This document shows positions 1 through 64,000 of a stretch of DNA of 64,000 bases, in pieces; the stretch's first letter is position 1, and each line of letters opens with the position of its first letter. The position numbers and the translations under genes were made by a program. This stretch comes from Christensenella timonensis (GTDB lineage: Bacteria > Bacillota > Clostridia > Christensenellales > Christensenellaceae), in contig NZ_FLKP01000002.1 of NCBI RefSeq assembly GCF_900087015.1, positions 1,612,001 to 1,676,000 on the forward strand. The letters run 5' to 3'. Under the pieces are notes generated by a model, which worked only from the letters and a program-made list of their open reading frames with translations, was not told the DNA's origin and ran no database searches.

Positions 1-1
1 T

Positions 2-130
2 GGCGAAGGCGTTGACGAAGTCACTGCGGATGAACTGCGGGAGCTGACGGAAAAGGAATTCCCGCAATGCGATGTGGAGCTTCACTACGGAGGGCAACCG
101 GTTTATCCTTACATCATCTCCGTGGAATAA
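2..130 (+). CDS. fakA: C-terminal end of DAK2-family fatty acid kinase (FakA/YloV), partial
   Basis: Only the last 42 codons are in the window; the gene begins upstream. The frame ends at TAA 128-130 with a tail ...HYGGQPVYPYIISVE, the hallmark C-terminus of YloV/FakA proteins. In Firmicutes FakA phosphorylates fatty acids delivered by FakB (DegV family) for phospholipid synthesis. Its usual downstream neighbour in this phylum is recG, as here, which supports the call. Nothing can be said about the kinase domain, which lies outside the window. Confidence 0.75.
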   Translation, partial: GEGVDEVTADELRELTEKEFPQCDVELHYGGQPVYPYIISVE

Positions 131-145
131 TTTGGCAATATCAGG

Positions 146-174
146 AAACCGGCATGAAAGAGTGTCGGTTTTTT
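146..174 (+). terminator. Intrinsic terminator after fakA
   Basis: A 9-bp stem (146-154 with 163-171, one G-U pair) with an 8-nt loop runs into a T-tract (168-174). It sits 15 bases after the fakA stop and before the recG ribosome-binding site, so recG probably has its own promoter or is reached by read-through. Confidence 0.7.
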
Positions 175-205
175 CGTACATGCCAACGCTTAAAGGAAAG
201 TATTT

Positions 206-2227
206 ATGGAATATGCCACCTCCGTTACGCAAATCGGCGGTATAGGAGAAAAAACGGCGAAAACGCTGCATAAGATCGAAGTCGATACGGTAAAGGATTT
301 GCTGTATTATTTGCCGCGCTCCTATAAAGACCTTTCCACCGTCAAAAGGATCAGCGAGGTAAAATTTGGCGAAATCGCGTTTCTGGAGGTTAAGGTGTTT
401 ACACAGCCGCAGGTAAAGCGCATTCGCCGGGGACTGGAAATCACTTCTTTCCAGGTCACGGATGCGACCGGAATTGCCAATGTGGATATCTTCAACCAGA
501 TTTATATCAAAAATAATATCACGGTCGGGCAGACGATCTATTTATATGGCAAGCTGGAATATAAATTTGGAAAAATGACGATATCCTCACCTGAAATTTA
601 CTTCAAGAAGCCAGAAGATCCATTCCTGCCCATCTATCCGCTAACTGCGGGCCTCAACCAGAACATGATGCGTAAATTTATCAAGGAAGCGCTGTACAAA
701 ACGGAAATGCAGGAATACTATTCGACGGGTTTTTTACAGGAATTCCATTTGCCGGACATCAAAAAAGCGCTGCACGACGTTCATTTCCCACAGGATATGG
801 AGCAAGCGGCGACCGCACGTGCCCGCATCGTTTTTGACGAGCTTTTGGTGTTCAACCGTATAATGGAGATGCTGGGCGATGAAAAGCGCCAAAAGAGCGC
901 CGCGCGGCTGCTCCATGCGCAGGATAACAGGGATGCCTTTTTATCCAAATTGCACTTTACCCCGACCGGGGCGCAGCTGCGGGTCATGCGGGAGATGGAA
1001 ACGGATTTTGCAAAAGATATGGCAATGAACCGCCTTGTCCAGGGGGATGTGGGCAGCGGTAAAACGGCGCTCGCATTTTATGCGATGCATTGCATGTATG
1101 AAGCGGGTTACCAGAGCGTATTGATGGCCCCCACAGAGATCCTCGCCCGGCAGCATTATGAGACGGCTAAGGAATTGTTTGACGAAACGCAGATCGCTTG
1201 CGTGACAGGCGTACTGGGTGCAAAAGCCCGTAAGGAAATCAACCGCAGGATAGCGGGGGGGGAAATTAAGATCATCATCGGCACACATGCCCTGCTATAC
1301 GGCGATATACATTTTTGTAAGCTCGGCCTCATCATCACAGACGAGCAGCACCGGTTTGGCGTGAAGCAGCGCGCCGCCCTTTCGGGCGATCAAAACGACG
1401 TCCATACGCTCATTATGTCCGCGACGCCCATTCCGCGTTCGCTGCAGCTGGTATTGTTCGGCAATACGGATATCTCAATCGTGGACGAGCTGCCTCCCGG
1501 CCGCAAGCCGGTCAAAACGTACCTGATCCATCAAAATAAATATCAGGATATGATTACTTTTATCAAAAACGAGCTGCATCGCAAGCATCAGGCATATATC
1601 GTGTGCCCGCTGATCGAAGACAGCGAGAATATGGAGGCGAAATCCGCCAAACAGATGTTTGGCGAAATGGAACAATACTATGCCGGATTCCGAATGGCCC
1701 TGATCCATGGAAAAATGAAAAATGCGGAAAAACAGGAAGTTATGGAAGCGTATGCCGCCGGGGAGATCGACGTGCTTGTTTCGACCACAGTGATTGAAGT
1801 CGGTATCAACGTCCCCAATGCGACCTGTATGGTGATTATCAACGCGGAACGCTTTGGCCTTGCGCAGTTGCATCAGCTTCGTGGCCGTGTGGGGCGGGGA
1901 AGCACACAATCGTATTGTTTCCTGGTATCCGACAACCAGGCCGCCTATGAACGCTTGCGCGTTCTGGTAAACACGAACGACGGCTTTGAGATCGCGGAGC
2001 AGGATATGAAGCTGCGCGGGACGGGGGACATCTTGGGAACGCGCCAGCACGGGACAAGCAGCCTGAAAGCGGCAAACCTGATCACAGATATCCGACAGTT
2101 GGAACAGACAAGGGACGTCCTGGAGATCATGAAAAGCGATAAACACTTTATGAGTGAATACCGCGCGATCACGCAGGCGGCCCGCAGGGAGCTGAAGCAT
2201 AAAATGATAGAAATCGCTTTGAATTAG
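206..2227 (+). CDS. recG: ATP-dependent DNA helicase RecG
   Basis: RecG is a monomeric superfamily 2 translocase that remodels stalled replication forks and branched DNA in the cytoplasm. The 673-aa length is normal. An N-terminal wedge/OB domain (about residues 50-130) precedes the helicase core, with Walker A GDVGSGKT at about 280-287, the DEQH box followed by RFGVKQR at about 379-390, and the late motif LRGRVGRG typical of RecG. ATG 206 is preceded by an AAAGGAAAG ribosome site. The gene lies between fakA and the his operon, a common Firmicutes position for the first pair. No defect is visible. Confidence 0.97.
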   Translation: MEYATSVTQIGGIGEKTAKTLHKIEVDTVKDLLYYLPRSYKDLSTVKRISEVKFGEIAFLEVKVFTQPQVKRIRRGLEITSFQVTDATGIANVDIFNQIYIKNNITVGQTIYLYGKLEYKFGKMTISSPEIYFKKPEDPFLPIYPLTAGLNQNMMRKFIKEALYKTEMQEYYSTGFLQEFHLPDIKKALHDVHFPQDMEQAATARARIVFDELLVFNRIMEMLGDEKRQKSAARLLHAQDNRDAFLSKLHFTPTGAQLRVMREMETDFAKDMAMNRLVQGDVGSGKTALAFYAMHCMYEAGYQSVLMAPTEILARQHYETAKELFDETQIACVTGVLGAKARKEINRRIAGGEIKIIIGTHALLYGDIHFCKLGLIITDEQHRFGVKQRAALSGDQNDVHTLIMSATPIPRSLQLVLFGNTDISIVDELPPGRKPVKTYLIHQNKYQDMITFIKNELHRKHQAYIVCPLIEDSENMEAKSAKQMFGEMEQYYAGFRMALIHGKMKNAEKQEVMEAYAAGEIDVLVSTTVIEVGINVPNATCMVIINAERFGLAQLHQLRGRVGRGSTQSYCFLVSDNQAAYERLRVLVNTNDGFEIAEQDMKLRGTGDILGTRQHGTSSLKAANLITDIRQLEQTRDVLEIMKSDKHFMSEYRAITQAARRELKHKMIEIALN

Positions 2228-2248
2228 CAAAATATTGTCAGGATTTGG

Positions 2249-2277
2249 TTGACATTCGATGCAATTCATATTATTAT
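2249..2277 (+). promoter_or_regulatory. Sigma-A promoter of the histidine operon
   Basis: TTGACA (2249-2254) and TATTAT (2272-2277) are separated by exactly 17 bases. It lies 22 bases after recG and is followed directly by a large inverted repeat and then hisZ. The expected start of transcription falls inside the inverted repeat. Confidence 0.8.
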
Positions 2278-2278
2278 A

Positions 2279-2306
2279 TTATCGTAGTAGCGATTTACTA
2301 CGATAA
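2279..2306 (+). promoter_or_regulatory. Putative operator: perfect 11-bp inverted repeat at the his transcription start
   Basis: TTATCGTAGTA (2279-2289) and TACTACGATAA (2296-2306) are perfect inverted repeats around a 6-base spacer. The element starts one base after the -10 hexamer, so a bound dimer would block initiation. No T-tract follows, so it is not a terminator. TrpR-like repressors (YerC/HisR) are known to control histidine genes in some Firmicutes and are candidate ligands; that assignment is inference. Confidence 0.65.
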
Positions 2307-2328
2307 ATTATTTGAACAGAGGAATAGA

Positions 2329-3489
2329 ATGAACAAGCTAAAATTGCAGGTTCCGTCAGGCGCGTGGGATTATCTCCCGGAAGAGTGTGCCGCAAAGCGC
2401 AAGACGGAAAACATCATCCGGAATGAATTTTTGAAAAGCGGCTACGCGGAGATCGAAACGCCGTCTTTTGAACATTATGAAGTATTCATGCACGATGCGG
2501 TTCCGTACGTGCAGGAGAATATGATCAAGTTTTTTGACCTGCAGGGCAGGATATTGGCCCTGCGCCCTGATATGACAGGGCCGATCGCCCGCCTGGCCGC
2601 AACAAAGCTTTTGAGCCAATGCGACGTGCTCCGGCTTTGTTATATCCAAAATGCATATGGCTTTTTCAACCATGGGATCGCGGGAAAAACAGAATTCACG
2701 CAGGCCGGCGTGGAGCTCATCGGCAAGAGCGGAGCGGATGCGGATGCGGAGGTCATTGCGCTTGCGATCCAGGCATTGCTGAAAGCGGGCGTTGACGATT
2801 TCAAGATCGATATCGGACAAGTCGCTTATTTCAAGGGATTGATTTCCAGCGCATCCTTAAGCGAGGAGCAAACGGAAAAAATACGGATGCTGATCGATAC
2901 CAAAAACAGCGTGGAGCTGGAATACGAGCTGTCGCGGCTCAACCTGCCGGATGATCTCAAGCAGGCATTGCTGGGATTGACGAGTCTGTTTGGCGGAGCG
3001 GAGGTCTTTGATAAAGCTAAGTCCCTTGCAAAGAATGAAGCCTGTATGCAGGCTGTGGATAACATGAAAGAAGTTTACCAAATCCTGTGCGACTTTGGCT
3101 ATGGGAAATATATCTCGATCGACTTTGGCATCCTCAACAATTTCAATTACTATTCCGGCATCCTGTTCCGCGGGATATCGGGAACGATCGGCACCCCCAT
3201 CCTTTCAGGCGGGCGCTACGACGACCTGCTGTGCGAATTTGGCGTGAATACCCCGGCTACGGGTTTTGCCATGGGCATCAATGAGGTGCTGCTTGTTTTG
3301 GAACAAACGGGTAAGCTCCAGAAGGACGATGAGCCTGTGACGGTCATCAGGTGCGGCAAAGCAGACAGGAAAGAGGCATATGCCTATGTACAAAACCTGC
3401 GTGCACAAGGGACTTGCGCCGTACTGGAGCTCAATGGCAGCAGCTATGATACGCAAAAATATACTGTGATCGAATTTGACGAGAGGTAA
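2329..3489 (+). CDS. hisZ: ATP phosphoribosyltransferase regulatory subunit HisZ
   Basis: HisZ is a histidyl-tRNA synthetase paralogue that lacks aminoacylation. It forms the octameric complex with short-form HisG and carries allosteric control by histidine. The 386-aa product shows the class II synthetase-like core, including LALRPDMTGPIARL early in the protein and a later GGRYDDLLCEFG motif. ATG 2329 has an AGAGG site 6 bases upstream. A longer in-frame start at 2245 would run through the promoter and operator and is rejected. The gene is followed 6 bases later by hisG of the short type, which requires HisZ. Confidence 0.92.
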   Translation: MNKLKLQVPSGAWDYLPEECAAKRKTENIIRNEFLKSGYAEIETPSFEHYEVFMHDAVPYVQENMIKFFDLQGRILALRPDMTGPIARLAATKLLSQCDVLRLCYIQNAYGFFNHGIAGKTEFTQAGVELIGKSGADADAEVIALAIQALLKAGVDDFKIDIGQVAYFKGLISSASLSEEQTEKIRMLIDTKNSVELEYELSRLNLPDDLKQALLGLTSLFGGAEVFDKAKSLAKNEACMQAVDNMKEVYQILCDFGYGKYISIDFGILNNFNYYSGILFRGISGTIGTPILSGGRYDDLLCEFGVNTPATGFAMGINEVLLVLEQTGKLQKDDEPVTVIRCGKADRKEAYAYVQNLRAQGTCAVLELNGSSYDTQKYTVIEFDER

Positions 3490-3495
3490 AAAAAG

Positions 3496-4131
3496 ATGGA
3501 ATTGACAATTGCACTTGCCAAGGGACGCTTGGCAAAGTTTGCCATAGAGCTGTTTTCAAAATGCGGGATCGATACTGCAGAGCTTGAGGAGGATACGAGG
3601 AAGCTGGTCGTATACGACAAAAAGAATGAGCTTCGTTTTATTCTGGTAAAACCGACGGATGTCCCGGTTTATGTATACCGCGGCGTCGCGGATATCGGGA
3701 TCGCGGGGAAAGATACGCTGTTAGAAGCCGGGCTTCCGCTTTATGAAATGCTCGACTTAAAGTGCGGGAAATGCAAAATGTGCGTGGCAGGGTATGCGGA
3801 AAAGCAAAATGACAGGATTACCTCCACCATCACGCGCGTCGCGACAAAATACCCGCGTGTTGCAAAAATGTATTACAATGAAAAAGGCGAGGACATCGAG
3901 ATCATCAAGCTGAACGGCAGCATCGAGCTTGCGCCCATCCTCGATTTGAGCGACGTCATCGTGGATATCGTGGAGAGCGGTACGACGATCCGCGAGAACG
4001 GCCTTGCCATTTTGGAGGACGTATGCGATATCAGTGCGCGCCTGGTGGTCAACCAAGTCAGCTTGAAAACAAAAGCGGATAAAATCCAACCGCTGATCGG
4101 GAAGCTCGGCGAAGCATTGGAGGAAATGTAA
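3496..4131 (+). CDS. hisG: ATP phosphoribosyltransferase catalytic subunit, short form
   Basis: First step of histidine synthesis: ATP plus PRPP gives phosphoribosyl-ATP. At 211 aa it is the short form without the C-terminal ACT-like regulatory domain, so it depends on HisZ encoded just upstream. Family motifs include ALAKGRL at the N-terminus, a GVADIGIAGKDT segment and the PRPP-binding-like DIVESGTTIRENGL. It is followed by hisD after one base, so translation is coupled. Confidence 0.95.
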   Translation: MELTIALAKGRLAKFAIELFSKCGIDTAELEEDTRKLVVYDKKNELRFILVKPTDVPVYVYRGVADIGIAGKDTLLEAGLPLYEMLDLKCGKCKMCVAGYAEKQNDRITSTITRVATKYPRVAKMYYNEKGEDIEIIKLNGSIELAPILDLSDVIVDIVESGTTIRENGLAILEDVCDISARLVVNQVSLKTKADKIQPLIGKLGEALEEM

Positions 4132-4132
4132 T

Positions 4133-5416
4133 ATGTTACCGATCCTTTTTTCCGGAGACGCAGGAGAACTGAAAAGGCGCTTGCTGATGCGCAATGAAAC
4201 GGACTATACCGAAGAACAAAAAGTCGTTGACGAAGTGCTTGCGCGGGTCAGGCAGCAAGGCGACGCGGCGCTTTTTGATTATATTAAAAAATTTGACGGC
4301 TTTGACGTTGCCGCCGACACGATTTTGCTTACACAGCAGGAAGTCGGGGAGGCCTTTGACCGCGTAGACGAAAATTTGCTTGGGGTGATGAAGGAAGCCG
4401 CCGCCAATATCGAAGCGTTCCATAACCGCCAAAAGCGTGAAAATTGGTTTATCGAGTCTGAAGGTAAAATGATCGGCCAGCTGTATATCCCTGTGGAAAA
4501 CGCAGGGGTCTATGTACCCGGCGGAAAAGCCGCTTATCCCTCCAGCGTACTGATGAACATTATTCCGGCTAAATGCGCAGGGGTAAAAAATATTGCTGTC
4601 GCAACACCCGCGCGGAACGGAAAGGTCAATCCCGTTACCATAGCGGCCGCTAAGATCGCGGGCGCCGATAAGATTTATAAGATGGGCGGGGCGCAGGCCA
4701 TCGCCGCTTTTGCCTACGGGACGCAAACTGTCCCTAAAATGGATAAAATTACAGGGCCGGGCAACATATATGTGGCGCTGGCAAAAAAGAGCGTATACGG
4801 AGTCGTGGGCATCGATATGATCGCCGGGCCGTCGGAGGTACTGGTGATCGCCGACGAGCAGGCGAACGAGCGCTTTATTGCCGCAGACTTCCTTTCACAG
4901 GCGGAACACGATGAAATGGCTGCCTGCATCCTCGTGACTGTCTCTGAGGAAAAGGCGCGGCGAGTGAGAAAGGAGATCCTCCGCCAGGCAGGGATGCTCC
5001 CCAAAAAAGAAATCGTTATGAAATCGCTTGAGCAGTATGGCACGATCGTAGTGGCAAAGGATTTAGATGACGCCGTAGCGGTGTCCAACCTGATCGCCCC
5101 GGAGCATCTTGAAATATGCGTACGTGAGCCGATGCAGCTCCTTGACAAAATCCAGAACGCCGGCTCCATCTTCTTAGGGGAATATTCGCCGGAGCCTCTG
5201 GGGGATTATTTTGCGGGCACGAACCACGTGCTTCCGACAAACGGTACGGCACGGTTTTCTTCGCCCCTGAACGTTGACGATTTCCAAAAGAAATCCAGTG
5301 TGATATACTACACAAAGGAAGAATTTGAACGGGAATACCAAAAGGTCGCTTCCTTTGCAAAGGCGGAAGGGCTGGATGCGCACGCGCGGTCTGCCGAAAT
5401 ACGCTTTAAAGATTGA
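4133..5416 (+). CDS. hisD: Histidinol dehydrogenase
   Basis: Catalyses the last two steps, L-histidinol to L-histidine, with two NAD. The 427-aa protein has the expected zinc ligands: Gln256 and His259 in SQAEHDEMA, Asp358 in PLGDYFAGTNH, and His417 in the C-terminal HARSAEIR. The catalytic Glu-His pair is in APEHLE (324-325). ATG 4133 follows the hisG stop by one base, and its ribosome site (GGAGG) lies in the end of hisG. Confidence 0.96.
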   Translation: MLPILFSGDAGELKRRLLMRNETDYTEEQKVVDEVLARVRQQGDAALFDYIKKFDGFDVAADTILLTQQEVGEAFDRVDENLLGVMKEAAANIEAFHNRQKRENWFIESEGKMIGQLYIPVENAGVYVPGGKAAYPSSVLMNIIPAKCAGVKNIAVATPARNGKVNPVTIAAAKIAGADKIYKMGGAQAIAAFAYGTQTVPKMDKITGPGNIYVALAKKSVYGVVGIDMIAGPSEVLVIADEQANERFIAADFLSQAEHDEMAACILVTVSEEKARRVRKEILRQAGMLPKKEIVMKSLEQYGTIVVAKDLDDAVAVSNLIAPEHLEICVREPMQLLDKIQNAGSIFLGEYSPEPLGDYFAGTNHVLPTNGTARFSSPLNVDDFQKKSSVIYYTKEEFEREYQKVASFAKAEGLDAHARSAEIRFKD

Positions 5417-5428
5417 GGGGGAAACTAC

Positions 5429-6013
5429 ATGCGGAAAAGCACGATACAGAGAAAAACCAATGAAACGGATATACAGCTCGAGCTGAACCTGGACGGCAGG
5501 GGAACTTACAAGGTAAAGACCGGCGTGGGATTTTTTGACCATATGCTGGAGCTGTTTGCCAAGCATGCGCAAATAGACCTCACGCTTTCCTGCGCGGGCG
5601 ATGTGCATGTCGATGCGCACCACACGGTAGAGGACTGCGGCATTGTCCTCGGCGAGGCGATCAAAAGCGCACTGGGCGACAAGAAACGGATCCGCCGTTA
5701 TGCCACGAAATTCGTGCCGATGGATGAAACGCTGATGATGGCGAGCCTCGATATCAGCGGGCGCCCTTACCTTGCCTACCATGTCACTTTCTTGCAGGGC
5801 AAAATAGGCGATTTTGACGCCGAGCTCTGCGAGGAGTTTTTTCGCGCGGTCGCTTTTCACGCGGGCATCACGCTGCATATCAATTTGCAGTATGGAAGCA
5901 ATACGCACCACATCATTGAAGCAGCGTTCAAAGCCTTTGGACAGGCGCTGCGCGAGGCGGTATCCATCGATCCCGACCTTGAGGGTGTATTTTCGACAAA
6001 AGGGGTATTATGA
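5429..6013 (+). CDS. hisB: Imidazoleglycerol-phosphate dehydratase
   Basis: Monofunctional HisB (194 aa), without the phosphatase domain seen in enterics; it dehydrates IGP to imidazole acetol-phosphate. The manganese-binding motifs DAHHTVED and HHIIEAAFKA are both present. A GAGGGGG ribosome site precedes ATG 5429. The stop overlaps the hisH start (ATGA). No histidinol-phosphatase or aminotransferase (hisC) lies in this operon, so those steps must be encoded elsewhere. Confidence 0.96.
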   Translation: MRKSTIQRKTNETDIQLELNLDGRGTYKVKTGVGFFDHMLELFAKHAQIDLTLSCAGDVHVDAHHTVEDCGIVLGEAIKSALGDKKRIRRYATKFVPMDETLMMASLDISGRPYLAYHVTFLQGKIGDFDAELCEEFFRAVAFHAGITLHINLQYGSNTHHIIEAAFKAFGQALREAVSIDPDLEGVFSTKGVL

Positions 6014-6609
6014 TAGCGGTCATAGACTACGGAATGGGAAATTTGAGAAGCGTGGAAAAAGCGTTTGCTTTTTTGGGCTATGACGTCTGTGTGACGAACG
6101 ATGCCCGGAAAATCAGGGATGCAAGCCATTTGGTGCTCCCGGGGGTGGGCGCGATCGCGGATGCCTTAACGCACCTTAAGCAGCGCGGACTGTTTGAAGA
6201 GATCATTGCCCAGAGCCGGACGGGCAAACCCTTTTTGGGGATATGCCTCGGCATGCAGCTGCTTTTTGATAAGAGTTTTGAAAATGGCGAACACAAGGCG
6301 CTGGGACTCGTCCCCGGCGCTGTACAGCCTTTTTCCTGTACAGGACTTAGGATCCCGCATATGGGCTGGAACACGCTTAAAACGAACGCCAGCCCTCTAT
6401 TTGAACAGGAGAATCCCTGCGTCTATTTTGTACATTCTTATCACGCGGCCCAAGTACCGAAGGAGTATGTGAGCGCGACGACGGAATATGGATATGGTTT
6501 CGTATCGGCGGTGCAGAAGGACAATGTGTATGGGCTGCAGTTTCACCCTGAAAAAAGCGGTGATACGGGTCTTGCGATGCTGAAATTATTTGGAGGACTG
6601 AAAGCATGA
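6010..6609 (+). CDS. hisH: Imidazole glycerol phosphate synthase, glutaminase subunit
   Basis: Class I glutamine amidotransferase that supplies ammonia to HisF. The catalytic triad is visible: Cys79 in FLGICLGMQ, and His179 and Glu181 in LQFHPEK. Length 199 aa is typical. It overlaps hisB by four bases and hisA by four bases, so hisB, hisH and hisA are translationally coupled. Confidence 0.96.
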   Translation: MIAVIDYGMGNLRSVEKAFAFLGYDVCVTNDARKIRDASHLVLPGVGAIADALTHLKQRGLFEEIIAQSRTGKPFLGICLGMQLLFDKSFENGEHKALGLVPGAVQPFSCTGLRIPHMGWNTLKTNASPLFEQENPCVYFVHSYHAAQVPKEYVSATTEYGYGFVSAVQKDNVYGLQFHPEKSGDTGLAMLKLFGGLKA

Positions 6610-7319
6610 AAATTTATCCTGCGATCGATATCAAAAACGGAAAATGCGTACGTTTGCAACAGGGAGTGATGGACAGCTCCACAGAATACGGCGATCCGCT
6701 TGAAATGGCAAAAAAGTGGGCGGAAAAGGGCGCTTACTATTTACATGTGGTGGATCTCGACGCGGCGTTTGCCGGGGAATTCGTGAACAGGGAAGTGATC
6801 ACGCAAATCGTGCAGTCGCTTAAGATCCCCGTACAGGTCGGCGGGGGTATCCGCACGAGGGAGGATATTCGCGTGCGCCTTGACGATGTGGGAATATCCC
6901 GCGTAATTTTGGGAACGGTAGCGGTAGAGGATCCGGAGCTCGTGAAATGGGCGGTATCAAAGTATAAAGACCGGATCGCGGTAGGGATCGACGCCAAGGC
7001 CGGTAAGGTCGCGATCAAGGGCTGGGCCGACGAAACGGATACCGATGCGGTCGAGCTGGCGCAGCAGATGCGCAAACTGGGCGTAAGAACCATCATCTAT
7101 ACAGATATCTCCAAGGACGGCATGATGACCGGGCCTGATATTGAAAATACGGAAACGATCGTAAAAAAGACGTGGGTCAACCTGATCGCTTCGGGCGGTA
7201 TCAGCAGTATCGGCGACCTGCAGCGCGTCAAGGGAACGGGCGCATGCGGTTGCATTATCGGTAAAGCGCTTTACGATGGCGCTTTCACGCTGGAAGAAGC
7301 TTTGAAGGCGGCGAAATAA
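6606..7319 (+). CDS. hisA: ProFAR isomerase HisA
   Basis: A (beta-alpha)8-barrel Amadori isomerase that converts ProFAR to PRFAR. The 237-aa protein has the catalytic Asp8 in YPAIDIKNG, the second catalytic Asp in [12 protein letters not shown], and barrel phosphate-binding loops (VGGGIRT, ASGGISS). Its stop overlaps the hisF start by one base (TAATG). Confidence 0.95.
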
Positions 7320-8080
7320 TGCTGACAAGAAGGATCATACCGTGCCTGGACGTACATGCGGGCCGCGTCGTGAAAGGCGTCAACTTTGTGGATTTAAAAG
7401 ATGCGGGCGATCCGGTGGAGATCGCAAAGGCGTATAATGAACAGGGGGCGGACGAGCTTGTATTTTTGGACATCACAGCGTCTTCCGACGACCGCGGCAT
7501 CATGGCCGATGTCGTTTCCAGGACGGCGGAACAGGTATTTATCCCATTGACGGTCGGCGGAGGCATCCGCAGCGTTGCGGATTTCCGGCGGATATTAAAG
7601 TGTGGTGCGGACAAAATTTCCGTCAATTCGCCTGCGGTAAAAAATCCGGAACTGATCACGGAAGCCGCTATGAAATTCGGCAGCCAGTGCGTTGTCGTCG
7701 CCATTGACGCCAAGCGCAGCGGCGATGGAAAATTTGAAGTTTTTTTGAACGGCGGCCGCGTCAACACGGGTATGGACGCTATCGAGTGGGCGCAAAAGGC
7801 AACGCAGCTCGGCGCAGGCGAGATATTGCTGACGAGTATGGATGCCGATGGTACTAAAAACGGATACGATATCGAGCTGACAAAAGCGGTCAGCAGCGTC
7901 GTGAACGTACCTGTCATCGCTTCGGGCGGCGCAGGGAAGCTGAGCGATTTTGCAGAGGTCATTTTAGAGGCGGATGCAAGCGCTGTGCTTGCAGCGTCGT
8001 TATTTCATTATAAGGAACTGACGATCCATGAAGTGAAGGAGTATTTAAAGAGCAGAAATATTGCTGTTAGGAGTGAATAA
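7319..8080 (+). CDS. hisF: Imidazole glycerol phosphate synthase, cyclase subunit
   Basis: HisF partners with HisH to close the imidazole ring and release AICAR. The 253-aa barrel starts with [18 protein letters not shown] (catalytic Asp11) and has the second catalytic Asp in [15 protein letters not shown]. Phosphate-binding loops TVGGGIRS and ASGGAG are intact. The start overlaps the end of hisA. Confidence 0.96.
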
Positions 8081-8082
8081 AG

Positions 8083-8691
8083 ATGGATATGGAAATCAAA
8101 TTTGGAAAAGACGGGCTGGTTCCTGCGATTGCACAAGAGGCCAATACAGGCGTTGTGCTGATGCAGGCATATATGAACCAAGAAGCCTTTGACAAAACGC
8201 TGGAAACGGGCTATGCGCATTATTATTCGAGGGCCCGCCAGAAACTCTGGAAAAAGGGAGAGACATCCGGCAATGTGCAGGAGATCGTGAGCGTGAGCCT
8301 CGATTGCGACTGCGACTGTGTACTTTTGAAGGTAAAGCAGACCGGCCCTGCATGCCACACGGGGGAATATTCCTGCTTTTTCAACCAAGTGCAGGAAAAC
8401 GAGAAGATCGCGAATTCTTCGATGATGTACGAGCTTTATGATTTGATCGCGGACAGGAAGGTGCATCCCAAGGAAGGCTCTTATACCAACTACCTGTTTG
8501 AAAAAGGGATCGACAAAATCCTCAAAAAGGTGGGGGAGGAAAGCGCGGAAGTGATCATTGCGTCCAAAAACCCGGGAACGGACGAGCTTCGCTATGAAGC
8601 GGCGGATCTCATCTACCACCTGCTCGTCCTGATGAATGAAAAGGGACTTACGCTCGGCGAATTGTTTGGGGAATTGCAAAATAGAAGGTAA
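8083..8691 (+). CDS. hisI: Bifunctional PRA-CH / PRA-PH enzyme HisIE
   Basis: Fused phosphoribosyl-AMP cyclohydrolase (about residues 1-110, with the cysteine-rich metal site DCDCDC and GPACHTG) and phosphoribosyl-ATP pyrophosphohydrolase (about 118-202, with the acidic [10 protein letters not shown] helix). These are steps 2 and 3 of the pathway. It is the last gene of the operon. No clear terminator follows, so some read-through into the tRNA operon is possible. Confidence 0.95.
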
Positions 8692-8709
8692 TATTTTTCA
8701 TAAAATATG

Positions 8710-8738
8710 TTGACAGGAGATACCTTTTATAATAAAAT
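8710..8738 (+). promoter_or_regulatory. Promoter of the tRNA operon
   Basis: TTGACA (8710-8715) is followed by 17 bases and TAAAAT (8733-8738), about 40 bases before tRNA-Val. A TATAAT at 8728-8733 is closer to consensus but would leave only a 12-base spacer. Confidence 0.6.
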
Positions 8739-8777
8739 AATACATGCGCTGTGCAAAACATGTACGGCATAATGTGT

Positions 8778-8853
8778 GGGAGTATAGCTCAGCTGGGAGA
8801 GCATCTGCCTTACAAGCAGAGGGTCACAGGTTCGAGCCCTGTTACTCCCACCA
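8778..8853 (+). tRNA. tRNA-Val (anticodon TAC)
   Basis: Cloverleaf with acceptor GGGAGTA pairing with TACTCCC, anticodon loop CTTACAA, T-loop GTTCGAGCC and encoded CCA. First of four tandem tRNAs. Confidence 0.95.
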
Positions 8854-8863
8854 TTACATTTAT

Positions 8864-8940
8864 GGCCTGGTAGTTCAGTTGGTTAGAACGCTAGCCTGTC
8901 ACGCTAGAGGTCGAGAGTTCGAGTCTCTTCCAGGTCGCCA
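8864..8940 (+). tRNA. tRNA-Asp (anticodon GTC)
   Basis: Acceptor GGCCTGG pairs with CCAGGTC (one G-U), anticodon loop CTGTCAC, discriminator G and encoded CCA. It starts 10 bases after tRNA-Val. Confidence 0.95.
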
Positions 8941-8958
8941 TTTTTCTTTTATAGTTAT

Positions 8959-9033
8959 GCGGGAGTGGCTCAGTGGTAGAGCGTCGCCTTGCCAAGGCGA
9001 ATGTCGCGAGTTCGAATCTCGTCTTCCGCTCCA
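8959..9033 (+). tRNA. tRNA-Gly (anticodon GCC)
   Basis: Acceptor GCGGGAG pairs with CTTCCGC, anticodon loop TTGCCAA, discriminator T and encoded CCA. Confidence 0.95.
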
Positions 9034-9036
9034 TAT

Positions 9037-9110
9037 GGCGCCATAGCCAAGTGGTAAGGCAGGGGCCTGCAAAGCCCTTATCCCCAGTTCAAATCTGGGT
9101 GGCGCCTCCA
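9037..9110 (+). tRNA. tRNA-Cys (anticodon GCA)
   Basis: Acceptor GGCGCCA pairs with TGGCGCC, anticodon loop CTGCAAA, encoded CCA. It begins only three bases after tRNA-Gly and is the last of the cluster. Confidence 0.95.
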
Positions 9111-9119
9111 AAAACCAGA

Positions 9120-9152
9120 AACCGATTATCTGATAGGATAGTCGGTTTTTTT
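9120..9152 (+). terminator. Terminator of the tRNA operon
   Basis: An 11-bp stem (9120-9130 with 9137-9147, one G-U) with a TGATAG loop runs into a run of T to 9152. Confidence 0.85.
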
Positions 9153-9155
9153 GTT

Positions 9156-9221
9156 CTTACAAAACTGTAAGATAATTGTAAGGAACTTCGATAGCGGATT
9201 GTAAGGCGCTTCTTCTATAAT
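9156..9221 (+). promoter_or_regulatory. BceR-type operator and promoter of the ABC transporter
   Basis: CTTACA-AAAC-TGTAAG (9156-9171) is a perfect inverted repeat that matches the TNACA-N4-TGTAA motif described for BceR-like response regulators. Two further TGTAAG copies follow at 9177-9182 (11 bases on) and 9200-9205 (23 bases on), both within the repeated 9-mer ATTGTAAGG. A TATAAT at 9216-9221 would be the -10 box and no good -35 is present, as expected of an activated promoter. Confidence 0.6.
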
Positions 9222-9250
9222 AAAGAAAGAAGTAAAAAGGAGCGATGAGG

Positions 9251-9383
9251 ATGAAGCAATTTATTCGGTATTCTTGCGGCAACGTTGCTGGGCGTTGGGC
9301 TCTATAGCCTGGTCGTAAAAATCACGGGGCTTTTTCGGAGAAAAAAACCGGCAGGACTCTCTTCCGGTTATTATATTGATTGA
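9251..9383 (+). pseudogene. Small membrane peptide ORF with a +1 frameshift, upstream of the ABC transporter
   Basis: AAGGAG (9237-9242) precedes ATG 9251, but that frame stops at 9303-9305. From 9270 the next frame reads through to TGA 9381-9383 and encodes a hydrophobic segment ILAATLLGVGLYSLVV followed by a basic stretch (FRRKKP). Removing one base near 9266-9269 would join MKQFIR to this segment as a peptide of about 43 aa with one transmembrane helix. It could be a recent pseudogene, a sequencing error or a real frameshift site. No family is recognised. Confidence 0.45.
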
Positions 9384-9405
9384 ACGGAGTGAAACGGAGG
9401 ATAAC

Positions 9406-10173
9406 ATGAGCATATTACTTGATATGAAAAATGTTGAAAAGGTGTATGGGAGCCGCGGCAACATCACCAAAGCGCTTGACAACGTGAGCTTTACCGTTGA
9501 GAACGGTGAATTTTTGGGCATTATGGGCCCATCGGGAAGCGGGAAAACAACACTTCTCAATTGCATTTCCACCATCGATACGGTAACCACAGGGCACATC
9601 CTGATCGATGGGGTGGATATCACGACCTTAAAACCCGGTAAGCTTTCGGACTTCAGGCGGGAAAAATTGGGATTCATATTCCAGGATTTCAACCTGCTCG
9701 ATACGCTTTCTGGTTATGAAAATATTGCGCTTGCCCTCACGATCTGTAACGTAGGATACCAGCAGATCAAGGAGCGTATCAAGGAGGTATCGTCAACGCT
9801 TGAAATCAGCGACGTACTTTACAAATACCCTTACGAGATGTCCGGCGGCCAAAAGCAGCGCGTAGCCGCTGCGCGGGCGATCATTACTAAGCCTTCCCTG
9901 ATTTTGGCGGACGAGCCGACAGGCGCGCTGGACTCCAAATCGTCACGCATGATGCTTGAAAGCTTTGTGGAGATGAACCAAAAAATGAACGCCACTCTTT
10001 TGATGGTCACGCATGACGCTTTTGCGGCCAGTTATTGCAGCCGCATCCTTTTCCTTCGCGACGGAAAGATATTCATGGAGCTTGTCCGCGGTAACGAGAC
10101 GCGCAAGGAATTCTTTGGCAAGATCATTGAAGTGGTATCCCTGCTGGGAGGTGACGTAGCCGATGCTGTGTAA
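9406..10173 (+). CDS. ABC transporter ATP-binding protein, BceA type
   Basis: The 255-aa ATPase of a BceAB-type transporter; these modules sense and give resistance to cell-wall-active peptides such as bacitracin. Walker A GPSGSGKTT (41-49), ABC signature MSGGQ (about 145-149) and Walker B LILADEPTGALD are intact, and the C-terminal tail EVVSLLGGD is characteristic of BceA. ATG 9406 has GGAGG at the right distance; an upstream in-frame TTG at 9376 lacks a site. It overlaps the permease gene by 11 bases. No BceS-type intramembrane kinase lies beside it. Confidence 0.85.
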   Translation: MSILLDMKNVEKVYGSRGNITKALDNVSFTVENGEFLGIMGPSGSGKTTLLNCISTIDTVTTGHILIDGVDITTLKPGKLSDFRREKLGFIFQDFNLLDTLSGYENIALALTICNVGYQQIKERIKEVSSTLEISDVLYKYPYEMSGGQKQRVAAARAIITKPSLILADEPTGALDSKSSRMMLESFVEMNQKMNATLLMVTHDAFAASYCSRILFLRDGKIFMELVRGNETRKEFFGKIIEVVSLLGGDVADAV

Positions 10174-12175
10174 ACTGGCCTTTCGGAATGTACGGAAAAG
10201 TATCGGCGATTACACCGTTTATTTTGTCACGCTGATGTTTGCGGTCATGTTTTTTTATGCCTTTAATTCTGTAGACGCACAGCAAGCGGTCATGGAATTG
10301 AATGAAAACAAGGCGACTGCGGCGCAGATGATGGTGGAGAGCATCGGTATTTTTTCCACCTTTGTCGCGATCACGCTCGCGATCCTGATCCTCTACGCAA
10401 ACAATTTCTTGATCAAGCGCAGGAACAAGGAATTGGGTATTTACCTGACGCTCGGTATGGGGAAGGGGCGCGTAGCGGCGATTTTCATGATAGAAACGCT
10501 CATCGTCGGCGTGATCGCCCTGGCGGTCGGCTTGTTGCTCGGTGTCTTGTTTTCGCAGGTCATGTCGGTCATAACGGCCAACATGTTTGAAGTGTCCCTA
10601 AAGCAATACCAATTTGTTTTTTCGCCGGCAGCGGCCAAGCAATCCGTCATTTATTTTGGCGTAATCTTCCTGTGCGTCATGGTGTTCAACGCCGTGCGGG
10701 TATCCAAACAGAAGGTTATCGCTTTGCTTCATTCGGATTCGGAAAATGAAAAGATCCTCGGCAGGAAGACAGGCGTTTCCGTCATATTGGCGGTCGCGGG
10801 CATCGTATTGATCGTGATCGCATATTACCTGATCATCAAAGGCATGCTGATCATGTACCTGCCCTTTGTAATGCTGTTCGGGATCCCGGGTACCTTCCTG
10901 TTATTTGCGGGCCTGGCAGGATTCTCTTATAAAATCGCGTCACATAACAAGAAACGCTACTTCAAGGGACTAAATCTATTTGTGACACGGCAGCTTACCA
11001 GCAAGATCAATTCTACCCATACTTCCATGGCGCTGGTATGTATTATGCTCTTTGTCACGATCACAACCCTCGGCGCGGGCTCCGGTGTTTCGGGTGCGGT
11101 CAACAAGGAAACCTCGCGCGAAATCAAGTTTGACGCAGAATATTATATGGAGCCGGCGACAGCGGAAGCTGCGGGCGGGGCACTGCAAGCGCTTCAAAAT
11201 TACGGGATCCCGGTTGGCGAGTTCTATGCGCAGACCGCAGAGTATACGACCTATGAGAGCGACGTCGACATCATGAGCCAGTTTGGAAATTATTTTGATA
11301 TCGCAGAAATGCATGAGCTGGCGGATGAGCGGGGTGTAACGATGCCTGCGCTTGCCGTCCCGGTTTCACAATTTAATAGCCTGCTGTCCCTGATCGGCGA
11401 AAAACAGATACAGCTATCCGGCAATGAACTGGGGGCGGTGCTGTATAACCAGTCCATGTTTGAAAACTTGCAGGAGTTTGTGCAGGCGGGCCGGACGATT
11501 ACCTCAAACGGGAAGGAATACACGATTCCCGCAGGGCAGCTGCGGCTTGCCAATACCCGTATCCATGGCGCGGCATCCCTGCCACCGATTACGCTTGTTT
11601 ATCCTGATGCGGACGTCGTCAACTTCAAGCCGGAACAGGTTGCAATCGATGCCAATTTTATCGATGGGCAGGAAAAAGAAACGATAAAACAGGCCATATG
11701 GGACAAGCATGACGAGCTGCAGGAACAAAATACGGAAAAACCGTACACCTATTTCACAACGAAGCTTGCCTTACAGGAGTCCAGTATCGGGCTGCGCGTG
11801 ACAATCTCCTTCGTTGGCATATACTTAGGGATCACGTTCCTGGTGACCGCGGCTGTGATCCTCGCGCTGCAGCAGCTTTCGGCAGCCAATGATAATAAAA
11901 AACGCTACGCGACTTTAAGAAAGCTCGGTACGGAAGAAAAGATGATCAACAAGTCGCTCATGAAGCAGATCGCGATCTATTTTCTGATCCCGCTTGCGGT
12001 GGCTGCTGTCCACGCGGTATTCGGTATCAGGGGGCTCATGGGTATGATCAATATGATGTGGTACGAAAACGTCTATGCGGACGTGTTTGCTGGGCTGGCC
12101 ATCATCGCCGTGATCTATGGCATATACTTCGCCATTACCTATTTCAGCAGCAAGAAGATCATCAAGGAGAATTAA
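10163..12175 (+). CDS. FtsX-like ABC transporter permease, BceB type
   Basis: A 670-aa permease with the BceB layout: an N-terminal helix, FtsX-like four-helix blocks, a long extracytoplasmic domain (about residues 310-540) rich in polar residues, and C-terminal helices. In BceAB systems this external domain detects the peptide or the peptide-lipid complex and signals to a histidine kinase. It shares the promoter and operator at 9156-9221 with the ATPase gene. The substrate cannot be told from sequence. Confidence 0.85.
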   Translation: MLCKLAFRNVRKSIGDYTVYFVTLMFAVMFFYAFNSVDAQQAVMELNENKATAAQMMVESIGIFSTFVAITLAILILYANNFLIKRRNKELGIYLTLGMGKGRVAAIFMIETLIVGVIALAVGLLLGVLFSQVMSVITANMFEVSLKQYQFVFSPAAAKQSVIYFGVIFLCVMVFNAVRVSKQKVIALLHSDSENEKILGRKTGVSVILAVAGIVLIVIAYYLIIKGMLIMYLPFVMLFGIPGTFLLFAGLAGFSYKIASHNKKRYFKGLNLFVTRQLTSKINSTHTSMALVCIMLFVTITTLGAGSGVSGAVNKETSREIKFDAEYYMEPATAEAAGGALQALQNYGIPVGEFYAQTAEYTTYESDVDIMSQFGNYFDIAEMHELADERGVTMPALAVPVSQFNSLLSLIGEKQIQLSGNELGAVLYNQSMFENLQEFVQAGRTITSNGKEYTIPAGQLRLANTRIHGAASLPPITLVYPDADVVNFKPEQVAIDANFIDGQEKETIKQAIWDKHDELQEQNTEKPYTYFTTKLALQESSIGLRVTISFVGIYLGITFLVTAAVILALQQLSAANDNKKRYATLRKLGTEEKMINKSLMKQIAIYFLIPLAVAAVHAVFGIRGLMGMINMMWYENVYADVFAGLAIIAVIYGIYFAITYFSSKKIIKEN

Positions 12176-12259
12176 GAAGTTTGTAAGAAATTGGATATCA
12201 AATATTCATAAGTGCCTATTATACTAATATTAAGCCACGAGAAGAGAGGAGTGATTGCT

Positions 12260-12373
12260 TTGAAACGAGTATTATATGCGGCAATGGTTTTTGTCAGCGC
12301 GTTTTTTCTGGTAAGCGCAGGCATGAAAGAAAATGAAGCGCTGGGGATCATTCCGAACTATTCGTCAAAATAG
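12260..12373 (+). CDS. Hypothetical 37-aa membrane or secreted peptide
   Basis: AGGAG (12247-12251) lies 8 bases before TTG 12260. The ORF encodes MKRVLYAAMVFVSAFFLVSAG followed by a short polar tail (MKENEALGIIPNYSSK), which looks like a signal peptide or a single helix with a 16-residue exposed end. A terminator follows 20 bases later. A -10-like TATTATACT at 12217-12225 may give it its own promoter, with a TTGTAAG copy at 12181-12187. No family is recognised. It resembles in kind the broken peptide before the transporter. Confidence 0.5.
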   Translation: MKRVLYAAMVFVSAFFLVSAGMKENEALGIIPNYSSK

Positions 12374-12393
12374 ACACAAACATATATTGTCTC

Positions 12394-12425
12394 AAAAAGC
12401 GTTTTCAGTGGGAAAGCGCTTTTTT
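12394..12425 (+). terminator. Intrinsic terminator ending the ABC transporter region
   Basis: A 13-bp stem (12394-12406 with 12412-12424, one G-U pair), loop AGTGG and a T-tract. It isolates the transporter region from the two-component system. Confidence 0.85.
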
Positions 12426-12444
12426 ATTCACTCGCAAATAACGG

Positions 12445-12473
12445 TTACAAATGAGATACATATATGTTATAAT
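12445..12473 (+). promoter_or_regulatory. Promoter of the two-component/GerMN operon
   Basis: TTACAA (12445-12450), 17 bases, TATAAT (12468-12473), followed by AAGGAG and the response regulator ATG 12505. Confidence 0.7.
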
Positions 12474-12504
12474 AATTGCAACGTCAGTATAAGGAGTTGT
12501 CATT

Positions 12505-13191
12505 ATGGCAAAAAACATATTAATTGTAGATGATGAACCCACTTTGGTCAAAGGACTCCGTTTTAATTTAGAGCAGCAGGAAGGCTATTCCATCGACGTA
12601 GCATATGATGGGGAAGAGGCCCTCGCAGTGTTTGATCCGCAAAAGCATGACCTGATACTGCTTGACCTGATGCTGCCCAAAATGGACGGGATGGAAGTTT
12701 GCCAGAAGATACGCAGTACTTCCGACGTTCCGATCATCATGCTGACAGCCAAAGGCGAAGATATGGACAAAATCATGGGGCTGGAATTCGGCGCCGACGA
12801 CTATATGACAAAACCCTTCAATATGCTTGAGCTCAAAGCGCGTATCAAGACGATCCTCCGGCGCGCAGGCTCGCAGAAGCCGTCCGGGGACGCGCAGACG
12901 ATACAGATCAAGGATATGAAGGTAAATCTCATCAACCGCAGTGTGGAGATCAAGGGAAAAGACATCAACTTAACGGCCAAAGAGTTTGACCTGCTCAACC
13001 TTTTCATTACCAACAAGGGCAAAGTATTTGACAGGAATACGCTTTTGGAAATGGTATGGAAGCACCAGGGGGATTTGCGTACCGTGGACGTACACATCAG
13101 GCGCCTGCGTGAAAAGATCGAGCAAAACCCTGCGAAACCTGAATATATCTTAACAAAATGGGGAGTTGGATATTATTTTACGAATAAGTAA
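12505..13191 (+). CDS. OmpR/PhoB-family response regulator
   Basis: A 228-aa regulator with an N-terminal receiver (acidic DDEP near residue 10, phospho-acceptor Asp in LILLDLMLPKMDG, Thr in MLTAKGE, Lys in YMTKPF) and a C-terminal winged helix (DVHIRRLREKIE, then a beta-hairpin ILTKWGVGYYF). It is co-transcribed with the kinase that follows. Its closest functional class (WalR, PhoP or MtrA-like) cannot be settled by eye, but the downstream GerMN lipoproteins hint at cell-envelope control. Confidence 0.92.
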   Translation: MAKNILIVDDEPTLVKGLRFNLEQQEGYSIDVAYDGEEALAVFDPQKHDLILLDLMLPKMDGMEVCQKIRSTSDVPIIMLTAKGEDMDKIMGLEFGADDYMTKPFNMLELKARIKTILRRAGSQKPSGDAQTIQIKDMKVNLINRSVEIKGKDINLTAKEFDLLNLFITNKGKVFDRNTLLEMVWKHQGDLRTVDVHIRRLREKIEQNPAKPEYILTKWGVGYYFTNK

Positions 13192-13195
13192 ATTA

Positions 13196-14620
13196 ATGTA
13201 TTCGATCCGCTGGCGTTTTGTGATCATTTACCTGATACTGGTCGGGATCATTTTCGGGTTGGTATCGGTTGCGGTCTCTTCCATGGTGGAAAACTACCTG
13301 GTAGACCAATATCTGAAAAGTGCACAAAAAAATGCCAACAGCACTGCGGTACAAATAGCACCTTATCTAAGCGATTCCGATGCCACCAGCATGTATAACA
13401 TCGTGGTGAGCAACGGAAACGATATGGGCGGCCGCCTGTTGGTACTGAACGGCTCGGGGATCGTACAGACTGACAGTTTTTCGTCACTCAACGGAATCAA
13501 ATTGAACGAACGTGAAGTCAACGACGTTCTATACGGCCAAAATTCATCCTCCTATGGGTTTCATCTGATCGATGACAGCGCAACGGGCGATAGTTTTTGG
13601 TCGGTTTATTATACCTCATCCATCATCCATAACGGCGACATCATTGGTGTCGTTTTGTATTCCTCCAGTATCAAAGACGTAGTAAGAGCGACCAGCGCGC
13701 TCCAATCGCAGACACTGATTATTTTTATATTGGCCTGCGGCGTCATTATCATCTCCAGCATGCTCTCTACCAACTGGATCACGAACCCCATCAACAAGCT
13801 GACGGAAGTCGCGGTCAAAATTTCAAGCGGCGACCTTTCGCAGCGCGCGAACATCAAAGGAAAGGGCGAGATTGCGGAGCTGGGACAGACGTTCGACATG
13901 ATGTGCGATAAGATACAAAACGTCGATAAGCAGAGGAGTGAATTTGTGTCCGATGCTTCGCACGAATTAAAAACGCCGCTTGCATCCATGAAGATCCTGG
14001 TAGAATCGCTGCTTTACCAAGATAATGTACCGGAAGAGGTATACAAGGAATTTTTATCGGATATCAACGGGGAAATCGATCGTTTGAGCAGCCTGATCAC
14101 CGACCTCTTGCTGCTTTCAAAAATGGACAGCGACATCATGACGATCAACCTGGAAACGGTAGACCTGTCCGCGCTGGTCAATAAATGCGTAGAGGCCCTG
14201 AGGCCCATCGCGCAAACGCGGAATATCACGCTCTCCACTAATTTAGAGGGCGGGCTTGATATCGAGTGCGATCCGCTCAAGCTGCGGCAGGCGCTCAATA
14301 ACCTGGTCGAAAATGCCATTAAATATACGCAGGACAACGGGCATGTTCGGATCAACAGCAAACGCCACGGAACCGAGGTCGCCATCCAGATCGAAGACGA
14401 TGGCATTGGCATGAGCGCGGAGCACCTGCAGCACATTTTTGAACGCTTTTACCGGGTGGACAAGGCTCGCTCGCGCGAAACGGGCGGTACCGGGCTGGGC
14501 CTGCATATCGTGCGCAGGATCGCGCTGATGCATGGCGGAAGAGTGGAAGTTGAGAGCGAAGAGGGAAGGGGATCCAAGTTTACGCTGATCCTGCCCATCA
14601 TACAGGTACACGAAGAATAG
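13196..14620 (+). CDS. Sensor histidine kinase with HAMP domain
   Basis: A 474-aa membrane kinase with TM1 at about residues 8-30, an external sensor region of about 140 residues, a second membrane helix (LIIFILACGVIIISS), HAMP, HisKA with the phospho-His in ASHELKTPLASM, and HATPase boxes N (NNLVENAIKYT), G1 (EDDGIGM) and G2 (GTGLGLHI). It is not the short BceS type. ATG 13196 starts 4 bases after the regulator stop without a clear ribosome site, so coupling is likely; an in-frame TTG at 13166 lies inside the regulator gene. Confidence 0.9.
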   Translation: MYSIRWRFVIIYLILVGIIFGLVSVAVSSMVENYLVDQYLKSAQKNANSTAVQIAPYLSDSDATSMYNIVVSNGNDMGGRLLVLNGSGIVQTDSFSSLNGIKLNEREVNDVLYGQNSSSYGFHLIDDSATGDSFWSVYYTSSIIHNGDIIGVVLYSSSIKDVVRATSALQSQTLIIFILACGVIIISSMLSTNWITNPINKLTEVAVKISSGDLSQRANIKGKGEIAELGQTFDMMCDKIQNVDKQRSEFVSDASHELKTPLASMKILVESLLYQDNVPEEVYKEFLSDINGEIDRLSSLITDLLLLSKMDSDIMTINLETVDLSALVNKCVEALRPIAQTRNITLSTNLEGGLDIECDPLKLRQALNNLVENAIKYTQDNGHVRINSKRHGTEVAIQIEDDGIGMSAEHLQHIFERFYRVDKARSRETGGTGLGLHIVRRIALMHGGRVEVESEEGRGSKFTLILPIIQVHEE

Positions 14621-14630
14621 GGATAAAAGT

Positions 14631-15596
14631 ATGAAAATGAAATGGAAATCGGTCATTGGTATCGGGCTGGCGGTTCTTTTAGCCATAATGTTTACCGCCT
14701 GTGCACCAATAGAGGAAGAAGTAAGCGAATCGCCGAGCAATGCGGTACAAATCAACCCGCTCCCCGAAGCGATCAGCAAAGACAAGAGCAGCGCGCGCCT
14801 GTATTTTGGATTCATGGACCAGCCGCTGCTCGTGGGGGAATCCCATTCGTTTGATGTTCCCATCAATGAAAGCATTGAAAACTCGATCATCCGCGAGCTG
14901 ATCAAGGGGCCGCTTTCCACGCGTAACGATTTGAAAGCCGTGATCAACCCCAAAACGTCGCTTGTAAGCGTCAGGTCGGAAGGGCAATTTTTGTTTGTCA
15001 CGTTGAGCAGCGATTTTTTGAGTCCGGTAGACGAAAAGGAAAGTAGCGACCCCGCTTACGAAAAAACGCGCCGGATGCTCGCCGTGTATTCGATCGTCAA
15101 CACGCTGATCGAGCAGGGGACATATTCACGCGTGCAGATACTGATCGATGATGACGGCATGGGTACCGGACGGCCGCTGACGCTGTCGGAAGCGGGGCTG
15201 GATGGCGAAGGGGCTGTCGAGGCGCTCGAACGCGACGGGGAGATCATTTTGAACGGCAGCAATACGATGCGCGAGATTATGCAGGCGATCGAAAGCAAAG
15301 AATGGGAAACACTTTACAATTATATCGCTTATAAAAACCTGTATGGGCAGGATAAACCGTCCCTCGACGATTTTAAGACGGAAGTGATCTCCAATAAGCT
15401 TACGGTCTCAGACCCGCTCATACGGGATGCAGTCCTCGGCAACGACGGCGTTTCTGAAATCGTTATGGTAGATTATGTCTTAAAGCTGCGCGATGAAGAG
15501 GCGAAAACCATGACGAATATACCGATCCGGCTGATCCAGGAAAACAGTATATGGAAAATTTCCTATACGGTATTCAAGAAAAATTTCCTGACCTGA
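14631..15596 (+). CDS. GerMN-domain lipoprotein
   Basis: Lipoprotein signal with lipobox FTAC (Cys24), so the 321-aa product should be anchored outside the membrane. A GerMN domain spans about residues 55-180 (RELIKGP, then VYSIVNTLIEQG), followed by a C-terminal region of about 110 residues that looks like an NTF2-type fold (a tentative call). GerMN domains occur in spore germination protein GerM and in the actinobacterial LpqB, which works with the MtrAB two-component system. Here too it follows a kinase gene, after 10 bases, suggesting a link to that sensor. Confidence 0.8.
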   Translation: MKMKWKSVIGIGLAVLLAIMFTACAPIEEEVSESPSNAVQINPLPEAISKDKSSARLYFGFMDQPLLVGESHSFDVPINESIENSIIRELIKGPLSTRNDLKAVINPKTSLVSVRSEGQFLFVTLSSDFLSPVDEKESSDPAYEKTRRMLAVYSIVNTLIEQGTYSRVQILIDDDGMGTGRPLTLSEAGLDGEGAVEALERDGEIILNGSNTMREIMQAIESKEWETLYNYIAYKNLYGQDKPSLDDFKTEVISNKLTVSDPLIRDAVLGNDGVSEIVMVDYVLKLRDEEAKTMTNIPIRLIQENSIWKISYTVFKKNFLT

Positions 15597-15608
15597 CAGA
15601 GGGGAAAC

Positions 15609-17072
15609 ATGAAAAAAGCGATGCTCGTCTTCCTTGCCGCGGCCCTGCTCCTGACAGGCTGTTCGATCGTCCAGGAAGATAGTCCCACACAAAACAATGA
15701 ATACGAAACGACTTTGCTGATGCAGAACATAGACCTGGCCCCAAGGAGATTTATCAGCCCTGTTTTGTATTTCCTTGATGAGACGGGAAAGAAGTTTTCT
15801 GCGGAACCGCGCAACCTTGAGGTACCGCAAAACGAGCGTGCGGAAACGCAGATCATTGAAGCGCTGATCAGCGGGCCCGTGTCTGAATCGCTGCTGCCGG
15901 TCGCACAGGGCTTTCTCCTCGAGAAAGTGGAGCTGCTGCCGGATGTCATCAATGTCTATTTGAATTTGGAAGAAGGCGTCCATAAATCAGAAGACCAGAT
16001 CATGACTGCCAAACTGGCGATCGCTTCTACCCTGTTTGATTTTTCAGGCGTTACCTATATCAATGTGTTTTTGGGCGGCAGCCAGACCGCGTACCAAAAC
16101 CTTCCTTCCGGTACCCTGCAAAAATCCAAGAGCAGCTTGTCAGAGGATCTTGAAAAGTACAAAAGGGATGCCAGCGCGCAGACAGCGGTCATCAATGCGA
16201 CCTTGTATTTCCTGGACATTTCAGAACAGTACCTGCTGCCTGAAGTCCGCAGCATCAGTTTTGACAGTATAGAGAAAGAGGACATGATCGCTACGATTGT
16301 ACAAGAGGTTTTGAGCGGCCCGGAGGACACCTATAACCATGCGCCGGTGGTCGATAAGCTAGTCAAGGATGCCCGGCTCAATTCCGTGACGATCATGCAG
16401 GACGAGCAAGAACGCAATATTGTCCAGCTCGATTTTGATAAAATGCCTTTTGCACAGACGAAAGCTTACCAGGATGGAGAGCAGATCACAGCTGCGGCGC
16501 TGACGACGGCGATCACAGGATTCATACCCGATGTCGACGGGGTGCGGATTACGGTCAATGCGGCGGCCGATGCAGAGCTCCCGCCTGAGGGAACCATATA
16601 CCAGGCAGATGATTTTTCATCATTGCTAGGGAACAGCATCGTGTTATACCTGCCTAACAGTACCTATACGCTTTTGAGCAGCGTAACGCGCCTGGTGGAT
16701 CAAAAAAACGCCGGGTATCCCGAAGAATTGCTGCGCGAACTCATGAAGGGGCCTTCTGCGCAGGATAGCAGCGATGTACAGCCAGCCTTCATTTCGGGCA
16801 TCACCATGGACGACGTCAACAGCGTTTACCTTGCGGGCGATCTCGCGGTTGTCGACTTCAAGTCCAGTATCAGCGCAAAGGCGGCCGAACTTTCGGCAAA
16901 AAATGAATTTATCATGATCTACTCGATCGTCAATACACTGACAAATATTAACAATGTAAAGCGTGTCCAATTCCTGGTCGACGGCGAACGCGTCGAATAC
17001 TTAGCGGACGGCAACCAATTGTGCGTGATCGATCCCCTGATCAAAAATCCCGGGATCATACGCCTGACATAG
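15609..17072 (+). CDS. Lipoprotein with three tandem GerMN-like repeats
   Basis: Lipobox LTGC (Cys17) at the N-terminus of a 487-aa exported protein. Three units with the GerMN pattern can be seen, starting near residues 50, 195 and 340: VLYFLDETGKKF...ALISGP, ATLYFLDISEQYLLPE...VLSGPE, and IVLYLPNSTYTLL...LMKGP followed by IYSIVNTLTN. The third is closest to the family pattern. It lies 12 bases after the first GerMN gene with its own GAGGGG site. Probable envelope role; the ligand is unknown. Confidence 0.75.
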   Translation: MKKAMLVFLAAALLLTGCSIVQEDSPTQNNEYETTLLMQNIDLAPRRFISPVLYFLDETGKKFSAEPRNLEVPQNERAETQIIEALISGPVSESLLPVAQGFLLEKVELLPDVINVYLNLEEGVHKSEDQIMTAKLAIASTLFDFSGVTYINVFLGGSQTAYQNLPSGTLQKSKSSLSEDLEKYKRDASAQTAVINATLYFLDISEQYLLPEVRSISFDSIEKEDMIATIVQEVLSGPEDTYNHAPVVDKLVKDARLNSVTIMQDEQERNIVQLDFDKMPFAQTKAYQDGEQITAAALTTAITGFIPDVDGVRITVNAAADAELPPEGTIYQADDFSSLLGNSIVLYLPNSTYTLLSSVTRLVDQKNAGYPEELLRELMKGPSAQDSSDVQPAFISGITMDDVNSVYLAGDLAVVDFKSSISAKAAELSAKNEFIMIYSIVNTLTNINNVKRVQFLVDGERVEYLADGNQLCVIDPLIKNPGIIRLT

Positions 17073-17097
17073 GCATAACAGAAAGGATTGCGAAGGG

Positions 17098-17814
17098 ATG
17101 AAACTGACGGTACTGGGAAAATACGGGCCATATCCGAAAGCGGGAGGCGCTACGACTTCTTATCTCGTGGAATGTTGCGGGAAAAAAATTCTTTTGGATG
17201 CGGGCAGCGGCAGCTTATCCCGTGTCCAGCAATATTGCAGCCTTGACGATCTGGACATGATTATCCTGACGCACCTTCATTCCGACCATTGTGCGGATAT
17301 GTTCGTGCTGCGTTATGCGCCGCTTAAGCATCCGGTTCCTGTTTATCTTCCCGCAACGCCTGCATGGGAGCACGATACGCTGTGTGCATGTGAACGGTTC
17401 AAAGCCAGCAATATAACAGAAGGCCTGGAGCTTGCATTTCCTGCTTTAAAAGTCAGCATCTCCTTTTGTCAAACGCTGCACCCTGTTGAATGCTATGCGG
17501 TCAAATTCCGCGCAGAGGGAAAATCCTTTGTTTTTTCCGGGGATTCACGTTACAGCGACCATCTGGCCGGGTTCTGCCGGGATGCAGATGTCGTAATGCT
17601 GGACAGCGGTTTTCTCAATGAGGATCACCCCCAAAAAATATTGCCTCATATGACGGTTGGGGAAGCTGCACAGACCGCGAAAACGGCGCGGGCAGGAAAA
17701 CTTTTTTTAACACATATCAACCCTACATACTGTGAACAGGATCTTCTGCGCGAGGCATGCGCGATTTTTCAGGACACGATCATTGTTCAGGAAAAAACGG
17801 AATATATCATCTGA
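17098..17814 (+). CDS. MBL-fold metal-dependent hydrolase (RNase Z/YhfI-like)
   Basis: A 238-aa metallo-beta-lactamase fold protein with the intact metal motif THLHSDH, a second His in CQTLHPVE, an Asp in FSGDSRYSD and a late His in LTHINPT. The start MKLTVLGKYGPYPKAGGATTSY is typical of the RNase Z-like/YhfI branch rather than of YycJ, although the gene position after a kinase recalls the Wal operon. The substrate is unknown. It is transcribed with the GerMN genes and comEC. Confidence 0.8.
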   Translation: MKLTVLGKYGPYPKAGGATTSYLVECCGKKILLDAGSGSLSRVQQYCSLDDLDMIILTHLHSDHCADMFVLRYAPLKHPVPVYLPATPAWEHDTLCACERFKASNITEGLELAFPALKVSISFCQTLHPVECYAVKFRAEGKSFVFSGDSRYSDHLAGFCRDADVVMLDSGFLNEDHPQKILPHMTVGEAAQTAKTARAGKLFLTHINPTYCEQDLLREACAIFQDTIIVQEKTEYII

Positions 17815-17825
17815 CGGAGTGTTCC

Positions 17826-20054
17826 ATGAAACCAATTTTGAATCCGAGACCTGTTGTTTTCGTTGCCTTTTTCATGGTAGTTGGAATCCTGTTCTCTTAT
17901 TATTTGGATATTCCGGCGCCCATTTTTTGGATTCTGCTGGCCGGCGGGGCCGGGTTCTTTCTCTGCGCTTTCTTTTTGAAAAACCGTCCTATGCTGGCCG
18001 CCCTGTATCTGGTGTTCTTTTCTATCGGCGGGCTTATTTTCCAAGTACAGTTTTCCACGGACTTTTCGCATATTACACCGGGGCAGGATTATACGATCGA
18101 AGGGTATGTCTCCGACCGTTCCTCTATGTCATCTGCCTATCATTCCTATACGCTCGACAATGTTTCCCTGACGGCAAGAGATGGCCGAAAGGAAAACTTC
18201 AGCAAAAAAGTCCTTTTGTATTCGCGCGAAGTCCTGGATTATGGCGATACCGTGACTTTTGAAAGTAAAGTGAGTCCCCCCGGGGCAACGAGAAATCCCG
18301 GCGGCATGGATGAAGAAATGTATCTTGCCAGCAGGGGAGCGGGATTCAGCTGCTTTTCAGAGGAAGTAAGATCCGTATCCCATTCGCCCGGCTGGTACTA
18401 TTATCCCTTGAAGTTACGGGAGACCCTTGCAGAAAAAATCGACCAAATTTTTTCACCGGAAATGGCGCCCGTCGCAAAAGCCATGTTCCTCGGCGTCAAA
18501 AATGACCTTACGGAGGAAATGCGCGATACATTTTCAAAAACGGGGATTGCGCACATCCTTGCCGTGTCCGGCCTGCATGTCGCGATCATTGCTTTCGCAT
18601 TTAATTGGCTGTGCCGCAAATTGCGTATCCGCCGCAATGTCCGTTTCAGTATCAATATCGCAGTATTGTTATTTTATGCCTTGCTGACAGGTTTTGCCCC
18701 TTCCATTATCCGCGCTGTCCTGATGATGCTCTTTTTGATCATCGGCCAATGGATGTTTAAAAAAAGGGATACGCTGACCTTCCTTGCAGCGGCAATGGTC
18801 ATTACCTTGTTTTTCAACGCGCCCCAGCTTTTTACGGCAGGTTTCTTGATGTCATATGGCGTCCTTTTCGGATTGCTTTGCCTGGGGCCGCCGCTTACAC
18901 GTTTACTGCAAAAGATCAAGATGGACAAGGCAAGGCTGGCAATGCCGCTTGCAACCTCCGTCAGCGCGACGGCGTCTGTTTTCCCGCTGTCCGCCTACTA
19001 TTTCAATAATATCGCGCTCGCGGCGCCGGTTGCCAACCTGTTCGCGATCCCACTCGCCGGAATCATCGTAGCATTTACGGGCATTGGCTCCGTCCTGGCG
19101 CTTTTTGCGCTGCCAGCCGGGCACGCTTTTGCATTTCCGGCAGAGCTCTGCCTGCAGGCCCTTACATGGCTTAACGGGATGCTCGCCAGTACCGCCTTCG
19201 GCTACATTGAAATATACCGCTTTCCGATCTGGATAGGGGCCGTCGTTTTCATCATCATCTTTTTCTGTTCAGACTATGTCCTGTTACGCAATAAAGTGAA
19301 AATGGCGGTTGCCGGGCTTCTGGCCGCACTGATCATGTGCTTTGGTATCAGCTCGGCTATCGCGCACTCAAGCAGCCTGAAGGTTGTTGCTTTGGATGTG
19401 GGCACCGGGGACGCCATCCATATTTCCGTGCAGGGCAAAGAATACCTGATCGACAATGGCGGCAACCCGCAATACTCGCAAATCAATGATTATGCAAAGA
19501 AGAACCGCCTCGTTTTCGACGGTGTGGTTATCACGAACGACCGGACAAAAAACCTGAAAGAGCTGGTACAGGCAAAGAGGGTAAACAGGCTTTATGTCCC
19601 CCTAAATTATGTGCCGAAAGACTACGACGCAAATTTGGAAATGAAATATTACGCACTGTATGATAAAATAGAATTAGCAGGCGATGTCTATCTGGACGTG
19701 GTCGGGGACGACCAGAAGCATCTTTCCCTGGTTTTGTATCAGGATGGCCGGCCTATTTGCCTGTTGATGCAAAATAAAACCGGTGACCTTCTGTATCAGG
19801 AGCATGTCCCTATTGTAAAATTGCCCAACGGCGGTGAAAAAGACGCTGCCAACAGTCGATTGCTCAAAGCATGGTCTCCGGATTATGCCGTGATCTCTGT
19901 AAAAGAAGGCAACAGCAAAGGCCTGCCGGATCGCGGGCTTTTGGATTTACTCGATGAAATGCATATCGACACGCTGGCCACGCCACAGACAGGCGCAGTG
20001 ACGTTTACAGTCGACCGGGAAGGCCGGATCAGCGTCACTACGGAAAAGAAATAA
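17826..20054 (+). CDS. comEC: ComEC/Rec2-family DNA uptake channel with a degenerate MBL domain
   Basis: The 742-aa membrane protein has the usual order: N-terminal helices with a DUF4131 region, the competence domain (KTGIAHILAVSGLHVAII at about residues 235-255), many helices, and a C-terminal MBL-like domain starting at LKVVALDVGTGDAIHI. In canonical ComEC this last domain has metal motifs of HxHxDH and GHHGS type. Here the equivalents read VITNDRTKN and LPNGGE, so the metal site looks lost. The channel part appears intact. ATG 17826 follows a CGGAG site; the longer in-frame start at 17757 lies inside the preceding gene. holA follows, as in many Firmicutes. Confidence 0.88.
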   Translation: MKPILNPRPVVFVAFFMVVGILFSYYLDIPAPIFWILLAGGAGFFLCAFFLKNRPMLAALYLVFFSIGGLIFQVQFSTDFSHITPGQDYTIEGYVSDRSSMSSAYHSYTLDNVSLTARDGRKENFSKKVLLYSREVLDYGDTVTFESKVSPPGATRNPGGMDEEMYLASRGAGFSCFSEEVRSVSHSPGWYYYPLKLRETLAEKIDQIFSPEMAPVAKAMFLGVKNDLTEEMRDTFSKTGIAHILAVSGLHVAIIAFAFNWLCRKLRIRRNVRFSINIAVLLFYALLTGFAPSIIRAVLMMLFLIIGQWMFKKRDTLTFLAAAMVITLFFNAPQLFTAGFLMSYGVLFGLLCLGPPLTRLLQKIKMDKARLAMPLATSVSATASVFPLSAYYFNNIALAAPVANLFAIPLAGIIVAFTGIGSVLALFALPAGHAFAFPAELCLQALTWLNGMLASTAFGYIEIYRFPIWIGAVVFIIIFFCSDYVLLRNKVKMAVAGLLAALIMCFGISSAIAHSSSLKVVALDVGTGDAIHISVQGKEYLIDNGGNPQYSQINDYAKKNRLVFDGVVITNDRTKNLKELVQAKRVNRLYVPLNYVPKDYDANLEMKYYALYDKIELAGDVYLDVVGDDQKHLSLVLYQDGRPICLLMQNKTGDLLYQEHVPIVKLPNGGEKDAANSRLLKAWSPDYAVISVKEGNSKGLPDRGLLDLLDEMHIDTLATPQTGAVTFTVDREGRISVTTEKK

Positions 20055-20069
20055 CGGAAGAGGAAATAT

Positions 20070-21071
20070 ATGACGCCAAATGAAGCACTCAAGCAACTGA
20101 AAAACGGTCAGGTAAAGAACTTTATTATTTTGAGCGGGGAAGACCACTATTTGAAGCAGCATATGCTTTCTGCGGTTCAGGGAGCCTTGCATATCGATAT
20201 GCCCGAGCTCAATTTGTCTGTCTTTGAAGACAGGCCCGACCCCAAAACCGTGCTCTGTGCCATGGAGACCCTGCCGTTTATGAGCGAAAAGCGGATCACC
20301 GTGATCAAGGGTACGGATATCCTGTCTGCGCAAGCAGCGGGGGATTTGAGCGCCGCTTATATGCAAAGCAATATGCCCGCCAGCAATTTTCTCGTAATCC
20401 TCACGCAGGGAAATGCGGATAAGCGCAAGGCCTTTGTAAAATTTGTAATCAAACAGGGGATGTTCGTCGAATGTAATACCATGCAGGACCAGGACATCTG
20501 TGCTTTCGTCAAAAACCGCGCCAAACAAAAGGGATTGATGGTCTCCTCTAAAAACGCGCAGGTCATCAACGAGATTGGCGGCGGCGATTTGAGTACGATC
20601 GCCAACGAAGTAGATAAGCTCTCCTGTATTTGCAAGGGAGAGATTTCTACGGCGGATATCGAAAAGTATGCCGTCAAATCCATGCAGTACAATGTTTATA
20701 AGATACACGACCTGATGATGGGGGGCCATCCGCAGCAAGCGTCGGCACTGATCTCCAAAATGCTGGAGGAAGACAGCAACCCCATTGGATTCATTACGCT
20801 TCTTTCCAATAATTTCAGGCAAATGCTGGTGGCGCGTGCATGCCGGGATGCAAAATTTCCGGATCGCAAAACGATATCCCATATCGTCGAAGCGACCGGC
20901 GCAAGGGAGTTTGCCGCACGGCGTGCGCTCGAACATTGTAAGCCCTTTACAGCCAAAAAACTCCGGGACGCCATCAATAAATTTGCGCAGATGGATTTTG
21001 ATGCCAAGCAGGGCGTAGTCAGCCTAAAGACCGATCTGTTCGCCTTGTTGGTTGATATTTACAGCACATAA
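20070..21071 (+). CDS. holA: DNA polymerase III subunit delta
   Basis: The delta subunit of the clamp loader opens the beta sliding clamp. The 333-aa protein has the family N-terminus (FIILSGEDHYLKQHML) and the AAA+-like fold without Walker motifs; FITLLSNNFRQMLVAR lies in the C-terminal collar domain. It starts 15 bases after comEC with a GAAGAGGAAA site and ends the operon, followed directly by a terminator. Confidence 0.93.
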   Translation: MTPNEALKQLKNGQVKNFIILSGEDHYLKQHMLSAVQGALHIDMPELNLSVFEDRPDPKTVLCAMETLPFMSEKRITVIKGTDILSAQAAGDLSAAYMQSNMPASNFLVILTQGNADKRKAFVKFVIKQGMFVECNTMQDQDICAFVKNRAKQKGLMVSSKNAQVINEIGGGDLSTIANEVDKLSCICKGEISTADIEKYAVKSMQYNVYKIHDLMMGGHPQQASALISKMLEEDSNPIGFITLLSNNFRQMLVARACRDAKFPDRKTISHIVEATGAREFAARRALEHCKPFTAKKLRDAINKFAQMDFDAKQGVVSLKTDLFALLVDIYST

Positions 21072-21097
21072 AAAACCGATGGGTGAGATCGGTTTTT
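21071..21097. terminator. Bidirectional terminator between holA and rpsT
   Basis: A perfect 10-bp stem (21071-21080 with 21088-21097) flanked by A and T runs on both sides, so it can stop transcription from holA (+) and rpsT (-). Confidence 0.88.
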
Positions 21098-21127
21098 AAA
21101 AGTTCATATTCAAATGGGGTATCAAAA

Positions 21128-21391
21128 TTATTCAGCCTGGCTGTTTAATTTTTTTGCCAATTGTGCTTTTACGCGATTTGCTTTGTTCTTATGGATCGTA
21201 CCTTTTAAGGCAGCCTTGTCAACTGCGCTTACAGCATTTGTATAAAGCTCCTTGGCATTTGCATCAGAAGCGACTACTGCAGCGTCAAACTTTTTCAGGT
21301 CTGTCTTAAGAGCGGATTTGATCATTTTGTTACGCAGCGTTTTTGTTGCGATAACCTTTACGCGTTTTTTAGCAGATTTGATATTAGGCAA
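21128..21391 (-). CDS. rpsT: Ribosomal protein S20
   Basis: An 87-aa basic protein of the 30S subunit. The start is TTG (21391-21389): it gives the conserved [12 protein letters not shown]-terminus and has a strong GGGGGTGA site 5 bases upstream. An upstream ATG at 21406 lacks a site. S20 genes often use weak start codons as part of autogenous control (known for E. coli). It is the only clearly - strand gene in the left half and sits next to holA, a frequent pairing. Confidence 0.94.
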
Positions 21392-21428
21392 TTCATTCAC
21401 CCCCATATTTCTAAATTCAACAAGTGAT

Positions 21429-21457
21429 ATATTATCATATTCATGCGCTCTTTGCAA
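21429..21457 (-). promoter_or_regulatory. Promoter of rpsT
   Basis: On the - strand, TTGCAA (21457-21452), 17 bases, TAATAT (21434-21429). The leader would be about 30 bases. Confidence 0.65.
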
Positions 21458-21482
21458 GTAGTTTTTATACTTTTAGCGCATC

Positions 21483-21511
21483 TTTACTATATTTACACAT
21501 TGTACTATAAT
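21483..21511 (+). promoter_or_regulatory. Promoter of murI
   Basis: A perfect TATAAT (21506-21511) with a weak -35 TTTACT (21483-21488) 17 bases before it, divergent from the rpsT promoter. Confidence 0.5.
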
Positions 21512-21556
21512 AAATAGCAGGCAAAATGAATTGAAAACAGTTTTTAGGATGAGATT

Positions 21557-22339
21557 ATGATTAAAAATGAACAACCGATTGGCGTATATGATTCCGGCGT
21601 GGGCGGTTTGAGCGTACTGTGTGAAGCAAGGAAGCGCCTTCCCCATGAAAACTTCATTTATTACGGTGACAGTGAAAACGCCCCTTACGGCACCAAAACA
21701 GAAGACGAGATCAAAGAGCTGTCGCTCGCGTGCGGCGAATTCCTCTTCAGGAAAGGCGTAAAAATGATTGTGATCGCCTGTAACACGGCGACCAGTATCG
21801 TCGTTCAAACGATGCGTGAACGCTATAATATCCCCATTATCAGCATCGAACCGGCCGTAAAGCCTGCGCTTGAGGGGAGCAGGAACGGTAAAATCATTGT
21901 GTTGGCAACACCGGCAACGCTGCATCAAAAACGCTACCAGTCGCTGCTTGAAAGGCTGGGCGCGCAGGATGCCACGATCAATGTGGAATGCGCGAGCCTT
22001 GCCAACCTGATCGAAAAAGGGGATCTGGACGATCCGCATATCAAAGCTTACATCCATGATAAGCTGGTCGCTTACCGCGGACAGCAGATCGAGGGTATTG
22101 TCATCGGATGTACGCATTACTCTTTTGTCGCAGACAAAATCAGGGATATCGCTTCCAAAATTTTTCCGTCGTTTGGGGACATCTACGACGGCCGTTATGG
22201 GACTGCCAGACATATTGCACGCGTGCTCGCGAATGAAAACCTGTTGCATGGGTGCAATGCAGGGGGCCGCGTTGAACTCTTTACCTCCGGAAAGGACGAT
22301 TCTTTGGCGGTATACCGCCATTTCTTATCGCTGCTTTAA
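21557..22339 (+). CDS. murI: Glutamate racemase
   Basis: Interconverts L- and D-glutamate for peptidoglycan. The 260-aa protein carries YDSGVGGLSVL, the first catalytic Cys in ACNTAT (about residue 75) and the second in GCTHYSF (about 187). Cytoplasmic, cofactor-free two-cysteine mechanism. It has its own promoter; no terminator is seen before the nrdJ promoter. Confidence 0.95.
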   Translation: MIKNEQPIGVYDSGVGGLSVLCEARKRLPHENFIYYGDSENAPYGTKTEDEIKELSLACGEFLFRKGVKMIVIACNTATSIVVQTMRERYNIPIISIEPAVKPALEGSRNGKIIVLATPATLHQKRYQSLLERLGAQDATINVECASLANLIEKGDLDDPHIKAYIHDKLVAYRGQQIEGIVIGCTHYSFVADKIRDIASKIFPSFGDIYDGRYGTARHIARVLANENLLHGCNAGGRVELFTSGKDDSLAVYRHFLSLL

Positions 22340-22372
22340 TATATTTCAAAAAAGTAACAAAAATAGCTGGTA

Positions 22373-22436
22373 TTTTCAAGGCGTACGGTGTACTATATAT
22401 AGTGTTCTGGAATTATTCCAATACTAAATATATTGC
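22373..22436 (+). promoter_or_regulatory. nrdJ promoter with two NrdR boxes
   Basis: Box 1 (22390-22405) contains the perfect palindrome ACTATATATAGT. Box 2 (22421-22436, ATACTAAATATATTGC) matches the NrdR consensus at about 12 of 16 positions. Their starts are 31 bases apart, three helical turns, the usual NrdR spacing. TTTTCA (22373-22378) and TATATA (22396-22401), 17 apart, place the -10 box inside box 1, so NrdR with dATP bound should repress. Confidence 0.8.
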
Positions 22437-22453
22437 ACGGAGGTCTTTTTTCA

Positions 22454-24688
22454 ATGTTTAGCAAAAATGCGGTTACTGTTCTTGAGAGGCGTTATTTAAA
22501 GAAGGATCAGGATGGTAAGCCTATCGAAACGCCGGATGATTTATTGCATCGCGTAGCACAGGCCATTGCGGCGGGGGATCGGGAGTTTGATCCCGATGCC
22601 GATGTCAAAGCGTCGGAAGATGTGTTTTATGATATGATGGCAGGGCTTCGCTTCATGCCGAATTCCCCGACCCTGATGAACGCAGGCAGGGAGCTGGGGC
22701 AGCTTTCCGCATGTTTTGTACTGCCGGTTGCAGATAGCATGGAAGATATTTTTGACGCGGTGAAAAATGCAGCGCTGATCCATAAAAGCGGCGGCGGCAC
22801 GGGTTTTTCCTTTGCGCGCCTGCGCGGGGCTGGGGCTTCCGTCAATTCAACAGGCGGCGTTGCCAGCGGCCCAGTCAGTTTTATGAAGGTTTTCAACGCT
22901 GCTACGGAAGCCGTGAAGCAGGGAGGTACGCGCCGCGGCGCCAATATGGGGATCTTGCGCATCGACCACCCGGATATCATGGACTTTATCCAGTGCAAGA
23001 AAGACACTACGGAGATCACCAATTTCAATATCAGCGTCGGGATCACGGAAGAATTTATGAAAGCCGTAAACGAAAAACGCGAATATTCGCTCGTAGACCC
23101 GCACACCAAGCAGGAAGTTAAAAAGCTCTATGCGCCCGACGTTTATGCGCTGATCGTTAAAATGGCCTGGACAAACGGCGAGCCGGGCATTGTTTTCTTA
23201 GACCGCATCAATCGCGACAATCCGGTTCCGCAGTTAGGGGAGGTGGAAAGTACGAACCCCTGTGGGGAACAGCCGTTGCTGCCGTATGAAAGCTGCAACT
23301 TAGGGTCTATCAACTTAAATGCGCTCATGGTAAAGCGCGGCGGCGAATATGAGATCGATTACGACCTTTTCAGGCAAACGATCAGGGACGCGGTGCACTT
23401 TCTTGACAATGTCATCACCGTCAATAACTATCCCCTCGACGAGATCCGCGATATGACGCTGTCCACGCGCAAAATCGGCCTCGGGCTGATGGGCTTTGCG
23501 GATATCCTGTACAAGCTGAAAATACCGTATCATTCAAGCAGGGCGATCGAGCTTGCCGAGCATATCATGAAATTCCTGCGAGACAATGCGCGCGAGATGT
23601 CTTTGGAGCTTGCAAAGCAGAGGGGGACATTCCCGGCGTACGACGGAAGCATCTTCAAGGGGGAGGGACTGTTGCAGCGCAACGCTACGGTAACGACGAT
23701 CGCGCCTACCGGTACGATCTCCATCATTTGTAATTCCTCTTCGGGAATCGAACCCGTGTTCGGGCTTTCCTATATCCGCAACGTCATGGATAATGACGAG
23801 CTATTGGAGGTGCATCCCTACTTTGAAGAAGTCATGAAACAGCGGGGGCTGTATTCCAAGGAGCTGATGTCCAAAATCGCCTCCGAAGGCACGATTGCCC
23901 ATATGGAGGAAATCCCGCAGGATATCCGCGATATCTTTGTGACCGCGCACGATATCGATCCGGAAGCACATGTACGCATGCAGGCCGCTTTCCAGAAATA
24001 TACCGATAACGCGGTTTCCAAGACCGTCAATTTCCCGCGCGAAGCAACGCAGGAGGATGTCCGCAAGGTGTACGACCTTGCCTATAAGCTTGGTTTAAAA
24101 GGTGTGACGATCTACCGCGACGGCTCACGGGACGCCCAGGTGCTGAACATTGGCAAAGTGAATAAGAAAGAAGACGATACCGCTTCCGCAGCCGCTTGCG
24201 AGGCGGTTGGCAGCGCAGTCGCACCGCGCGACCGCCCGGAGGTCACGCAGGGGATCACGCAAAAAGTCAAGATCGGCTGCGGAAACCTGTATATCACCGT
24301 CAATTATGATGAAAACGGCATTTGCGAAGTATTCACTAACCTCGGACGCGCTGGCGGCTGCCCCTCACAGTCCGAAGCGACAAGCCGCCTGATTTCCACC
24401 GCGCTGCGCTCGGGGATGGACGTGGAATCCATCGTAGAACAGTTACGCGGTATCCGCTGCCATTCGACCCTCAGAAAGGGCGGCGATGTGAAAGTCCTTT
24501 CCTGTCCGGATGCCATCGGCAGGGTTTTGCAGACAGTGGCCAAGATGCAAAATACCAAGATCGCACCCCTGATGCAAGCGGATGGAGAACAGCCGGATGA
24601 TACGAAATGTCCGGAATGTGGCAAACCGCTTGATTTTGAAGGCGGTTGCAACATATGCCGTTCCTGCGGGTATTCAAAGTGCGGCTAA
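22454..24688 (+). CDS. nrdJ: Adenosylcobalamin-dependent (class II) ribonucleoside-diphosphate reductase
   Basis: Makes deoxyribonucleotides with B12, independent of oxygen. The 744-aa protein shows NSPTLMNAGR, LSACFVLPVADSMEDIF, GGGTGFSFARLR, the active-site NPCGEQPLLPYESCNLGS and PTGTISIICNSSSGIEP. A TSCPD-type domain (GCPSQSEATSRLIS) and a C-terminal four-cysteine zinc ribbon (CPECGKPL...CRSCGYSKC) complete it. ATG 22454 follows CGGAGG; a longer in-frame start at 22433 would lie inside NrdR box 2 and is rejected. It is monocistronic between the NrdR promoter and a terminator. Confidence 0.95.
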   Translation: MFSKNAVTVLERRYLKKDQDGKPIETPDDLLHRVAQAIAAGDREFDPDADVKASEDVFYDMMAGLRFMPNSPTLMNAGRELGQLSACFVLPVADSMEDIFDAVKNAALIHKSGGGTGFSFARLRGAGASVNSTGGVASGPVSFMKVFNAATEAVKQGGTRRGANMGILRIDHPDIMDFIQCKKDTTEITNFNISVGITEEFMKAVNEKREYSLVDPHTKQEVKKLYAPDVYALIVKMAWTNGEPGIVFLDRINRDNPVPQLGEVESTNPCGEQPLLPYESCNLGSINLNALMVKRGGEYEIDYDLFRQTIRDAVHFLDNVITVNNYPLDEIRDMTLSTRKIGLGLMGFADILYKLKIPYHSSRAIELAEHIMKFLRDNAREMSLELAKQRGTFPAYDGSIFKGEGLLQRNATVTTIAPTGTISIICNSSSGIEPVFGLSYIRNVMDNDELLEVHPYFEEVMKQRGLYSKELMSKIASEGTIAHMEEIPQDIRDIFVTAHDIDPEAHVRMQAAFQKYTDNAVSKTVNFPREATQEDVRKVYDLAYKLGLKGVTIYRDGSRDAQVLNIGKVNKKEDDTASAAACEAVGSAVAPRDRPEVTQGITQKVKIGCGNLYITVNYDENGICEVFTNLGRAGGCPSQSEATSRLISTALRSGMDVESIVEQLRGIRCHSTLRKGGDVKVLSCPDAIGRVLQTVAKMQNTKIAPLMQADGEQPDDTKCPECGKPLDFEGGCNICRSCGYSKCG

Positions 24689-24702
24689 GGCAATAAAAGA
24701 GC

Positions 24703-24728
24703 AGGGCAGGCATTGTCCTGCCCTTTTT
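24703..24728 (+). terminator. Terminator of nrdJ
   Basis: An 8-bp GC-rich stem (24703-24710 with 24717-24724) and a T-tract, 15 bases after the stop codon. Confidence 0.88.
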
Positions 24729-24731
24729 CTA

Positions 24732-24760
24732 TGGATTTTATGCCCGTTTTGCATTATAAT
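24732..24760 (+). promoter_or_regulatory. Promoter directly abutting the miaB start codon
   Basis: A perfect TATAAT (24755-24760) ends 7 bases before ATG 24768. The -35 (TGGATT, 24732-24737) is weak. Transcription starting at the normal distance would begin at or next to the A of the start codon. Confidence 0.45.
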
Positions 24761-24767
24761 CTTAAAT

Positions 24768-26123
24768 ATGGAACAAGAGCAGAATTTAGCAGAATATGTA
24801 AAAAGCAACGGTATGAAATATCATATCATCACATACGGATGCCAGATGAACGAGCATGAATCCGAAAAGATCGCAGGAATACTGGAGTCGCTCGGCTTTG
24901 AAGCAAGCAAATCGAAAGAGCAGGCGGATTTTATCCTGTTCAACACCTGTTGTGTGCGGGAAAACGCCGAGCATAAAACATTCGGCAACGTAGGCGCCTT
25001 AAAAAAGCTGAAAGATGAAAACAGCAGCCTGATGGTCGCTGTATGCGGCTGTATGATGCAGCAACAGTCCGTCGCGCAAAAGCTTGCCGAGACTTTCCCT
25101 TTTGTCGATCTCATCTTTGGCACACACAATATCCATACGCTTGCGGATATGATCGGCGACTGTATTTTAAACAAACAGCGTGTGGTCTCCATCCAGGAGG
25201 GCGATCTTTCCATACATGAAGACGTTCCGGTCACACGGCATTCCTGGCCGCTCGCGTCCGTCAATATCATGTATGGCTGCAATAATTTTTGCACCTACTG
25301 TATCGTACCCTATGTGCGCGGCCGTGAAAAATCGCGCAGCGCCAAAGAAATCGTGCAGGAAATACAGGGGCTAAAAGAATACCGGGAGATCATGCTTTTA
25401 GGACAAAATGTGAATTCGTACAACGGGGGAGGCGTGGACTTTGCAGGACTGCTGGAGACGATTTGTGCGCAAACCGATGTACCGCGTATCCGCTTTATGA
25501 CCTCCCATCCCAAAGACCTCTCTGACCGGCTGATCGATGTGATCGCGTCTCAGCCGCGTATCTGCCGCCATATCCACTTGCCTGTACAGTCGGGCAGCAG
25601 CAATATCCTTGCGGCGATGAACCGCGGATATACGCGAGAGCAATACCTTGAACTTGTCCGGAAAATCCGTAAACGGATACCGGATATCGCGCTCACGACG
25701 GATATCATTGTTGGCTTCCCGGGTGAAACGGATGCGGATTTTGCAGATACGATGTCCTTGCTGCAAGAGGTCAAATATGATTCCGCTTTTACGTTCGTTT
25801 ATTCCAGGCGCAACGGTACAAAAGCCGCTGAAATGGAAAACGAGGTAGGAAAAGCCGTTCAAAAGGAGCGGATCATGAAGCTGGTTGCATTGCAGAATAC
25901 GATTACCGAGCAAAAGAATAAATGCTATGAAGGGAAGACGGTGCGCGTGCTGGCAGAAGGCATCAGCACACGTGACCAAGGCCATGTTTGCGGCCGTACC
26001 GGCAGCGGTAAAATGGTGAATTTTGCCGGCAACAAGGACATGATCGGCAAATTCTTTGATGTAGAAATAACGGAAGGAAAAAAGACCACACTATTTGGGC
26101 GCATTACGCAGGAGCAGGGATAA
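24768..26123 (+). CDS. miaB: tRNA-2-methylthio-N6-isopentenyladenosine synthase MiaB
   Basis: A radical-SAM methylthiotransferase that converts i6A37 to ms2i6A37 in tRNA. Domains in order: UPF0004 with its cluster cysteines (ITYGCQMNEHES, FNTCCVRENAE and a later AVCGCM), radical SAM with CNNFCTYCIVP, and a C-terminal TRAM domain. With ATG 24768 it is 451 aa, a normal length; this ATG lacks a Shine-Dalgarno site. A shorter start at ATG 24813 (MKYHIITYGCQ) is possible. It is followed by mutS after 4 bases. Confidence 0.93.
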   Translation: MEQEQNLAEYVKSNGMKYHIITYGCQMNEHESEKIAGILESLGFEASKSKEQADFILFNTCCVRENAEHKTFGNVGALKKLKDENSSLMVAVCGCMMQQQSVAQKLAETFPFVDLIFGTHNIHTLADMIGDCILNKQRVVSIQEGDLSIHEDVPVTRHSWPLASVNIMYGCNNFCTYCIVPYVRGREKSRSAKEIVQEIQGLKEYREIMLLGQNVNSYNGGGVDFAGLLETICAQTDVPRIRFMTSHPKDLSDRLIDVIASQPRICRHIHLPVQSGSSNILAAMNRGYTREQYLELVRKIRKRIPDIALTTDIIVGFPGETDADFADTMSLLQEVKYDSAFTFVYSRRNGTKAAEMENEVGKAVQKERIMKLVALQNTITEQKNKCYEGKTVRVLAEGISTRDQGHVCGRTGSGKMVNFAGNKDMIGKFFDVEITEGKKTTLFGRITQEQG

Positions 26124-26127
26124 ATTT

Positions 26128-28710
26128 ATGGCGCAGCTGACACCTATGATGCAGCAATATCTGGATTTGAAGGAAGAGTATAAGGATTGTATCCTTATGT
26201 TCCGTTTGGGCGACTTTTACGAGATGTTTTTTGACGATGCCGTGTTGGTATCAAAGGAACTGGAACTGACCCTCACAGGGCGCGACTGCGGCCTTGAAGA
26301 GCGCGCGCCCATGTGCGGCGTACCCCATCACGCGGTGGATACATACATTGCAAGGCTGGTATCAAACGGCCACAAGGTGGCGATTTGCGATCAGCTGGAG
26401 GACCCGCGCGCCGCGAAGGGGATCGTCAAACGCGGGATCACGCGCGTCGTCACGCCCGGCACGGTCGTGGAAACTTCCATGCTGCAGGAAAAAGAGAACA
26501 GTTATATTTTGAGTGTGTTTTTTGGCGAACATGCAATCGGCATCGGGTATTGCGACGTATCGACAGGCGAGTTTTGCATTGCGCAGCCGGAAGACGAGAC
26601 CGCGCTGCTCAACGAAATGACGCGCCTCAATCCGCAGGAGGTCATCGTTTCCGATTCCCACGCGGGAAAACTTCTAAAGCTTACGGAAAAATCGCGCTTT
26701 AAAAATGCTTTCATCAACCCTTATTTTGATTGGGCTTATGAAGCGCCTACCGCGCAGAAAACATTGCAGGCACATTTTAAGGTGAAATCATTAAGCGGAT
26801 TTGGCTGCGAAGGCATGGATGACGCCGTATGTTCTGCGGGTGCGTTGATGCAATACTTAAAGGATACGCAGAAAAATACGTTGCTGCACATCACGCATAT
26901 CAAAGCACTGAAAGAAACGGCCTATATGGTTCTCGATCCCAATACGAGGCGCAACCTCGAATTGACGCAAACCCTGATGGAGGGTTCCAAAAAAGGCTCG
27001 CTGCTGTGGCTGCTGGATCAGACAAAAACCGCCATGGGCGGGCGCTTGCTCAAAAAATTTATTTTGCAGCCGCTCAAAAAAATCGATGAGATCGACGCGC
27101 GCCTTGACGCAGTAGCTGAAATCAAACAAAACCTGTACCTGCGTAATTCGCTTTCCGATTATTTAAGCGGTATATACGACCTGGAGCGCATCATCACACG
27201 TATTTCCTACGGGACAATCGACGCGAAGGACTGTTTGTCGTTAAAAAGCTCAATTGCCGCATTGCCATACCTAAAAGGAATACTGGAGGAAGCTGCAAGC
27301 CCGCTGCTCACGGATATATACGAAAACCTAGACGACCTCGCCGACCTGCACCAGCTCCTGGAACAGGCTATCAATGAGGACGCTCCCAATGGGATTATGG
27401 ACGGCAATATCATAAAGCGCGGCTACCATGCGGAAATCGACGCTCTTATCGACGCTTCTGTCAATGGGAAAAACTGGCTGGTGGAGCTGGAAGCCAAGGA
27501 GCGCGAGGAAACGGGTATCAAGACCCTCAAGGTACGCTACAACAGGGTGTTCGGTTATTATATCGAGGTAACCAAATCCTATTTGCCACAGGTGCCGTAC
27601 CGCTATTTGCGCAAGCAGACCCTTGCGAACTGCGAGCGCTACATCACGGAAGAACTCAAAGAGATGGAAGACACGATATTGGGCGCGGAAGAAAAGCGGA
27701 ATGCGCTCGAATACCAGGTGTTTCTGGAGATTCGCGACAAACTTGCGCAAAATGTTTCGCGCATGCAGGGCTGTGCACAGCGGATCGCCCTGCTTGATGT
27801 GTTGCAATCCATGGCCGCAGTTGCATACGACAACAACTATGTGCGGCCGCGAATGAGCAATGACGGAACGCTCAACATCAAAAATGGGCGGCATCCCGTT
27901 GTCGAAAGTATTTTGCAGCAGGGTTTTGTGCCCAACGACGCGCAGCTTGACCATGGACAACAAAATATGCTGCTCATCACCGGCCCGAACATGGCGGGAA
28001 AGAGCACCTACATGCGGCAGGTCGGCCTCATTGTCCTGATGGCGCACATGGGCAGCTTTGTCCCTGCGGATGAAGCGCAGATATGCCTTGTCGACCGGGT
28101 ATTCACACGCGTAGGCGCGTCGGACGATCTGGCGTCCGGCCAGAGCACTTTCATGGTGGAAATGAATGAACTGGCTAATATCCTGAACAATGCAACACAA
28201 AACAGCCTGTTGATCCTGGATGAGATCGGACGCGGCACCAGTACGACAGACGGGCTTTCGATCGCCTGGGCAAGTGTGGAATATATCCTGCAAAAGCTGC
28301 ATGCCAAAACGCTGTTTGCGACGCATTACCACGAACTGGTCGAGCTGGAAAACATGTTCTCCGGCATCAAAAACTATTCCGTAGCGGTAAAGGAGCTGGG
28401 AAACGATATCGTTTTCCTGCACAAGATCATTGAAGGCGGCACTGACCGCAGCTTTGGCATCGAGGTGGCAAAGCTTGCCGGACTGCCGCAGCAGGTGATC
28501 ACGCGTGCGAATGTTTTTTTGAACCAACTGCAAAATTACGAAATGTCCATCACGGGCGACAGCCCTGCGGACACGGGGAAAGCCGCCCCCCAGGAAGCAA
28601 CGATGCCAAAGGCAGTATCCCGCTTAAAGGGGATGAATGTCGATACACTGACGCCCATCGAGGCGCTTAATTTGGTGTATACCATAAAGAAAGAGCTTGA
28701 TAATGAATAA
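26128..28710 (+). CDS. mutS: DNA mismatch repair protein MutS
   Basis: Recognises mismatches as a dimer and recruits MutL. The 860-aa protein has the N-terminal mismatch motif (LGDFYEMFFDDA: the Phe-x-Glu element), connector, lever and clamp regions, and the ABC-type ATPase with Walker A GPNMAGKST (near residue 620), ILDEIGRGTST and the FATHYHEL segment. ATG 26128 gives the family start MAQLTPMMQQYLDLK. mutL overlaps its last 8 bases. Confidence 0.97.
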   Translation: MAQLTPMMQQYLDLKEEYKDCILMFRLGDFYEMFFDDAVLVSKELELTLTGRDCGLEERAPMCGVPHHAVDTYIARLVSNGHKVAICDQLEDPRAAKGIVKRGITRVVTPGTVVETSMLQEKENSYILSVFFGEHAIGIGYCDVSTGEFCIAQPEDETALLNEMTRLNPQEVIVSDSHAGKLLKLTEKSRFKNAFINPYFDWAYEAPTAQKTLQAHFKVKSLSGFGCEGMDDAVCSAGALMQYLKDTQKNTLLHITHIKALKETAYMVLDPNTRRNLELTQTLMEGSKKGSLLWLLDQTKTAMGGRLLKKFILQPLKKIDEIDARLDAVAEIKQNLYLRNSLSDYLSGIYDLERIITRISYGTIDAKDCLSLKSSIAALPYLKGILEEAASPLLTDIYENLDDLADLHQLLEQAINEDAPNGIMDGNIIKRGYHAEIDALIDASVNGKNWLVELEAKEREETGIKTLKVRYNRVFGYYIEVTKSYLPQVPYRYLRKQTLANCERYITEELKEMEDTILGAEEKRNALEYQVFLEIRDKLAQNVSRMQGCAQRIALLDVLQSMAAVAYDNNYVRPRMSNDGTLNIKNGRHPVVESILQQGFVPNDAQLDHGQQNMLLITGPNMAGKSTYMRQVGLIVLMAHMGSFVPADEAQICLVDRVFTRVGASDDLASGQSTFMVEMNELANILNNATQNSLLILDEIGRGTSTTDGLSIAWASVEYILQKLHAKTLFATHYHELVELENMFSGIKNYSVAVKELGNDIVFLHKIIEGGTDRSFGIEVAKLAGLPQQVITRANVFLNQLQNYEMSITGDSPADTGKAAPQEATMPKAVSRLKGMNVDTLTPIEALNLVYTIKKELDNE

Positions 28711-30538
28711 CAGGATTCATGTACTGGAGGAAAACGTATATGCGCGGATCGCGGCAGGGGAGGTCGTCGTCAACCCCGCTGCCGTCGTCAAGGAACTGAT
28801 GGAAAATTCCATCGACGCGGACGCGACTGCCATCACCGTAGAGATCGAAGACGGCGGGAAAACGATGATCCGCGTGACGGACAATGGCGTTGGAATGGTG
28901 AGCGAGGATGTCCCTCTCGCCGTACAAAAGCATGCTACCAGTAAGATCAGCAGTGTAGGGGATCTTAGCAGCATCGGCACGCTCGGGTTCCGTGGGGAGG
29001 CGCTTTCCAGCATGGCGGCTGTGGCACGCCTGGGCATCGAGACACGCGCTGCCAAAAGCGAGAGCGGCACCATCCTCAACGTAAGCGGGGAAAGCGCGCC
29101 GGAGATTCATGCCGCCGGGCTTCCGGAAGGTACGACCGTGCGCGTGGAAAATTTGTTTTATAATATTCCCGCACGCCAGAAATTCCTTAAAAACACAGCG
29201 CGTGAAACGACGAACGTCACTTCTGTCGTGACAAAACTTATTTTTTCCAGGCCGGATATTTCCATCAAATATATCAGCAACGGGAAGGCTGTCTATCACA
29301 GCCCCGGCAACGGCGAGCTGATGGATGCACTCATCACCGTGTATGGGAAAGAGATCGCCCACAAGGTGCGCGCAATAGGGTATCAAGCGGAAGACATCAC
29401 GATCAGCGGTTATATTTCAAATCCTGCTTTCCTTTATAAGAGCACGCACCACATTTGTATGTTTGTAAACGGCCGCCTGATCCGTTCAAAAGACTTACAA
29501 TCTGCCATCATGCGTGGATATGGGGAACGTTTGCTGCGCGGACACTATCCGTTTGCCGTCCTGCACATCCACATTCCGTTTTCCAAAGCGGACGTCAATG
29601 TGCATCCCAATAAACTGCAGGTCATGCTATACGAGGAGTTAAAAACGCTGGAAGCGATGGAACACGCCATCAAAGGTGCACTGAATGAATCCACGCCGCC
29701 CGTTCTGGAAAACGTAGGTTCAACCATGCCCAATGCGGGAATAAAAAGCGCGTATGATGAGCCGGCTGAAAAGCAGGAATACCCGTCATTTCGCCCTGCG
29801 AAAAAATTATACCAGAAACCCGCTGGTGGGGCTGCGCAGGCAACGGATCACGTCATGCCTTTGAAATATGAAAAATCCGAGGCATTTGATAAGCTCATCG
29901 AGGAAGTAAAAACGTTCCATGAGGAATCAGAGTCACAGCAGCTGGAGATCGAGGATGTCCGCAAGTTGTGTGATTACCGCATCATCGGCCAGGCATGGAA
30001 TGCTTTTCTGATCGTAGAAAGCGGCCAGAATCTTTATTTGATCGACCAGCACGCCGCCCATGAGCGCATCAATTTCGAGCGTATGAAAAAGGAATCTTCG
30101 AGCGGGGCGATCGCTTCGCAGCCTTTGATGATGCCGCATGTCGTGAACCTTTCCTCAGAAGACCACGCGCTTGTTTTGCAAAACGAAGATTTGCTCCGGG
30201 GCATGGGCTTTGATTTTGAAGAATTCGGGGCTATGACGCTCAAATTCAATGCATTCCCTGCGCAGGTGAACCGCAGCGGCGCCGATCAGCTGATCGAAGA
30301 TATCTTGTATGAACTGCGCAACTCACAAAAGGATATCCTTTTGCTGCGCGAGCAAATCATCCGCGCCTCCTGCCGTTACAGCATCAAGGCCGGCTACCAG
30401 CTTTCGGATGAGCAGATTGCAGAGCTGATGACAGAAATTACAGAGCTAGACTCCATCCCGCATTGCCCGCACGGACGTCCCATTGCTGTCGTACTCACCA
30501 AAAACGACCTGCAAAAAGGTTTCAAGAGGATCGTATGA
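28703..30538 (+). CDS. mutL: DNA mismatch repair protein MutL with endonuclease domain
   Basis: A GHKL ATPase that couples MutS to strand removal. The N-terminal ATPase has ELMENSIDADA, DNGVGM, KHATSKI and GFRGEAL. The C-terminal domain has the metal nuclease motif DQHAAHERINFE (DQHA-x2-E-x4-E) plus CPHGRP, so this MutL should nick DNA itself, as in bacteria without MutH. Length 611 aa. ATG 28703 lies inside the end of mutS; the stop overlaps the miaA start (ATGA). Confidence 0.96.
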   Translation: MNNRIHVLEENVYARIAAGEVVVNPAAVVKELMENSIDADATAITVEIEDGGKTMIRVTDNGVGMVSEDVPLAVQKHATSKISSVGDLSSIGTLGFRGEALSSMAAVARLGIETRAAKSESGTILNVSGESAPEIHAAGLPEGTTVRVENLFYNIPARQKFLKNTARETTNVTSVVTKLIFSRPDISIKYISNGKAVYHSPGNGELMDALITVYGKEIAHKVRAIGYQAEDITISGYISNPAFLYKSTHHICMFVNGRLIRSKDLQSAIMRGYGERLLRGHYPFAVLHIHIPFSKADVNVHPNKLQVMLYEELKTLEAMEHAIKGALNESTPPVLENVGSTMPNAGIKSAYDEPAEKQEYPSFRPAKKLYQKPAGGAAQATDHVMPLKYEKSEAFDKLIEEVKTFHEESESQQLEIEDVRKLCDYRIIGQAWNAFLIVESGQNLYLIDQHAAHERINFERMKKESSSGAIASQPLMMPHVVNLSSEDHALVLQNEDLLRGMGFDFEEFGAMTLKFNAFPAQVNRSGADQLIEDILYELRNSQKDILLLREQIIRASCRYSIKAGYQLSDEQIAELMTEITELDSIPHCPHGRPIAVVLTKNDLQKGFKRIV

Positions 30539-31440
30539 AACAGGATGTTTATATGATACTTGGGCCTACCGCTTCCGGTAAAACAGCCGTAGGCATAGAG
30601 CTTGCAAAACAAATAAACGGCGAGGTCATATCTGCCGATTCCATGCAGATATACCGCGGGATGGATATCGGTACGGCAAAGCCGTCCATACAGGAGCGGC
30701 AGGGGATACCGCATCACCTGATTGATGTGGCAGAGCCCGGCGAGATGTATTCTGTCGCCATGTTCCAAAAAGCCGCAACAGCTTGCATCGAAGATATATT
30801 GAGGCGCGGCAAGGCGCCCGTTGTCGTTGGGGGAACAGGCCTTTACATAAACGCGCTGACCTATGAGCTTGACTTTACTGAAACATCGCACGACACCGCG
30901 TTCCGCGAACAATTGATGCAACTGGAAGCGGCGCAGCTCCACCAGATGCTGTTTAAGCAGGATGCAGAGGCCGCAGGGCGCATCCACCCCAATGACAAAA
31001 AAAGGATCGTCCGTCGGTTGGAGATACTGAAAAACGAAGGTAATTCCCCAAATTACCAGTTCCGCGAGCCAAATGAGGCCTATCATTTTATCATGGCAGG
31101 CCTGACGACGGATCGCGCCGTGCTATATGAAAGGATCAACGGGCGTGTCGACCATATGATGGAACAAGGGCTGTTAGGCGAGGTCAAAGCGCTGGCGCAG
31201 AAATATACCACAGCGCCTACTTCCATGCAGGCGATCGGCTATAAGGAGCTGATCCGCTATTTACAGGGCGAGATACCGCTTGAGCGCGCGGTCTATGAAA
31301 TCAAGCGTAATTCGCGCCATTACGCCAAACGCCAGTGGGTATGGTTCAAGCGCGACGAGCGAATCGTCTGGTATGATACCGCAGAATATGGTAACGATGC
31401 CCTGTCGATCGCACAGGCGATTATACGGCAGGGGCAGTAA
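30535..31440 (+). CDS. miaA: tRNA dimethylallyltransferase MiaA
   Basis: Transfers the dimethylallyl group to A37 of tRNAs reading UNN codons, giving the substrate of MiaB. The 301-aa protein has the P-loop GPTASGKT (9-16), SADSMQIYRGMDIGTAKP and GGTGLYINAL. It overlaps mutL by four bases and has AAGAGGA as ribosome site. The four-gene run miaB-mutS-mutL-miaA thus brackets mismatch repair with both steps of ms2i6A formation. Confidence 0.96.
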   Translation: MKQDVYMILGPTASGKTAVGIELAKQINGEVISADSMQIYRGMDIGTAKPSIQERQGIPHHLIDVAEPGEMYSVAMFQKAATACIEDILRRGKAPVVVGGTGLYINALTYELDFTETSHDTAFREQLMQLEAAQLHQMLFKQDAEAAGRIHPNDKKRIVRRLEILKNEGNSPNYQFREPNEAYHFIMAGLTTDRAVLYERINGRVDHMMEQGLLGEVKALAQKYTTAPTSMQAIGYKELIRYLQGEIPLERAVYEIKRNSRHYAKRQWVWFKRDERIVWYDTAEYGNDALSIAQAIIRQGQ

Positions 31441-31461
31441 ATTTTATTTGGAGTAATATTT

Positions 31462-32733
31462 ATGGATTTGAAGGAATATATTTGCCGTCATTTTAAGATC
31501 GACGCCCCGTTGGTCGATTTCGTGAACGACTGCGAGCGCGACGTACGCCATGTTTTTCGCGGTTTTGAGGAGACCGCGCAGGCAAACCAGTTCAAGGTAT
31601 TGGATGCTTTCCAAAAAAACAATGTGTCGGCACGGCATTTTTATGCGTCCACCGGTTATGGCTACGGTGACGAGGGAAGGGACAAGCTTTCCCAGGTGTT
31701 TGCCGATGCGTTTGGTGCGGAATCTGCCATTGTTTCGCCTATGCTCATGAGCGGTACGCATGCAATCTCTACCGCTTTATTCGGGCTGCTTCGTCCGGGC
31801 GATACGCTGTTCTCATTGACAGGGGAGCCGTACGATACGCTTCTTTGCACGCTGCGTGGCGCCAGCGGTTCCCTGGAGGAATTCGATATTCAATTTGACA
31901 GCATCCCGCTTCGCGCAAATGGGGCGATCGACGTACAATCCGCCCTTGAGCGGATCAAAAGCGATCCCGGTATCAAAGTCGTTTATTTCCAGCGTTCCAC
32001 CGGTTATGAGATACGTCCCGCATTCACAACGGATTACCTCGCCGAAGTGATCGGACATGTCAAACGGGATTTTCCTGATAAAATTATTATGGTGGATAAC
32101 TGTTACGGCGAATTCGTATGTATGGACGAGCCCGCTTCGCGCGGCGCGGACATCATCGCCGGCTCGCTGATCAAAAACCCGGGCGGCGGCATTGCGCCTA
32201 CGGGCGGGTATATTGCCGGAAAACAGAAATTGATCGACAGGATTGCCGAACGCTTTTCCGCGCCGGGGATCGGCACGGAGATCGGTTCGTACGCTTTTGG
32301 CTACCAGCAATTTTACCAGGGCTTTTTCATGGCGCCGCATACGGTATGCCAGGCGCTAAAGGGCGTATGTCTTGCCGCGCGTGTGTTTGAGCGCTTAGGA
32401 TATGCCACGCAGCCGTCTTTTGAGGCTGCCAGGGGCGATATCACGCAGTCCATCATCTTTGGCAGCGAACAACCCCTCACAGACTTCGTACGCGGTATAC
32501 AGCGCGCCTCTGCGATCGACGGCAATGTTGTGCCATATGCCTGGGATATGCCTGGTTACGACGACCAGGTGATCATGGCTGCCGGTACGTTCGTACAGGG
32601 CGCTTCCGTGGAACTGACGGCAGACGCGCCCATCCGCGAACCATATGCCGCCTATTTGCAGGGCGCACTGACGTATGAGCATGCCAAACTGGGCATATTA
32701 TACGCCCTGCAAAATATGAATATCCGCTTATAA
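31462..32733 (+). CDS. PLP-dependent methionine gamma-lyase/YnbB-family protein
   Basis: A 423-aa fold-type I PLP enzyme of the group often annotated as aluminium resistance protein or methionine gamma-lyase family. The likely PLP lysine is Lys238 in AGSLIKNPGGGIAP, and the upstream Asp is in IIMVDNCYGEF. The true reaction of YnbB is not established. It follows miaA by 21 bases with a TTGGAG site, a neighbourhood it keeps in other Firmicutes. Its 3' end faces the recombinase gene with only 7 bases between stops and no terminator. Confidence 0.85.
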   Translation: MDLKEYICRHFKIDAPLVDFVNDCERDVRHVFRGFEETAQANQFKVLDAFQKNNVSARHFYASTGYGYGDEGRDKLSQVFADAFGAESAIVSPMLMSGTHAISTALFGLLRPGDTLFSLTGEPYDTLLCTLRGASGSLEEFDIQFDSIPLRANGAIDVQSALERIKSDPGIKVVYFQRSTGYEIRPAFTTDYLAEVIGHVKRDFPDKIIMVDNCYGEFVCMDEPASRGADIIAGSLIKNPGGGIAPTGGYIAGKQKLIDRIAERFSAPGIGTEIGSYAFGYQQFYQGFFMAPHTVCQALKGVCLAARVFERLGYATQPSFEAARGDITQSIIFGSEQPLTDFVRGIQRASAIDGNVVPYAWDMPGYDDQVIMAAGTFVQGASVELTADAPIREPYAAYLQGALTYEHAKLGILYALQNMNIRL

Positions 32734-32740
32734 AACAAGG

Positions 32741-33796
32741 TTATTTCCGCAATTTCACAGCTTTTGAAGCGCGTTTCCGGTTGTTTTCAGACATCGCGGC
32801 GTAATGCTTACGCGTCGTATTGACGTCCTTGTGGCCAAGCACATCCGCCACAAGGTAAATATCGCCCGTTTCGTCATAAAGCATCGTACCATAGGTGCTG
32901 CGCAGCTTATGCGGCGATATTTTTTTTAAGGGACTGACGATACGCGCATATTTTTTGACCATCAGTTCAACGCTGCGCACAGACATCCGCTTCCCCTGCA
33001 TGGACAGGAAGAGAGGGGAGGAGAGGGCATAATTGCCGCAATCCTTACGCTTATCAAGATAAGTATTTAACGCCTGCGCCGTCTCGTCGTCAAAATACAG
33101 CATTACCTGGTTTCCGCCTTTGCGCGTAACGGTAAAACATCCGTTTTTAAAATCAAGGTCGGAAACATTCAATGATACAAGCTCTGAAACGCGAATTCCT
33201 GTCGTTAAAAACAATGTGAGGATTGCCAAATCACGCACAGCGTTTTTTTTATGGTATTGCCTTTGCTTTTCCGTCAGCTGCGCACCGCTTTCCACAACGT
33301 CCAGCAGGTCGGCCACTTCGTCGGCCTCCAGGCGTATGATTGCTTTTTCATGCAATTTGGGCGTATCCAGAAGCTGGCATACATTTTGCTCCAGCACGCC
33401 TTTTTTATAATAATGCTTGAAGAACGAACGCAGACAAGCGACTTTTCTTGCTTTGCCGCGTTCCTGGTTCGATATAAACCTTTCGTCATTATCTGACGAA
33501 GCGTAGAGATTGAGATAATCCAGAAAGAGGTACAGGTCGTCGACCGTGATGGATTTTAAATCATCCTGCGTCAAATCGGAGACCGCTTTATTTTGAAAAC
33601 GCGGAAGCTCCTTTACCAGAAATTGAAAAAAGATACGCAGGTCGGCCGCATAGTTGACGCGTGTGAGGATCGTAGAATTATTTTCCATAGCGATAAAAAA
33701 ACTCGTCGTATACGGAGGAAGGTCTCGCATGATCTCGCGCAACTTCAATGTCATTTTCTGGTTCAAGTCCTGATGGTAATTCGGTGCATCGCCCAT
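32741..33796 (-). CDS. XerS-like tyrosine recombinase
   Basis: A 351-aa recombinase with all catalytic residues: Arg202 (TTGIRVSEL), Lys226 (TRKGG), His296 and Arg299 (SPHKLRSTYG), His322 (VLGHKDVNT) and Tyr332 (KHYAA). It is longer than XerC/D (about 300 aa), and its N-terminus (DLPPYTTSFFIAMENNS, then a core-binding domain) resembles the single recombinase XerS of streptococci more than phage integrases. ATG 33796 has a GAGG site; a longer in-frame ORF to 33916 would read through promoter and palindrome. No mobile-element genes accompany it, so a chromosome-dimer role is plausible. Confidence 0.8.
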   Translation of the reverse strand: MGDAPNYHQDLNQKMTLKLREIMRDLPPYTTSFFIAMENNSTILTRVNYAADLRIFFQFLVKELPRFQNKAVSDLTQDDLKSITVDDLYLFLDYLNLYASSDNDERFISNQERGKARKVACLRSFFKHYYKKGVLEQNVCQLLDTPKLHEKAIIRLEADEVADLLDVVESGAQLTEKQRQYHKKNAVRDLAILTLFLTTGIRVSELVSLNVSDLDFKNGCFTVTRKGGNQVMLYFDDETAQALNTYLDKRKDCGNYALSSPLFLSMQGKRMSVRSVELMVKKYARIVSPLKKISPHKLRSTYGTMLYDETGDIYLVADVLGHKDVNTTRKHYAAMSENNRKRASKAVKLRK

Positions 33797-33838
33797 AACA
33801 AACCTCACAAATCCCGCATAATACTGCCGTTTAGCTAC

Positions 33839-33867
33839 AGTATAGCACATCGCGCTTCTGATAGCAA
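33839..33867 (-). promoter_or_regulatory. Extended -10 promoter of the recombinase gene
   Basis: On the - strand, TTGCTA (33867-33862), 17 bases, TATACT (33844-33839) preceded by TGC (extended -10). The -35 box touches the large inverted repeat, so occupation of the repeat could affect transcription. Confidence 0.65.
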
Positions 33868-33904
33868 TAACTATTCGCAAAACTTGTGTTTTGCGAATAG
33901 TTAT
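33867..33904. repeat. Perfect 17-bp inverted repeat with 4-base spacer; candidate dif/recombination site
   Basis: ATAACTATTCGCAAAAC (33867-33883) and its exact complement (33888-33904) flank TTGT. No T-tract follows on either strand and the stem is AT-rich, so a terminator is unlikely. It lies between the lplA stop and the recombinase promoter. Single-recombinase Xer systems such as XerS keep their dif site next to the gene, and the strand bias of the window flips here. The assignment as dif is inference. Confidence 0.55.
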
Positions 33905-33934
33905 AAGTTGGCCCATTTGTCTCTCTTCTCTTTC

Positions 33935-34921
33935 TTACAGAATACATTCCATGATTTCATCCTCCGAAATCATGTGAAATATTTGGCCTGCATTTGCTTC
34001 ACGAAGCGCACTTCGTATCGAGGCTTCATGGTAGTCGGTACCGATGAGCCTGTTGATCAGCACGTCGATATCTCCCTGGCAAAAAAAATCGCCATAAAAT
34101 ATACAGCGATTGATCTTACCGTCTTTGATATTCAGACAGCACTGCATCTTTCCACCGGCGAATTTTCTTTCGCGAACCACTTCAAAGACCAATTGGCTGC
34201 CGTAATTCCATTCCCATGAGCGGAATTTTTCTTCTGCGATGTTTTGCGCAGCCTTCCTGTCCTGTTCCGTCAATTGATATACCTGTACATTTTGTAACAG
34301 CCTTTCAAGCATTTCTGATTTGAATTGAGCGGGTGTCATATCGGTTTTGAGATAATCAGCGATATTTCCTACACGCTGGCGTACAGAATCGATTCCCTTA
34401 GACGTGATTTTATCTTTTGAGGGGGTCAGCGCCGCTACCATTTCACCAATATCGGTTTGGAACAACAGCGAACCATGATGTACCTTCCCCTTGCGCGTTA
34501 CATATTGCGCATTGCCGGAGATTTTTTTCCCATCCACTAGAATGTCGTTTCTGCCATTGGCATATGCATTTACCCCCATTGCGCAAAGCGCCGCTATTAC
34601 ATTTTTTGTATATTCCGCAAAATCAATTTCATCAAAATTAACATTTTGAACTATATGGCTGAACTGCCATCCGCCCATATCGGTATAAATCGTCCCGCCG
34701 CCACTTGCACGGCGCACGATCTGTATCCCCTTTCCCTTTGCATAGCGTTCGTCGATTTCTTTGTGGATATTCTGGAAGTGCCCTACCATAAGGGTCGGCT
34801 TTGTCTGCCAAAACAAAAATACAGGCCCTAAAATAGCGCCTGTACCCACTTGCTCCATCAGATACTGCTCCAGTCCAAAATTGAAATAAGCGTCTGTTGA
34901 GCCTGTTTCTACATATATCAT
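33935..34921 (-). CDS. lplA: Lipoate-protein ligase A
   Basis: Activates lipoate with ATP and transfers it to lipoyl domains (GcvH, E2 subunits). The 328-aa protein has the family motifs RRASGGGTIYTD, KISGNAQYVTRKG and HHGSLLF and a C-terminal accessory domain. The start codon overlaps the lipA stop by 4 bases (ATGA), so both lipoate salvage and de novo insertion are made from one message. No lipoylated substrate protein lies in the window. Confidence 0.93.
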   Translation of the reverse strand: MIYVETGSTDAYFNFGLEQYLMEQVGTGAILGPVFLFWQTKPTLMVGHFQNIHKEIDERYAKGKGIQIVRRASGGGTIYTDMGGWQFSHIVQNVNFDEIDFAEYTKNVIAALCAMGVNAYANGRNDILVDGKKISGNAQYVTRKGKVHHGSLLFQTDIGEMVAALTPSKDKITSKGIDSVRQRVGNIADYLKTDMTPAQFKSEMLERLLQNVQVYQLTEQDRKAAQNIAEEKFRSWEWNYGSQLVFEVVRERKFAGGKMQCCLNIKDGKINRCIFYGDFFCQGDIDVLINRLIGTDYHEASIRSALREANAGQIFHMISEDEIMECIL

Positions 34922-35808
34922 AGGCTGCGAACCTTTCCGTAAGCCGCGAAAGCCTCTTCTGCATGATAGGAGCTGCGCACCAAAGGAGCGCTGTATACGT
35001 AGCGAATCCCCTTTTCTGTGCCAACCTCGGCATATTTTTGGAATTGCCCGGGGGTGACATATTCCTGTACGCGAAGATGATCTTTTGACGGCTGCAGGTA
35101 TTGGCCTATCGTCAGAATATCACAATGCGCAGAGAGGATGTCGTCCATCACCTCGAATACCTGTTCTTCTGTTTCACCGAGCCCTACCATAATGCTTGTC
35201 TTTGTAACCATATCGGGGTTGACATGTTTGATGTGCCGCAGCACTGCAATGGAACGCCGGTAATCCGCTTCCGGGCGCACACGCGCATATAAAGCCGGAA
35301 CCGTCTCCACATTATGCCCCAAAATATCCGGGCAGGATTCGATCACCGTTTCAAGCGCCTTGAAGGAACCGCAAAGGTCTGGAATCAGTAATTCCACTGT
35401 GACCTCCGGTGCATTTTCTTTCAGGACACGAACAATATTTGCAAAATGCCGCGCACCACCATCGACAATATCGTCCCTTGTGACAGATGTGATCACGATA
35501 TGCCGCAGCCCCATCTTTTCCACTGCCTCCAGGATATGGCCTGCTTCCCTTTCATCAAGAGGCGCCGGTGTTTCTTTTGTGACGTTGCAAAACCTGCAGC
35601 CACGTGTACAATTCCTTCCCATGACCAGGAAGGTTGCAGTCCGTTTTTTAAAGCATTCCCCCATATTAGGACAATCGGCCTCCCTGCATACTGTATTTAA
35701 GGACAAGTCATCCAGCATTTTATCCAAAGCTTCGACCGCTTCTCCATGATAGCTGACCTTCAACCATTCCGGTTTTCTTTCCATCGCCATTGAAACTGTG
35801 TTCTCCAT
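34918..35808 (-). CDS. lipA: Lipoyl synthase
   Basis: A radical-SAM enzyme that inserts two sulfurs into octanoyl domains. Both clusters are visible: the auxiliary cluster Cys41, Cys46, Cys52 (CREADCPNMGEC) and the SAM cluster Cys67, Cys71, Cys74 (CTRGCRFC). The C-terminal RSSY motif, whose Ser binds the auxiliary cluster, is present in PLVRSSYHAEE. Length 296 aa from ATG 35808; an internal ATG six codons on (MAMERKPEW) is an alternative start, and neither has a strong ribosome site. It starts 7 bases after rnhA. Confidence 0.95.
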   Translation of the reverse strand: MENTVSMAMERKPEWLKVSYHGEAVEALDKMLDDLSLNTVCREADCPNMGECFKKRTATFLVMGRNCTRGCRFCNVTKETPAPLDEREAGHILEAVEKMGLRHIVITSVTRDDIVDGGARHFANIVRVLKENAPEVTVELLIPDLCGSFKALETVIESCPDILGHNVETVPALYARVRPEADYRRSIAVLRHIKHVNPDMVTKTSIMVGLGETEEQVFEVMDDILSAHCDILTIGQYLQPSKDHLRVQEYVTPGQFQKYAEVGTEKGIRYVYSAPLVRSSYHAEEAFAAYGKVRSL

Positions 35809-35815
35809 TTCCGGA

Positions 35816-36262
35816 TCATGTTTTTATATTCTTTTTGATTTGTTCACGTGCAAGCTTATCGCAAAGGTTGTTCATCTCATCATCCGAGTGGCCTTTGACC
35901 TTATACCACTTGACGACATGATCTTTTGTCGCATTGACAAGCTGTTTCCACAGGTCTTGATTTTCCACAGGCTTTTTGGCCGCGGTGATCCATCCGTTGT
36001 TCTGCCACGCGATGATCCAGCCCTTATCAAATGCATTGTGGATATAAGCGCTGTCCGTATGCACCTTGACGCTGCATTTTTCCTTTAAAGCCAACAGTCC
36101 CTGCAATGCTGCCATCAGCTCCATACGGTTATTTGTCGTGTCCGGGAAAAAGCCGGATAACTCCTTTTTATTCCCTTTATAATCAAGGACGCACGCCCAG
36201 CCGCCCGGGCCGGGATTTCCCGAACAGGCTCCATCGCAATAAATGATTACTTCCTTCATCAT
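35816..36262 (-). CDS. rnhA: Ribonuclease HI
   Basis: Degrades RNA in RNA-DNA hybrids. The 148-aa protein has the four catalytic acidic residues: Asp in YCDGACSGNPGPGG, Glu in NNRMELMA, Asp in HTDSAY, and the final Asp near LCDKLAR, with the HSDDEMN loop just before. A WY-containing basic segment is present (VVKWYKVKGH). It lies 19 bases after proC and is probably in the same operon. Confidence 0.95.
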   Translation of the reverse strand: MMKEVIIYCDGACSGNPGPGGWACVLDYKGNKKELSGFFPDTTNNRMELMAALQGLLALKEKCSVKVHTDSAYIHNAFDKGWIIAWQNNGWITAAKKPVENQDLWKQLVNATKDHVVKWYKVKGHSDDEMNNLCDKLAREQIKKNIKT

Positions 36263-36281
36263 TCAGATAACTTTCCTTTGC

Positions 36282-37064
36282 CTATTTTGAGAGTTCTTCT
36301 GACTTTTTGACGCATGCGTCCACCGCCCATTCGATGACGCCGCGCGTATCGTTCATATCGAAGATTTTCATCGCTTCGATCGTCGTACCACCCGGCGAAC
36401 AGACATTGTGTATGAGCTGGGACGGCGTATCTCCCGTTTGCTTGAGCATGGCGCAGGCGCCTTCAAATGTCTGGATCGCAAGCCGCAGCGACAGATCCTC
36501 GTCAAGCCCGTGTTTTACGCCCGCCTTTGCCAGCGCGTCAATAAACATATAAACATACGCGGGGCCGCTGCCGGAAACGCCTGTCACGCTGTCCATCAGG
36601 CTTCCGTCCACAAATTCGACAATTCCCAGAGATTTGAAAATATTGATGATATAACCTGCTTCGTCCGGCGTAAAATCGTTGGGCGTCTGGATGCAGATCG
36701 CCCCCTTCCCTGCCAGCAGCGGGGTATTGGGCATGATCCGCATGATCCGTGCGTCCACATGGAGCAGCGAGCGCAATTTCTCATCTGTAACGCCAGCCGC
36801 AATCGATACCAATGCTTTTCCCGGCATTTTGATATCAGCAAGCACTTCTGGGATGATATTGGGTTTCACGCAGAGGAAAATGATATCCGCAGCAGCGGCT
36901 AGCTCGTCGATATCCTCACATACAGTAACATTTTCAAACGCTCCCGCTTTACATTTGTCCTTATCGTAAACGAAAATTCCGCTTTCCCCTGCTTTCTGCA
37001 TGCCTTGGATGATTGCGGTAGCCATATTTCCACAGCCAATAAAACCTGTTTTAAAACGCTTCAC
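36282..37064 (-). CDS. proC: Pyrroline-5-carboxylate reductase
   Basis: Last step of proline synthesis, NAD(P)H-dependent. The 260-aa protein has the Rossmann start TGFIGCGNMATAI, FLCVKPN, and the C-terminal signature region SGSGPAYVYMFIDALAKAG with SPGGTTIEA. The start is taken as GTG (V-K-R-F) because AAAGGAG lies 9 bases upstream; the longer frame to 37139 runs through the promoter and a terminator. Confidence 0.94.
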   Translation of the reverse strand: MKRFKTGFIGCGNMATAIIQGMQKAGESGIFVYDKDKCKAGAFENVTVCEDIDELAAAADIIFLCVKPNIIPEVLADIKMPGKALVSIAAGVTDEKLRSLLHVDARIMRIMPNTPLLAGKGAICIQTPNDFTPDEAGYIINIFKSLGIVEFVDGSLMDSVTGVSGSGPAYVYMFIDALAKAGVKHGLDEDLSLRLAIQTFEGACAMLKQTGDTPSQLIHNVCSPGGTTIEAMKIFDMNDTRGVIEWAVDACVKKSEELSK

Positions 37065-37106
37065 CTGGTTGATCTCCTTTTCCGTATCATAATCTTTCCT
37101 TCCCTC

Positions 37107-37135
37107 ATTATAATGCATAAAGAAAAAAATCACCA
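37107..37135 (-). promoter_or_regulatory. Promoter of the proC-rnhA-lipA-lplA operon
   Basis: A perfect - strand TATAAT (37112-37107) 17 bases after a weak TGGTGA (37135-37130). The -35 overlaps the tRNA-Trp terminator stem. Confidence 0.45.
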
Positions 37136-37152
37136 GCAAAAGCCGATGATTT
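37123..37152 (-). terminator. Terminator of tRNA-Trp
   Basis: An 11-bp stem (37152-37142 with 37137-37127, two G-U pairs), a 4-base loop and a run of T on the - strand, 4 bases after the tRNA. Confidence 0.75.
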
Positions 37153-37155
37153 ATT

Positions 37156-37229
37156 TGGCAGGGGTAGAAGGACTCGAACCCTCAAGGACGGTTTTGGAGA
37201 CCGTAATGTTACCATTACATCATACCCCT
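37156..37229 (-). tRNA. tRNA-Trp (anticodon CCA)
   Basis: Acceptor AGGGGTA pairs with TACCCCT, anticodon loop CTCCAAA, discriminator G, T-loop GTTCGAGTC and encoded CCA. It lies 57 bases after the PIG-L deacetylase gene and may be partly read from it. Confidence 0.95.
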
Positions 37230-37286
37230 ACATGTAAAAGCAACGTATTAAATTATAAACGAAAACGAAAGTCACGTCAATGCTTT

Positions 37287-38132
37287 TCACCAATGATTCT
37301 TGATCTTGCGGATCACATCATTTTTAAAGGTATCGATCCGTTGCTCAATAAACGCACAAGGATCGGCCTCGGAAAGCATCAGCTCCGTAATATCCATTCC
37401 ATAGGCCGCTTCATCCACTTTGTCAACGCCGTGCGAAGCAAGAAAGGTCGCATTGGCACGACGGCGCCCTGTTGCCGCAAGGTCATAGCGTTTCCCACCG
37501 CAAATCTGCGAATCAAAAACACCTAAAACGGCATTGGCGATATTGGGATGCATCGCCGTATCGAAAACCAGCTTGTCACTGTCGTCAAGCCAGTCAAGCC
37601 CGCGCCAAACCTCCATTGCATACACCTTTTGCGGCCTCGCAGCTTCCGGCACCTGCCGAAGGGCATGGATCGTACGCAGTGCCGTCGACACATGCGTTTC
37701 ATGCCGGTCAGCCAGGTTGTGCGTCAAAACGACCTGTGGCTTGCACGCTTTAATGATCGTTACCAGATCATTTGTCAGGTCATATTGATTAGGATCCTTC
37801 ACCTGCGCGCTTGTATAGCCAAGCTGTATCTGCACGGAATAATCCCCGACGATTGCTGCATTGTTCTGCTCTTTTGCGCGCAGCGCACACATCTGTTCAT
37901 TGGTATAGCCTTCATAAAGGCCGGAGCGCGGCGAGCCCGCGCCATTGGTCGCGATCACGCTGGTAAACCATTCGTCCTTTTTACTGTAACACTGCCCGAT
38001 TGCGTGATATGCCATGATTTCCGTATCGTCCTGGTGTGCTGCAATACAGAGCATCGTGGTGCGGCCGCATGCGTCGCTGATATTGGATTGATCCGGTACC
38101 ATAAACTGTGCTTTTTGATTGAATAACTCCAT
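37287..38132 (-). CDS. PIG-L (LmbE) family deacetylase
   Basis: A 281-aa zinc hydrolase that removes N-acetyl groups, usually from GlcNAc-type sugars or small metabolites. The metal motif AHQDDTE is near residue 34 and the third ligand region is VLTHNLADRHETHVS. Last gene of a five-gene operon starting at nat; GAGGGAAG precedes ATG 38132. The natural substrate is unknown; together with the upstream dehydrogenase, epimerase and acetyltransferase it may act on an acylated sugar or amine conjugate. Confidence 0.85.
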   Translation of the reverse strand: MELFNQKAQFMVPDQSNISDACGRTTMLCIAAHQDDTEIMAYHAIGQCYSKKDEWFTSVIATNGAGSPRSGLYEGYTNEQMCALRAKEQNNAAIVGDYSVQIQLGYTSAQVKDPNQYDLTNDLVTIIKACKPQVVLTHNLADRHETHVSTALRTIHALRQVPEAARPQKVYAMEVWRGLDWLDDSDKLVFDTAMHPNIANAVLGVFDSQICGGKRYDLAATGRRRANATFLASHGVDKVDEAAYGMDITELMLSEADPCAFIEQRIDTFKNDVIRKIKNHW

Positions 38133-38150
38133 CCGTCTTCCCTCTTTACT

Positions 38151-39149
38151 TTAAAATGTAACAACTGATTCCGTTTCAAGCGACTGACTGATCCCTGAGA
38201 CGATACGCAGGACATCGCGTGATTCACATGGAAGGATCGGCGGTTCCCGATGCTCCTTGATGGCCTGCACATACGCCCGGACTTCCTGCTCGTATGGGTC
38301 AGACTGCTTGACCTCTATCCTGACTGCTTCTTTGCCATCCGGATAGTACATCAAATCTGCCGTCTGGTTGCCGTCCTTGATGTTGACGCCGGCTACAAAA
38401 CGGTAATCGAGCGTTCCATCATCGCCAGCGACCCGCAGCTGGATCGTGAAAGGATGTCCCCCACGCATATCCATCGAAGCTTCACAAACTGCTTTCAGGC
38501 CGTCTTTCCACTTGAAATTGGATACGATATGGTTCCAGCAACCCGTCGCGCTCTTCCAGCCGACGGCATATACGCTTTCCGGCATGCCAAACAGGCTGTA
38601 GAGGTAGTCGATATCATGGATGTGCAGGTCAAAGAGGCCGCCGCCGCTTTTCTGCGGGTCGGTATGCCACGACGTCCACCCCGGATGCTGTGCCAGGCGC
38701 GCCTCATAGACCATACGCAGCTTCCCTACTTTATTTTCCGATAACAGCTGCTTGGTCTCAACAAATTCCGGCCACCACCGCACGACTTGCGCGACCATAA
38801 AATACACGCCGTTTTCCTTGCAGGCACCCGCCATACGGTCAAAGGAATCGATGGAAAGGGTTACCGGTTTTTCACACAGCACATTGATTTTCGCCTGCGC
38901 CGCACGGATGACGTATTCTTCATGGAGGAATGTCGGCAGTGCAATGATCGCAAGGTCGGGCTTTTCGCCTTGTCCCAGCATCTCTTCAAAGGAAGGGTAC
39001 CATGCACATCCTGCCTGTGCGGCCGCCTCTTCCCCCCGCTCGCGGTTTTGCTCAACAATAGCGTCAAGGACAACGCCTTTAATATTCCCAATCGCTTTTA
39101 TATGAGAGGAGCCAATGAAGCCCGTACCCACTACAACAATACGAAACAT
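38151..39149 (-). CDS. Gfo/Idh/MocA-family oxidoreductase
   Basis: A 332-aa NAD(P)-dependent sugar or inositol dehydrogenase-like enzyme. The Rossmann motif VVVGTGFIGSSH opens the protein, the conserved CEKPVT carries the usual catalytic Lys, and the DLHIHDIDYL segment carries the Asp/His pair of the family. It starts 3 bases after the TIM-barrel gene, so they are translated together. This pairing occurs in sugar and glycoside catabolism, where such enzymes oxidise C3 of the sugar. Specificity is not predictable. Confidence 0.87.
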   Translation of the reverse strand: MFRIVVVGTGFIGSSHIKAIGNIKGVVLDAIVEQNRERGEEAAAQAGCAWYPSFEEMLGQGEKPDLAIIALPTFLHEEYVIRAAQAKINVLCEKPVTLSIDSFDRMAGACKENGVYFMVAQVVRWWPEFVETKQLLSENKVGKLRMVYEARLAQHPGWTSWHTDPQKSGGGLFDLHIHDIDYLYSLFGMPESVYAVGWKSATGCWNHIVSNFKWKDGLKAVCEASMDMRGGHPFTIQLRVAGDDGTLDYRFVAGVNIKDGNQTADLMYYPDGKEAVRIEVKQSDPYEQEVRAYVQAIKEHREPPILPCESRDVLRIVSGISQSLETESVVTF

Positions 39150-39152
39150 CGC

Positions 39153-40010
39153 TTATCCCTGCCTTTCTTTTAAAAAGCGTACCGCATGCGCCAAGTCCTT
39201 TGCCGGCGTATCCCCCACTTCCCGTTCAACCGTCAGGAAGCCATGATAGCCGATCTCGTCGAGCGCTTTTAAATATGCATCAAAATCAACGCTGCCTTCC
39301 CCCAAAGGCGTTTCCAGGAAATAGTCTTTCAAATTCAGGTCATCAATGCCGCCTTCGGCAAAAAAATCGTAGATAACCTGCGGATCGGATTGCTTGAGCA
39401 TGATACCGTCCTTGGCATGGGTGTGCACAATATAGTCGCGCAGCGTATATACGCCTTGCACCGGATCGCTGCCTGTCACCATAACAAGGTTCGCCGGGTC
39501 ATAATTGACACAAAATCCACGTGTACCGACGTCTTTGAGAAAGCTACAAAGCGTTTCCGGCGTCTCCGGCCCTGTCTCCACTGCGAAGGCCGCATCCATG
39601 CCCTGCGCAAATTCGCCAAGCTCCCTGCATGCCTGCGCCAGTACCTCATACCTCTTACAAGTACTGTCTTTGGGAACCACGCCAATATGCGTAGTCACGA
39701 CGTTACAGGCAAATTGCTTTGCCAGTTCCACAATCCGCTTGGATTCTTCGATTTTGCAAGGATTTTCTTCTTCGCGTGTGAATCCATGGCCGCCAAGGTC
39801 GCCGCAGATCGCTGCGACAACCATACCATGCGACTGGATCCTGTCCAGTATGTCTTTTTTCCTCGCCTCCGAAAGATTGGACGGCTTCATCTCCCCGTCC
39901 ACGGCATACGCCTGTACGCCTTGTACACCAAGCCGGGCGGCCTCTTCGATCGCCCGGTTGATGTCGATTTTGAAGGAATCAAGCATGACTCCTATTTGAA
40001 ATCGTGCCAT
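39153..40010 (-). CDS. Sugar phosphate isomerase/epimerase (AP endonuclease 2-type TIM barrel)
   Basis: A 285-aa xylose isomerase-like barrel with candidate metal ligands Glu in FAVETGPETPE, Asp and His in CVNYDPANL and VHTHAKDG, and a C-terminal Glu in FLTVEREVGD. Members include inosose isomerases, sugar epimerases and the catalytic subunit of C-glycoside deglycosidases. It is sandwiched between the OYE-type reductase and the Gfo/Idh gene with gaps of 19 and 3 bases. Confidence 0.85.
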   Translation of the reverse strand: MARFQIGVMLDSFKIDINRAIEEAARLGVQGVQAYAVDGEMKPSNLSEARKKDILDRIQSHGMVVAAICGDLGGHGFTREEENPCKIEESKRIVELAKQFACNVVTTHIGVVPKDSTCKRYEVLAQACRELGEFAQGMDAAFAVETGPETPETLCSFLKDVGTRGFCVNYDPANLVMVTGSDPVQGVYTLRDYIVHTHAKDGIMLKQSDPQVIYDFFAEGGIDDLNLKDYFLETPLGEGSVDFDAYLKALDEIGYHGFLTVEREVGDTPAKDLAHAVRFLKERQG

Positions 40011-40029
40011 AGGTTACACCTTTTTATTT

Positions 40030-42141
40030 CTAGCGCAACTGCCCGAGTACATCGATGGGCAGGTTATTCATGACGGCATGGTTTGGGTTCATCATCAGTT
40101 CGCTGTCAACATTCAGGCCAAAGGCCGCGCCTTCCGTGACCGCCGCATTCAGGTTGCGCGGCCTTACCGCATCGCCTGCATTGAGCACCTTGACGCCCGC
40201 GTTTTTCAACGCTTCAAACAGCTCGGTATTCGGACGGGTATGGCAAGTTACCACCGTATCGATTTTCAGCGCCGTACGGTTGAACTCCTTGTCCTCGATC
40301 ACTACCTCACCGTCGCGTATTTCATATAAAGTAGCATTTTCGATCACCTTGACAGGATATTTGAACGGCTTTGAATCGAGAGCTTCCGCATCCGTCTGTG
40401 CAAAACGCTTTCTCAAAACATACATATGGATCACTTCGACGCTCGAGCCGAACTCCTTGTTTTGTGTGACGACCGTCACCTGCTTGCCAATGGATGCAAG
40501 GAACGCCGCCGTATCCACCGCCGCATAATGGTCGCCCCATACGAGCACCTTCTCGCCTGTTTTCGTGTTTTTGCGGTTGCCGGGATTGAATTCACAGCTT
40601 ACCTTCGGGCAGGCGATCACATCTTCAAAACGTAATACATTTTCTGATTTTCCGAATACCTGCGGTACATAGGAAAAAGCACCTGTTGCATTGAGCACGA
40701 TATCAAATGCTTTCAATTCTTCCACTGTGGGCTGCGTATTCAGCTTGACCTCGACCCCCAGCTCTTTGACCTGGTTACGGATCCAGTCCGCATACCATTT
40801 CATTTTTTCTTTACCGGGAACAAGGCAGCATCCGAGAATTGCGCCGCCCAGCTCTCCTGTTTTTTCAAACAATGTTACTTTATGGCCGCGCACGGTTGCG
40901 ATCCGTGCCGCTTCCATACCAGCCGGGCCACCGCCCACGACCGCAATATTTGCGGGTGTTTCCGAAGCCTGCATATCATCGAAATTTTCATTCCCGCAAG
41001 CCGGATTGATCGCGCAGCCGATCTCCTTCTTTGCCATCATGGATTCTTGCCAACAGCCTGTCAGGCAAGAAATACAGCGGCGTATCTCTTTCGTCTTTCC
41101 GTAATAAGCTTTGACCGGCCAATAGGGATCGGCCAAGATTTGCCGTGACAAGCCGACCATATCCGTTTTGTTCTCCGCGATCAGCTGGTCGCAGAATTCC
41201 GGGTTGCGCAGGGAGTGGCTGTTGATTACAGGAATATTCACGACCTTTTTGATCGCTTCGGAAGCGTATGTCGTCCATCCTTCCGGATAATACATCGGGT
41301 CAAACCCGGCGCCCGGGCTTTCCTGTACGCATTGGCTCAGGTCAAGCGCTGCAACGCCTGCCTGTTCAAAGGTTTTTGCAACCAAAACGCTTTCATCGAG
41401 CTCGCGGCCGCCCGGCACCCATTCGTCGACCGAATAGCGCACCAGCACCGGAAAATCCTTGCCGCATTTTTTATGGATCTGGTCGATGATTGCCAGCGGA
41501 AAACGCATACGGTTTTCAAAGCTGCCGCCGAAACGGTCGATCCTGCGGTTCAGGAGCGGACTCATGAACTGTGAAATCAGGTAACCGTGCGCCGCGTGCA
41601 GCTCGACCGCATCAAAGCCCGCCTGCTTGACGCGCCAAGCGGCTTCCGAAAACTTGTCGACCATTTCGAGAACCTCTTCCGTTGCCATTGCACGTACAGG
41701 TTTTCCCTTTTCTTCCGCGTTTTCATAGACAATCTCATGCCCTGCCGACCAGGGCAATTTAATGACCATATCATTGGTAGACATCGTGTTATAACGCGGG
41801 ATCGCGCACTGGCGGCCGGGATGCTGCAGCTGTACCGCACATTTTGCCCCATACCGGTGCATGCTGGCGGCAAGCCGCGTCAATCCGGGGATATAGTTGT
41901 CCGCATCCGCAACAAAGCAGGTCACGGTCGGCCGTCCCGTCTTGGAATCCGGCGTTGTCGCCCCCACGATCACAAACCCCGTACCGCCTTTGGCGATCTC
42001 GGCGTGATGGTGGATATCCCTGTCACTTACAGAGCCATCCGCATTGGAGGAACTGATATCGGTCGGTACATGTACGATGCGGTTTGCCACCTCAAAATTT
42101 CCTATTTTGATCGGCTTGAATAAATGTTCAAAATGTTCCAT
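40030..42141 (-). CDS. NADH:flavin oxidoreductase/2-enoate reductase (BaiCD/FldZ-like)
   Basis: A 703-aa iron-sulfur flavoprotein. Domains: an Old Yellow Enzyme barrel (about 1-350, with ELHAAHGYLISQFMSPLLNRR), a 4Fe-4S site (CISCLTGCWQ followed by CAINP), an FAD-binding domain (NIAVVGGGPAGMEAAR) and an NAD-binding Rossmann segment (KVLVWGDHYAAVDTAAF). Relatives reduce C=C bonds of 2-enoates, dienoyl-CoA, bile acids (BaiCD/BaiH) and isoflavones in gut anaerobes. The substrate cannot be named here. It lies 21 bases after nat in the same operon. Confidence 0.88.
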   Translation of the reverse strand: MEHFEHLFKPIKIGNFEVANRIVHVPTDISSSNADGSVSDRDIHHHAEIAKGGTGFVIVGATTPDSKTGRPTVTCFVADADNYIPGLTRLAASMHRYGAKCAVQLQHPGRQCAIPRYNTMSTNDMVIKLPWSAGHEIVYENAEEKGKPVRAMATEEVLEMVDKFSEAAWRVKQAGFDAVELHAAHGYLISQFMSPLLNRRIDRFGGSFENRMRFPLAIIDQIHKKCGKDFPVLVRYSVDEWVPGGRELDESVLVAKTFEQAGVAALDLSQCVQESPGAGFDPMYYPEGWTTYASEAIKKVVNIPVINSHSLRNPEFCDQLIAENKTDMVGLSRQILADPYWPVKAYYGKTKEIRRCISCLTGCWQESMMAKKEIGCAINPACGNENFDDMQASETPANIAVVGGGPAGMEAARIATVRGHKVTLFEKTGELGGAILGCCLVPGKEKMKWYADWIRNQVKELGVEVKLNTQPTVEELKAFDIVLNATGAFSYVPQVFGKSENVLRFEDVIACPKVSCEFNPGNRKNTKTGEKVLVWGDHYAAVDTAAFLASIGKQVTVVTQNKEFGSSVEVIHMYVLRKRFAQTDAEALDSKPFKYPVKVIENATLYEIRDGEVVIEDKEFNRTALKIDTVVTCHTRPNTELFEALKNAGVKVLNAGDAVRPRNLNAAVTEGAAFGLNVDSELMMNPNHAVMNNLPIDVLGQLR

Positions 42142-42162
42142 TGTCCTTTTTTCCTTTCTAAA

Positions 42163-43008
42163 TTACAGTACGATCCCAAAATGATCGTGCAGAGCCTTGT
42201 CATATTCTTCCTTTGTCTTTGTCCGGCAGGCGGCGACGCCGTCTTTTGTAAACCTACGGAATTCAGGCACCATTTCTCCGTCTTCCCCCACGACCTCCGT
42301 CATGGTATTCCTGCCTTCCGGCGTGCGGATATAGACCATAGTGATGTTTTTGAATATCGAGTCCGGGTGTGTGACGCACCAGTGGTTGGGCATCTCAAAA
42401 TCGATCGGGAACTGCGCATCCTCCGTAAAGGAATATATCCTGTTCCATTCTCCCTTGTATATCCCCTGCACCAGCCATCCCAGCGCGGGATGTTTAATCA
42501 TGCGGTAGTCTTCCCCGTCGATCTCCTGTACAATATCTTCTTTGATTTCGATCGGCCATACCGGAGCCTGTACGCCCACACCTACGTCAGCGATATATCT
42601 TTTCCCATCGAGGACCACCCGTGCGATCCTATGGCGCCTCATGGGCATCTCAAGCGGTTCTCCTTCCAGATATCTACCATAATATTCTACAACGTCAAAC
42701 CCCAGCTTGCGCAGCAGCCAGGCAAACAGGCCATTGAGCTCAAAACAATATCCCCCCCGCCTGCGCCTGACAATTTTGTCGTAAATATCCGGCAGGCTGA
42801 CAGATATATATTTTCCCGCACGGATATCAAGGTCTTCGTAGGGCACGGAATAAACATGCGCTTTTTGCAGCCCTTTCAACGTTTCCATTGTCGGCTCAAG
42901 CGGTCCGCTATAACCGATCCTGTCAAGATACCCTTGCACGTCGAGTCCTTGTGCATCGTCGTCAAAATATTTTTCCAGAGTCTTTTTATCCTTCGTTAAC
43001 TCTTCCAT
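42163..43008 (-). CDS. Arylamine N-acetyltransferase
   Basis: A 281-aa NAT that uses acetyl-CoA to acetylate aromatic amines or hydrazines. The catalytic triad is present: Cys in RRGGYCFELNGLFAW, His in RRHRIARVV and Asp in YIADVGVG. ATG 43008 (MEELTKDKK) has AAAGGAA 7 bases upstream; a longer frame to 43038 has no such site. It is the first gene of the operon and has a promoter 100 bases upstream. NAT homologues also occur in antibiotic synthesis (amide synthases), but the context here is catabolic. Confidence 0.9.
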   Translation of the reverse strand: MEELTKDKKTLEKYFDDDAQGLDVQGYLDRIGYSGPLEPTMETLKGLQKAHVYSVPYEDLDIRAGKYISVSLPDIYDKIVRRRRGGYCFELNGLFAWLLRKLGFDVVEYYGRYLEGEPLEMPMRRHRIARVVLDGKRYIADVGVGVQAPVWPIEIKEDIVQEIDGEDYRMIKHPALGWLVQGIYKGEWNRIYSFTEDAQFPIDFEMPNHWCVTHPDSIFKNITMVYIRTPEGRNTMTEVVGEDGEMVPEFRRFTKDGVAACRTKTKEEYDKALHDHFGIVL

Positions 43009-43112
43009 ATTCAGTTCCTTTCTGAAAACAATCCCCATATGCCTTGTTACATTCTCCTATCATATTGCCGCAATAAGAATGAAGGGAAATATAATTTGTT
43101 CAGTATAATCAA

Positions 43113-43142
43113 ATTATACAGAGAAAAGAGGTATATAAGCAA
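43113..43142 (-). promoter_or_regulatory. Promoter of the nat-enoate reductase operon
   Basis: On the - strand, TTGCTT (43142-43137), 18 bases, TATAAT (43118-43113), with a leader of about 98 bases. Confidence 0.6.
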
Positions 43143-43166
43143 TAACACTCCCGCCGGAAGTGTTAT
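43142..43166. promoter_or_regulatory. Inverted repeat next to the nat promoter, possible operator
   Basis: ATAACACT (43142-43149) and AGTGTTAT (43159-43166) flank a 9-base GC-rich spacer. It ends on the -35 box of the nat promoter and begins 11 bases after the AraC gene. With no T-run behind it, it looks more like a binding site than a terminator of the regulator gene. Confidence 0.45.
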
Positions 43167-43177
43167 CATTTACGTTT

Positions 43178-44056
43178 TTACTTTTGCATTTTCATCTGGT
43201 TGGAATTGCGGTATTCTGCAGGCGACATGAATACATATTTGTGGAACACCTTATAAAATTGATTCATATTGGTATATCCGGAAGAATTCGCAATGGTATT
43301 AATGCTGTCTTCCGTAGTCAGCAATAATTTTTTTGCCTTGGTCAGGCGCAAAAAGGTGACATATTCTTTAAAAGGCATGCGCATCGCCTCCTTAAAGAGA
43401 CTGCGGAAGGAAGATTCGCTCATATGTAATTCGCTTGCGACATCCTGCACTGTGATCGCGTCGTCAAAATGCCGGTTGATATAGGCAACCGCATCAGAAA
43501 CCTTAGCGTGCCTTTGGCTGTCCGGGGTATAATATTCGTCGTATACCGCCTGGTAGTGCTTCATCAGGAGCGCCAGTATTTTCCTGAGTCCAGCGTCTAT
43601 CTCATGGCGGTACGCCGTTTCTTTCTTTTTCCATATTTCGGCAAGGGCAAGTACTTCCTTTCCGATGGCCTGTGCCGCGGGAAGGCCATGCACGATCTTA
43701 TTGTCGAATGTTTTCGTGTTGTAATAGAACGGATACAGGTATTCAAAATCGAACTGCCGGCTGCCGGGCGACGCAATCAGCGCGGGCAGAAAAATCACGA
43801 AGATATATTCCGTCTGTTCGCCGGGGCCGGAAATCGCCACATGGTTTTCAAAATCGCTTACAATAAAAATATCCCCGGGCTCTACTCCATATTCCCTGTT
43901 GGTAAAAATGAATTTCCCGCTTCCCCCTATGCAGAGTACGATCTGCAGGTAATTATGCCAATGTATTTTTTCGTGGTCGCCTTTGGTCGTAAAATCCAAA
44001 ATGCTCAATGGAAATTCAGCGTCCATCTCATAATTCCAAAAGAAGCTGCTCAACAT
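43178..44056 (-). CDS. AraC-family transcriptional regulator with cupin sensor
   Basis: A 292-aa regulator: N-terminal cupin-like domain (IHWHNYLQIVLCIGGSG..., YGVEPGDIFIVSD) that would bind the inducer, and two C-terminal helix-turn-helix motifs (ITVQDVASELHMSESSFRSLFK, and TINTIANSSGYTNMNQFYKVFHKY). It lies directly upstream of the nat operon in the same direction, separated by 169 bases holding a promoter and inverted repeat, and is the obvious candidate activator. Confidence 0.88.
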   Translation of the reverse strand: MLSSFFWNYEMDAEFPLSILDFTTKGDHEKIHWHNYLQIVLCIGGSGKFIFTNREYGVEPGDIFIVSDFENHVAISGPGEQTEYIFVIFLPALIASPGSRQFDFEYLYPFYYNTKTFDNKIVHGLPAAQAIGKEVLALAEIWKKKETAYRHEIDAGLRKILALLMKHYQAVYDEYYTPDSQRHAKVSDAVAYINRHFDDAITVQDVASELHMSESSFRSLFKEAMRMPFKEYVTFLRLTKAKKLLLTTEDSINTIANSSGYTNMNQFYKVFHKYVFMSPAEYRNSNQMKMQK

Positions 44057-44114
44057 TTCTCTCCCGTTTTCTTTTCTCCCTTACATCATATCACGATTTT
44101 TATGCGGATACTAC

Positions 44115-44142
44115 AAAAAAACACCGCTATAGCGGTGTTTTT
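44115..44142 (-). terminator. Terminator of citrate synthase
   Basis: A perfect palindromic stem (core ACACCGCTA/TAGCGGTGT, 44121-44138) flanked by A and T runs. It is 12 bases after the citrate synthase stop on the - strand and symmetric enough to work both ways. Confidence 0.85.
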
Positions 44143-44154
44143 CATATTACATCT

Positions 44155-45519
44155 TTATCTCTTGTCAAGCGGTACATACGGACGTGCTTCCTGTACATTT
44201 TTATATGCGGGACGAATAATCTTTCCGGCGTTGGAAAGCTCCTCAATACGGTGTGCGCTCCAGCCTGCGATACGGGCCATAGCGAAGATCGGCGTAAATA
44301 ATTCAGTCGGCAGCTTCAGCATACTATAAACAAAGCCGCTGTAAAAGTCAACGTTCGCACTGACGCCTTTATAAATCTTGCGCTCTTTCGCAATGACCTC
44401 CGGCGCTAAACGTTCCACCAAAGTATAGAGCTGGAACTCTTTGGAAAGGCCCTTTTCCTCCGACAAGTTCTGTACGAAGCTCTTGAAGATATCCGCACGC
44501 GGGTCAGAAAGCGAATAGACCGCATGGCCCATTCCATAGATGAGCCCCGCCTTATCAAACGCCTGTTTATTGAGCAGCTTGGCAAGGTAATCCTTTACTT
44601 CAGATTCGCTTGTCCAGTCTTTCAAATTCTTTTTCATATCTTCTATCATCTGGACGACTTTGATATTCGCCCCGCCATGCTTCGGGCCTTTCAAAGAACC
44701 CAGCGATGCCGCGACCGAAGAGTAGGTATCCGTTCCGGAAGACGATACGACATGCGTCGTAAATGTCGAGTTGTTACCGCCACCATGCTCTGCATGCAGC
44801 ACTAAGGAAACATCCAGGATGTGCGCTTCAAGTTCCGTATATTTGCTGTCCGGGCGCAGGAGGTGCAGGATGTTTTCAGCAGTGGAAAGCTCCGGATCCG
44901 GCACATGGATAAAAAGGCTCTGCCCATCGTGGTAGTGGCGGTAAGCCTGGTAACCATACACGGAAAAGAGCGGAAACAGCGCGACCATCTGCAGCGACTG
45001 GCGCAATACGTTGGGGAGGGATATATCGTTTGCCTTTTCATCATATGCATAAAGCGTCAGCACGCTTCGCGCAAGCGTATTCATCATATCCGCGCTGGGC
45101 GCCTTCATGATGATGTCGCGTACAAAATTCGTAGGCAGCGTACGGTAATGAGCAAGCAATTTTTTAAAATCCAATAGCTGTGTTTTATCGGGCATATCCC
45201 CTGTCAGCAAAAGGTAGACGACTTCCTCGAACCCATAGCGCTTTTCGGTGATGAACCCTTTTACAATATCCTTTATGTTGATCCCGCGGTAAAAAAGCTT
45301 TCCCTCACAGGGAACCATCTGGTCTCCATCCCTAACGAAGGACTGTATATCGGAAATACGCGTCAGCCCCGCCAGCACACCCTGTCCATTGATATCGCGC
45401 AAGCCGCGCTTTACCTGATATTCGGTATATAAAGCCGGGTCAATCGCACCTGTCTGCATAATCTTTTCCGTTAAACCATAAATCTCCGGTGTAATATCTG
45501 AAATACGGCTGTTTTCCAT
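44155..45519 (-). CDS. Citrate synthase
   Basis: Condenses oxaloacetate and acetyl-CoA. The 454-aa protein belongs to the longer clostridial type with an N-terminal helical extension. Active-site regions include His in LHAEHGGGNNSTF, His in GMGHAVYSLSDPRA and the late Asp/Arg region VDFYSGF. ATG 45519 has AGGAGG upstream. It is monocistronic, with promoters at 45563-45659 and a terminator. No aconitase or isocitrate dehydrogenase is nearby; the neighbours are malic enzyme and a malate/lactate dehydrogenase. Confidence 0.93.
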   Translation of the reverse strand: MENSRISDITPEIYGLTEKIMQTGAIDPALYTEYQVKRGLRDINGQGVLAGLTRISDIQSFVRDGDQMVPCEGKLFYRGINIKDIVKGFITEKRYGFEEVVYLLLTGDMPDKTQLLDFKKLLAHYRTLPTNFVRDIIMKAPSADMMNTLARSVLTLYAYDEKANDISLPNVLRQSLQMVALFPLFSVYGYQAYRHYHDGQSLFIHVPDPELSTAENILHLLRPDSKYTELEAHILDVSLVLHAEHGGGNNSTFTTHVVSSSGTDTYSSVAASLGSLKGPKHGGANIKVVQMIEDMKKNLKDWTSESEVKDYLAKLLNKQAFDKAGLIYGMGHAVYSLSDPRADIFKSFVQNLSEEKGLSKEFQLYTLVERLAPEVIAKERKIYKGVSANVDFYSGFVYSMLKLPTELFTPIFAMARIAGWSAHRIEELSNAGKIIRPAYKNVQEARPYVPLDKR

Positions 45520-45562
45520 TCAATAATCCTCCTTATTTTTAATAATCTATTGACACTTCCTG

Positions 45563-45591
45563 TATTTAGGAATACAATGCTTATGGTGCAA
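45563..45591 (-). promoter_or_regulatory. Proximal citrate synthase promoter with overlapping inverted repeat
   Basis: - strand TTGCAC (45591-45586), 17 bases, TAAATA (45568-45563). The -10 region lies within TTCCTGTATTTAGGAA (45558-45573), a short inverted repeat that could be an operator. Confidence 0.45.
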
Positions 45592-45631
45592 AAATTAATA
45601 TCGCATCGTTTCTAAAAAGGCTTATTTTTTA

Positions 45632-45659
45632 ATTATACTACAGATAGCGTCGGATGTAA
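45632..45659 (-). promoter_or_regulatory. Distal citrate synthase promoter
   Basis: - strand TTACAT (45659-45654), 16 bases, TATAAT (45637-45632), giving a leader of about 105 bases. Confidence 0.5.
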
Positions 45660-45703
45660 CGCTTTTTTTCGTTTTACATAAAAAAACAAAATTAAAAGGC
45701 ATT

Positions 45704-45731
45704 AAAAAACCGCTTAATAAAGCGGTTTTTT
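45704..45731 (-). terminator. Terminator of the malate dehydrogenase-malic enzyme operon
   Basis: A perfect 12-bp stem (45704-45715 with 45720-45731), 4-base loop, with A/T runs on both flanks, 16 bases after the malic enzyme stop. Confidence 0.88.
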
Positions 45732-45747
45732 AAACATCCTATTATGC

Positions 45748-46920
45748 TCAAACACGGCTTACGCCAGATTTTCTCGCAGCCTGTGCAACGGCTTTTGAAA
45801 CAGCGGGGGCCACGCGTGTATCGAATGGCGACGGTATGATATAATCCGGATCAAGCTCGTCTTCAGTAATCAGATCCGCGATCGCGTAAGATGCGGCGAT
45901 CTTCATATCGTCGTTGATATCGCTTGCACGGACGTCGAGCGCCCCCCTAAAGATGCCGGGGAAGGCCAACACGTTGTTGATCTGGTTCGGGAAATCGCTC
46001 CTGCCCGTCCCAATGATCGCTGCGCCGGCTTTTTTCGCGAGATCAGGCATGATCTCCGGCGTCGGATTCGCCATCGGAAACAGGATCGGCTGGTCTGCCA
46101 TGGATTTCACCATTTCTTCTGTCACAGTACCCGGAGCGGAAACGCCGATAAAGACATCCGCGCCTTTCAGCACTTCTTCAAGGCTTCCCTTTTTCATCAT
46201 CAGGTTGGAAATCTCGGCCATTTCCTTTTTCTCTTCGTTGAGGCTGTCCCTGCCCTTATAGATCGCGCCCTGGCGGTCGCACATAACGACGTCCTTCAGG
46301 CCCATCGCCATCAGCAACTTAATGATCGCGATACCGGCGGCACCTGCACCGGAAGTTACCACGCTGATATCATGGATATCTTTTCCAACAATTTTAAGCG
46401 CATTAATAAGTGCCGCAAGCGTTACGACTGCCGTACCATGCTGGTCATCGTGAAAAATCGGGATGTCGCAGATTTCCTTCAACCTGCGTTCGATCTCAAA
46501 GCAACGCGGCGCGCTGATATCTTCGAGGTTGATCCCACCAAAGCTGCCTGCGAGCAAAGCGACCGTATTTACGATATCATCCACTTCCTTGCTGCGGATG
46601 CATAGCGGAAAAGCGTCTACATCGCCGAATGTTTTAAACAGTACGCACTTGCCTTCCATAACGGGCATGCCCGCTTCCGGGCCAATATCGCCCAGGCCAA
46701 GTACCGCAGTACCGTCCGTTACAACGGCAACAAGGTTATGGCGGCGCGTATACTCGTACGAAAGATCAACATCTTCTGAAATCTTCAGGCACGGTTCCGC
46801 TACGCCCGGCGTATAAGCGATTGACAGGTCTTCTTTGTCCTTGAGCGGCGCCCTGCTGATTACTTCGATCTTCCCTTTCCATTCGGCGTGGGCCTTTAAA
46901 GCTTTTTCCTTGATATCCAT
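45748..46920 (-). CDS. NAD(P)-dependent malic enzyme
   Basis: Oxidative decarboxylation of malate to pyruvate. The 390-aa short bacterial form has the N-terminal YTPGVAEPC, the catalytic Lys region [12 protein letters not shown], metal-binding acidic DDQHGTA and the nucleotide-binding [12 protein letters not shown] 46920 ([14 protein letters not shown]) has GAGGAGG at the end of the preceding gene; start and previous stop are one base apart. It is co-transcribed with the LDH/MDH-family gene, so malate made from oxaloacetate could be turned into pyruvate. Confidence 0.93.
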
Positions 46921-46921
46921 T

Positions 46922-47887
46922 TTATTTTGCCTCCTCTTCAAGAATCTCGATAGATTTATCTAAAAATGATTTCATTGTCTTTGCGGAATGCCGCAGTTCT
47001 TCCATTTCTTCAGGCGTAATGTGCAGGTCGATCACCTGCTTTACCCCTTCATACGTCACGATGCACGGCAAGCTGATCGCGACATCGCTGATACCGTGGT
47101 AATCTTCATCCAAAACATGAGAAACGGGCAGTACCGTGTGTTCGTCCTCCAAAATCGAGGCCACGACACGCGCAACGGACATCGATACGCCGTAAAAAGT
47201 CGCGCCCTTCAGGCTGATGACCTCCGCGCCTGCATCCCTCGTCTTTTCAAAGATCGCCTGACGGTCGAGAACCTTATTGAAGTCCTTGCAATATTCGTCA
47301 ATACGCTCGCCCGCGATCGTGATGCTGGACCAGATCGGTACTTGCGTGTCGCCGTGTTCCCCCAGGATATAAGCGTTGATATCACGGATATCCGTATCAA
47401 AATGTTTACTGAGCAAATAGCGGAAGCGGGACGTATCGAGCATCGTGCCCGAACCAATGACCTGCGCGGCCGGCAGTCCGGAAGCTTTCCGCGCTACATA
47501 GGTAAGCACGTCCACAGGGTTTGAAACGACTAAAATGATCATATCCTTGTTGTACTGCGTGATCTGCTTCGCGATATCGTACATGATCTTGACGTTGGTC
47601 TGCGCCAGCTCCAGCCTCGTCTGCCCCGGCTTGCGGGCGATCCCCGCCGTTACGATAACGATGGAAGCATCCTTGCAATCCTCATAGGTTCCGCGCTTGA
47701 TGGACAGCTGACGAAAAAACGCAATGCCATGGTTCATATCAAGAACATTGCCTTCGGCCCTGCCCTCGTCGACGTCGATCAATACGATGTCCGAGCTCAA
47801 TCTTTTGAGCATGAGCGTGTAAGCAATGGTAACGCCTACATTACCGGAACCGATTACCACAATTTTGTCTTTCGCTTTTGTTCTCAT
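46922..47887 (-). CDS. LDH/MDH-superfamily dehydrogenase, probably malate dehydrogenase
   Basis: A 321-aa NAD-dependent 2-hydroxyacid dehydrogenase. Overall pattern (VIGSGNVGVT, GSGTMLDTSRFR, the catalytic His in GEHGDTQ) resembles L-lactate dehydrogenase. The specificity loop, however, reads AGIARKPGQTR: Arg85 stands where LDHs have Gln (position 102 in the Bacillus numbering), and an Arg there is the known determinant of malate/oxaloacetate specificity. The neighbours, malic enzyme and citrate synthase, favour malate. Similarity searches would likely name it L-lactate dehydrogenase. Confidence 0.85.
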   Translation of the reverse strand: MRTKAKDKIVVIGSGNVGVTIAYTLMLKRLSSDIVLIDVDEGRAEGNVLDMNHGIAFFRQLSIKRGTYEDCKDASIVIVTAGIARKPGQTRLELAQTNVKIMYDIAKQITQYNKDMIILVVSNPVDVLTYVARKASGLPAAQVIGSGTMLDTSRFRYLLSKHFDTDIRDINAYILGEHGDTQVPIWSSITIAGERIDEYCKDFNKVLDRQAIFEKTRDAGAEVISLKGATFYGVSMSVARVVASILEDEHTVLPVSHVLDEDYHGISDVAISLPCIVTYEGVKQVIDLHITPEEMEELRHSAKTMKSFLDKSIEILEEEAK

Positions 47888-47921
47888 GTTTTATACCTTC
47901 TTAAAAATAATAAAATATTGT

Positions 47922-47952
47922 AAAAAAGACGGAAATCCAGCTCCCGCTTTTT
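47922..47952 (-). terminator. Terminator-like hairpin in the malate dehydrogenase leader
   Basis: On the - strand a stem of AAAAAG-CGGGA with TTCCG-T-CTTTTT (one bulge) runs into T residues, 35 bases before ATG 47887 and about 25 bases after the expected transcript start. It may end sirtuin transcripts, or act as an attenuator for the operon. Confidence 0.5.
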
Positions 47953-47982
47953 CGCATACATGGTAAATATCGAAAACTCCCA

Positions 47983-48011
47983 CATATATAGTATATAACC
48001 ATTTTTGACAA
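47983..48011 (-). promoter_or_regulatory. Promoter of the malate dehydrogenase-malic enzyme operon
   Basis: - strand TTGTCA (48011-48006), 17 bases, TATATG (47988-47983), beginning 10 bases after the sirtuin stop. Confidence 0.5.
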
Positions 48012-48020
48012 ATTTCAAAT

Positions 48021-48743
48021 TTATTTTATTTTTGATAATACTTCGCCGATCTTTCCCGGGATCAACAGATCCGCACGACCGTCACGCCCGGTAGGAGCCT
48101 TGTTGATCAATACAAGCTTATTGCCGCCGTAGTACTCGATCAGCCCCGCAGCAGGATATACGACAAGCGACGTACCGCCCACGATCAACATATCGGCTGC
48201 AGCGATCGCTTTCACAGAACGGTTCATAACATCATCGGAAAGCATCTCTCCGTACAATACGACATCCGGCTTAATGATTCCTCCGCATGTGCAGTACGGG
48301 ACTTCCCCGCTACGCAGGATATCCTCGGCCGTATAGCGTTTCCCGCAATCCATGCATGTATTGCGATGTACCGAGCCATGTAATTCCAGCACATTTTTCG
48401 ATCCTGCCGCCTGATGGAGGCCGTCTATATTCTGGGTGACCACTGCTTTTAACTTCCCTTCTTTTTCGAGCTCCGCCAGTTTTTTGTGCGCCATATTCGG
48501 ACGCGCGCCAAGCTGCAGCATTTTTGCCTTGTAAAAGGCAAAGAACTCCTGTGTATGCGAAAGGAAAAAATCATGGCTTAAAATCGTCTCCGGCGGGAAA
48601 CGGTACTGCGTATGGTATAATCCATCCACGCTGCGGAAATCCGGGATACCACTCTCCGTCGACACACCCGCGCCGCCGAAAAAAACGATATTCTCGCTTT
48701 CATCGATCATTTGCTGGAGCCGTTCTGCATATTCCATTTTCAT
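48021..48743 (-). CDS. NAD-dependent protein deacylase, Sir2 family
   Basis: A 240-aa sirtuin that removes acyl groups from lysines using NAD. Motifs: GAGVSTESGIPDFR, TQNIDGLHQAAGS, catalytic His in ELHGSVH, and a four-cysteine zinc site (CMDCGKRY...CTCGG). The start could be ATG 48743 (MKMEY) or the ATG two codons on. It is divergent from eamA. It may regulate metabolic enzymes by deacetylation, but no target is indicated. Confidence 0.92.
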   Translation of the reverse strand: MKMEYAERLQQMIDESENIVFFGGAGVSTESGIPDFRSVDGLYHTQYRFPPETILSHDFFLSHTQEFFAFYKAKMLQLGARPNMAHKKLAELEKEGKLKAVVTQNIDGLHQAAGSKNVLELHGSVHRNTCMDCGKRYTAEDILRSGEVPYCTCGGIIKPDVVLYGEMLSDDVMNRSVKAIAAADMLIVGGTSLVVYPAAGLIEYYGGNKLVLINKAPTGRDGRADLLIPGKIGEVLSKIK

Positions 48744-48830
48744 GCTCTCCCTTCAAAACCAATTGCTTCCTAGTGCTTATATGTGTTACCATAGGTACTG
48801 CTTGCGATCTTTACGGGAGGAAGAAACGCC

Positions 48831-49724
48831 ATGCGGCATACCACTGCAAAATTTGATATCATGCTGTTTATCGTCGCCGTATTTTGGGGCACAGGCTTTA
48901 TCGCCACCAAATACCTCCAGCAAAGCGGTATGACATCTGCCATGATCCTGGTGTTCCGTATGCTGTTTGCCGCGCTCCTGATCCTCATCACATCTTTCAA
49001 ACATATCCGTTCGCTGACAAAATTACAGCTCAGGCACGGTATCATCGCCGGCCTTTTTATGGGGGCCGGCTTCCTGCTGCAAACCATCGGCATGCAATAT
49101 ACCCTTGTCTCAAGCAACGCTTTCCTGACCACGTTGAACGTCGTCTTTGTCCCCTTCATCAGCTGGTTCCTGCTGAAAAAAAAGCCGCCGCACAAGACCT
49201 TTCTTTCCGTAGCTATCGGCTTTTTGGGGATTTCCATCCTGACAAATGCATTCAATACACAGATCACATTCAGCCTCGGCGATATCCTTTCCTTGCTGTG
49301 CTCCGTTTCTTTTGCCTGCCAGATTGCCTATATCGGCTTTGCCGCCAAAGATTCAGAGGCATCTTCTTTTTCTTTCGTCCAAATCACCGTGACAGGCCTG
49401 CTCGCGCTTGCGTACTTCCTGCTGTTTGAACGTACTCCTGTCGGCGATATCCGCAACTTTTCCCTTTGTATTTGGATCACGGTTTACCTTGGGGTCATTT
49501 GCACTGCCATTCCGTATTGGCTGGAATGCACTGCACAAAAATATATTCCCCCTGCCCGTTCCGCACTGATCCTGTCGCTGGAAAGCATGTTTGCCAGCAT
49601 CTTCTCCGTCATCTTAGGTTACGAGGCCCTAAGCTGGTCTCTGGTCGTGGGCGGCGCGGTCATCATGGTCTCCATTTTCATCCTGGAGATCAACTTCCGC
49701 CAAGACCGTTTTTTTCCTCAATAA
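48831..49724 (+). CDS. EamA/DMT-family transporter
   Basis: A 297-aa membrane protein with about ten helices in two EamA repeats (first FWGTGFIATKYL, second from SLGDILSLLCSVSFACQIAY). DMT carriers export or import small metabolites; the substrate is unknown. GGAGG precedes ATG 48831, and a TTGCTT-18-TACCAT promoter-like pair lies at 48763-48792. It is the only + strand gene in the right half, and its last 7 bases overlap the end of cinA head to head. Confidence 0.88.
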   Translation: MRHTTAKFDIMLFIVAVFWGTGFIATKYLQQSGMTSAMILVFRMLFAALLILITSFKHIRSLTKLQLRHGIIAGLFMGAGFLLQTIGMQYTLVSSNAFLTTLNVVFVPFISWFLLKKKPPHKTFLSVAIGFLGISILTNAFNTQITFSLGDILSLLCSVSFACQIAYIGFAAKDSEASSFSFVQITVTGLLALAYFLLFERTPVGDIRNFSLCIWITVYLGVICTAIPYWLECTAQKYIPPARSALILSLESMFASIFSVILGYEALSWSLVVGGAVIMVSIFILEINFRQDRFFPQ

Positions 49725-50965
49725 CTTTTCAGTGCGTCCAATATCATCTGAAATACGTGCTGCGCGCTCATATGGCGGATATTCTCCCTGTCGTCCACCC
49801 TGCCGCGCTGTAAGTTCAATTTGATCACTTTGCTGACCTTTTCGCTGTCGATCGCAATGTAAACAAGGCCCACCGGTTTTTCTTTGCTTCCGCCGCCCGG
49901 CCCTGCAATTCCAGTAGTGGAAACACCGATATCAGCGCCGGATATCCTGCGTACCCCCTGCGCCATTTCCGCTGCCGTTTGCCTGGACACCGCGCCATAC
50001 TTTTCTAGGGTATCACCGGAAACATGCAACACAGCTTGCTTGATCGCGTTGGAGTAAGAACACACGCCGCATCCAAACACTTCGCTTGCCCCCGGGACCT
50101 GCGTGATACGCTGCGAGACCAGCCCGCCTGTACAGCTCTCCGCAGTCGCCACCGTCAGGTTCTTTTCCTTGAGCGCTTGTACAACCGCTGTCTGCAGGTT
50201 CGCTACGTCTATGCCATAGATATACTGCCCCAATGCGTCTTTAATCTGTTTGATCACCGGGACAATCAATGTTTCGCATTCTTCATATGTGTCCCCAGAC
50301 GCTGTGACGCGCAGCGTGACTTCCCCTGTCTTTGCATACGGCGCGATCGTTGGATTGGTGCTGTTTTTCATCAGCCCGTAAAGGGTATCCTCTACCTGCG
50401 ATTCGCCTATACCGAACAGCCGCAGGTTATGTGACACCAGTACCTTATTGGAAAATCCCATCAGGTACGGTATAACGCTTTCACCAAACATCGGTTTCAT
50501 TTCCGAAGGCGGGCCAGGAAGCAGGATCGCCGTCTTTCCATTTTCACTGACCGCCAGGCCGGGCGCCGTTCCATGCGCATTGGGGAAAATCGTCGCTCCG
50601 GCAGGCATCATCGCCTGTTTTTTGTTGTTTTCCGTCATTGGGCGATCCAGCTTCTTAAAAAAACATTCGATGCCCTTGAGCGAATCCTCATCCATTTGCA
50701 TCTCCTTGTGGAAATATTCCGCCACCGTTTCCTTTGTCAGGTCGTCGTACGTCGGCCCCAGGCCCCCTGTCAGGATGACGATATCCGCACGGGAAAAGGC
50801 TAGGTTCAAACTGCTTTTCAGCCGGTCGTTATTGTCTCCCACAACGCTCTGGTAATACACATCGATGCCAATATTGGCAAGTTCCTTCGCGATATAGGCC
50901 GCATTGGTATTGACGATATCCCCCAGCAGCAGCTCCGTACCAACACATAAAATTTCCGCTTTCAT
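49718..50965 (-). CDS. cinA: CinA-family protein (competence/damage-inducible; NMN amidohydrolase domain)
   Basis: A 415-aa two-domain protein: an N-terminal MoaB/MogA-like COG1058 domain (GDIVNTNAAYIAKELANIG, then TGGLGPTYDDLT) and a C-terminal CinA amidase domain (VATAESCTGGLVSQRIT, TTGIAGPGGG) that can deamidate NMN for pyridine nucleotide recycling. An AAAGGA site precedes ATG 50965. It follows the glycosyltransferase by 27 bases. Confidence 0.93.
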   Translation of the reverse strand: MKAEILCVGTELLLGDIVNTNAAYIAKELANIGIDVYYQSVVGDNNDRLKSSLNLAFSRADIVILTGGLGPTYDDLTKETVAEYFHKEMQMDEDSLKGIECFFKKLDRPMTENNKKQAMMPAGATIFPNAHGTAPGLAVSENGKTAILLPGPPSEMKPMFGESVIPYLMGFSNKVLVSHNLRLFGIGESQVEDTLYGLMKNSTNPTIAPYAKTGEVTLRVTASGDTYEECETLIVPVIKQIKDALGQYIYGIDVANLQTAVVQALKEKNLTVATAESCTGGLVSQRITQVPGASEVFGCGVCSYSNAIKQAVLHVSGDTLEKYGAVSRQTAAEMAQGVRRISGADIGVSTTGIAGPGGGSKEKPVGLVYIAIDSEKVSKVIKLNLQRGRVDDRENIRHMSAQHVFQMILDALKSY

Positions 50966-50992
50966 ATTTTGACCATCCTTTGTTTAAAAATT

Positions 50993-51910
50993 TTATCCAT
51001 AAATGATTTGGCCGATTTTACGGTAAAAACCACTTTTATACAACTTATATTTTTTCAGCAGGCGCGCCCGTCCGCATTTTCCATAGCCCTGGAGGCTCAC
51101 AAACACCCGTATCAGCTCTTTTTGCTCGTCGCTTAACAGATCCTCATATGTTTCCAAAAACGCCTGTGCCTGCCTGTACGTGTCCCGAATAGACTGCCTG
51201 ATCCCGCCGGTGTTGGATAATTTCTGTTTGAAATAAGAGGCGCTCTTGACATCCTTGGCGCCCACCTCGTTTGCCATGTGCTGGCGGTAATGGATACGGT
51301 TTGGCGCTACGATGATATGTCCGAACGCCGCAGCCGCAATGCCGATCCACCAGTCATGCATGAGCGCGTCTGCGCTGGGACGGATCAAGTCCGCAAGCGC
51401 CCGGTTAAAAAGCATGGTACAGCCCGTAATATTGTTTTGCGGCAGCAGCTGGTGCAGGAAAAGCCTCTGCGGGTCGAGCTTCTGCAACGCAAACAGCGAA
51501 GGATGCAGGACGCGGTCTTCATCGTCGACTACCGTCAGGTCGGAATGAAGTAACATAGGGCCGTTGCCCAAATCGGCCTGTGCCCCTCGAAGCGTCAGCA
51601 ACGTAAGGCTCAGTTTGTCCGGCAGCCAGATATCGTCCTGGTCGCAGAACATGACATGCTCCGCTTCCGCATGCCGCAAAAGGCAAAAGAAGTTTTCCTT
51701 TGCGCTGCCTGTAGGCCCGCCATCCCGCAAAATGATAAACCGCCCCGGATGCGCAGTCTCATATCCCTCCAATATCTTCACTGTCCTGTCGGAAGACCCG
51801 TCATCCCGTGCAATCACGCGAAACTCCTGATGATCCTGGCGGAAGATGGAATCGATCTGTTCCCTCAAGTATTTTTCGCCATTATAGGTCGCAAGCAGGA
51901 TATCTACCAT
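50993..51910 (-). CDS. Family 2 glycosyltransferase
   Basis: A 305-aa GT-A fold enzyme (VDILLATYNGEKYLREQIDSI, DDGSSDRT, and the metal-binding MFCDQDDIWLP) similar to rhamnosyl- and other transferases of surface polysaccharide synthesis. ATG 51910 has AAGGGA 6 bases upstream; an ATG five codons earlier (51925) is also possible. No other polysaccharide genes are nearby, so the acceptor is unknown. Confidence 0.85.
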   Translation of the reverse strand: MVDILLATYNGEKYLREQIDSIFRQDHQEFRVIARDDGSSDRTVKILEGYETAHPGRFIILRDGGPTGSAKENFFCLLRHAEAEHVMFCDQDDIWLPDKLSLTLLTLRGAQADLGNGPMLLHSDLTVVDDEDRVLHPSLFALQKLDPQRLFLHQLLPQNNITGCTMLFNRALADLIRPSADALMHDWWIGIAAAAFGHIIVAPNRIHYRQHMANEVGAKDVKSASYFKQKLSNTGGIRQSIRDTYRQAQAFLETYEDLLSDEQKELIRVFVSLQGYGKCGRARLLKKYKLYKSGFYRKIGQIIYG

Positions 51911-51968
51911 ATCGTTTCCCTTCATGTTCCATGATTTCTCCTTTAATTTAGCACGATTGGCAGTAAAA

Positions 51969-51990
51969 AAAAAGAGCCGAAGCTCTTTTT
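51969..51990 (-). terminator. Terminator of rubrerythrin with UUCG tetraloop
   Basis: A 9-bp stem (51969-51977 with 51982-51990). On the - strand the loop is C-TTCG-G, an ultra-stable tetraloop, followed by a long T run. Confidence 0.9.
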
Positions 51991-52003
51991 ATTTGATAGC
52001 GGA

Positions 52004-52549
52004 TCAATAATTGTCTTCTTTCAACTGGAAATATGCCCTCGGATGCTGGCAAACCGGACACTTCTCCGGCGCAGCCTTGGATTTCTGGATATGGCCGCAA
52101 TTATAGCACTGCCAGAGCACTTCCGTATCCCGTTCAAATACGATGCCTTCCTCGATGTTTGACAACAGTTTTTTATATCTCGCCTCATGCTCGCTTTCAA
52201 CTTTACCAGCGCCGCGGAACTCACGTGCGATATCGGTGAAGCCTTCTTCTTCCGCGATCTCCGCGAAGGAAGGATACATCTCCGTCGTTTCGTAATGCTC
52301 GCCTGCCGCCGCATCCTTTAAGTTGGTCATCGTGTCCGGGATCTTGTTGTCAGGATGAAGCCATTTGAACCATAATTTCGCATGTTCTTTCTCATTTGCC
52401 GAAGTCTCCGCAAAAATATTGGAAATCTGCACATACCCGTCTTTCTTCGCCTGCGACGAATAATACAGATACTTCATGTGCGCCATGGATTCCCCCGCAA
52501 AAGCATCCTGTAAACACTGTTCAGTTTTCGTACCCTTCAAATCTTTCAT
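52004..52549 (-). CDS. Rubrerythrin
   Basis: A 181-aa peroxide-reducing protein of anaerobes. The N-terminal ferritin-like diiron domain carries ligands in GESMAHMKY, ANEKEHAKLW and a later ESEHEARY; the C-terminal rubredoxin-like domain has CYNCGH and CPVCQHP. ATG 52549 (MKDLKGTKTEQC) has AGGAGGT 7 bases upstream; a longer frame to 52573 starts in front of this site. Single-gene unit with its own terminator. No clear PerR box was found. Confidence 0.95.
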   Translation of the reverse strand: MKDLKGTKTEQCLQDAFAGESMAHMKYLYYSSQAKKDGYVQISNIFAETSANEKEHAKLWFKWLHPDNKIPDTMTNLKDAAAGEHYETTEMYPSFAEIAEEEGFTDIAREFRGAGKVESEHEARYKKLLSNIEEGIVFERDTEVLWQCYNCGHIQKSKAAPEKCPVCQHPRAYFQLKEDNY

Positions 52550-52625
52550 ACCATATACCTCCTTAGAATTCAATCCGTACCAGGATCTTTAATAATATAA
52601 ACAAACAGCGGTAAAATAAACAATT

Positions 52626-54056
52626 TTATACGTTGATTTCACCGTGCATCTCAAGCTTTCCGGCAAACTTCGCCAAAACCGGATCGATCTCCGTGCGGAC
52701 AAAATCATCCACCTGGCGGTCGGCCAGTCCGATAAAGTTTTTCGGATCCATGATCGAGTCAATTTCTTCTGCGCTCATGCGGAAAGCACTGTCCCCCTTA
52801 ATCAATGCGATCAGGTTGTTGCTTTTGCCCTCTTCCTTGACGCGCCGCCCCGCCATCATGGAATATTCGCGTATCTTCTCGTGCAGCTCCTGCCTGTCTC
52901 CCCCGCGCTTTACCGCATCCATCAAAATCGTTTCCGTCGCCATGAAGGGAAGCTCTTCATTGATGCGTTTTTCGATCACTTTGGGATACACCACCATACC
53001 GCTCGTGACGTTCAGGTAAATATTGAGCACCGCATCGAGCGCCAGGAACCCTTGCGGGATCACCAGCCGCTTGTTCGCGCTGTCATCGAGCGTACGCTCG
53101 AACCATTGCGTAGAAGCCGTTATAGCCGGGCTGGAAGCAAGGCTTATAATGTATCTCGCCAATGAGCAAATACGTTCAGAGCGCATGGGGTTGCGTTTGT
53201 AGGCCATCGCGGACGAGCCGATCTGTTTTTTGCCAAACGGTTCTTCCACTTCCTTTAAGTTTTGAAGCAAACGCAGGTCGTTGGCAAACTTATAGGCGCT
53301 TTGCGCAATGCTGGATAACAGGTCAACGACCACGCTGTCAAACTTGCGCGGGTACGTCTGTCCGGTGACGGCAAAGACTTTATCGTAGCCAATCTTTTCA
53401 GCGACCTTCTGCTCCAGCTCTTTTACTTTGCCGGCGTCTCCCTCAAACAAGGTAAGAAAGCTGGCCTGCGTGCCCGTCGTCCCTTTCACGCCGCGCAGCT
53501 TGACCTGGGATTTGACAAACTGAAGCTGTTCATAATCCATGAGCAGATCCTGCATCCACAGCGTCGCGCGCTTGCCGACCGTCGTCAGCTGCGCCGGCTG
53601 GTAATGTGTAAAACCGAGCGTAGGCATCGCTTTATATTCCAGTGCGAATTCTTTCAGCCGTGCAATCACGTTCACAAGCTTAAGCTCAATGAGCCGGATC
53701 GCCTGATCCATCACAATGATATCCGTGTTGTCCCCCACGTAGCAGCTGGTAGCGCCTAGGTGAATGATCCCCTTGGCCTGCGGACATTGCACGCCATACG
53801 CGTAAACATGGGACATCACGTCGTGGCGTACTTCCTTTTCGCGCGCTTCCGCTACATCATAATTGATGTCCTCCGCATGCGCTTTCAATTCATCTATTTG
53901 TTCCTTGGAGATCGGCAGGCCCATTTCGCTCTCCGCCTCCGCAAGCGCGATCCACAGCCTGCGCCACGTTTTGAATTTTGTATCATCCGAAAAGACATGC
54001 GACATTTCCCTGCTGGCATATCTGGTGATCAATGGATTTTCGTATACGTCCCTCAT
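52626..54056 (-). CDS. purB: Adenylosuccinate lyase
   Basis: Acts twice in purine synthesis (SAICAR to AICAR, adenylosuccinate to AMP). The 476-aa protein has the fumarase/lyase superfamily signature SSAMAYKRNPMRSE (the mobile catalytic loop), catalytic His in LGATSCYVGDNTD/GFTHYQPAQ and TGTQASF. ATG 54056 (MRDVYENP) follows GAAAGGCAG; the longer frame to 54122 covers the promoter. Other pur genes are absent here. Confidence 0.95.
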   Translation of the reverse strand: MRDVYENPLITRYASREMSHVFSDDTKFKTWRRLWIALAEAESEMGLPISKEQIDELKAHAEDINYDVAEAREKEVRHDVMSHVYAYGVQCPQAKGIIHLGATSCYVGDNTDIIVMDQAIRLIELKLVNVIARLKEFALEYKAMPTLGFTHYQPAQLTTVGKRATLWMQDLLMDYEQLQFVKSQVKLRGVKGTTGTQASFLTLFEGDAGKVKELEQKVAEKIGYDKVFAVTGQTYPRKFDSVVVDLLSSIAQSAYKFANDLRLLQNLKEVEEPFGKKQIGSSAMAYKRNPMRSERICSLARYIISLASSPAITASTQWFERTLDDSANKRLVIPQGFLALDAVLNIYLNVTSGMVVYPKVIEKRINEELPFMATETILMDAVKRGGDRQELHEKIREYSMMAGRRVKEEGKSNNLIALIKGDSAFRMSAEEIDSIMDPKNFIGLADRQVDDFVRTEIDPVLAKFAGKLEMHGEINV

Positions 54057-54093
54057 ATTTTTACTGCCTTTCATAAAAAATAGAATACACTTT

Positions 54094-54122
54094 ATTTTAT
54101 AGCTTTTCCCGCTTGTTTTCAA
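54094..54122 (-). promoter_or_regulatory. Promoter of purB
   Basis: - strand TTGAAA (54122-54117), 17 bases, TAAAAT (54099-54094). Confidence 0.65.
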
Positions 54123-54132
54123 GAAAGAAAAA

Positions 54133-54153
54133 GGGAGCAGGTTTTCTGCTCCC
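54133..54153 (-). terminator. Terminator of RNase Y
   Basis: An 8-bp stem GGGAGCAG/CTGCTCCC with a 5-base loop, followed on the - strand by TTTTTCTTTCTT, 10 bases after the rny stop. Confidence 0.85.
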
Positions 54154-54163
54154 TCGTGATTTG

Positions 54164-55705
54164 TTACTTTGCGTAATCTGTTGTCCTTGTTTCCCTGATG
54201 ACATTAACTTTGATCTGCCCCGGGTAATCAAGTTCAGATTCGATCTTCTTCACGATATCTCTCGCTATTAAAGTAGTTCCAGCGTCGTCGATCACATCAG
54301 GCTTGACAATAATTCTGATTTCCCTGCCAGCCTGGATCGCAAAGGACTTATCGACGCCCGCGAATGAATTTGCAATCTCTTCGAGATTTTCAAGACGTTT
54401 GATGTAATTTTCCAAAGATTCCCTTCTTGCACCCGGCCTTGCAGCAGAAATCGCGTCAGCAGCCTGCACCAGAACGGCTTCCACCGTTTTGGGCTCCACA
54501 TCGCCATGATGTGCAGCGATCGCATTGATGATATCTGCATTTTCTTTATATTTCTTCGCAAGATCCGCGCCAATCTGGATATGCGGCCCTTCCACTTCAT
54601 GATCGACAGCCTTGCCGATATCATGCAGCAGTCCTGCACGCTTTGCAAACTTGGCGTTTGCGCCGATCTCTGCAGCCATAAGAGAAGCCAAATGAGCTAC
54701 CTCGATCGAATGTTTTAATACATTTTGCCCGTAGCTGGTGCGGTATTTCAGACGTCCTAAAAGCCTTACCAGTTCCGGATGCAATGAATGAATGCCCACA
54801 TCGAAAACCGCCTGTTCGCCGGCTTCCTTGATCTGCGCTTCCACTTCTTTTTGCGCTTTATGAACCATTTCTTCAATGCGCGCCGGATGGATTCTACCGT
54901 CAACGATCAGCTTTTCAAGCGCCATCCTGGCAACTTCACGCCTCACCGGGTCAAAACCGGAAAGGATGACCGCCTCAGGCGTATCGTCAATGATCAAATC
55001 GATCCCCGTCGCTGTCTCCAGCGTACGGATGTTGCGTCCTTCGCGTCCGATGATCCTGCCCTTCATTTCATCGTTGGGCAGGTTCACTACGGAAACCGTG
55101 CTTTCCGCAACATGGTCGGCAGCACATTTCTGTATTGCCAGCGAAAGGATGTTCCTTGCCTTTTTATCGGCTTCATCCTTCGCCTTTTGCTCAATGTCAC
55201 GCAGCATTACGGCCATATCGTGCCGCGCCTCGTTTTCAACCTTTTCAAGCAGCAACCCCTTGGCTTCGTCAGTCGTCATGCCGGAGATGTGCTCCAATTG
55301 CTCCAGTTGTTGAGCATGCACCGCGGCCAAATCATCTTTGGCCTTTGTGATTTCCTTACTCTTTTTACTGATTTGTTCTTCTTTTTGCTCGATGCTTTCT
55401 AACTTCTTATCGAGCGATTCTTCTCTTTGTACCAGTCTTTTTTCAATCTTTGTAATTTCGTTACGTCTTTCTCTTGATTCCTTGTCAAATTCGCTACGCA
55501 GTTTGTGAACTTCTTCCTGAGCCTCGAGAACCGTTTCTTTCCTGATGACCTCCGCGCGCTTTTGCGCTTCGTCGATCAGCTTCTTAACGGAATCCTCAGC
55601 GCGGCCGATTTTTGATTCGGCAATATTACGTCTATATAGATAACCAATAATAAGTCCGATAACCAGTCCGCCTACGCCTACGAGGATAGGAATAAGCCAT
55701 TCCAC
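54164..55705 (-). CDS. rny: Ribonuclease Y
   Basis: A membrane-anchored endoribonuclease that starts mRNA decay in many Gram-positives. The 513-aa protein has an N-terminal membrane helix ([20 protein letters not shown]), a long charged coiled coil (about 30-195), a KH domain ([17 protein letters not shown]) and an HD domain with the metal pair in [12 protein letters not shown]. The start is GTG 55705, with AGGAGG about 12 bases upstream. Confidence 0.95.
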
Positions 55706-55798
55706 TTAGCAAATTCACCTCCTGTTCTTCAATTTTCTTCCAATTCATTTGTTTTTTCGTTTTGGTAACATGCAAAAACACACGATTTACCTATTACT

Positions 55799-55827
55799 AT
55801 TGTATCTTTATTTACAGGGAATGTCAA
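55799..55827 (-). promoter_or_regulatory. Promoter of rny
   Basis: - strand TTGACA (55827-55822), 17 bases, TACAAT (55804-55799). The -35 overlaps the stop region of the upstream flavoprotein gene; the leader is about 88 bases. Confidence 0.75.
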
Positions 55828-57056
55828 TCAAATACGCTGCTGCCCGCAAGGAATCCTGTCGAAAACGCGATTTGAAGATTAAAGCCGCCCGTAAGCGCGT
55901 GAACATCGATGATTTCGCCCGCAAAATACAAATTATGGACGATTTTGCTCTCCATGGTAGATGGATTGATCTCCTTAGTATCCACGCCGCCCGCCGTCAC
56001 GATCGCTTCCTCAATCGGGCGCGTATCTGCAATACGGATCGAAAAATGTTTCAGGCTCCGGCCAAGCCGGATGCGTTCTTCTTTTGTAATGCTGTTGGTT
56101 GCCTTATTTTCGTCCAGCTTTCCTTCCCGCAAAAAAGGATAGATCATCTTTTGCGGCAGCAGGTTGGCCATCACATTTTTTAATTGCTTGTTCTGGTTGG
56201 CCTCAAATTCACGCACCAGCCTGGCATCCAGCTTTTCTGCGGACAAGGCCGGCTTAAAGTCGATCTCCGCCCTGATATCCAGCGGCTGTTTTTTGTGGTC
56301 GATATAATTGCTGGCAGAAAGCACGACCGGGCCGGAAATGCCGAAATGGGTAAACAACAGCTCCCCTTGCTCACCATAAACCTGCTTACCGTTTTGGAAC
56401 AGGGTGAAACCAATATTTTTCAATGCCAGTCCCTGCATTTTGGGGCAGATGCCATGCGCGTCTTCCAGCGGCACCAGGGCGGGTACAGGTTTTACAACAT
56501 TGTGTCCGAAGGCTTGTGCGAAACGGTACCCGTCGCCCGTCGACCCTGTAAGCGGGTACGACTTGCCCCCCGTTGCCAAAATAAGCGCGTTTGCCTGCAT
56601 CATATCCCCATTTTTCAGGTAAACATAAAATACGTCCTCAGGCTTGCTTATCTTTTCCACGTCGGCATGTAAGGCGCGCTTTACGCCAGCGTCGCGCAGC
56701 ATTTTTTCCAATGTACGGATCACATCGTTTGCGCGGTCGCTCGTAGGAAATACGCGCCCCCCGCGTTCCACCTTTGTACGCAGCCCGTTTTCTTCCAGTA
56801 AATCAATGAGCGCTGTATTGGGAAAAGCGTAGACGGCGCTCATCAGGAATTTGCTGTTTCTGGAGACATTCATAAAAAAATCGCTGGTATCACAGTCGTT
56901 CGTGATATTACAGCGGCCTTTTCCTGTGATGAACAGCTTTTTTCCTACTTTTTCGTTTTTCTCGGCCAGGGTGACTTGCAGGCCGCGCCGGGCAGCCGCA
57001 TAAGCCGCCATCATTCCTGCAGCCCCGCCGCCGATGACAATTACATTATTCTCCAT
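55824..57056 (-). CDS. BaiN/HI0933-family NAD(P)/FAD-dependent oxidoreductase
   Basis: A 410-aa flavoprotein of the HI0933/BaiN family (VIVIGGGAAGMMAAYAAARRG at the N-terminus, TGKGRCNITN, ILATGGKSYP, and the C-terminal TAGGVDTKEINPSTME...YFAGEIIDVHALTGGFN). Family members include BaiN, reported to act on bile-acid intermediates, but most are uncharacterised. ATG 57056 lies inside the end of the rpiR gene (11-base overlap), so the two are translated together. Confidence 0.88.
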   Translation of the reverse strand: MENNVIVIGGGAAGMMAAYAAARRGLQVTLAEKNEKVGKKLFITGKGRCNITNDCDTSDFFMNVSRNSKFLMSAVYAFPNTALIDLLEENGLRTKVERGGRVFPTSDRANDVIRTLEKMLRDAGVKRALHADVEKISKPEDVFYVYLKNGDMMQANALILATGGKSYPLTGSTGDGYRFAQAFGHNVVKPVPALVPLEDAHGICPKMQGLALKNIGFTLFQNGKQVYGEQGELLFTHFGISGPVVLSASNYIDHKKQPLDIRAEIDFKPALSAEKLDARLVREFEANQNKQLKNVMANLLPQKMIYPFLREGKLDENKATNSITKEERIRLGRSLKHFSIRIADTRPIEEAIVTAGGVDTKEINPSTMESKIVHNLYFAGEIIDVHALTGGFNLQIAFSTGFLAGSSVFD

Positions 57057-57939
57057 AGATATCTTCATCCACGATCTGTGCGTCCAATTCCTTTGTAGCA
57101 TAAACGTCGTTTAGCTGCCACAGTTCCTCCAGCCTGTTGAAATTCGCAAACAGGATATCCTTTTTGCGCAGTCCAAGCATGATGATAAGCAGGTTGATCA
57201 CCGCCAACGGCGCCACAAACGAATCGACGAACGAATTCATATAGCTTTTTGCGGTCAGCGTATAATCGGCGATCTGCGCAGGCGGCGCCGCTTCGTTGTC
57301 CGTGATCGCGATGACTTTACAGCCGCTGTTTTTCAAATACGTCATTCCCTCGATGGTGCGCATGGAATAGCGCGGAAAGCTGATAGCGATCGCTACATCG
57401 TGTTCGTCCGCACTCAATATCTGGTTGAAGATATCGCTGCCGTCAAAGCGGATCAGCTTAATGTTTTCGTTCATGTAATTCATGTAGTAGTGCAAAAATT
57501 CCGCCAATGGGCCGCTGGAGCGCGTACCAAGAATATATATTTTACGCGCCTTGTCGATGCTGTCCACGATCTGCTCGATATTTTTGGTATCAATGTGTTC
57601 CCTCGTTACCCGCAGGTTGTTGATATCCGTCTTAAACGACGCGTTGATGACCTCTTCCGAGGTCAGCCCTTCCATCAGGTTGAGGCGCTGCGCCGTCGTC
57701 AGCTTCGTCTGGATGACCTCCTGCAAATCCTTTTGCAGTTTGGGATAACCATCATACCCAAGCGCATAGGCAAAGCGGACTACCGTGGATTCACTCACTC
57801 CGACAAGGCTGCTCAAAGTGGCTGCTGTCATAAAGGCCGCTTTATCATATTCTTTCAGTATATAATCCGCTATCAGCTTCTGTCCTTTGGACATCTTTGC
57901 ATAGCTGTGGTTGATACGATCCATCACGTTATTGTTCAT
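57046..57939 (-). CDS. MurR/RpiR-family transcriptional regulator
   Basis: A 297-aa regulator: N-terminal helix-turn-helix of RpiR type (ATLSSLVGVSESTVVRFAYALGYDGYPKLQKDL) and a C-terminal SIS domain (about 120-250; ILGTRSSGPLAEFLHYYM) that binds phosphosugars. GGAGG precedes ATG 57939 by 5 bases; a longer frame to 57954 starts before that site. The SIS domain implies a sugar-phosphate signal, but the only gene clearly coupled to it is the flavoprotein. Confidence 0.88.
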   Translation of the reverse strand: MNNNVMDRINHSYAKMSKGQKLIADYILKEYDKAAFMTAATLSSLVGVSESTVVRFAYALGYDGYPKLQKDLQEVIQTKLTTAQRLNLMEGLTSEEVINASFKTDINNLRVTREHIDTKNIEQIVDSIDKARKIYILGTRSSGPLAEFLHYYMNYMNENIKLIRFDGSDIFNQILSADEHDVAIAISFPRYSMRTIEGMTYLKNSGCKVIAITDNEAAPPAQIADYTLTAKSYMNSFVDSFVAPLAVINLLIIMLGLRKKDILFANFNRLEELWQLNDVYATKELDAQIVDEDIYGE

Positions 57940-57972
57940 AACTGCCTCCGTCAAGGATAAGTTGATAGCTTT

Positions 57973-58001
57973 ATTGTATCAAAGCAAAGTCAAATATGCA
58001 A
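57973..58001 (-). promoter_or_regulatory. Promoter of the rpiR-flavoprotein pair
   Basis: - strand TTGCAT (58001-57996), 17 bases, TACAAT (57978-57973). It overlaps the last codons of surE. Confidence 0.55.
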
Positions 58002-58784
58002 TTTTAATTTATCCATCCTGCATTTTGTATCGCCGATCCGATCACATGCAGTCATATTCCACGTGAGTGGCGTTACCGTTATGAATCCCTTTTCGATCCA
58101 ATAGATATCTGTCTCGTTTTCTGTGTTATATGCACATTCCATCATTCTCCCTGATGGCCAGTAGTACGTGCGCCCAAATGGATCCGTACGCTTCTCATAG
58201 TCGTCCCCATAGTTGCATAGGCCGTGCGGACAAGGCTTGATTCCTGCAATTTTCTCTTCGATGCATGCAGGAAAATTGATATTATAAATATAATCGCGCA
58301 GTATGCCGAGCTCAAGCTGCTCAATCATTTCCAGCGCGCACGATGCTGTTTTCCGGTATAGCTCATGCGTGTCGGGGCTTGCGCCTGTCAGCTTTTGCGA
58401 TAAGGCGATAGACGGGTATCCAAGCATACAGCCTTCCATCGCCGCATTGACCGTCCCGGAATAGGCAATGTCCGTCCCCAAATTGCTTCCCAGGTTGATC
58501 CCTGATAAAACCAGGTCTACGTCGTGTTTCATAATCTCATAGGTACCCAGTTTCACACAATCCGTCGGCGTCCCCGTCGTGCGGTACACTTCACAATTCC
58601 GATATTCCGATATCTCCACCCGTTTCATATTCAGCGGCTTGTCGATCGTCATGGACCTGCTGCAGGCGCTGCGTTCCTGATCCGGCGCCACGACCGTGAC
58701 CGCGTGCTTTTCCGAAAACGCATTTGCGAGCGCAATAATCCCCGGCGCATAAACGCCATCATCGTTGGTAATCAATATTCTCAT
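57990..58784 (-). CDS. surE: 5'/3'-nucleotidase SurE
   Basis: A metal-dependent nucleoside monophosphatase. The 264-aa protein begins MRILITNDDGVYAPG with the acidic metal site, followed by APDQERSACSRS and SGINLGSNLGTDIAYSGTV, all family hallmarks. ATG 58784 has only a distant AAAGGA; an in-frame TTG at 58808 would add 8 residues. It is monocistronic with no obvious terminator of its own. Confidence 0.93.
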   Translation of the reverse strand: MRILITNDDGVYAPGIIALANAFSEKHAVTVVAPDQERSACSRSMTIDKPLNMKRVEISEYRNCEVYRTTGTPTDCVKLGTYEIMKHDVDLVLSGINLGSNLGTDIAYSGTVNAAMEGCMLGYPSIALSQKLTGASPDTHELYRKTASCALEMIEQLELGILRDYIYNINFPACIEEKIAGIKPCPHGLCNYGDDYEKRTDPFGRTYYWPSGRMMECAYNTENETDIYWIEKGFITVTPLTWNMTACDRIGDTKCRMDKLKLHI

Positions 58785-58861
58785 GGTTTCAAATTTTGTC
58801 CTTTCCAAAACTATTCATTGGCTAAAGCGTATCATATGCCGCAATAAAAAACCAGTAAAAA

Positions 58862-58882
58862 AGCAGGGATTGCTTCCCTGCT
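58862..58882 (-). terminator. Terminator of the decarboxylase operon
   Basis: An 8-bp stem AGCAGGGA/TCCCTGCT with a 5-base loop, flanked by A and T runs, 20 bases after the oadA-like stop. Confidence 0.88.
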
Positions 58883-58902
58883 TTTTTCGTTCACACGTAT
58901 CG

Positions 58903-60300
58903 TCATACCGGATGGATCATATTTTCCTTATCCAGCATATTGGAATCCAGCTTGTATTGGTTGGCACGCCTGAATTCAAAGAACTTAGGCGCAACCTGCG
59001 GGAACATCGCATAGGTCACGATGTCCTCTTCCTGTTCCATCCATCCCTTGACTTCTTCCCTGTACTTATCCATTTCAGGCGGCAGCAGGTCTGCCGGGCG
59101 CACGGTGATGACTTCGTCATCGCCAATGCACTTTTTGCGTACTTCCTCATTGACAGGTGCGGGCAGCCTTCCATATTCGCCACGCAGCATCGCCTTGGAT
59201 TCTTTGGTCACCATTTTATAGCGCTCGCCTGCAAGTACGTTGAGCACAGCCTGTGTACCGACGATCTGGCTGGAGGGCGTAACAAGCGGCGGATACCCAA
59301 AGTCTTCACGCACGCGCGGTACTTCTTCAAGCACTTCGAGAAGCTTGTCTTCCGCGCCCGACTGCTTAAGCTGGCTGATCAGGTTGGAAAGCATACCGCC
59401 CGGAACCTGGTAAAGCAGCGTATTGATGTCTATCCCCAGCACCTTAGGATCAAGGAAACCGTCGGCTTTGAGCCTGTCCGCGACCTTTGCAAAATATTTT
59501 GCCGCCTCTGTCAGCTTTCCTAAATCGAGGCCGGTATCATATTCCGTTCCTGCCAGCGTGGCAACAAGTGACTCTGTCGCGGGCTGTGACGTCCCGTTAC
59601 CAAGCGGAGACAATGCCGTGTCAACGATATCCACCCCCGCTTCGATCGCTTTCAAATACGTCATATCGCCCACACCGCTCGTATTATGCGTATGCAGGTG
59701 GATCGGTACTTTGATATGCTTTTTGAGCACTGCAACGAGGTTATAAGCCTCGTACGGCAGCAACAGGTTTGCCATATCCTTGATGCAAATGGATTTCGCA
59801 CCCATCCCTTCCAGTTCCTGTGCCAACTCAACGAAATAATCGAACGTATGCACCGGGCTTGTGGTGTAGGAAAGCGCGACCTCCGGCCATCCGCCGTAGC
59901 GGTTCGTGCTCTCGATGGACTGGCGCAGGTTCCTCGTATCGTTGAGCGCGTCAAAAATACGGATCACATCGATCCCGTTCTCGCATGCCTTTTTCACGAA
60001 GAAATCTACCACGTCGTCCGCATAATGCTTATACCCCAGCAGGTTCTGCCCGCGCAGGAGCATTTGCAATTTGGTGTTGGGCATTGCCTTTCTCAACTTA
60101 CGCAGCCTTTCCCACGGGTCTTCGTTCAAAAAGCGCAGGCAGGCGTCAAAAGTCGCCCCGCCCCAACATTCGATCGACCAATACCCGATACTGTCCATCA
60201 AGGGAGCGATCGGAAGCATTTCCTCCGTCGTCATACGCGTAGCAGCCTGCGACTGGTGCGCGTCCCTCATGATGGTATCCATAATATTTACTTTTGCCAT
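58903..60300 (-). CDS. Oxaloacetate decarboxylase alpha / pyruvate carboxylase subunit B-type carboxyltransferase
   Basis: A 465-aa carboxyltransferase barrel that moves the carboxyl group between oxaloacetate/pyruvate and biotin. Motifs: MDTIMRDAHQSQAATRM, the ECWGGATFD segment, RGQNLLGY, the probable carbamylated Lys in KSICIKDMANLL and the metal His pair in HLHTHNTSG. The C-terminal biotinyl domain of classic OadA is absent; the carrier is a separate gene two positions upstream. It is the last gene of the operon. Confidence 0.92.
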   Translation of the reverse strand: MAKVNIMDTIMRDAHQSQAATRMTTEEMLPIAPLMDSIGYWSIECWGGATFDACLRFLNEDPWERLRKLRKAMPNTKLQMLLRGQNLLGYKHYADDVVDFFVKKACENGIDVIRIFDALNDTRNLRQSIESTNRYGGWPEVALSYTTSPVHTFDYFVELAQELEGMGAKSICIKDMANLLLPYEAYNLVAVLKKHIKVPIHLHTHNTSGVGDMTYLKAIEAGVDIVDTALSPLGNGTSQPATESLVATLAGTEYDTGLDLGKLTEAAKYFAKVADRLKADGFLDPKVLGIDINTLLYQVPGGMLSNLISQLKQSGAEDKLLEVLEEVPRVREDFGYPPLVTPSSQIVGTQAVLNVLAGERYKMVTKESKAMLRGEYGRLPAPVNEEVRKKCIGDDEVITVRPADLLPPEMDKYREEVKGWMEQEEDIVTYAMFPQVAPKFFEFRRANQYKLDSNMLDKENMIHPV

Positions 60301-60321
60301 AATTTATATTTCCTCCTCTTA

Positions 60322-61494
60322 CTAAGCGAACAGGGATAAAAGGACACCTGCCGCCACCGCGCTGCCGATTACGCCCGCAACGTTAGGCCCCATTGCATGC
60401 ATCAACAGGAAATTGCTGGGGTTCTCCGCCTGTCCCACCTTTTGGGATACGCGTGCAGCCATCGGTACCGCGGAAACGCCCGCCGAGCCAATAAGCGGAT
60501 TGATCTTTCCATGCGAAAGCTTGCACATCAGCTTTCCGAGCAGCACGCCGCCGATCGTACCAAAGATAAAGGCGATGACGCCCAGCCCGATGATGAGCAG
60601 CGTATCCGGCTTTAAGAAAGTCGAGCCCATCGTCGTGGCACCGACGGATACGCCAAGGAATATCGTTACGATATTCATCAGTTCGTTTTGCGCCGTGTTG
60701 GACAGCCTGTCCACAACGCCGGACTCACGCATCAGGTTCCCGAGCATCAGCATGCCCACCAGCGGCGCCGCCGCCGGTACGATCAGTGAGACAAAAATCG
60801 TTACTGCGATCGGGAAAATAATCTTCTCGCGTTTGGAAACATGCCGCAGCTGCTCCATCTTGATCGCTCGTTCCTGTTTGGTCGTAAACAGCTTCATGAA
60901 TGGCGGTTGTATGACCGGTACAAGCGCCATATACGTATACGCCGCAACTGCGATCGGCCCTAGGAAAGTAGGCGCCAACTGCGAGGTAACATAGATCGCC
61001 GTCGGCCCGTCCGCACCGCCGATGATACCGATCGACGCCGCAACATTGGGGTCAAACCCAAACAAAAGCGCAAGGATAAAGGCAAGGAAGATACCAAGCT
61101 GCGCCGCCGCGCCCATAAACAGGCTCTTCGGGTTTGCGATCAGCGGGCCAAAGTCCGTCATCGCGCCGACGCCCAGGAATATGAGCGGCGGGTATATCCC
61201 CAGTTTAACGCCCAGGTAAAGATAATCGAGCAAGCCGGCCGTGCCGGAGAAGTTTCCCCAGTCCACATGTCCGCCCGCAAATAATTCCGCATGGTACATA
61301 CCCGCCATCGGCAAATTGGTAAGCAACATACCAAATGCGATGGGAAGCAATAGCAACGGCTCGAATTTTTTTACGATCGCCAGATAGATCAGCAAACACG
61401 CTATACCTATCATTACCCACTGCTGCCAGTCGGTAGCATTAAAAAATCCGGTCGATTGCACAAATTTCATAAGAGTATCGCCAAAGCTACTCAA
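60322..61494 (-). CDS. Sodium ion-translocating decarboxylase, beta subunit
   Basis: A 390-aa membrane protein that decarboxylates carboxybiotin and exports Na+. It has the conserved [22 protein letters not shown] region with the essential Asp, and the paired helix segments ([29 protein letters not shown]). The start appears to be TTG 61494 with AAAGGAGG upstream; the first internal ATG is 9 codons on. It is shared by whichever carboxyltransferase feeds the biotin carrier. Confidence 0.92.
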
Positions 61495-61529
61495 AACAAA
61501 TCAACCTCCTTTTTCGATGTACGGATCGT

Positions 61530-61943
61530 TTAGCCGATGACAACAAGAAGGTCTCCTGTCTCCACGCTGGCTCCCTTTGCAACAGCAACAGATTTTACGG
61601 TACCCGCACTGGGAGCCATAATCTCATTCTCCATCTTCATGGCTTCCAATATCATCAGGATATCGCCCTCCGCCACGCTCTGGCCGACCGTAACGTTGAT
61701 GTCAAGGATCGTCCCCGGCATGGGCGCTGAAATGCTAACTCCGTCCGCCGGTGCAGCTGCAGGAGCTGGCGCAGGCGCCGCCGCGGGTTTTGCCTGCTGC
61801 GGGGCGGCCGCAGGTGTAGGCGCGATCGCCGGTGCTGCCTGTTGTACAGGTGCGGCAGGAGTAGCCGTAGGTGCCGCAGCGCCTAACTCTTCCACTTCCA
61901 CATTATAGGAATTTCCGTTTACATTTATCAAAAATCTACGCAT
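61530..61943 (-). CDS. Biotin carboxyl carrier protein
   Basis: A 137-aa carrier: a short N-terminal segment (MRRFLINVNGNSYNVEVEE), an Ala/Pro-rich swinging linker (about 22-67), and a biotinyl domain with the modified Lys103 in EAMKMENE, 34 residues from the C-terminus as usual. GGAGG precedes ATG 61943. It links the carboxyltransferases to the membrane pump. Confidence 0.94.
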   Translation of the reverse strand: MRRFLINVNGNSYNVEVEELGAAAPTATPAAPVQQAAPAIAPTPAAAPQQAKPAAAPAPAPAAAPADGVSISAPMPGTILDINVTVGQSVAEGDILMILEAMKMENEIMAPSAGTVKSVAVAKGASVETGDLLVVIG

Positions 61944-61971
61944 ATCAGTTTACCTCCGAAAAAATCTTTAT

Positions 61972-62343
61972 TTACCAGTTTGAAAGTTGGGACTCTTTTC
62001 CTGCCCTTCCCCATGCCGATCTTCCGTTCACCCTTTTATAGGAACGGATCACAAAGGGCGTAGAAGCCGACCCAGGCATCTCGCTTTCCATTGCGGCCGC
62101 TACTGCTGCCGTAAGGACTGCCAGAAGCTCATCGTCCTGCACGGCTACCGTGGGAACCGGCGGCATCGGTTTTACCTGTTTGGGCAGTTCTGCCGTCTCT
62201 TTTTTACGTTCCCTGAGGATCGCCGACATCACCACCATGATCACGATGATCAGTGCCAGGCAAGCAAAAACGACCAGCAAGCCGAGGGCAATCGTCTGCC
62301 CGCCCATAGCCATATCTTGCCCAAGCGTCATATTGTTACCCAT
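61972..62343 (-). CDS. Decarboxylase gamma subunit (OadG type)
   Basis: A 123-aa small subunit with one N-terminal membrane helix (TIALGLLVVFACLALIIVIMVVMS) and a polar, proline-rich cytoplasmic part. OadG-type subunits hold the alpha and beta parts together. The basic C-terminal end (RSYKRVNGRSAWGRAGKESQ) is typical. It starts 15 bases after the carboxyltransferase gene. Confidence 0.85.
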   Translation of the reverse strand: MGNNMTLGQDMAMGGQTIALGLLVVFACLALIIVIMVVMSAILRERKKETAELPKQVKPMPPVPTVAVQDDELLAVLTAAVAAAMESEMPGSASTPFVIRSYKRVNGRSAWGRAGKESQLSNW

Positions 62344-62358
62344 TCTCCATCACCCCGC

Positions 62359-63864
62359 TTACAGTGGCAACACGCCGTGTTTTTTAGGCAGCTTTTCTTC
62401 GCGCTTGGAAATCGCCATTTCCAAAGATGCGATCAATACCTGCCGCGTATGCGCAGGTTCGATCACATCGTCGATCGCTCCCTGCTGGGCAGCCTGCCAC
62501 GGATTTGCATATTCTTCGATATATCGATCGATGATCTGCCTTTTAGCCGCGATCCCGTCGCTGGCCTTAGCAATTTCGTCCCCATAAAGCAAAATCGCTC
62601 CCGCTTCGGCTGGCATCGCCGAAATCTGCGCCGTGGGCCACGCATAAACCATATCTGCGCCCAGCGCTTTGGGACACATGATTGCAAAACCGTCGCCGAT
62701 CGCTTTTCCAACGACCACATTGAGCTTAGCCATACCCGACGTTGCATAGGCGCTTACCAGGCGTGCAAAATCAGGGATCAAACGCCCCTGTTCTTTTTCG
62801 AGATCCACCTCCGAGCTCCCGCAGTTGGTAAACGTGACAGCCGGAATATTGTATGCGTCCAGAAAGCTCAGGAAACGCGCTGCTTTGCGCGCGGCACACT
62901 GTGTCAGCGCGCCGTCCGCGCTGTTTGCGATAAACCCGCAAGCATTGCCGTTCAGGCGGCCAAACATAGTAACGATCCCGGTGGCAAAATCCGCTTGGTA
63001 TTCAAGTACGTCGCCGTTATCAGCAACCGCGCGGATCAGCTCTCCCGCATCTGGTATATCTTCCCCAAACGGGAGCTGGCGGTTAAGGTCGTCGGAATTC
63101 ATTTCGTAAGGCGCTTCATCTAAGTTGTTGGAAGGCACGAAAGATAAAAGCTTGCGCAGTGTCGCCATACATTCCATCTCATCCGCGCACAAAAATTGTG
63201 CAACGCCCGTATTCTTATTATGGTTTTTTGCACCGAACGAAGCATCCGCATCCAGCTCTTTGCCCATAGCGGAAGCGTAAATCTGCGGGCCATGGAGCGC
63301 AAGCTCCGCCATACCGTCGACCATCAGCGTAAAGTCTGTAAGAGAGGCAATGTAGGCTGCGGTGCCGATGCACGGGCCCGCAACGACCGAGATCGTCGGG
63401 ATCACTCCAGAAATATCGCTTAGCTTCTTCATGATTTCCGCTGTGGCACTGATCGCCGCTACTCCCTCTGAAATCCGGGCGCCGCCCGAATCCAGTATGC
63501 CGATGACAGGCACGCCGTTTTTGACAGCCATATCCATCGTCTTTAAAATCTTAGCAGCATGAGCCGACGAGAGCGACCCTTTCAGCACCGTATAATCCTG
63601 TGCAAACATAAACACCGGCCTTTCATCGATCGTCCCGTAGCCGCAGACAACCCCCTCTCCGGTCTCACTGGCTGCTTCAAGCCCGGGCGTTGCATAGGTA
63701 CGCTTTAGAAATTTATCGATTTCAACAAAGCTTCCCTGATCAAGCAAGAGCCCGATACGTTCGCGCGCAGTCTTTTTTCCTGCGTCATGCTGAGCGAGAA
63801 TTTGCTGCTGCCCGCCTAAAAGAGCATCGGCGTTTCTTTTTCTCAACTCTTCCAACTTGCTCAT
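62359..63864 (-). CDS. Acyl-CoA carboxyltransferase (methylmalonyl-CoA decarboxylase alpha type)
   Basis: A 501-aa crotonase-fold carboxyltransferase like MmdA, PccB or the 12S transcarboxylase subunit. Oxyanion and CoA-binding loops appear as DSGGARISEG and a second domain with TNCGSSEVDLEKEQG; it starts with the KLEELRKRNADALLGG helix. GGAGG precedes ATG 63864; a longer frame to 63942 covers the leader. It is the first gene of the operon oadG, carrier, oadB, oadA-like. The 136 bases beyond it hold AT-rich promoter-like sequence but no clear hexamer pair. Confidence 0.9.
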   Translation of the reverse strand: MSKLEELRKRNADALLGGQQQILAQHDAGKKTARERIGLLLDQGSFVEIDKFLKRTYATPGLEAASETGEGVVCGYGTIDERPVFMFAQDYTVLKGSLSSAHAAKILKTMDMAVKNGVPVIGILDSGGARISEGVAAISATAEIMKKLSDISGVIPTISVVAGPCIGTAAYIASLTDFTLMVDGMAELALHGPQIYASAMGKELDADASFGAKNHNKNTGVAQFLCADEMECMATLRKLLSFVPSNNLDEAPYEMNSDDLNRQLPFGEDIPDAGELIRAVADNGDVLEYQADFATGIVTMFGRLNGNACGFIANSADGALTQCAARKAARFLSFLDAYNIPAVTFTNCGSSEVDLEKEQGRLIPDFARLVSAYATSGMAKLNVVVGKAIGDGFAIMCPKALGADMVYAWPTAQISAMPAEAGAILLYGDEIAKASDGIAAKRQIIDRYIEEYANPWQAAQQGAIDDVIEPAHTRQVLIASLEMAISKREEKLPKKHGVLPL

Positions 63865-64000
63865 TATGATACCTCCATACAAATTAATAAACCACGGATA
63901 TCCGCACGCACCCTGCCGCATCCATCCGATAAAAATATACAAAATAATCTTATATGAATAACAAAAAAATTACCCTATATTAAATATATTCCATACTCTC

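Follow-up and report, generated by a model that had tools for sequence, protein, structure and literature searches.

A symmetric palindrome beside an XerS-like recombinase gene of Christensenella timonensis, a candidate dif site of a single-recombinase Xer system

The palindrome and the recombinase gene

The window analysed here is a 64,000-nt stretch of the Christensenella timonensis genome. It contains a perfect palindrome upstream of a minus-strand tyrosine recombinase gene; the gene on the other side is lplA, for lipoate-protein ligase. The features of the locus are as follows.

31462..32733, plus strand: methionine gamma-lyase family gene, convergent with xerS; it holds the skew maximum at 32435 and is a neighbour in 8 of 10 relatives tested
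32741..33796, minus strand: gene of the XerS-like tyrosine recombinase, 351 aa (Pfam, NCBIfam, catalytic residues)
33839..33844, minus strand: −10 box TATACT of xerS, with a 17-nt spacer from the −35 box
33862..33867, minus strand: −35 box TTGCTA of xerS, which has one base in common with the palindrome
33867..33904, no strand: palindrome, 17+4+17, proposed dif of the XerS-like recombinase (sequence, genome scan, conservation in relatives)
33869..33882, no strand: left arm, 14 bp, AACTATTCGCAAAA, a proposed half-site for the recombinase (62 sites were compared to set the arm limits)
33883..33888, no strand: asymmetric 6-bp centre CTTGTG, reading CACAAG on the strand of xerS, where strand exchange is proposed (site comparison; the second copies at prophages keep part of the centre and one arm)
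33889..33902, no strand: right 14-bp arm TTTTGCGAATAGTT, proposed recombinase half-site (site comparison)
33935..34921, minus strand: lplA, upstream of the palindrome (scan of neighbours)

The two 17-nt arms (33867-33883 and 33888-33904) are 100% complementary with 4 nt between them, as a previous sequence-only reading had described. Base composition predicts 5e-5 perfect 17+17 palindromes with a loop of 0-12 per 64 kb, which rules out a chance palindrome. That reading had proposed a count of copies in the genome as a check; a scan allowing up to 3 mismatches found the palindrome as a single copy in the 2.65-Mb two-contig genome. A second perfect palindrome, 14+4+14 (TTAAAAAACCGCTT/AAGCGGTTTTTTAA), is located at window positions 45702-45733 and looks terminator-like by eye.

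Translation of xerS from the ATG at 33796 gives 351 aa, while an alternative start at 33916 gives 391 aa and reads through the palindrome. The 351-aa form is preferred because the orthologues align from its start. The catalytic set is complete (R202, K226, H296, R299, H322 and Y332), in agreement with the sequence-only reading; the system thus has one tyrosine recombinase with the R-K-H-R-H/W-Y residues of single-recombinase Xer/dif systems. Among 158 distinct homologue matches, R, K, H and R are present in all, the H/W position is H in 153, N in 3 and not covered in 2, and the catalytic Y is present in 156 and not covered in 2. The window protein matches Phage_integrase of Pfam at 112 bits. 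Its best NCBIfam match is XerS at 178.3 bits, followed by XerA, XerC and XerD at 149-162 bits; the XerH profile matches weakly, at 45 bits. The description as XerS-like made from the sequence is refined by this: XerS is the closest family, but the window protein (178 bits) and three homologues (181.9-195.5 bits) do not reach the cut-off of the XerS equivalog NF003462, 267 bits.

The recombinase is widespread in the order Christensenellales. Of the 18 family genomes, 15 contain a recombinase match, among them 12 of the 12 more complete ones. Full-length orthologues were found in 14 family genomes including our own, with 53-89% identity in the relatives, and the remaining match, in G017, is weak. 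At E≤1e-40 the recombinase is present in 266 of the 297 order genomes and in 236 of the 247 more complete ones; among the genomes listed, all but two carry one match. One family genome with 5% contamination, which may be a mixed assembly, has two XerS-like genes (G010:C31 and C34), each with its own site.

Tyrosine recombinases beside palindromic att sites are common in mobile elements. The palindrome might thus be the attachment site or the remnant of an element, with the neighbouring recombinase as its integrase, and phages do insert at this site (see below). The eight neighbours scanned, however, are housekeeping genes (mutS, mutL, miaA, the methionine gamma-lyase family gene, lplA, a radical-SAM protein gene that is lipA judged from its position, rnhA and proC). 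No mobile-element gene was found among them, just as the sequence-only reading had said. We rejected an element attachment site because the recombinase occurs in 266 of the 297 genomes of the order (as one match in all but two of the genomes listed); the ORFs scanned in the inserted phages are also without an integrase. We regard this origin as highly improbable.

The XerCD dif is 28 bp long with the XerD arm TTATGTNAA. A separate XerC/XerD pair with a canonical dif elsewhere would have spoken against the candidate, according to the sequence-only reading; within the searches that follow, this result did not appear. None of the 18 family genomes has an XerD over the family cut-off, which 4 of 14 control genomes exceed, and none of the 19 members of the order within the class sample has an XerD at E≤1e-80. 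Six further tyrosine recombinases of our own genome pass the Pfam cut-off, and none of them reaches the cut-off for XerC or XerD; the XerC comparison covered these six. A seventh (C2:600424, 50 bits to XerD) appears in the XerD search alone. The canonical dif core ATAAN6TTATGTNAA gave no exact match, and a canonical dif elsewhere was rejected on one-mismatch matches, which were fewer (18) than for the reversed control (30). With no exact dif core found, no XerD over the cut-off in the family and no XerC over it among the six recombinases scanned, the system probably lies outside XerCD/dif.

Beyond the order, the class sample contained an XerS-like match at E≤1e-50 in 88 of 391 genomes, 70 of them outside the order. 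Of these 70, 37 also have XerD at E≤1e-80, indicating that XerS-like proteins and XerD coexist outside the order. A scan of named genomes with the palindrome alone returned at least 117 stretches, including Christensenella, Butyrivibrio and records named Lachnospiraceae. The first 80 stretches comprised 43 with an XerS-like gene (E<1e-50), one with a weak match and 36 without; whole-genome searches for 17 of the 36 found an XerS-like gene at E≤3.5e-96 in all 17. Three large plasmids also carry a version of the site. Lactococcus cremoris pUC073A (L267) has a full-scoring xerS and a site scoring 30/34 against the consensus, 1.9 kb from the gene. Cytobacillus pBO1 (L268) has a full-scoring XerS and a site ∼65 kb from the best xerS match; the two plasmid XerS proteins score 407 and 457 bits on the XerS equivalog profile. 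Butyrivibrio fibrisolvens pNP243 (L269) has a version of the site and no XerS match at E≤1e-10.

Conservation of the site and its position at the terminus

The sequence-only reading had proposed a search for the same palindrome beside orthologous genes, and conservation was found in the related genomes. We scanned 74 loci (15 of the family, 19 further loci of the order and 40 chosen to cover families) with the consensus AACTATTCGYAAAA-SACAAS-TTTTRCGAATAGTT and a calling limit of 26 out of a maximum of 34. The site, composed of 14-bp arms AACTATTCGYAAAA and an asymmetric 6-bp centre, is located beside the orthologue in 62 of 74 loci. Called sites score at least 26, and the next-best position of each locus scores 18-24. 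In 56 of the 62 loci the called site lies within 400 nt upstream of the xerS-like gene. In a palindrome scan of the family alone, 14 of 15 loci, our own included, carried one of related sequence upstream of the orthologous gene, and the fifteenth had a weaker one. Twelve of the 74 loci fall under the score limit, two of them with weaker dyads (L090 and L110). Four uncalled loci have a more distant site (37 kb in G151, 29 kb in G072, 2.5 kb in G183 and 4 kb in G241), and no site near xerS was seen in the other six (three of family f14, L087, L104 and L118). A shorter pattern with one mismatch matches 156 of the 297 order genomes, ∼9 of them more than once, against ∼11 for the reversed control (counted by eye). 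It misses 141 of 297, many of which carry variants outside the pattern, e.g. the TTAAA form.

The dyad is often preserved where the arms change. Among 45 distinct sites, the arms depart from the consensus symmetrically in 39 cells and asymmetrically in 43, while permuted arm pairings gave a mean of 10.1 symmetric cells and a maximum of 20 in 10,000 permutations; this comparison gives no strict probability because the sites are related by descent. The arm variants AAGACTTCGT, AACTATATGT, AACTATGCGC and TTCGTTAAA are each paired with the matching partner arm. The centre retains an asymmetric ACA core whose direction relative to xerS may be either way (43 versus 19), with a centre composition that is biased because the orientation was set by the best consensus match.

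A perfect stem between lplA and xerS could also be an RNA hairpin, acting as a terminator or a leader element for one of these genes. No terminator-like site was found within 33700-34050, so the earlier statement that the palindrome is not a terminator stands, and the palindrome region has no Rfam match at E≤1; a terminator or RNA element was rejected on these two results. Against a hairpin, lplA was not found beside the site and xerS in the 10 relatives tested (stretches reaching up to ∼1.5 kb beyond xerS), the direction of the centre relative to xerS varies as given above, and phage records carry the site. We give this explanation next to no probability.

The sequence-only reading had also seen in this window the strand flip expected at a terminus, and this was borne out. 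The cumulative GC-skew maximum is located at window position 32435, 1.5 kb from the palindrome. Stretches sampled along the same contig (contig 2) show positive GC skew between 390 kb and 1580 kb and negative skew beyond 1690 kb; the switch lies inside the window, and dnaA is located at 392 kb. In three single-contig congeners the skew maximum lies 0.9, 1.3 and 1.3 kb from the site, and dnaA is 44, 53 and 53% of the genome away from it. The test was extended to 20 genomes of 20 families with 20 kb on each side of the site (8 kb for two right flanks). Skew flips from plus to minus at the site in 16 of the 20 genomes, compared with 2 of 38 control splits within full-length flanks (Fisher p = 8e-9), and in 15 of 20 when 8-kb halves are used. 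The skew peak of the 16 flipping genomes lies up to 8.7 kb from the site. There is no flip in G180 (left value zero to three decimals), G040 (flat), G072 (both sides positive; the site is 29 kb from xerS) and G056 (both sides negative; a prophage is present there). The site is thus a single dyad in non-coding DNA at the shift of GC skew, as in single-recombinase Xer/dif systems.

Overlap with the xerS promoter and phages inserted at the site

The palindrome had been described as touching the −35 box of the recombinase gene, and the overlap is exactly one base: the first base of TTGCTA is the last base of the palindrome, and a 17-nt spacer separates it from TATACT. We compared 156 distinct upstream regions of homologues, many of which were taken for holding the palindrome, so that its frequency in this set is no estimate. 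A site was present within 400 nt in 90 of the 156 regions. It directly precedes a −35/−10 pattern in 28 of these 90, compared with 2.2% of arbitrary positions. Isolated half-sites occur in 47 of 156 regions and in 3.8% of shuffled ones. They were found in 0 of the 28 regions where the dif abuts the promoter, in 21 of the 62 where it lies farther away (13 of them immediately at the −35 box) and in 26 of the 66 with no dif near (1 at the −35 box). The difference between 0/28 and 21/62 has a Fisher p of 1e-4 when related regions are treated as independent. Examples of a half-site directly ahead of the xerS −35 box, with the full palindrome standing off, are L157, L166, L199, L202, L222 and L228.

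These counts bear on the alternative that the sequence-only reading had offered, an operator for autoregulation. In the strict form of this alternative, the palindrome would do no more than control the recombinase gene, and recombination would take place elsewhere. The abutment on the promoter in 28 of 90 regions and the 13 half-sites at the −35 box favour an operator, and an operator would be conserved too, since the site overlaps the promoter here. However, site and gene are 29-54 kb apart in four genomes of family f3 (G072, G092, G151 and G163) and on different contigs in at least two others (G309 and G316, judged from contig sizes). The asymmetric centre, the terminus position and the single copy are all needless for an operator, which would not act as a phage insertion point either. 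An operator role alone is very unlikely. Operator function is probably additional rather than a rival: we read the palindrome as a dif with a probable second role as operator, and the pattern of half-sites and promoters suggests autoregulation by occupancy. Since the site overlaps the xerS promoter in this genus, the bound recombinase probably represses its own gene.

Phage insertions were found at the site in relatives. A Microviridae capsid gene is present in just 2 of the 297 order genomes, in both cases within a prophage at the site. These gokushovirus prophages are 5,339 bp (G241, L298 8212-13551) and 5,197 bp (G251, L299 7587-12784) in size, and each lies between an intact palindrome and another copy that retains one arm and a portion of the centre. 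In each prophage the scan covered the four main ORFs, which include capsid, scaffold and rolling-circle Rep genes but no integrase gene; two further ORFs are short. An inovirus-like prophage of ∼5.4 kb is located beside xerS in G056 (L380 ∼14631-20000), between a one-armed and an intact palindrome. Its products are a Rep_trans protein, several short proteins with no family match and a Zot-family protein (21.0 bits against a cut-off of 20.3); Zot-family proteins are assembly ATPases in inoviruses. No integrase was found among the eight ORFs scanned in this prophage.

Viral records also contain the site. In four free Microviridae records a copy lies outside the annotated genes; one of its arms is perfect and the other decayed, and the E-values are weak (0.01-0.1). 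A fifth record has only a poor site. Among 20 viral contigs with an exact half-site, a capsid related to those of the prophages was found in 4, and the other 16 had no match to the proteins of the two prophages or to XerS; several of these 16, with unrelated second arms, are probably chance matches. One stretch, L283, matches XerS as well as a capsid and is probably another prophage at a host xerS. Fourteen viral contigs (L136-L149) have an exact palindrome, mostly with other centres; four are 89-126 kb and the others shorter. No XerS-like match was found in these stretches, and the 12 records searched whole gave weak or no tyrosine recombinase matches.

Because phages with no integrase among the ORFs scanned are inserted between intact and half-degenerate copies, the site recombines in nature. 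This recombination implies a host enzyme, for which the XerS-like recombinase would be the obvious agent. The evidence for recombination is indirect and comes from relatives, through three prophages with a duplicated half. Independent lines nevertheless lend strong support to a recombination site, and the insertions are the strongest evidence among them.

Proposed function and comparison with known Xer systems

The palindrome is very probably the dif of a single-recombinase, XerS-like system for the resolution of chromosome dimers. The proposal of a dif beside an XerS-like recombinase is thus supported by the single copy, the conservation, the terminus position and the prophages at the site. 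In the mechanism that we propose, two XerS-like protomers would bind the two identical 14-bp arms, and two bound sites would synapse as a tetramer. Strand exchange, with its predicted cleavage points, would take place across the asymmetric 6-bp centre, which would give the site its direction. Recombination on a dimeric chromosome would separate the two copies, and FtsK/SpoIIIE would time the reaction at the septum.

On a wider joint reading our opinion is evenly balanced. According to it, a distinct single-recombinase Xer/dif lineage with a fully symmetric dif would occupy the order, parts of the Lachnospiraceae and other Clostridia. Its xerS would be controlled by its own site, either the dif at the promoter or a lone half-site at the −35 box where the dif has moved, so that the level of enzyme would be tied to occupancy. 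Gokushoviruses and inoviruses, which are unrelated ssDNA phages, would lysogenise by copying one arm.

The analysis offers a candidate dif and recombinase for an order of Clostridia in which XerCD-based prediction may miss them. A symmetric site would also be a clean model for how one protein acting on identical arms can give an Xer site its direction. A feedback loop is suggested by the half-site at the xerS promoter, and the insertions suggest a way for gokushoviruses without an integrase, and for an inovirus, to be temperate in Clostridia. The short att sequences are offered for linking uncultured ssDNA phages to hosts. Among the best matches of a literature search that mostly left subscription journals outside, none treated an XerS-like/dif system of Clostridia or Christensenella, or Microviridae using one; on dif with Xer autoregulation, a single review was among the matches listed.

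The system works like single-recombinase Xer systems but is outside the definitions of the XerS equivalog and difSL. According to the excerpts of PMC5357621, streptococci and lactococci encode a single recombinase of ∼350 aa beside a terminus-located site, and here too a single ∼350-aa recombinase gene, with XerS as the best NCBIfam match, lies next to a terminus site. The difSL of the same excerpts is 31 bp long with unequal imperfect arms and an 11-bp centre. In contrast, the present site has equal uninterrupted 14-bp arms and a 6-bp centre, and the proteins score 178-196 bits against the cut-off of 267. As the protein stays below the equivalog cut-off and the site differs from difSL, we rank the system apart from XerS/difSL. 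XerH/difH of Helicobacter and Campylobacter likewise has one recombinase, often beside its site, and most difH rows in the excerpt of PMC2731167 have the core GAAAA-N6-TTTTC, comparable to CGCAAAA-N6-TTTTGCG here; however, the window protein scores 45 bits to XerH, and the difH rows in that excerpt are just partly symmetric.

XerL/dif of Legionella and Coxiella has uninterrupted inverted-repeat arms of 10 and 12 bp, and its dif was found through an element integrated there, flanked by an intact and an altered copy, in the excerpts of PMC9765430. A single recombinase, uninterrupted arms and an element between intact and altered copies are shared with the present system. In L. pneumophila dif and xerL are more than 400 kb apart by the same excerpts, whereas the distance here is at most 400 nt in 56 of 62 loci. 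Integrase-less small ssDNA phages with dif-like flanks, namely gokushovirus and Bacteroidetes microvirus prophages at dif and IMEX such as CTXphi, appear in the excerpts of PMC3091885 and PMC7062461, where enterobacterial gokushovirus prophages have an intact bacterial dif and a variable phage dif. As far as these excerpts go, the prophage pattern found here is that of gokushoviruses at the E. coli dif and of LME-1 at the Legionella dif, but unlike the reported XerC/XerD phage cases, the target is the palindrome of an XerS-like system in Clostridia.
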